A stretch of 5,187 nt of DNA from Bacteroidales bacterium (GTDB lineage Bacteria > Bacteroidota > Bacteroidia > Bacteroidales > GCA-2711565): assembly GCA_029938505.1 (NCBI GenBank), contig JAOZUV010000176.1, positions 1 to 5,187 on the forward strand. Reading direction: 5' to 3'. Every line of letters begins with the position of its first letter. Within the stretch, counting starts at the first letter, position 1. The notes under the pieces are model-generated. The model was not told where the DNA came from. It made no database searches and was given only the letters and a program-made list of their open reading frames with translations. The translations under genes were made by a program, and so were the position numbers. This document shows positions 1 through 5,187 of the stretch, piece by piece.

Positions 1-341
1 CCAAAAAGTTTGGGCAAATCAAAACATGTGTTTATCGCTATGTCTAGCGACAAATCAACTAAATTTATGTATAAAAAAACATATACAAAAAAAATATTAA
101 AATATAATAGATTTCCCCCAATTCCACTACTCGAAAATAACATCCTAAAAACCTCACTAAAACTCATACTGTATAAAATTGAACAACAGCGACCTTTTTC
201 CCTTCTGGCTTTATGGTCGTGGGAGATGTTGAATTAAAGTGATACATTGATACACGACGTAGTAACCCACTACCCAACCTTATACCCAACCCTGTTTTTA
301 AAAACAACCTATTTTAACCTTACATTAGCTAAAAACCAAGC

Positions 342-379
342 ATACAAGAAATAAGTATTAAAATACGTATTTCTTGTAT
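342..379. repeat. 38-nt near-perfect palindrome
   Basis: The arms ATACAAGAAATA (342-353) and TATTTCTTGTAT (368-379) are perfect 12-bp inverted repeats. After one A/G mismatch (354/367) the inner GTAT and ATAC (355-358 and 363-366) pair again around a TTAA-type loop. No T-run follows directly on the + strand. On the - strand a T-run (GGTTTTTAG) lies about 8 nt beyond the stem. It could be an operator, a weak terminator for leftward transcription or a small palindromic element. Confidence 0.75.
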
Positions 380-423
380 TTGAACAAAAAATTTATACAG
401 CAAAAAGGTAATCAATATTTAAG

Positions 424-453
424 TATGGATCCCCGCCTTCGCGAGGATGACAG
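424..453 (-). repeat. REP-like palindromic element, copy 1
   Basis: These 30 nt are the exact reverse complement of 4900-4929. Read on the - strand the element begins CTGTCATCCTCGCG and ends GGGGATCCATA. ATCCTCGC, loop GAAG, GCGGGGAT forms an 8-bp stem containing one T-G wobble. Its GC content stands out in this AT-rich window. The form (GTCATyCC, GC hairpin, GGrATCC) matches the widespread REP/MITE-like family known from many bacteria. It lies about 120 nt beyond the stop of the methyltransferase gene, on that gene's transcribed strand. Confidence 0.85.
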
Positions 454-487
454 TAGATATAAGGATGACGAAAAACACGAGGATAAC
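444..487. repeat. three AGGATGAC units at 18-nt spacing
   Basis: AGGATGAC occurs at 444-451 (inside the REP-like element) and at 462-469, and AGGATAAC at 480-487, exactly 18 nt apart each time. The flanks are weakly alike (CGAGGATGACA, AAGGATGACG, CGAGGATAACA). They look like partial or decayed copies of the outer arm of the REP-like element. Confidence 0.6.
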
Positions 488-498
488 AAATAACCGTA

Positions 499-521
499 GA
501 GACGTCGATTCATCGCGTCTC
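499..521. repeat. GC-rich hairpin (GAGACG...CGTCTC)
   Basis: GAGACG (499-504) pairs with CGTCTC (516-521). Inside, after a bulged T505, CGA (506-508) pairs with TCG (513-515) around TTCA. The sequence resembles a dispersed GAGACGCGATGAATCGCGTCTC-type palindrome that I recall from several bacterial groups. It lies 50-75 nt beyond the methyltransferase stop, so it would form a hairpin in that mRNA. No T-run follows, so it is not a classical terminator. Confidence 0.55.
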
Positions 522-572
522 AGCAATAAATAATAATATACTTTCGAGTTTAAAATTTCGAATTTCGAGTTT

Positions 573-1712
573 TTATAAAACAAACCTATGAATCGCCCTC
601 CCCACAGCCTGATTATCCCGACCATATTTAAGAACCTTAACCTTCCCATTCGGAGATAACGGAGTTAGCTCAAAACCTAAATCAAGAATACTTAAAACAG
701 CGTCCTTCATATGAACCTCAAGACCATCCTTTAACTTAAAATAAGGAAGTGCAATCACAACAGGAACTTTCACTTTTGCCTTTTTTAATGATTTAAAGAA
801 ATCAATATAAAGAGGAGTTAATTCTTTAGCAAGAGCCTCAGCCTCATCTTTCTCAAGAAACGTTTTTTGTGGAGGTCCTAAATACCCCTCACATGCAATT
901 GCATCAAACTGCTTAACATGAAGTGGACTAGTTGCATCATGAACAAATAAGTCAGCATTTTTAGTTGCTCTAAATTGATCTTTTGTCCAATTAATATTCC
1001 TTTCAGCACCCTCCAAAGTTCTCTCATTAATATCAGACCCAAGCATATCATTCCCCATCAAAAGCCCCTCCATCACAAGCACTCCCCCACCACAAAACGC
1101 ATCCCAAATTGTTCCGGTTTTACCGGTTAAATTAATTAGAATCTGAGCAAGTTTTGGCGGAAGCATACCAACATACATACTTCGAAACGGCTTATCAAAA
1201 TCTCTAATTGAATAAGAGTCAATATCCTGCATAGCAATTGTCTTTGCAATAACAAAGCTATCAACACCTCTAATTATACAAAGCTCAACACCTTTTTTAG
1301 AAAACCCCTTATATTGGGCGGCAGTAATATTTTTGAAATCATTATTAGTAAAACGAGCGCTTACACTTTTCTCTTTTAATCCTTTACGAGCCCCAATTAC
1401 AAGTGTTTTTAAATTAATTTCAGGCCAATCATAAACACTTAATCCAAAATTCAATTTCGTTCCTTCACTACAAGATTCAAGTTGTTCAATTATTTTGTTC
1501 AATAAAGAGTTTTTATCGGTTTCACAAACAACCTTAGCAACCTTTATGGAACCACCAAGCTTATCAAACTCTTCCTGATTAATCTCTCTATTGGTTTCCA
1601 TCGCAACAAATTCAGTACCGATAGTTTTAAATTTAGCATCAGAATAACGCATATAAAGCTCAGCAATAGAGAGTTTACGATCCTTGCCAAGAATGAAGAT
1701 GTATGTTGACAT
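573..1712 (-). CDS. THUMP/Trm11-like RNA (tRNA guanine-N2) methyltransferase
   Basis: The 379-residue protein is laid out like Trm11 and archaeal TrmG10 (COG1041). A THUMP-like RNA-binding N-terminal part (about residues 1-165) is followed by the family linker RDFDKPFRSMYVGMLPPKLA (170-189) and a Rossmann-type SAM-dependent methyltransferase domain. Motif I is WDAFCGGG (203-210), the ribose-binding acid is D227 in GSDIN, and HDA (258-260) fits motif III. Known relatives make N2-methylguanosine at tRNA position 10; this target is inferred here. The catalytic (D/N)PPY motif is replaced by C274-E275-G276-Y277-L278-G279-P280, a form I associate with bacterial members. The start is ATG 1712, the only convenient start, with no Shine-Dalgarno sequence (leader AATCTTATT). 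It is divergent from the next gene, and repeats lie downstream. Confidence 0.85.
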   Translation of the reverse strand: MSTYIFILGKDRKLSIAELYMRYSDAKFKTIGTEFVAMETNREINQEEFDKLGGSIKVAKVVCETDKNSLLNKIIEQLESCSEGTKLNFGLSVYDWPEINLKTLVIGARKGLKEKSVSARFTNNDFKNITAAQYKGFSKKGVELCIIRGVDSFVIAKTIAMQDIDSYSIRDFDKPFRSMYVGMLPPKLAQILINLTGKTGTIWDAFCGGGVLVMEGLLMGNDMLGSDINERTLEGAERNINWTKDQFRATKNADLFVHDATSPLHVKQFDAIACEGYLGPPQKTFLEKDEAEALAKELTPLYIDFFKSLKKAKVKVPVVIALPYFKLKDGLEVHMKDAVLSILDLGFELTPLSPNGKVKVLKYGRDNQAVGRAIHRFVL

Positions 1713-1734
1713 AATAAGATTATTTTAGTACAGT
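1706..1734 (+). promoter_or_regulatory. sigma70-type promoter for the 1766 gene
   Basis: A perfect -35 box TTGACA (1706-1711) is followed after 17 nt by TACAGT (1729-1734, 4 of 6 matches). Transcription would start near 1741, downstream of the GTG at 1733, which argues for ATG 1766 as the translation start. The -35 box overlaps the first codons of the divergent methyltransferase gene, so the two promoters are likely to interfere. Confidence 0.5.
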
Positions 1735-1765
1735 GTTATCTTATTTCATTTTGAATATAAAAACA

Positions 1766-2203
1766 ATGAAAAAATCAGAAATTTTAAATCTAATTATATC
1801 AATTGCACTAATTTTATCAATTGGAGTATTAAGCGGATACTCAATTGGTTATTACGAAACATCAAAAAAATCATTCCCAAACATAAAAACAATTCAAGAC
1901 ATAAACGAAGGAACCACAACAATTAAATTAATGGAAATAAAAAACGGAGAAATGATAGGAGAAATAGCAGGAAGAGACGGAAGAATAGCATATAATTCAG
2001 ATAGTATATTAACAGTAAAAAAAGGAGAAACATTCAAAATCCCACTAAACAAAATCCACCTAAAAAACTACTACATATCAAAATCAATCCCAGAAAACAT
2101 CGAATACATATCCAGCAAAAGCGGAAAATACTACTACTCAATCTTCAACAAAAAAGCATACAATTTAAGTGAGAAAAATAGAATATTATTTAAGACAAAA
2201 TAA
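1766..2203 (+). CDS. small membrane-anchored protein with degenerate Ada-like tail
   Basis: The 145-residue protein has no function I can name. After a short basic N-terminus (MKKSE) comes one hydrophobic segment (about 8-28, including LIISIALILSIGVLSG), probably an uncleaved anchor or signal, leaving some 115 mostly polar residues outside. The middle carries an ENG-like stretch (GEMIGEIAGRDGRIAYN, 61-77). The tail (YISSKSGKYYYSIFNKKAYN, 114-133, then ENRILF-like) resembles the Ada-type tail with pattern SKxGxxYhxxxC...A..I...N.I.F seen on many small CPR exported proteins. Here the Cys is lost, and the protein ends where relatives continue with eeAxxxGY. A GTG start at 1733 adds 11 residues but lies upstream of the predicted transcription start. 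There is no Shine-Dalgarno sequence. The codons are mosaic: all 22 pyrimidine-ending codons in residues 90-132 end in C. Confidence 0.75.
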   Translation: MKKSEILNLIISIALILSIGVLSGYSIGYYETSKKSFPNIKTIQDINEGTTTIKLMEIKNGEMIGEIAGRDGRIAYNSDSILTVKKGETFKIPLNKIHLKNYYISKSIPENIEYISSKSGKYYYSIFNKKAYNLSEKNRILFKTK

Positions 2204-2259
2204 GATGCAGAGAGGGCTGGGTATAAATATAAGGAATAAATATATTAAATTATCACAGA

Positions 2260-2289
2260 CGAGGATGACAAATGGATGTGAGGATGAAA
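2260..2289. repeat. decayed AGGATGAC repeat units
   Basis: CGAGGATGACA (2260-2270), identical to the arm of the REP-like element at 442-452, is followed by GAGGATGAAA (2280-2289). The GC hairpin part is missing, so these look like remnants of the same family. Confidence 0.5.
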
Positions 2290-2332
2290 AAAGTTTGAAA
2301 ATTAAAAATTAAGAAAATTGAAACTTGATTAC

Positions 2333-2368
2333 GAAAATTGCGAAAATTCCGAAAATTATGAAAATTAA
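2333..2368. repeat. 9-nt tandem array GAAAATTNN x4
   Basis: GAAAATT starts at 2333, 2342, 2351 and 2360, with variable last two bases (GC, CC, AT, AA). Looser copies lie upstream at 2297 and 2313. The array runs into the hairpin and promoter of the next gene. A matching AAAAATT array with the same 9-nt step occurs at 5061-5092 before jag. Confidence 0.7.
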
Positions 2369-2391
2369 AATTGCATTCCTATGCAATTTTT
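2367..2391 (+). terminator. perfect 10-bp hairpin with short T-run
   Basis: AAAATTGCAT (2367-2376), loop TCCT, ATGCAATTTT (2381-2390) is a perfect 10-bp inverted repeat ending in TTTTT (2387-2391). It could end transcription of the 1766 gene, though it is AT-rich and the T-run is short. It also overlaps the -35 region of the next promoter and could equally be an operator. Confidence 0.45.
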
Positions 2392-2399
2392 GGTATAAT
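2371..2399 (+). promoter_or_regulatory. extended -10 promoter for the TIM-barrel gene
   Basis: TATAAT (2394-2399) is a perfect -10 box preceded by TGG (2391-2393), giving the extended form TGnTATAAT. The -35 candidate TTGCAT (2371-2376) is weak (3 of 6) but sits 17 nt upstream. Transcription would start near 2406, leaving a leader of about 22 nt that is almost all A and lacks a Shine-Dalgarno sequence. Confidence 0.65.
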
Positions 2400-2428
2400 A
2401 TACTAGAATAAAAAATAAAAACAAAAAT

Positions 2429-3169
2429 ATGATCTCTTTACATACTGGATCTCTAAAAAAATATGGACTAAACAGAATATTTAAATTCGCCGCAGAAGCT
2501 GGTTACGAAGGAATTGAAATAGCTGTAGATAAGAACAATTACGATACACAAAACGCTGAATATATAAAAGAACTTTCATCTAAGCACAAAATTCCAATCG
2601 TAGCACTTCATTCTCCTGAAAATGGTTCAGAGAAAAGTGTAAAACATGTTACAGAGATGGCAGTTTATTTAAAATGTCCAGTTGTAGTAATTTCTCCACC
2701 AAAAATCTTTGACTTCAAATTTACAAACTGGGTTAAAAAAGAGGCAAAACTTTTAAGAAAGAAAAAAAACATACAAATCGCATTAACAAACTCTGGAGGT
2801 AAAACAATTCTTGGATTCCTACCAGAAAGATCTCTTAATAATTTAATTGATCTAAAGAAGTTTGGAATGGTTTCTTTGGATTGTTCTTCAACTGTTTCGA
2901 AAAAATGGGATTTAATCAAAACATATAAACATATTAAAAATCTTGTTGTTCATATACATTTATCAAATGTAAGAAAGCATAAAGAATATGCATCACCAAC
3001 AGATGGTATTTTACCAATCGAAAGCTTTCTTCAAAAATTAAAAGAAGAAAAATACAGCGGAGCAATAAGTGTAAGAGTTCTTCCAAAAGAATTATCTGCA
3101 GGAGATGATGATAAAGTGGCTAAAAAACTAAAAAAGATCAAGGAATTCATTGAAGAATACTATAAATAA
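2429..3169 (+). CDS. TIM-barrel protein, sugar phosphate isomerase/epimerase-like
   Basis: The 246 residues fit the xylose isomerase-like / AP endonuclease 2 TIM-barrel superfamily, at the short end of its usual 250-300. Signs are the N-terminal strand with HTGS (5-8), AAEAGYEGIEIA (21-32), VALHSP (58-63), VSLDCSS (148-154), VVHIHLSN (173-180), the G-rich turn TDGILPIESFLQKL (191-204), and YSGAISVRV (209-217). Active members bind metal through Glu in the ENH motif, Asp and His in the D..H strand, a later His and a final Glu. Here T120, R216 and an S/T stretch replace three of these, while D151, H175 and H177 remain. Catalysis is therefore doubtful and no substrate can be named. The C-terminus is Lys/Glu-rich and helical (226-246). 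The gene has its own promoter and stands alone. Confidence 0.75.
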   Translation: MISLHTGSLKKYGLNRIFKFAAEAGYEGIEIAVDKNNYDTQNAEYIKELSSKHKIPIVALHSPENGSEKSVKHVTEMAVYLKCPVVVISPPKIFDFKFTNWVKKEAKLLRKKKNIQIALTNSGGKTILGFLPERSLNNLIDLKKFGMVSLDCSSTVSKKWDLIKTYKHIKNLVVHIHLSNVRKHKEYASPTDGILPIESFLQKLKEEKYSGAISVRVLPKELSAGDDDKVAKKLKKIKEFIEEYYK

Positions 3170-3189
3170 AAGATTTTTATAAAAAGAAT

Positions 3190-3218
3190 TTGACTTTTTC
3201 CTTTATGATATATAAAAT
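3190..3218 (+). promoter_or_regulatory. promoter of the rpmH operon
   Basis: TTGACT (3190-3195, 5 of 6) is followed after exactly 17 nt by TAAAAT (3213-3218, 5 of 6). Transcription would start near 3225, about 20 nt before the rpmH ATG. No other good promoter lies before rnpA or yidC, so the three genes are probably cotranscribed from here. Confidence 0.65.
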
Positions 3219-3224
3219 ATCATA
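3204..3224. repeat. 8-bp inverted repeat centred on the rpmH -10 box
   Basis: TATGATAT (3204-3211) and ATATCATA (3217-3224) are perfect inverted repeats around ATAAA. They straddle the -10 box. A repressor site or a start-site hairpin is possible, though AT-rich palindromes also arise by chance. Confidence 0.45.
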
Positions 3225-3245
3225 GCATTTTAAGTAAATAAATCT

Positions 3246-3377
3246 ATGCTTAGTAAAGGAAATAAAAGAAAGGCACACAAACGTCACGGGTTTCTTGCTC
3301 GTATGAAAACAGTTGGTGGAGCAAAAGTTATCAGTCGTCGTCGTTCTAAGGGACGTAAGAATCTTTCTGTTGCATAA
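3246..3377 (+). CDS. rpmH: 50S ribosomal protein bL34
   Basis: The 43-residue, strongly basic protein matches bL34 of the large ribosomal subunit, which is normally 44-46 residues. The core [16 protein letters not shown] (7-22) and [13 protein letters not shown] (30-42) are the family hallmarks. The usual GR before the second basic block is GA here, and the N-terminal KRTYQPS is replaced by the short LSKGN. ATG 3246 is the only start, because a stop codon lies five codons upstream in frame. There is no Shine-Dalgarno sequence; the leader reads AAATAAATCT. It heads the conserved rpmH-rnpA-yidC-jag order, with only 2 nt to rnpA. The dnaA gene, often its neighbour, is not in the window. Confidence 0.97.
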
Positions 3378-3379
3378 TT

Positions 3380-3721
3380 ATGTTAAACAAAAGAAATCGA
3401 ATTTCTGATAAAAAAATAATCCAAAACCTGTTTGATAAAGGTAATCTTTATAGAGACAAATATTTTGTGTTCAAATATATAAATTCTGATTCAAAAGACT
3501 CGCAATTTGCGGTTATTGTTAGTAAAAAAATTTCTAAGAAAGCCGTAAAAAGAAATAAGATACGAAGACAAATTTTTGAAGCAATCAGACTAAATATTGA
3601 TATGGCAAACAATGTAACTGCAATAGTAATTTCTAAAGCAAGAATACAAGACGCAAAATATCAAGAAATTAATGATTCGATTGTTCAATTTTTTAATCAA
3701 ATAAAAAAATATGCAAAATAA
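3380..3721 (+). CDS. rnpA: ribonuclease P protein component
   Basis: The 113-residue basic protein is the protein subunit of RNase P, which with the RNase P RNA removes 5' leaders from pre-tRNAs. The length is typical (110-120). The family signature is clear: ISKKAVKRNKIRRQIFEAIR (51-70) contains the RNR-type helix whose R58, N59, R62 and R63 contact the RNA. The N-terminal NRISDKKIIQNLFDKG (6-21) and YFVFKY (28-33) form the start of the alpha-beta fold, and TAIVISKARI (80-89) is the late core strand. ATG 3380 follows the rpmH stop by 2 nt, suggesting translational coupling. Its last codons overlap ATG 3711, the probable original yidC start, by 11 nt. The RNase P RNA gene is not in the window. 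Confidence 0.96.
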   Translation: MLNKRNRISDKKIIQNLFDKGNLYRDKYFVFKYINSDSKDSQFAVIVSKKISKKAVKRNKIRRQIFEAIRLNIDMANNVTAIVISKARIQDAKYQEINDSIVQFFNQIKKYAK

Positions 3722-3764
3722 ATTTTTTCGTCCAATATTATTCGCATAAAGTTTTTTAATCATT
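3711..3764 (+). pseudogene. yidC: natural yidC N-terminus interrupted by TAA
   Basis: ATG 3711 is in frame with the rest of yidC and overlaps the rnpA end by 11 nt, a usual coupling. It encodes MQNKFFRPILFA, then TAA (3747-3749), then SFLIIL running into the known frame. Ignoring the stop, this is a typical YidC first membrane segment with basic flank, and the full protein would be 386 residues. A TTA (Leu) to TAA change explains it without a frameshift. Sequencing error, true nonsense mutation and readthrough cannot be separated here. Confidence 0.75.
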
Positions 3765-4871
3765 TTGCAATTCATAAACGGAAGGCAAAAAGATAATAAA
3801 TCGCAAGATGATATTGTTCTTTCAACGAAATCAAAATTAGTAATTGGAAAAGAAGTAGAAGTTGAAATCACAAACAACACAGATTCACCAATTATAATTG
3901 AAAATAACTGTCCAAACAATCCACTATCTATAGAGCAATATCAAAATGGTGAGTGGATAGAAAAATCAGTATCTATTAATGAAGAAAAATGTAATAAAGA
4001 TGATATAATTATTAATAATGGTAAAACTGAAAAAATTAAATACGGAGCATGGAATAATGAATTATTTGAAGCAACAGGAACATACAAAGTAAGCCTAAAA
4101 ACAAATATAAACGAAACAGAAAAAGAATACAGCACACAAGTAAAAATAGAAGAAGCATCTGGAATAAGAAAATTAGGAAGAACATTGTTTTATGAGCCAA
4201 TTTTTAATGGTTTAATCTTTATAGTATCCATAGTACCTGATCATGATTTAGGTCTAGCAATAATACTACTAACATTAATAATTAAATTATTACTATTAGC
4301 ACCAAATCACAAAGCGCTAAAAGCACAAAAGAAAATGAAAAATATCCAACCTCAATTGGATGCACTTAAAATTAAATATAAAAAAGATCCACAACGCCTT
4401 ACGCAAGAAACAATGGCAATATGGAAAAAGAACAAAGTAAGCCCAATGGGTAGTTGTTTACCAATGATTATCCAATTCCCTATCCTTATCTCACTATTCT
4501 ATGTAATAAAGGGTGGAATGATAAGTATTAATACAGATTTATTATATTCATCATTACAAGGTTTTGATACAACAACCATAAATACAGTTTTCTTAGGATT
4601 TTTAGATCTTACAAAAGCAAATAAAATTGTTTTACCAATCCTTATCGGAGGAATGCAATTCTTTCAAATGAAACTAACACTAGGGAAAAACCAACCAGTA
4701 ATAAAAGATGACAAAAATCCAATGGCTCACATGGGTAAAATGATGCAATATGTACTACCAGTAATGATCGCATTCTTCACAGCCACCATGCCAGCAGGAG
4801 TTGGACTATACTGGGGAACATCAACACTATTCGGAATCGGACAACAGTTCTTTGTAAATAAATCTAAATAA
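3765..4871 (+). CDS. yidC: membrane protein insertase YidC/Oxa1/Alb3
   Basis: YidC inserts and folds proteins in the cytoplasmic membrane, alone or with SecYEG. The open stretch begins at TTG 3765, giving 368 residues, but this is probably not the natural start (ATG 3711, interrupted at 3747). Residues 20-130 form a small external beta-rich, Ig-like domain (VEVEITNNTDSPIII, later TGTYKVSL) with two Cys (C49, C76), replacing the much larger periplasmic domain of Gram-negative YidC. The insertase core follows: LFYEPIFNGLIFIVSIVP (141-158), GLAIILLTLIIKLLLLAP (163-180), the cytoplasmic helical loop KAQKKMKNIQPQLDALKIKY (186-205), MGSCLPMIIQFPILISLFYV (228-247), VLPILIGGMQFF (289-300) and YVLPVMIAFFTATMPAGVGLYW (329-350). 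The groove Arg of the TLIxR motif is Lys here (K174). If translation starts at TTG, the first membrane segment is lost. Confidence 0.95.
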   Translation: MQFINGRQKDNKSQDDIVLSTKSKLVIGKEVEVEITNNTDSPIIIENNCPNNPLSIEQYQNGEWIEKSVSINEEKCNKDDIIINNGKTEKIKYGAWNNELFEATGTYKVSLKTNINETEKEYSTQVKIEEASGIRKLGRTLFYEPIFNGLIFIVSIVPDHDLGLAIILLTLIIKLLLLAPNHKALKAQKKMKNIQPQLDALKIKYKKDPQRLTQETMAIWKKNKVSPMGSCLPMIIQFPILISLFYVIKGGMISINTDLLYSSLQGFDTTTINTVFLGFLDLTKANKIVLPILIGGMQFFQMKLTLGKNQPVIKDDKNPMAHMGKMMQYVLPVMIAFFTATMPAGVGLYWGTSTLFGIGQQFFVNKSK

Positions 4872-4899
4872 GATCTACATGTCATCCTAGTGTACTAAC

Positions 4900-4929
4900 C
4901 TGTCATCCTCGCGAAGGCGGGGATCCATA
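4900..4929 (+). repeat. REP-like palindromic element, copy 2
   Basis: This is the exact reverse complement of 424-453 over 30 nt. Stem 4905-4912/4917-4924 (ATCCTCGC, loop GAAG, GCGGGGAT) forms in the yidC mRNA about 35 nt after its stop codon. No T-run follows, so it would more likely stabilise the mRNA end or slow polymerase than end transcription cleanly. Confidence 0.85.
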
Positions 4930-5011
4930 TACAATAGGATACATTAATTTGTAAAAGTATTAAGTTTGCAAAAATTAAAAATTTTCATTAGAATAAAAAA
5001 GTAAATACCAA

Positions 5012-5060
5012 TGTAATCCTCGCGTATACAAGAATCTATATATAATAGGATACAATAATT
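5012..5060 (+). repeat. degenerate direct copy of 4901-4949
   Basis: Aligned without gaps to 4901-4949, 39 of 49 positions match by eye. Most differences fall in the GC hairpin (GAAGGCGGGG has become TATACAAGAA), while the TGTxATCCTCGCG head and the tail with AATAGGATACA are kept. The offset is 111 nt. The stem can no longer form, so this is a decayed copy, and the repeat unit is longer than the REP core. Confidence 0.75.
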
Positions 5061-5092
5061 AAAAATTATAAAAATTGTAAAAATTAAAAATT
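5061..5092. repeat. AAAAATT array with 9-nt step
   Basis: AAAAATT begins at 5061, 5070, 5079 and 5086 (steps of 9, 9 and 7). It matches in step and core the array at 2333-2368, which also lies just before a gene start. Confidence 0.55.
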
Positions 5093-5102
5093 CTTATAAA
5101 AT
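5075..5102 (+). promoter_or_regulatory. possible weak promoter for jag
   Basis: TTGTAA (5075-5080), a 16-nt spacer and TAAAAT (5097-5102) would start transcription about 20 nt before the jag ATG, as in the rpmH promoter. In such AT-rich DNA this may be chance. Confidence 0.25.
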
Positions 5103-5128
5103 AAGTAATAAATAATAATTAATAATCT

Positions 5129-5187
5129 ATGGAACTATTAATAAAAGAAACACTTGAAAAACTATTAGATGTTATGAAAGTATCATA
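5129..5187 (+). CDS. jag: Jag/KhpB RNA-binding protein, N-terminus only
   Basis: Only 19 codons lie before the right edge: MELLIKETLEKLLDVMKVS. Both position after yidC and sequence (IKETLEKLLDxMxV pattern) fit the Jag-N domain of Jag/KhpB (SpoIIIJ-associated protein), a cytoplasmic RNA-binding protein that continues with KH and R3H domains and partners KhpA. Those domains lie outside the window, so the call rests on this fragment and gene order. The start ATG 5129 has no Shine-Dalgarno sequence; its leader AATAATCT resembles that of rpmH. Confidence 0.75.
   Translation, partial: MELLIKETLEKLLDVMKVS

Follow-up and report, generated by a model that had tools for sequence, protein, structure and literature searches.

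The DNA analysed here (the window, 5,187 nucleotides in length) carries genes for ribosomal protein L34, the RNase P protein and a membrane protein insertase, followed by the beginning of a further gene that is cut by the end of the window and that we take to be jag (Table 1). This order, rpmH-rnpA-yidC-jag, resembles that of Peregrinibacteria-type relatives. The first-pass annotation had described a TAA within the membrane anchor of yidC and an overlap between the start of this gene and the rnpA stop, and both are present: the yidC ATG at 3711 overlaps the stop at 3719-3721, and translation from 3711 reads MQNKFFRPILFA, then the TAA at 3747-3749, then SFLIILQFINGRQ and onwards. The frame comprises 386 codons before its final stop, the internal TAA (written as X) being counted among them, and after the interruption it stays open, with no second stop in the rest of the frame, down to the TAA at 4869-4871.

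Table 1. Features of the yidC locus in the window.
Feature	Position	Strand	Basis and remarks
rpmH (ribosomal protein L34)	3246..3377	+	Pfam PF00468, NCBIfam TIGR01030; ends in TAA
rnpA (RNase P protein)	3380..3721	+	PF00825, TIGR00188; ends in TAA, overlaps the yidC ATG
yidC frame	3711..4871	+	Translation; PF02096 core 3.3e-50; 117 Met-start relatives align
In-frame TAA, codon 13 of yidC	3747..3749	+	Within the N-terminal membrane anchor
TTG, first in-frame ATG/GTG/TTG past the TAA	3765..3767	+	Codon 19; 368-aa product without the anchor
TTG, codon 159	4185..4187	+	Next possible yidC start; insertase core only, 228 codons
Start of jag-like gene, cut by the window end	5129..5187	+	MELLIKETLEKLLDVMKVS; first 19 codons

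Elsewhere in the window there is neither a tRNA, nor an Rfam RNA family at gathering scores, nor a second yidC. At E 0.001, neither Pfam nor NCBIfam matches an open reading frame of 145 aa (1766-2203) that has a hydrophobic stretch at its N-terminus. An intergenic repeat family is also present: a 30-base sequence at 424-453 recurs, exact but inverted, at 4900-4929 after an interval of 4446 bases, and a direct copy of the stretch that begins at 4901, 80% identical, lies at 5012 (5012-5060).

The readable part of the yidC product (3765-4871, 368 aa) scores 170.7 bits against PF02096 (cutoff 35) and 173.8 against TIGR03592 (cutoff 84.3), the 60KD_IMP core domain thus lying above its curated score. 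By domain the product is a member of the YidC/Oxa1 family, with a predicted insertase function. The N-terminal anchor does not stand in one open frame as it does in the sister proteins, being broken by the TAA at codon 13, and the residues on either side of the break match those of the sisters.

A protein search returned 1734 hits, the best 120 of which were compared; the first is the window itself, leaving 119 relatives. The next three matches are 80, 79 and 71-72% identical (387, 388 and 390 aa), the 119 relatives cover 96-100% of the readable part, and the names on the listed hits are Patescibacteria or Candidatus Peregrinibacteria, with one Candidatus Pacearchaeota. The window gene aligns with these proteins without a frameshift, and 20 of 23 anchor residues are identical to the sister protein P0002. 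Nearly all of the best relatives (117/119) start with Met, measure 380-403 aa and have an N-terminal anchor that aligns both before and after the stop; the first residue of the remaining two (P0095 and P0096) is a Leu that falls inside the anchor or past it, and these are probably partial proteins truncated at contig ends. At the column of the stop the 119 relatives have Leu (104), Ala (7), Ile (3), Val (3), Thr (1) or a gap (1). Because 117 relatives continue upstream through the anchor, and those listed cover 96-100% of the readable part, the two halves belong to one gene and are not a chance juxtaposition, as had been proposed from the codons flanking the TAA. The window gene is therefore like the YidC of Patescibacteria and Peregrinibacteria (PF02096, TIGR03592) in its core, its length, its place after rpmH-rnpA and the anchor residues that flank the stop, and differs from it in the TAA at codon 13, which occurs in the window and in none of the relatives examined.

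At its C-terminus (4863-4874) the window protein ends SK-TAA, the next codon being GAT, and 19 aligned relatives end SKD (12), SKI (5), SKN (1) or MKD (1). The loss of a last codon was considered as an oddity of this gene and rejected, since three of the 17 order genomes (L034, L036, L037) likewise lack the last residue (D, I, N or E), which marks this as a variable end.

Whole genomes were also searched with P0002 as query, in samples of the order (n = 18), the class and the phylum. The order sampled is that of G361, the closest genome of the phylum sample; the class sample, likewise that of G361, overlaps the order sample. A YidC match occurs in 17 of the 18 genomes of the order (G387 has none), as a single match in each, with frames of 380-413 aa and no internal stop in any of the 17. 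In all 17 loci rnpA precedes yidC, and rpmH lies before yidC in 16, the locus L030 starting too late to show it. The overlap noted in the window recurs in the order: the rnpA match reaches residue 113 with an offset to the yidC ATG equal to that of the window in 8 of the 17 loci, L034 has an overlap with a different offset, and in the other 8 the rnpA match stops short of residue 113, leaving the overlap unread. Downstream of yidC, the longest open reading frame starts with, or reaches within its first 30 residues, a M(E/D)L(L/V)IKETLE-like stretch in 14 of the 17 loci; it starts otherwise in L003, and L023 and L034 have none of 100 aa.

Matches were found in 112 of the 117 genomes of the class sample, where the internal stops listed are TGA only (26 genomes), and in 360 of the 379 genomes of the phylum sample. 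Among the phylum matches listed, three places with one TAA inside the YidC match were considered as precedents and rejected, the TAA preceding the first Met of a short YidC in all three. A scan of genome_contigs gave a single distant locus (L001, 36%), viral_contigs gave no match, and among plasmid records there were 56 matches, none of which reached 60% identity or 80% coverage of the query. A relative sharing the stop would show as a protein short at its start and would thus appear in the best 120 of the 1734 hits. The conservation of the stop among relatives that programmed read-through would predict is not seen: the stop is absent from the 117 anchor-bearing relatives and from 17/17 matched genomes of the order, P0095 and P0096 being uninformative on this point.

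The earlier observation that all complete genes here end in TAA holds for the six complete frames taken as genes in the window (6/6). In L34 the profile is matched to its final position (44/44), which places the TAA at the end of the family; in RnpA, PF00825 spans residues 2-108 of 113, to position 108 of the 109 of the profile; and in L34, RnpA and YidC alike no more than five residues separate the end of the family profile from the terminal TAA. Because six complete frames end in it, three of them at the end of the family, TAA is a working stop here, and a general reassignment of this codon, already judged unlikely at first pass, is not supported in the window, where one in-frame TAA at a conserved sense position was found among six frames and not several genes with such codons. 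TGA ends none of the six frames and sits inside none. In the class sample TGA lies inside the yidC frame in 26 of 112 matched genomes, 1 to 25 times each, which presumably reflects the TGA-recoded lineages of the class, of the Gracilibacteria/Absconditabacteria type. Such genomes resemble the window in having stop codons inside yidC frames and differ from it in that theirs are TGA, with more than one per match in 23 of the 26, whereas the window has one TAA.

Amino-acid change was compared between the window and a sister by a two-branch count with P0004 as outgroup, repeated with P0005, P0006 and P0009 (six comparisons). With P0004, the anchor has 1 change on the window branch v 2 on that of P0002, the external domain 16 v 15 and the core 9 v 8; for the window and P0003 the corresponding figures are 1 v 2, 15 v 15 and 15 v 6. 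The other three outgroups give 1-2 v 0-1 in the anchor (tiny numbers), 8-12 v 8-14 in the external domain and 3-10 v 5-9 in the core, including 10 v 5 in the core against P0003 with P0005 as outgroup. Among columns whose conservation in the other proteins is 95% or more, the window departs at 1/17 in the external domain and 2/82 in the core, and P0002 to P0007 depart at 0/17 each and at 0-3 of 81-82, respectively. A simpler count of changes unique to the window in the external domain (14, versus 5 in P0002, 5 in P0003 and 19 in P0004) was set aside in favor of the two-branch figures, because in this domain P0002 and P0003 resemble one another more closely than either resembles the window. Taken together, the counts suggest no consistent excess of change over the sisters, with some of them leaning toward faster change in the window, and the gene would accordingly have been maintained as in the sisters up to, or almost up to, the present day. 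Neither the relaxed constraint nor the further lesions typical of a pseudogene were found, although a very recent lesion would not show in this way.

We consider it probable that the internal TAA is a one-base consensus error, arising in sequencing or assembly, in a single short contig, and that the true gene is intact. The organism would then have an ordinary YidC, in which an N-terminal membrane anchor and an external domain precede the conserved insertase core, and the TAA would reflect one wrong consensus base in a yidC that is in truth uninterrupted. An error is favored because the stop occurs in no relative examined, because the gene shows no consistent decay and because TAA ends the other genes here; YidC is, moreover, essential in well-studied bacteria. 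Of the single-base changes possible in the codons of the window, about 5% (631/11808) yield a stop, so that an isolated error like this one calls for no particular cause when many contigs are scanned. The protein cluster of the window YidC has one member, on one contig equal in length to the window, and no second assembly backs the base; hence no independent copy can decide the matter. The contig appears to come from a metagenome-type assembly, and the base is most likely wrong rather than newly mutated. Against an error stand the other five complete frames, which are open in a contig that is not visibly poor (only L34 and RnpA were checked against family ends), and the counts that lean toward more rapid change in the window: 15 v 6 and 10 v 5 in the core, the tiny 1-2 v 0-1 in the anchor, and the one departure at a conserved column of the external domain, where the six other proteins tested show none. 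The base may be real.

Ranked second, and a good deal less probable, is a genuine nonsense variant that arose very recently in the population sampled, carried by a minor or dying strain or entering the consensus of a mixture, in which yidC would be impaired. One base change suffices to produce it, and the lack of consistent decay is what would be expected of a new lesion; on the other hand, losing YidC should kill the cell or come close to it, the window has no second yidC, and, because the 17 matched genomes of the order have one match apiece, a spare copy is not expected. Of the three options raised at first pass (a wrong base, a downstream start, or read-through or suppression), the comparison favors the wrong base or its biological twin, a very recent mutation; an anchorless product from a downstream start is poorly supported, and read-through finds no direct support.

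A stop that is real and tolerated is improbable. A restart of translation at TTG 3765 would yield a protein with no anchor, and one at TTG 4185 a protein limited to the core, like the short YidC of other Patescibacteria; both codons are in frame, and the next candidate, the first in-frame ATG past the stop (4335, codon 209), sits inside the core. The anchorless insertase suggested at first pass for TTG 3765 fares poorly. At this codon the 119 relatives have F, W, L, V or Y, with one gap, and no Met-start relative begins there; more generally, no Met-start relative listed starts its YidC after the stop without an anchor, P0095 and P0096 looking cut. The product is also without a hydrophobic N-terminus: its best 17-residue Kyte-Doolittle mean in the first 45 residues is 0.71; the value rises to 1.88 when the anchor is included (with 0 assigned to the stop) and is 2.09-2.42 in five relatives tested. 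As for TTG 4185, YidC of the Patescibacteria comes in two sizes, long with the external domain (open frames of about 380-480 aa) and core-only (about 230-340 aa), as seen in L039, L040, L041 and many rows of the phylum sample. The core begins a few residues past the first Met in L039-L041. The TTG 4185 product would span about the same part and resemble this natural short YidC, which leaves a small chance for a tolerated truncation; in the short forms, however, a stop of their own lies upstream and a Met directly precedes the core, whereas the external domain is conserved and still encoded in the window. This domain changes about as it does in the sisters (16 v 15, 15 v 15), a conservation that a long-standing core-only product would not need, and long frames are found in all 17 matched genomes of the order. 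Least probable of all is read-through of the TAA, its decoding by a suppressor tRNA or a recoded genome, since, although the frame is conserved on both sides of the TAA and stops inside yidC frames exist in the class, the latter are TGA and not TAA, six frames here end in TAA (in three cases only a few residues from the end of the family), the window has no tRNA and no relative was seen with a stop at this place.

The isolated stop in yidC is thus most likely an error or, failing that, a mutation of very recent origin, rather than a new mechanism. If the base is wrong, as is likely, the case carries caution only: a lone stop in a normally essential gene of one short contig needs a check of the reads first. 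There is a slim chance that the stop is both real and fixed, in which case the lineage would have dropped its YidC anchor, with an internal restart giving a working core-only insertase, and a switch from the long to the short form would have been caught just after it happened; the finding would then bear on the interconversion of long and short YidC in bacteria with small genomes.
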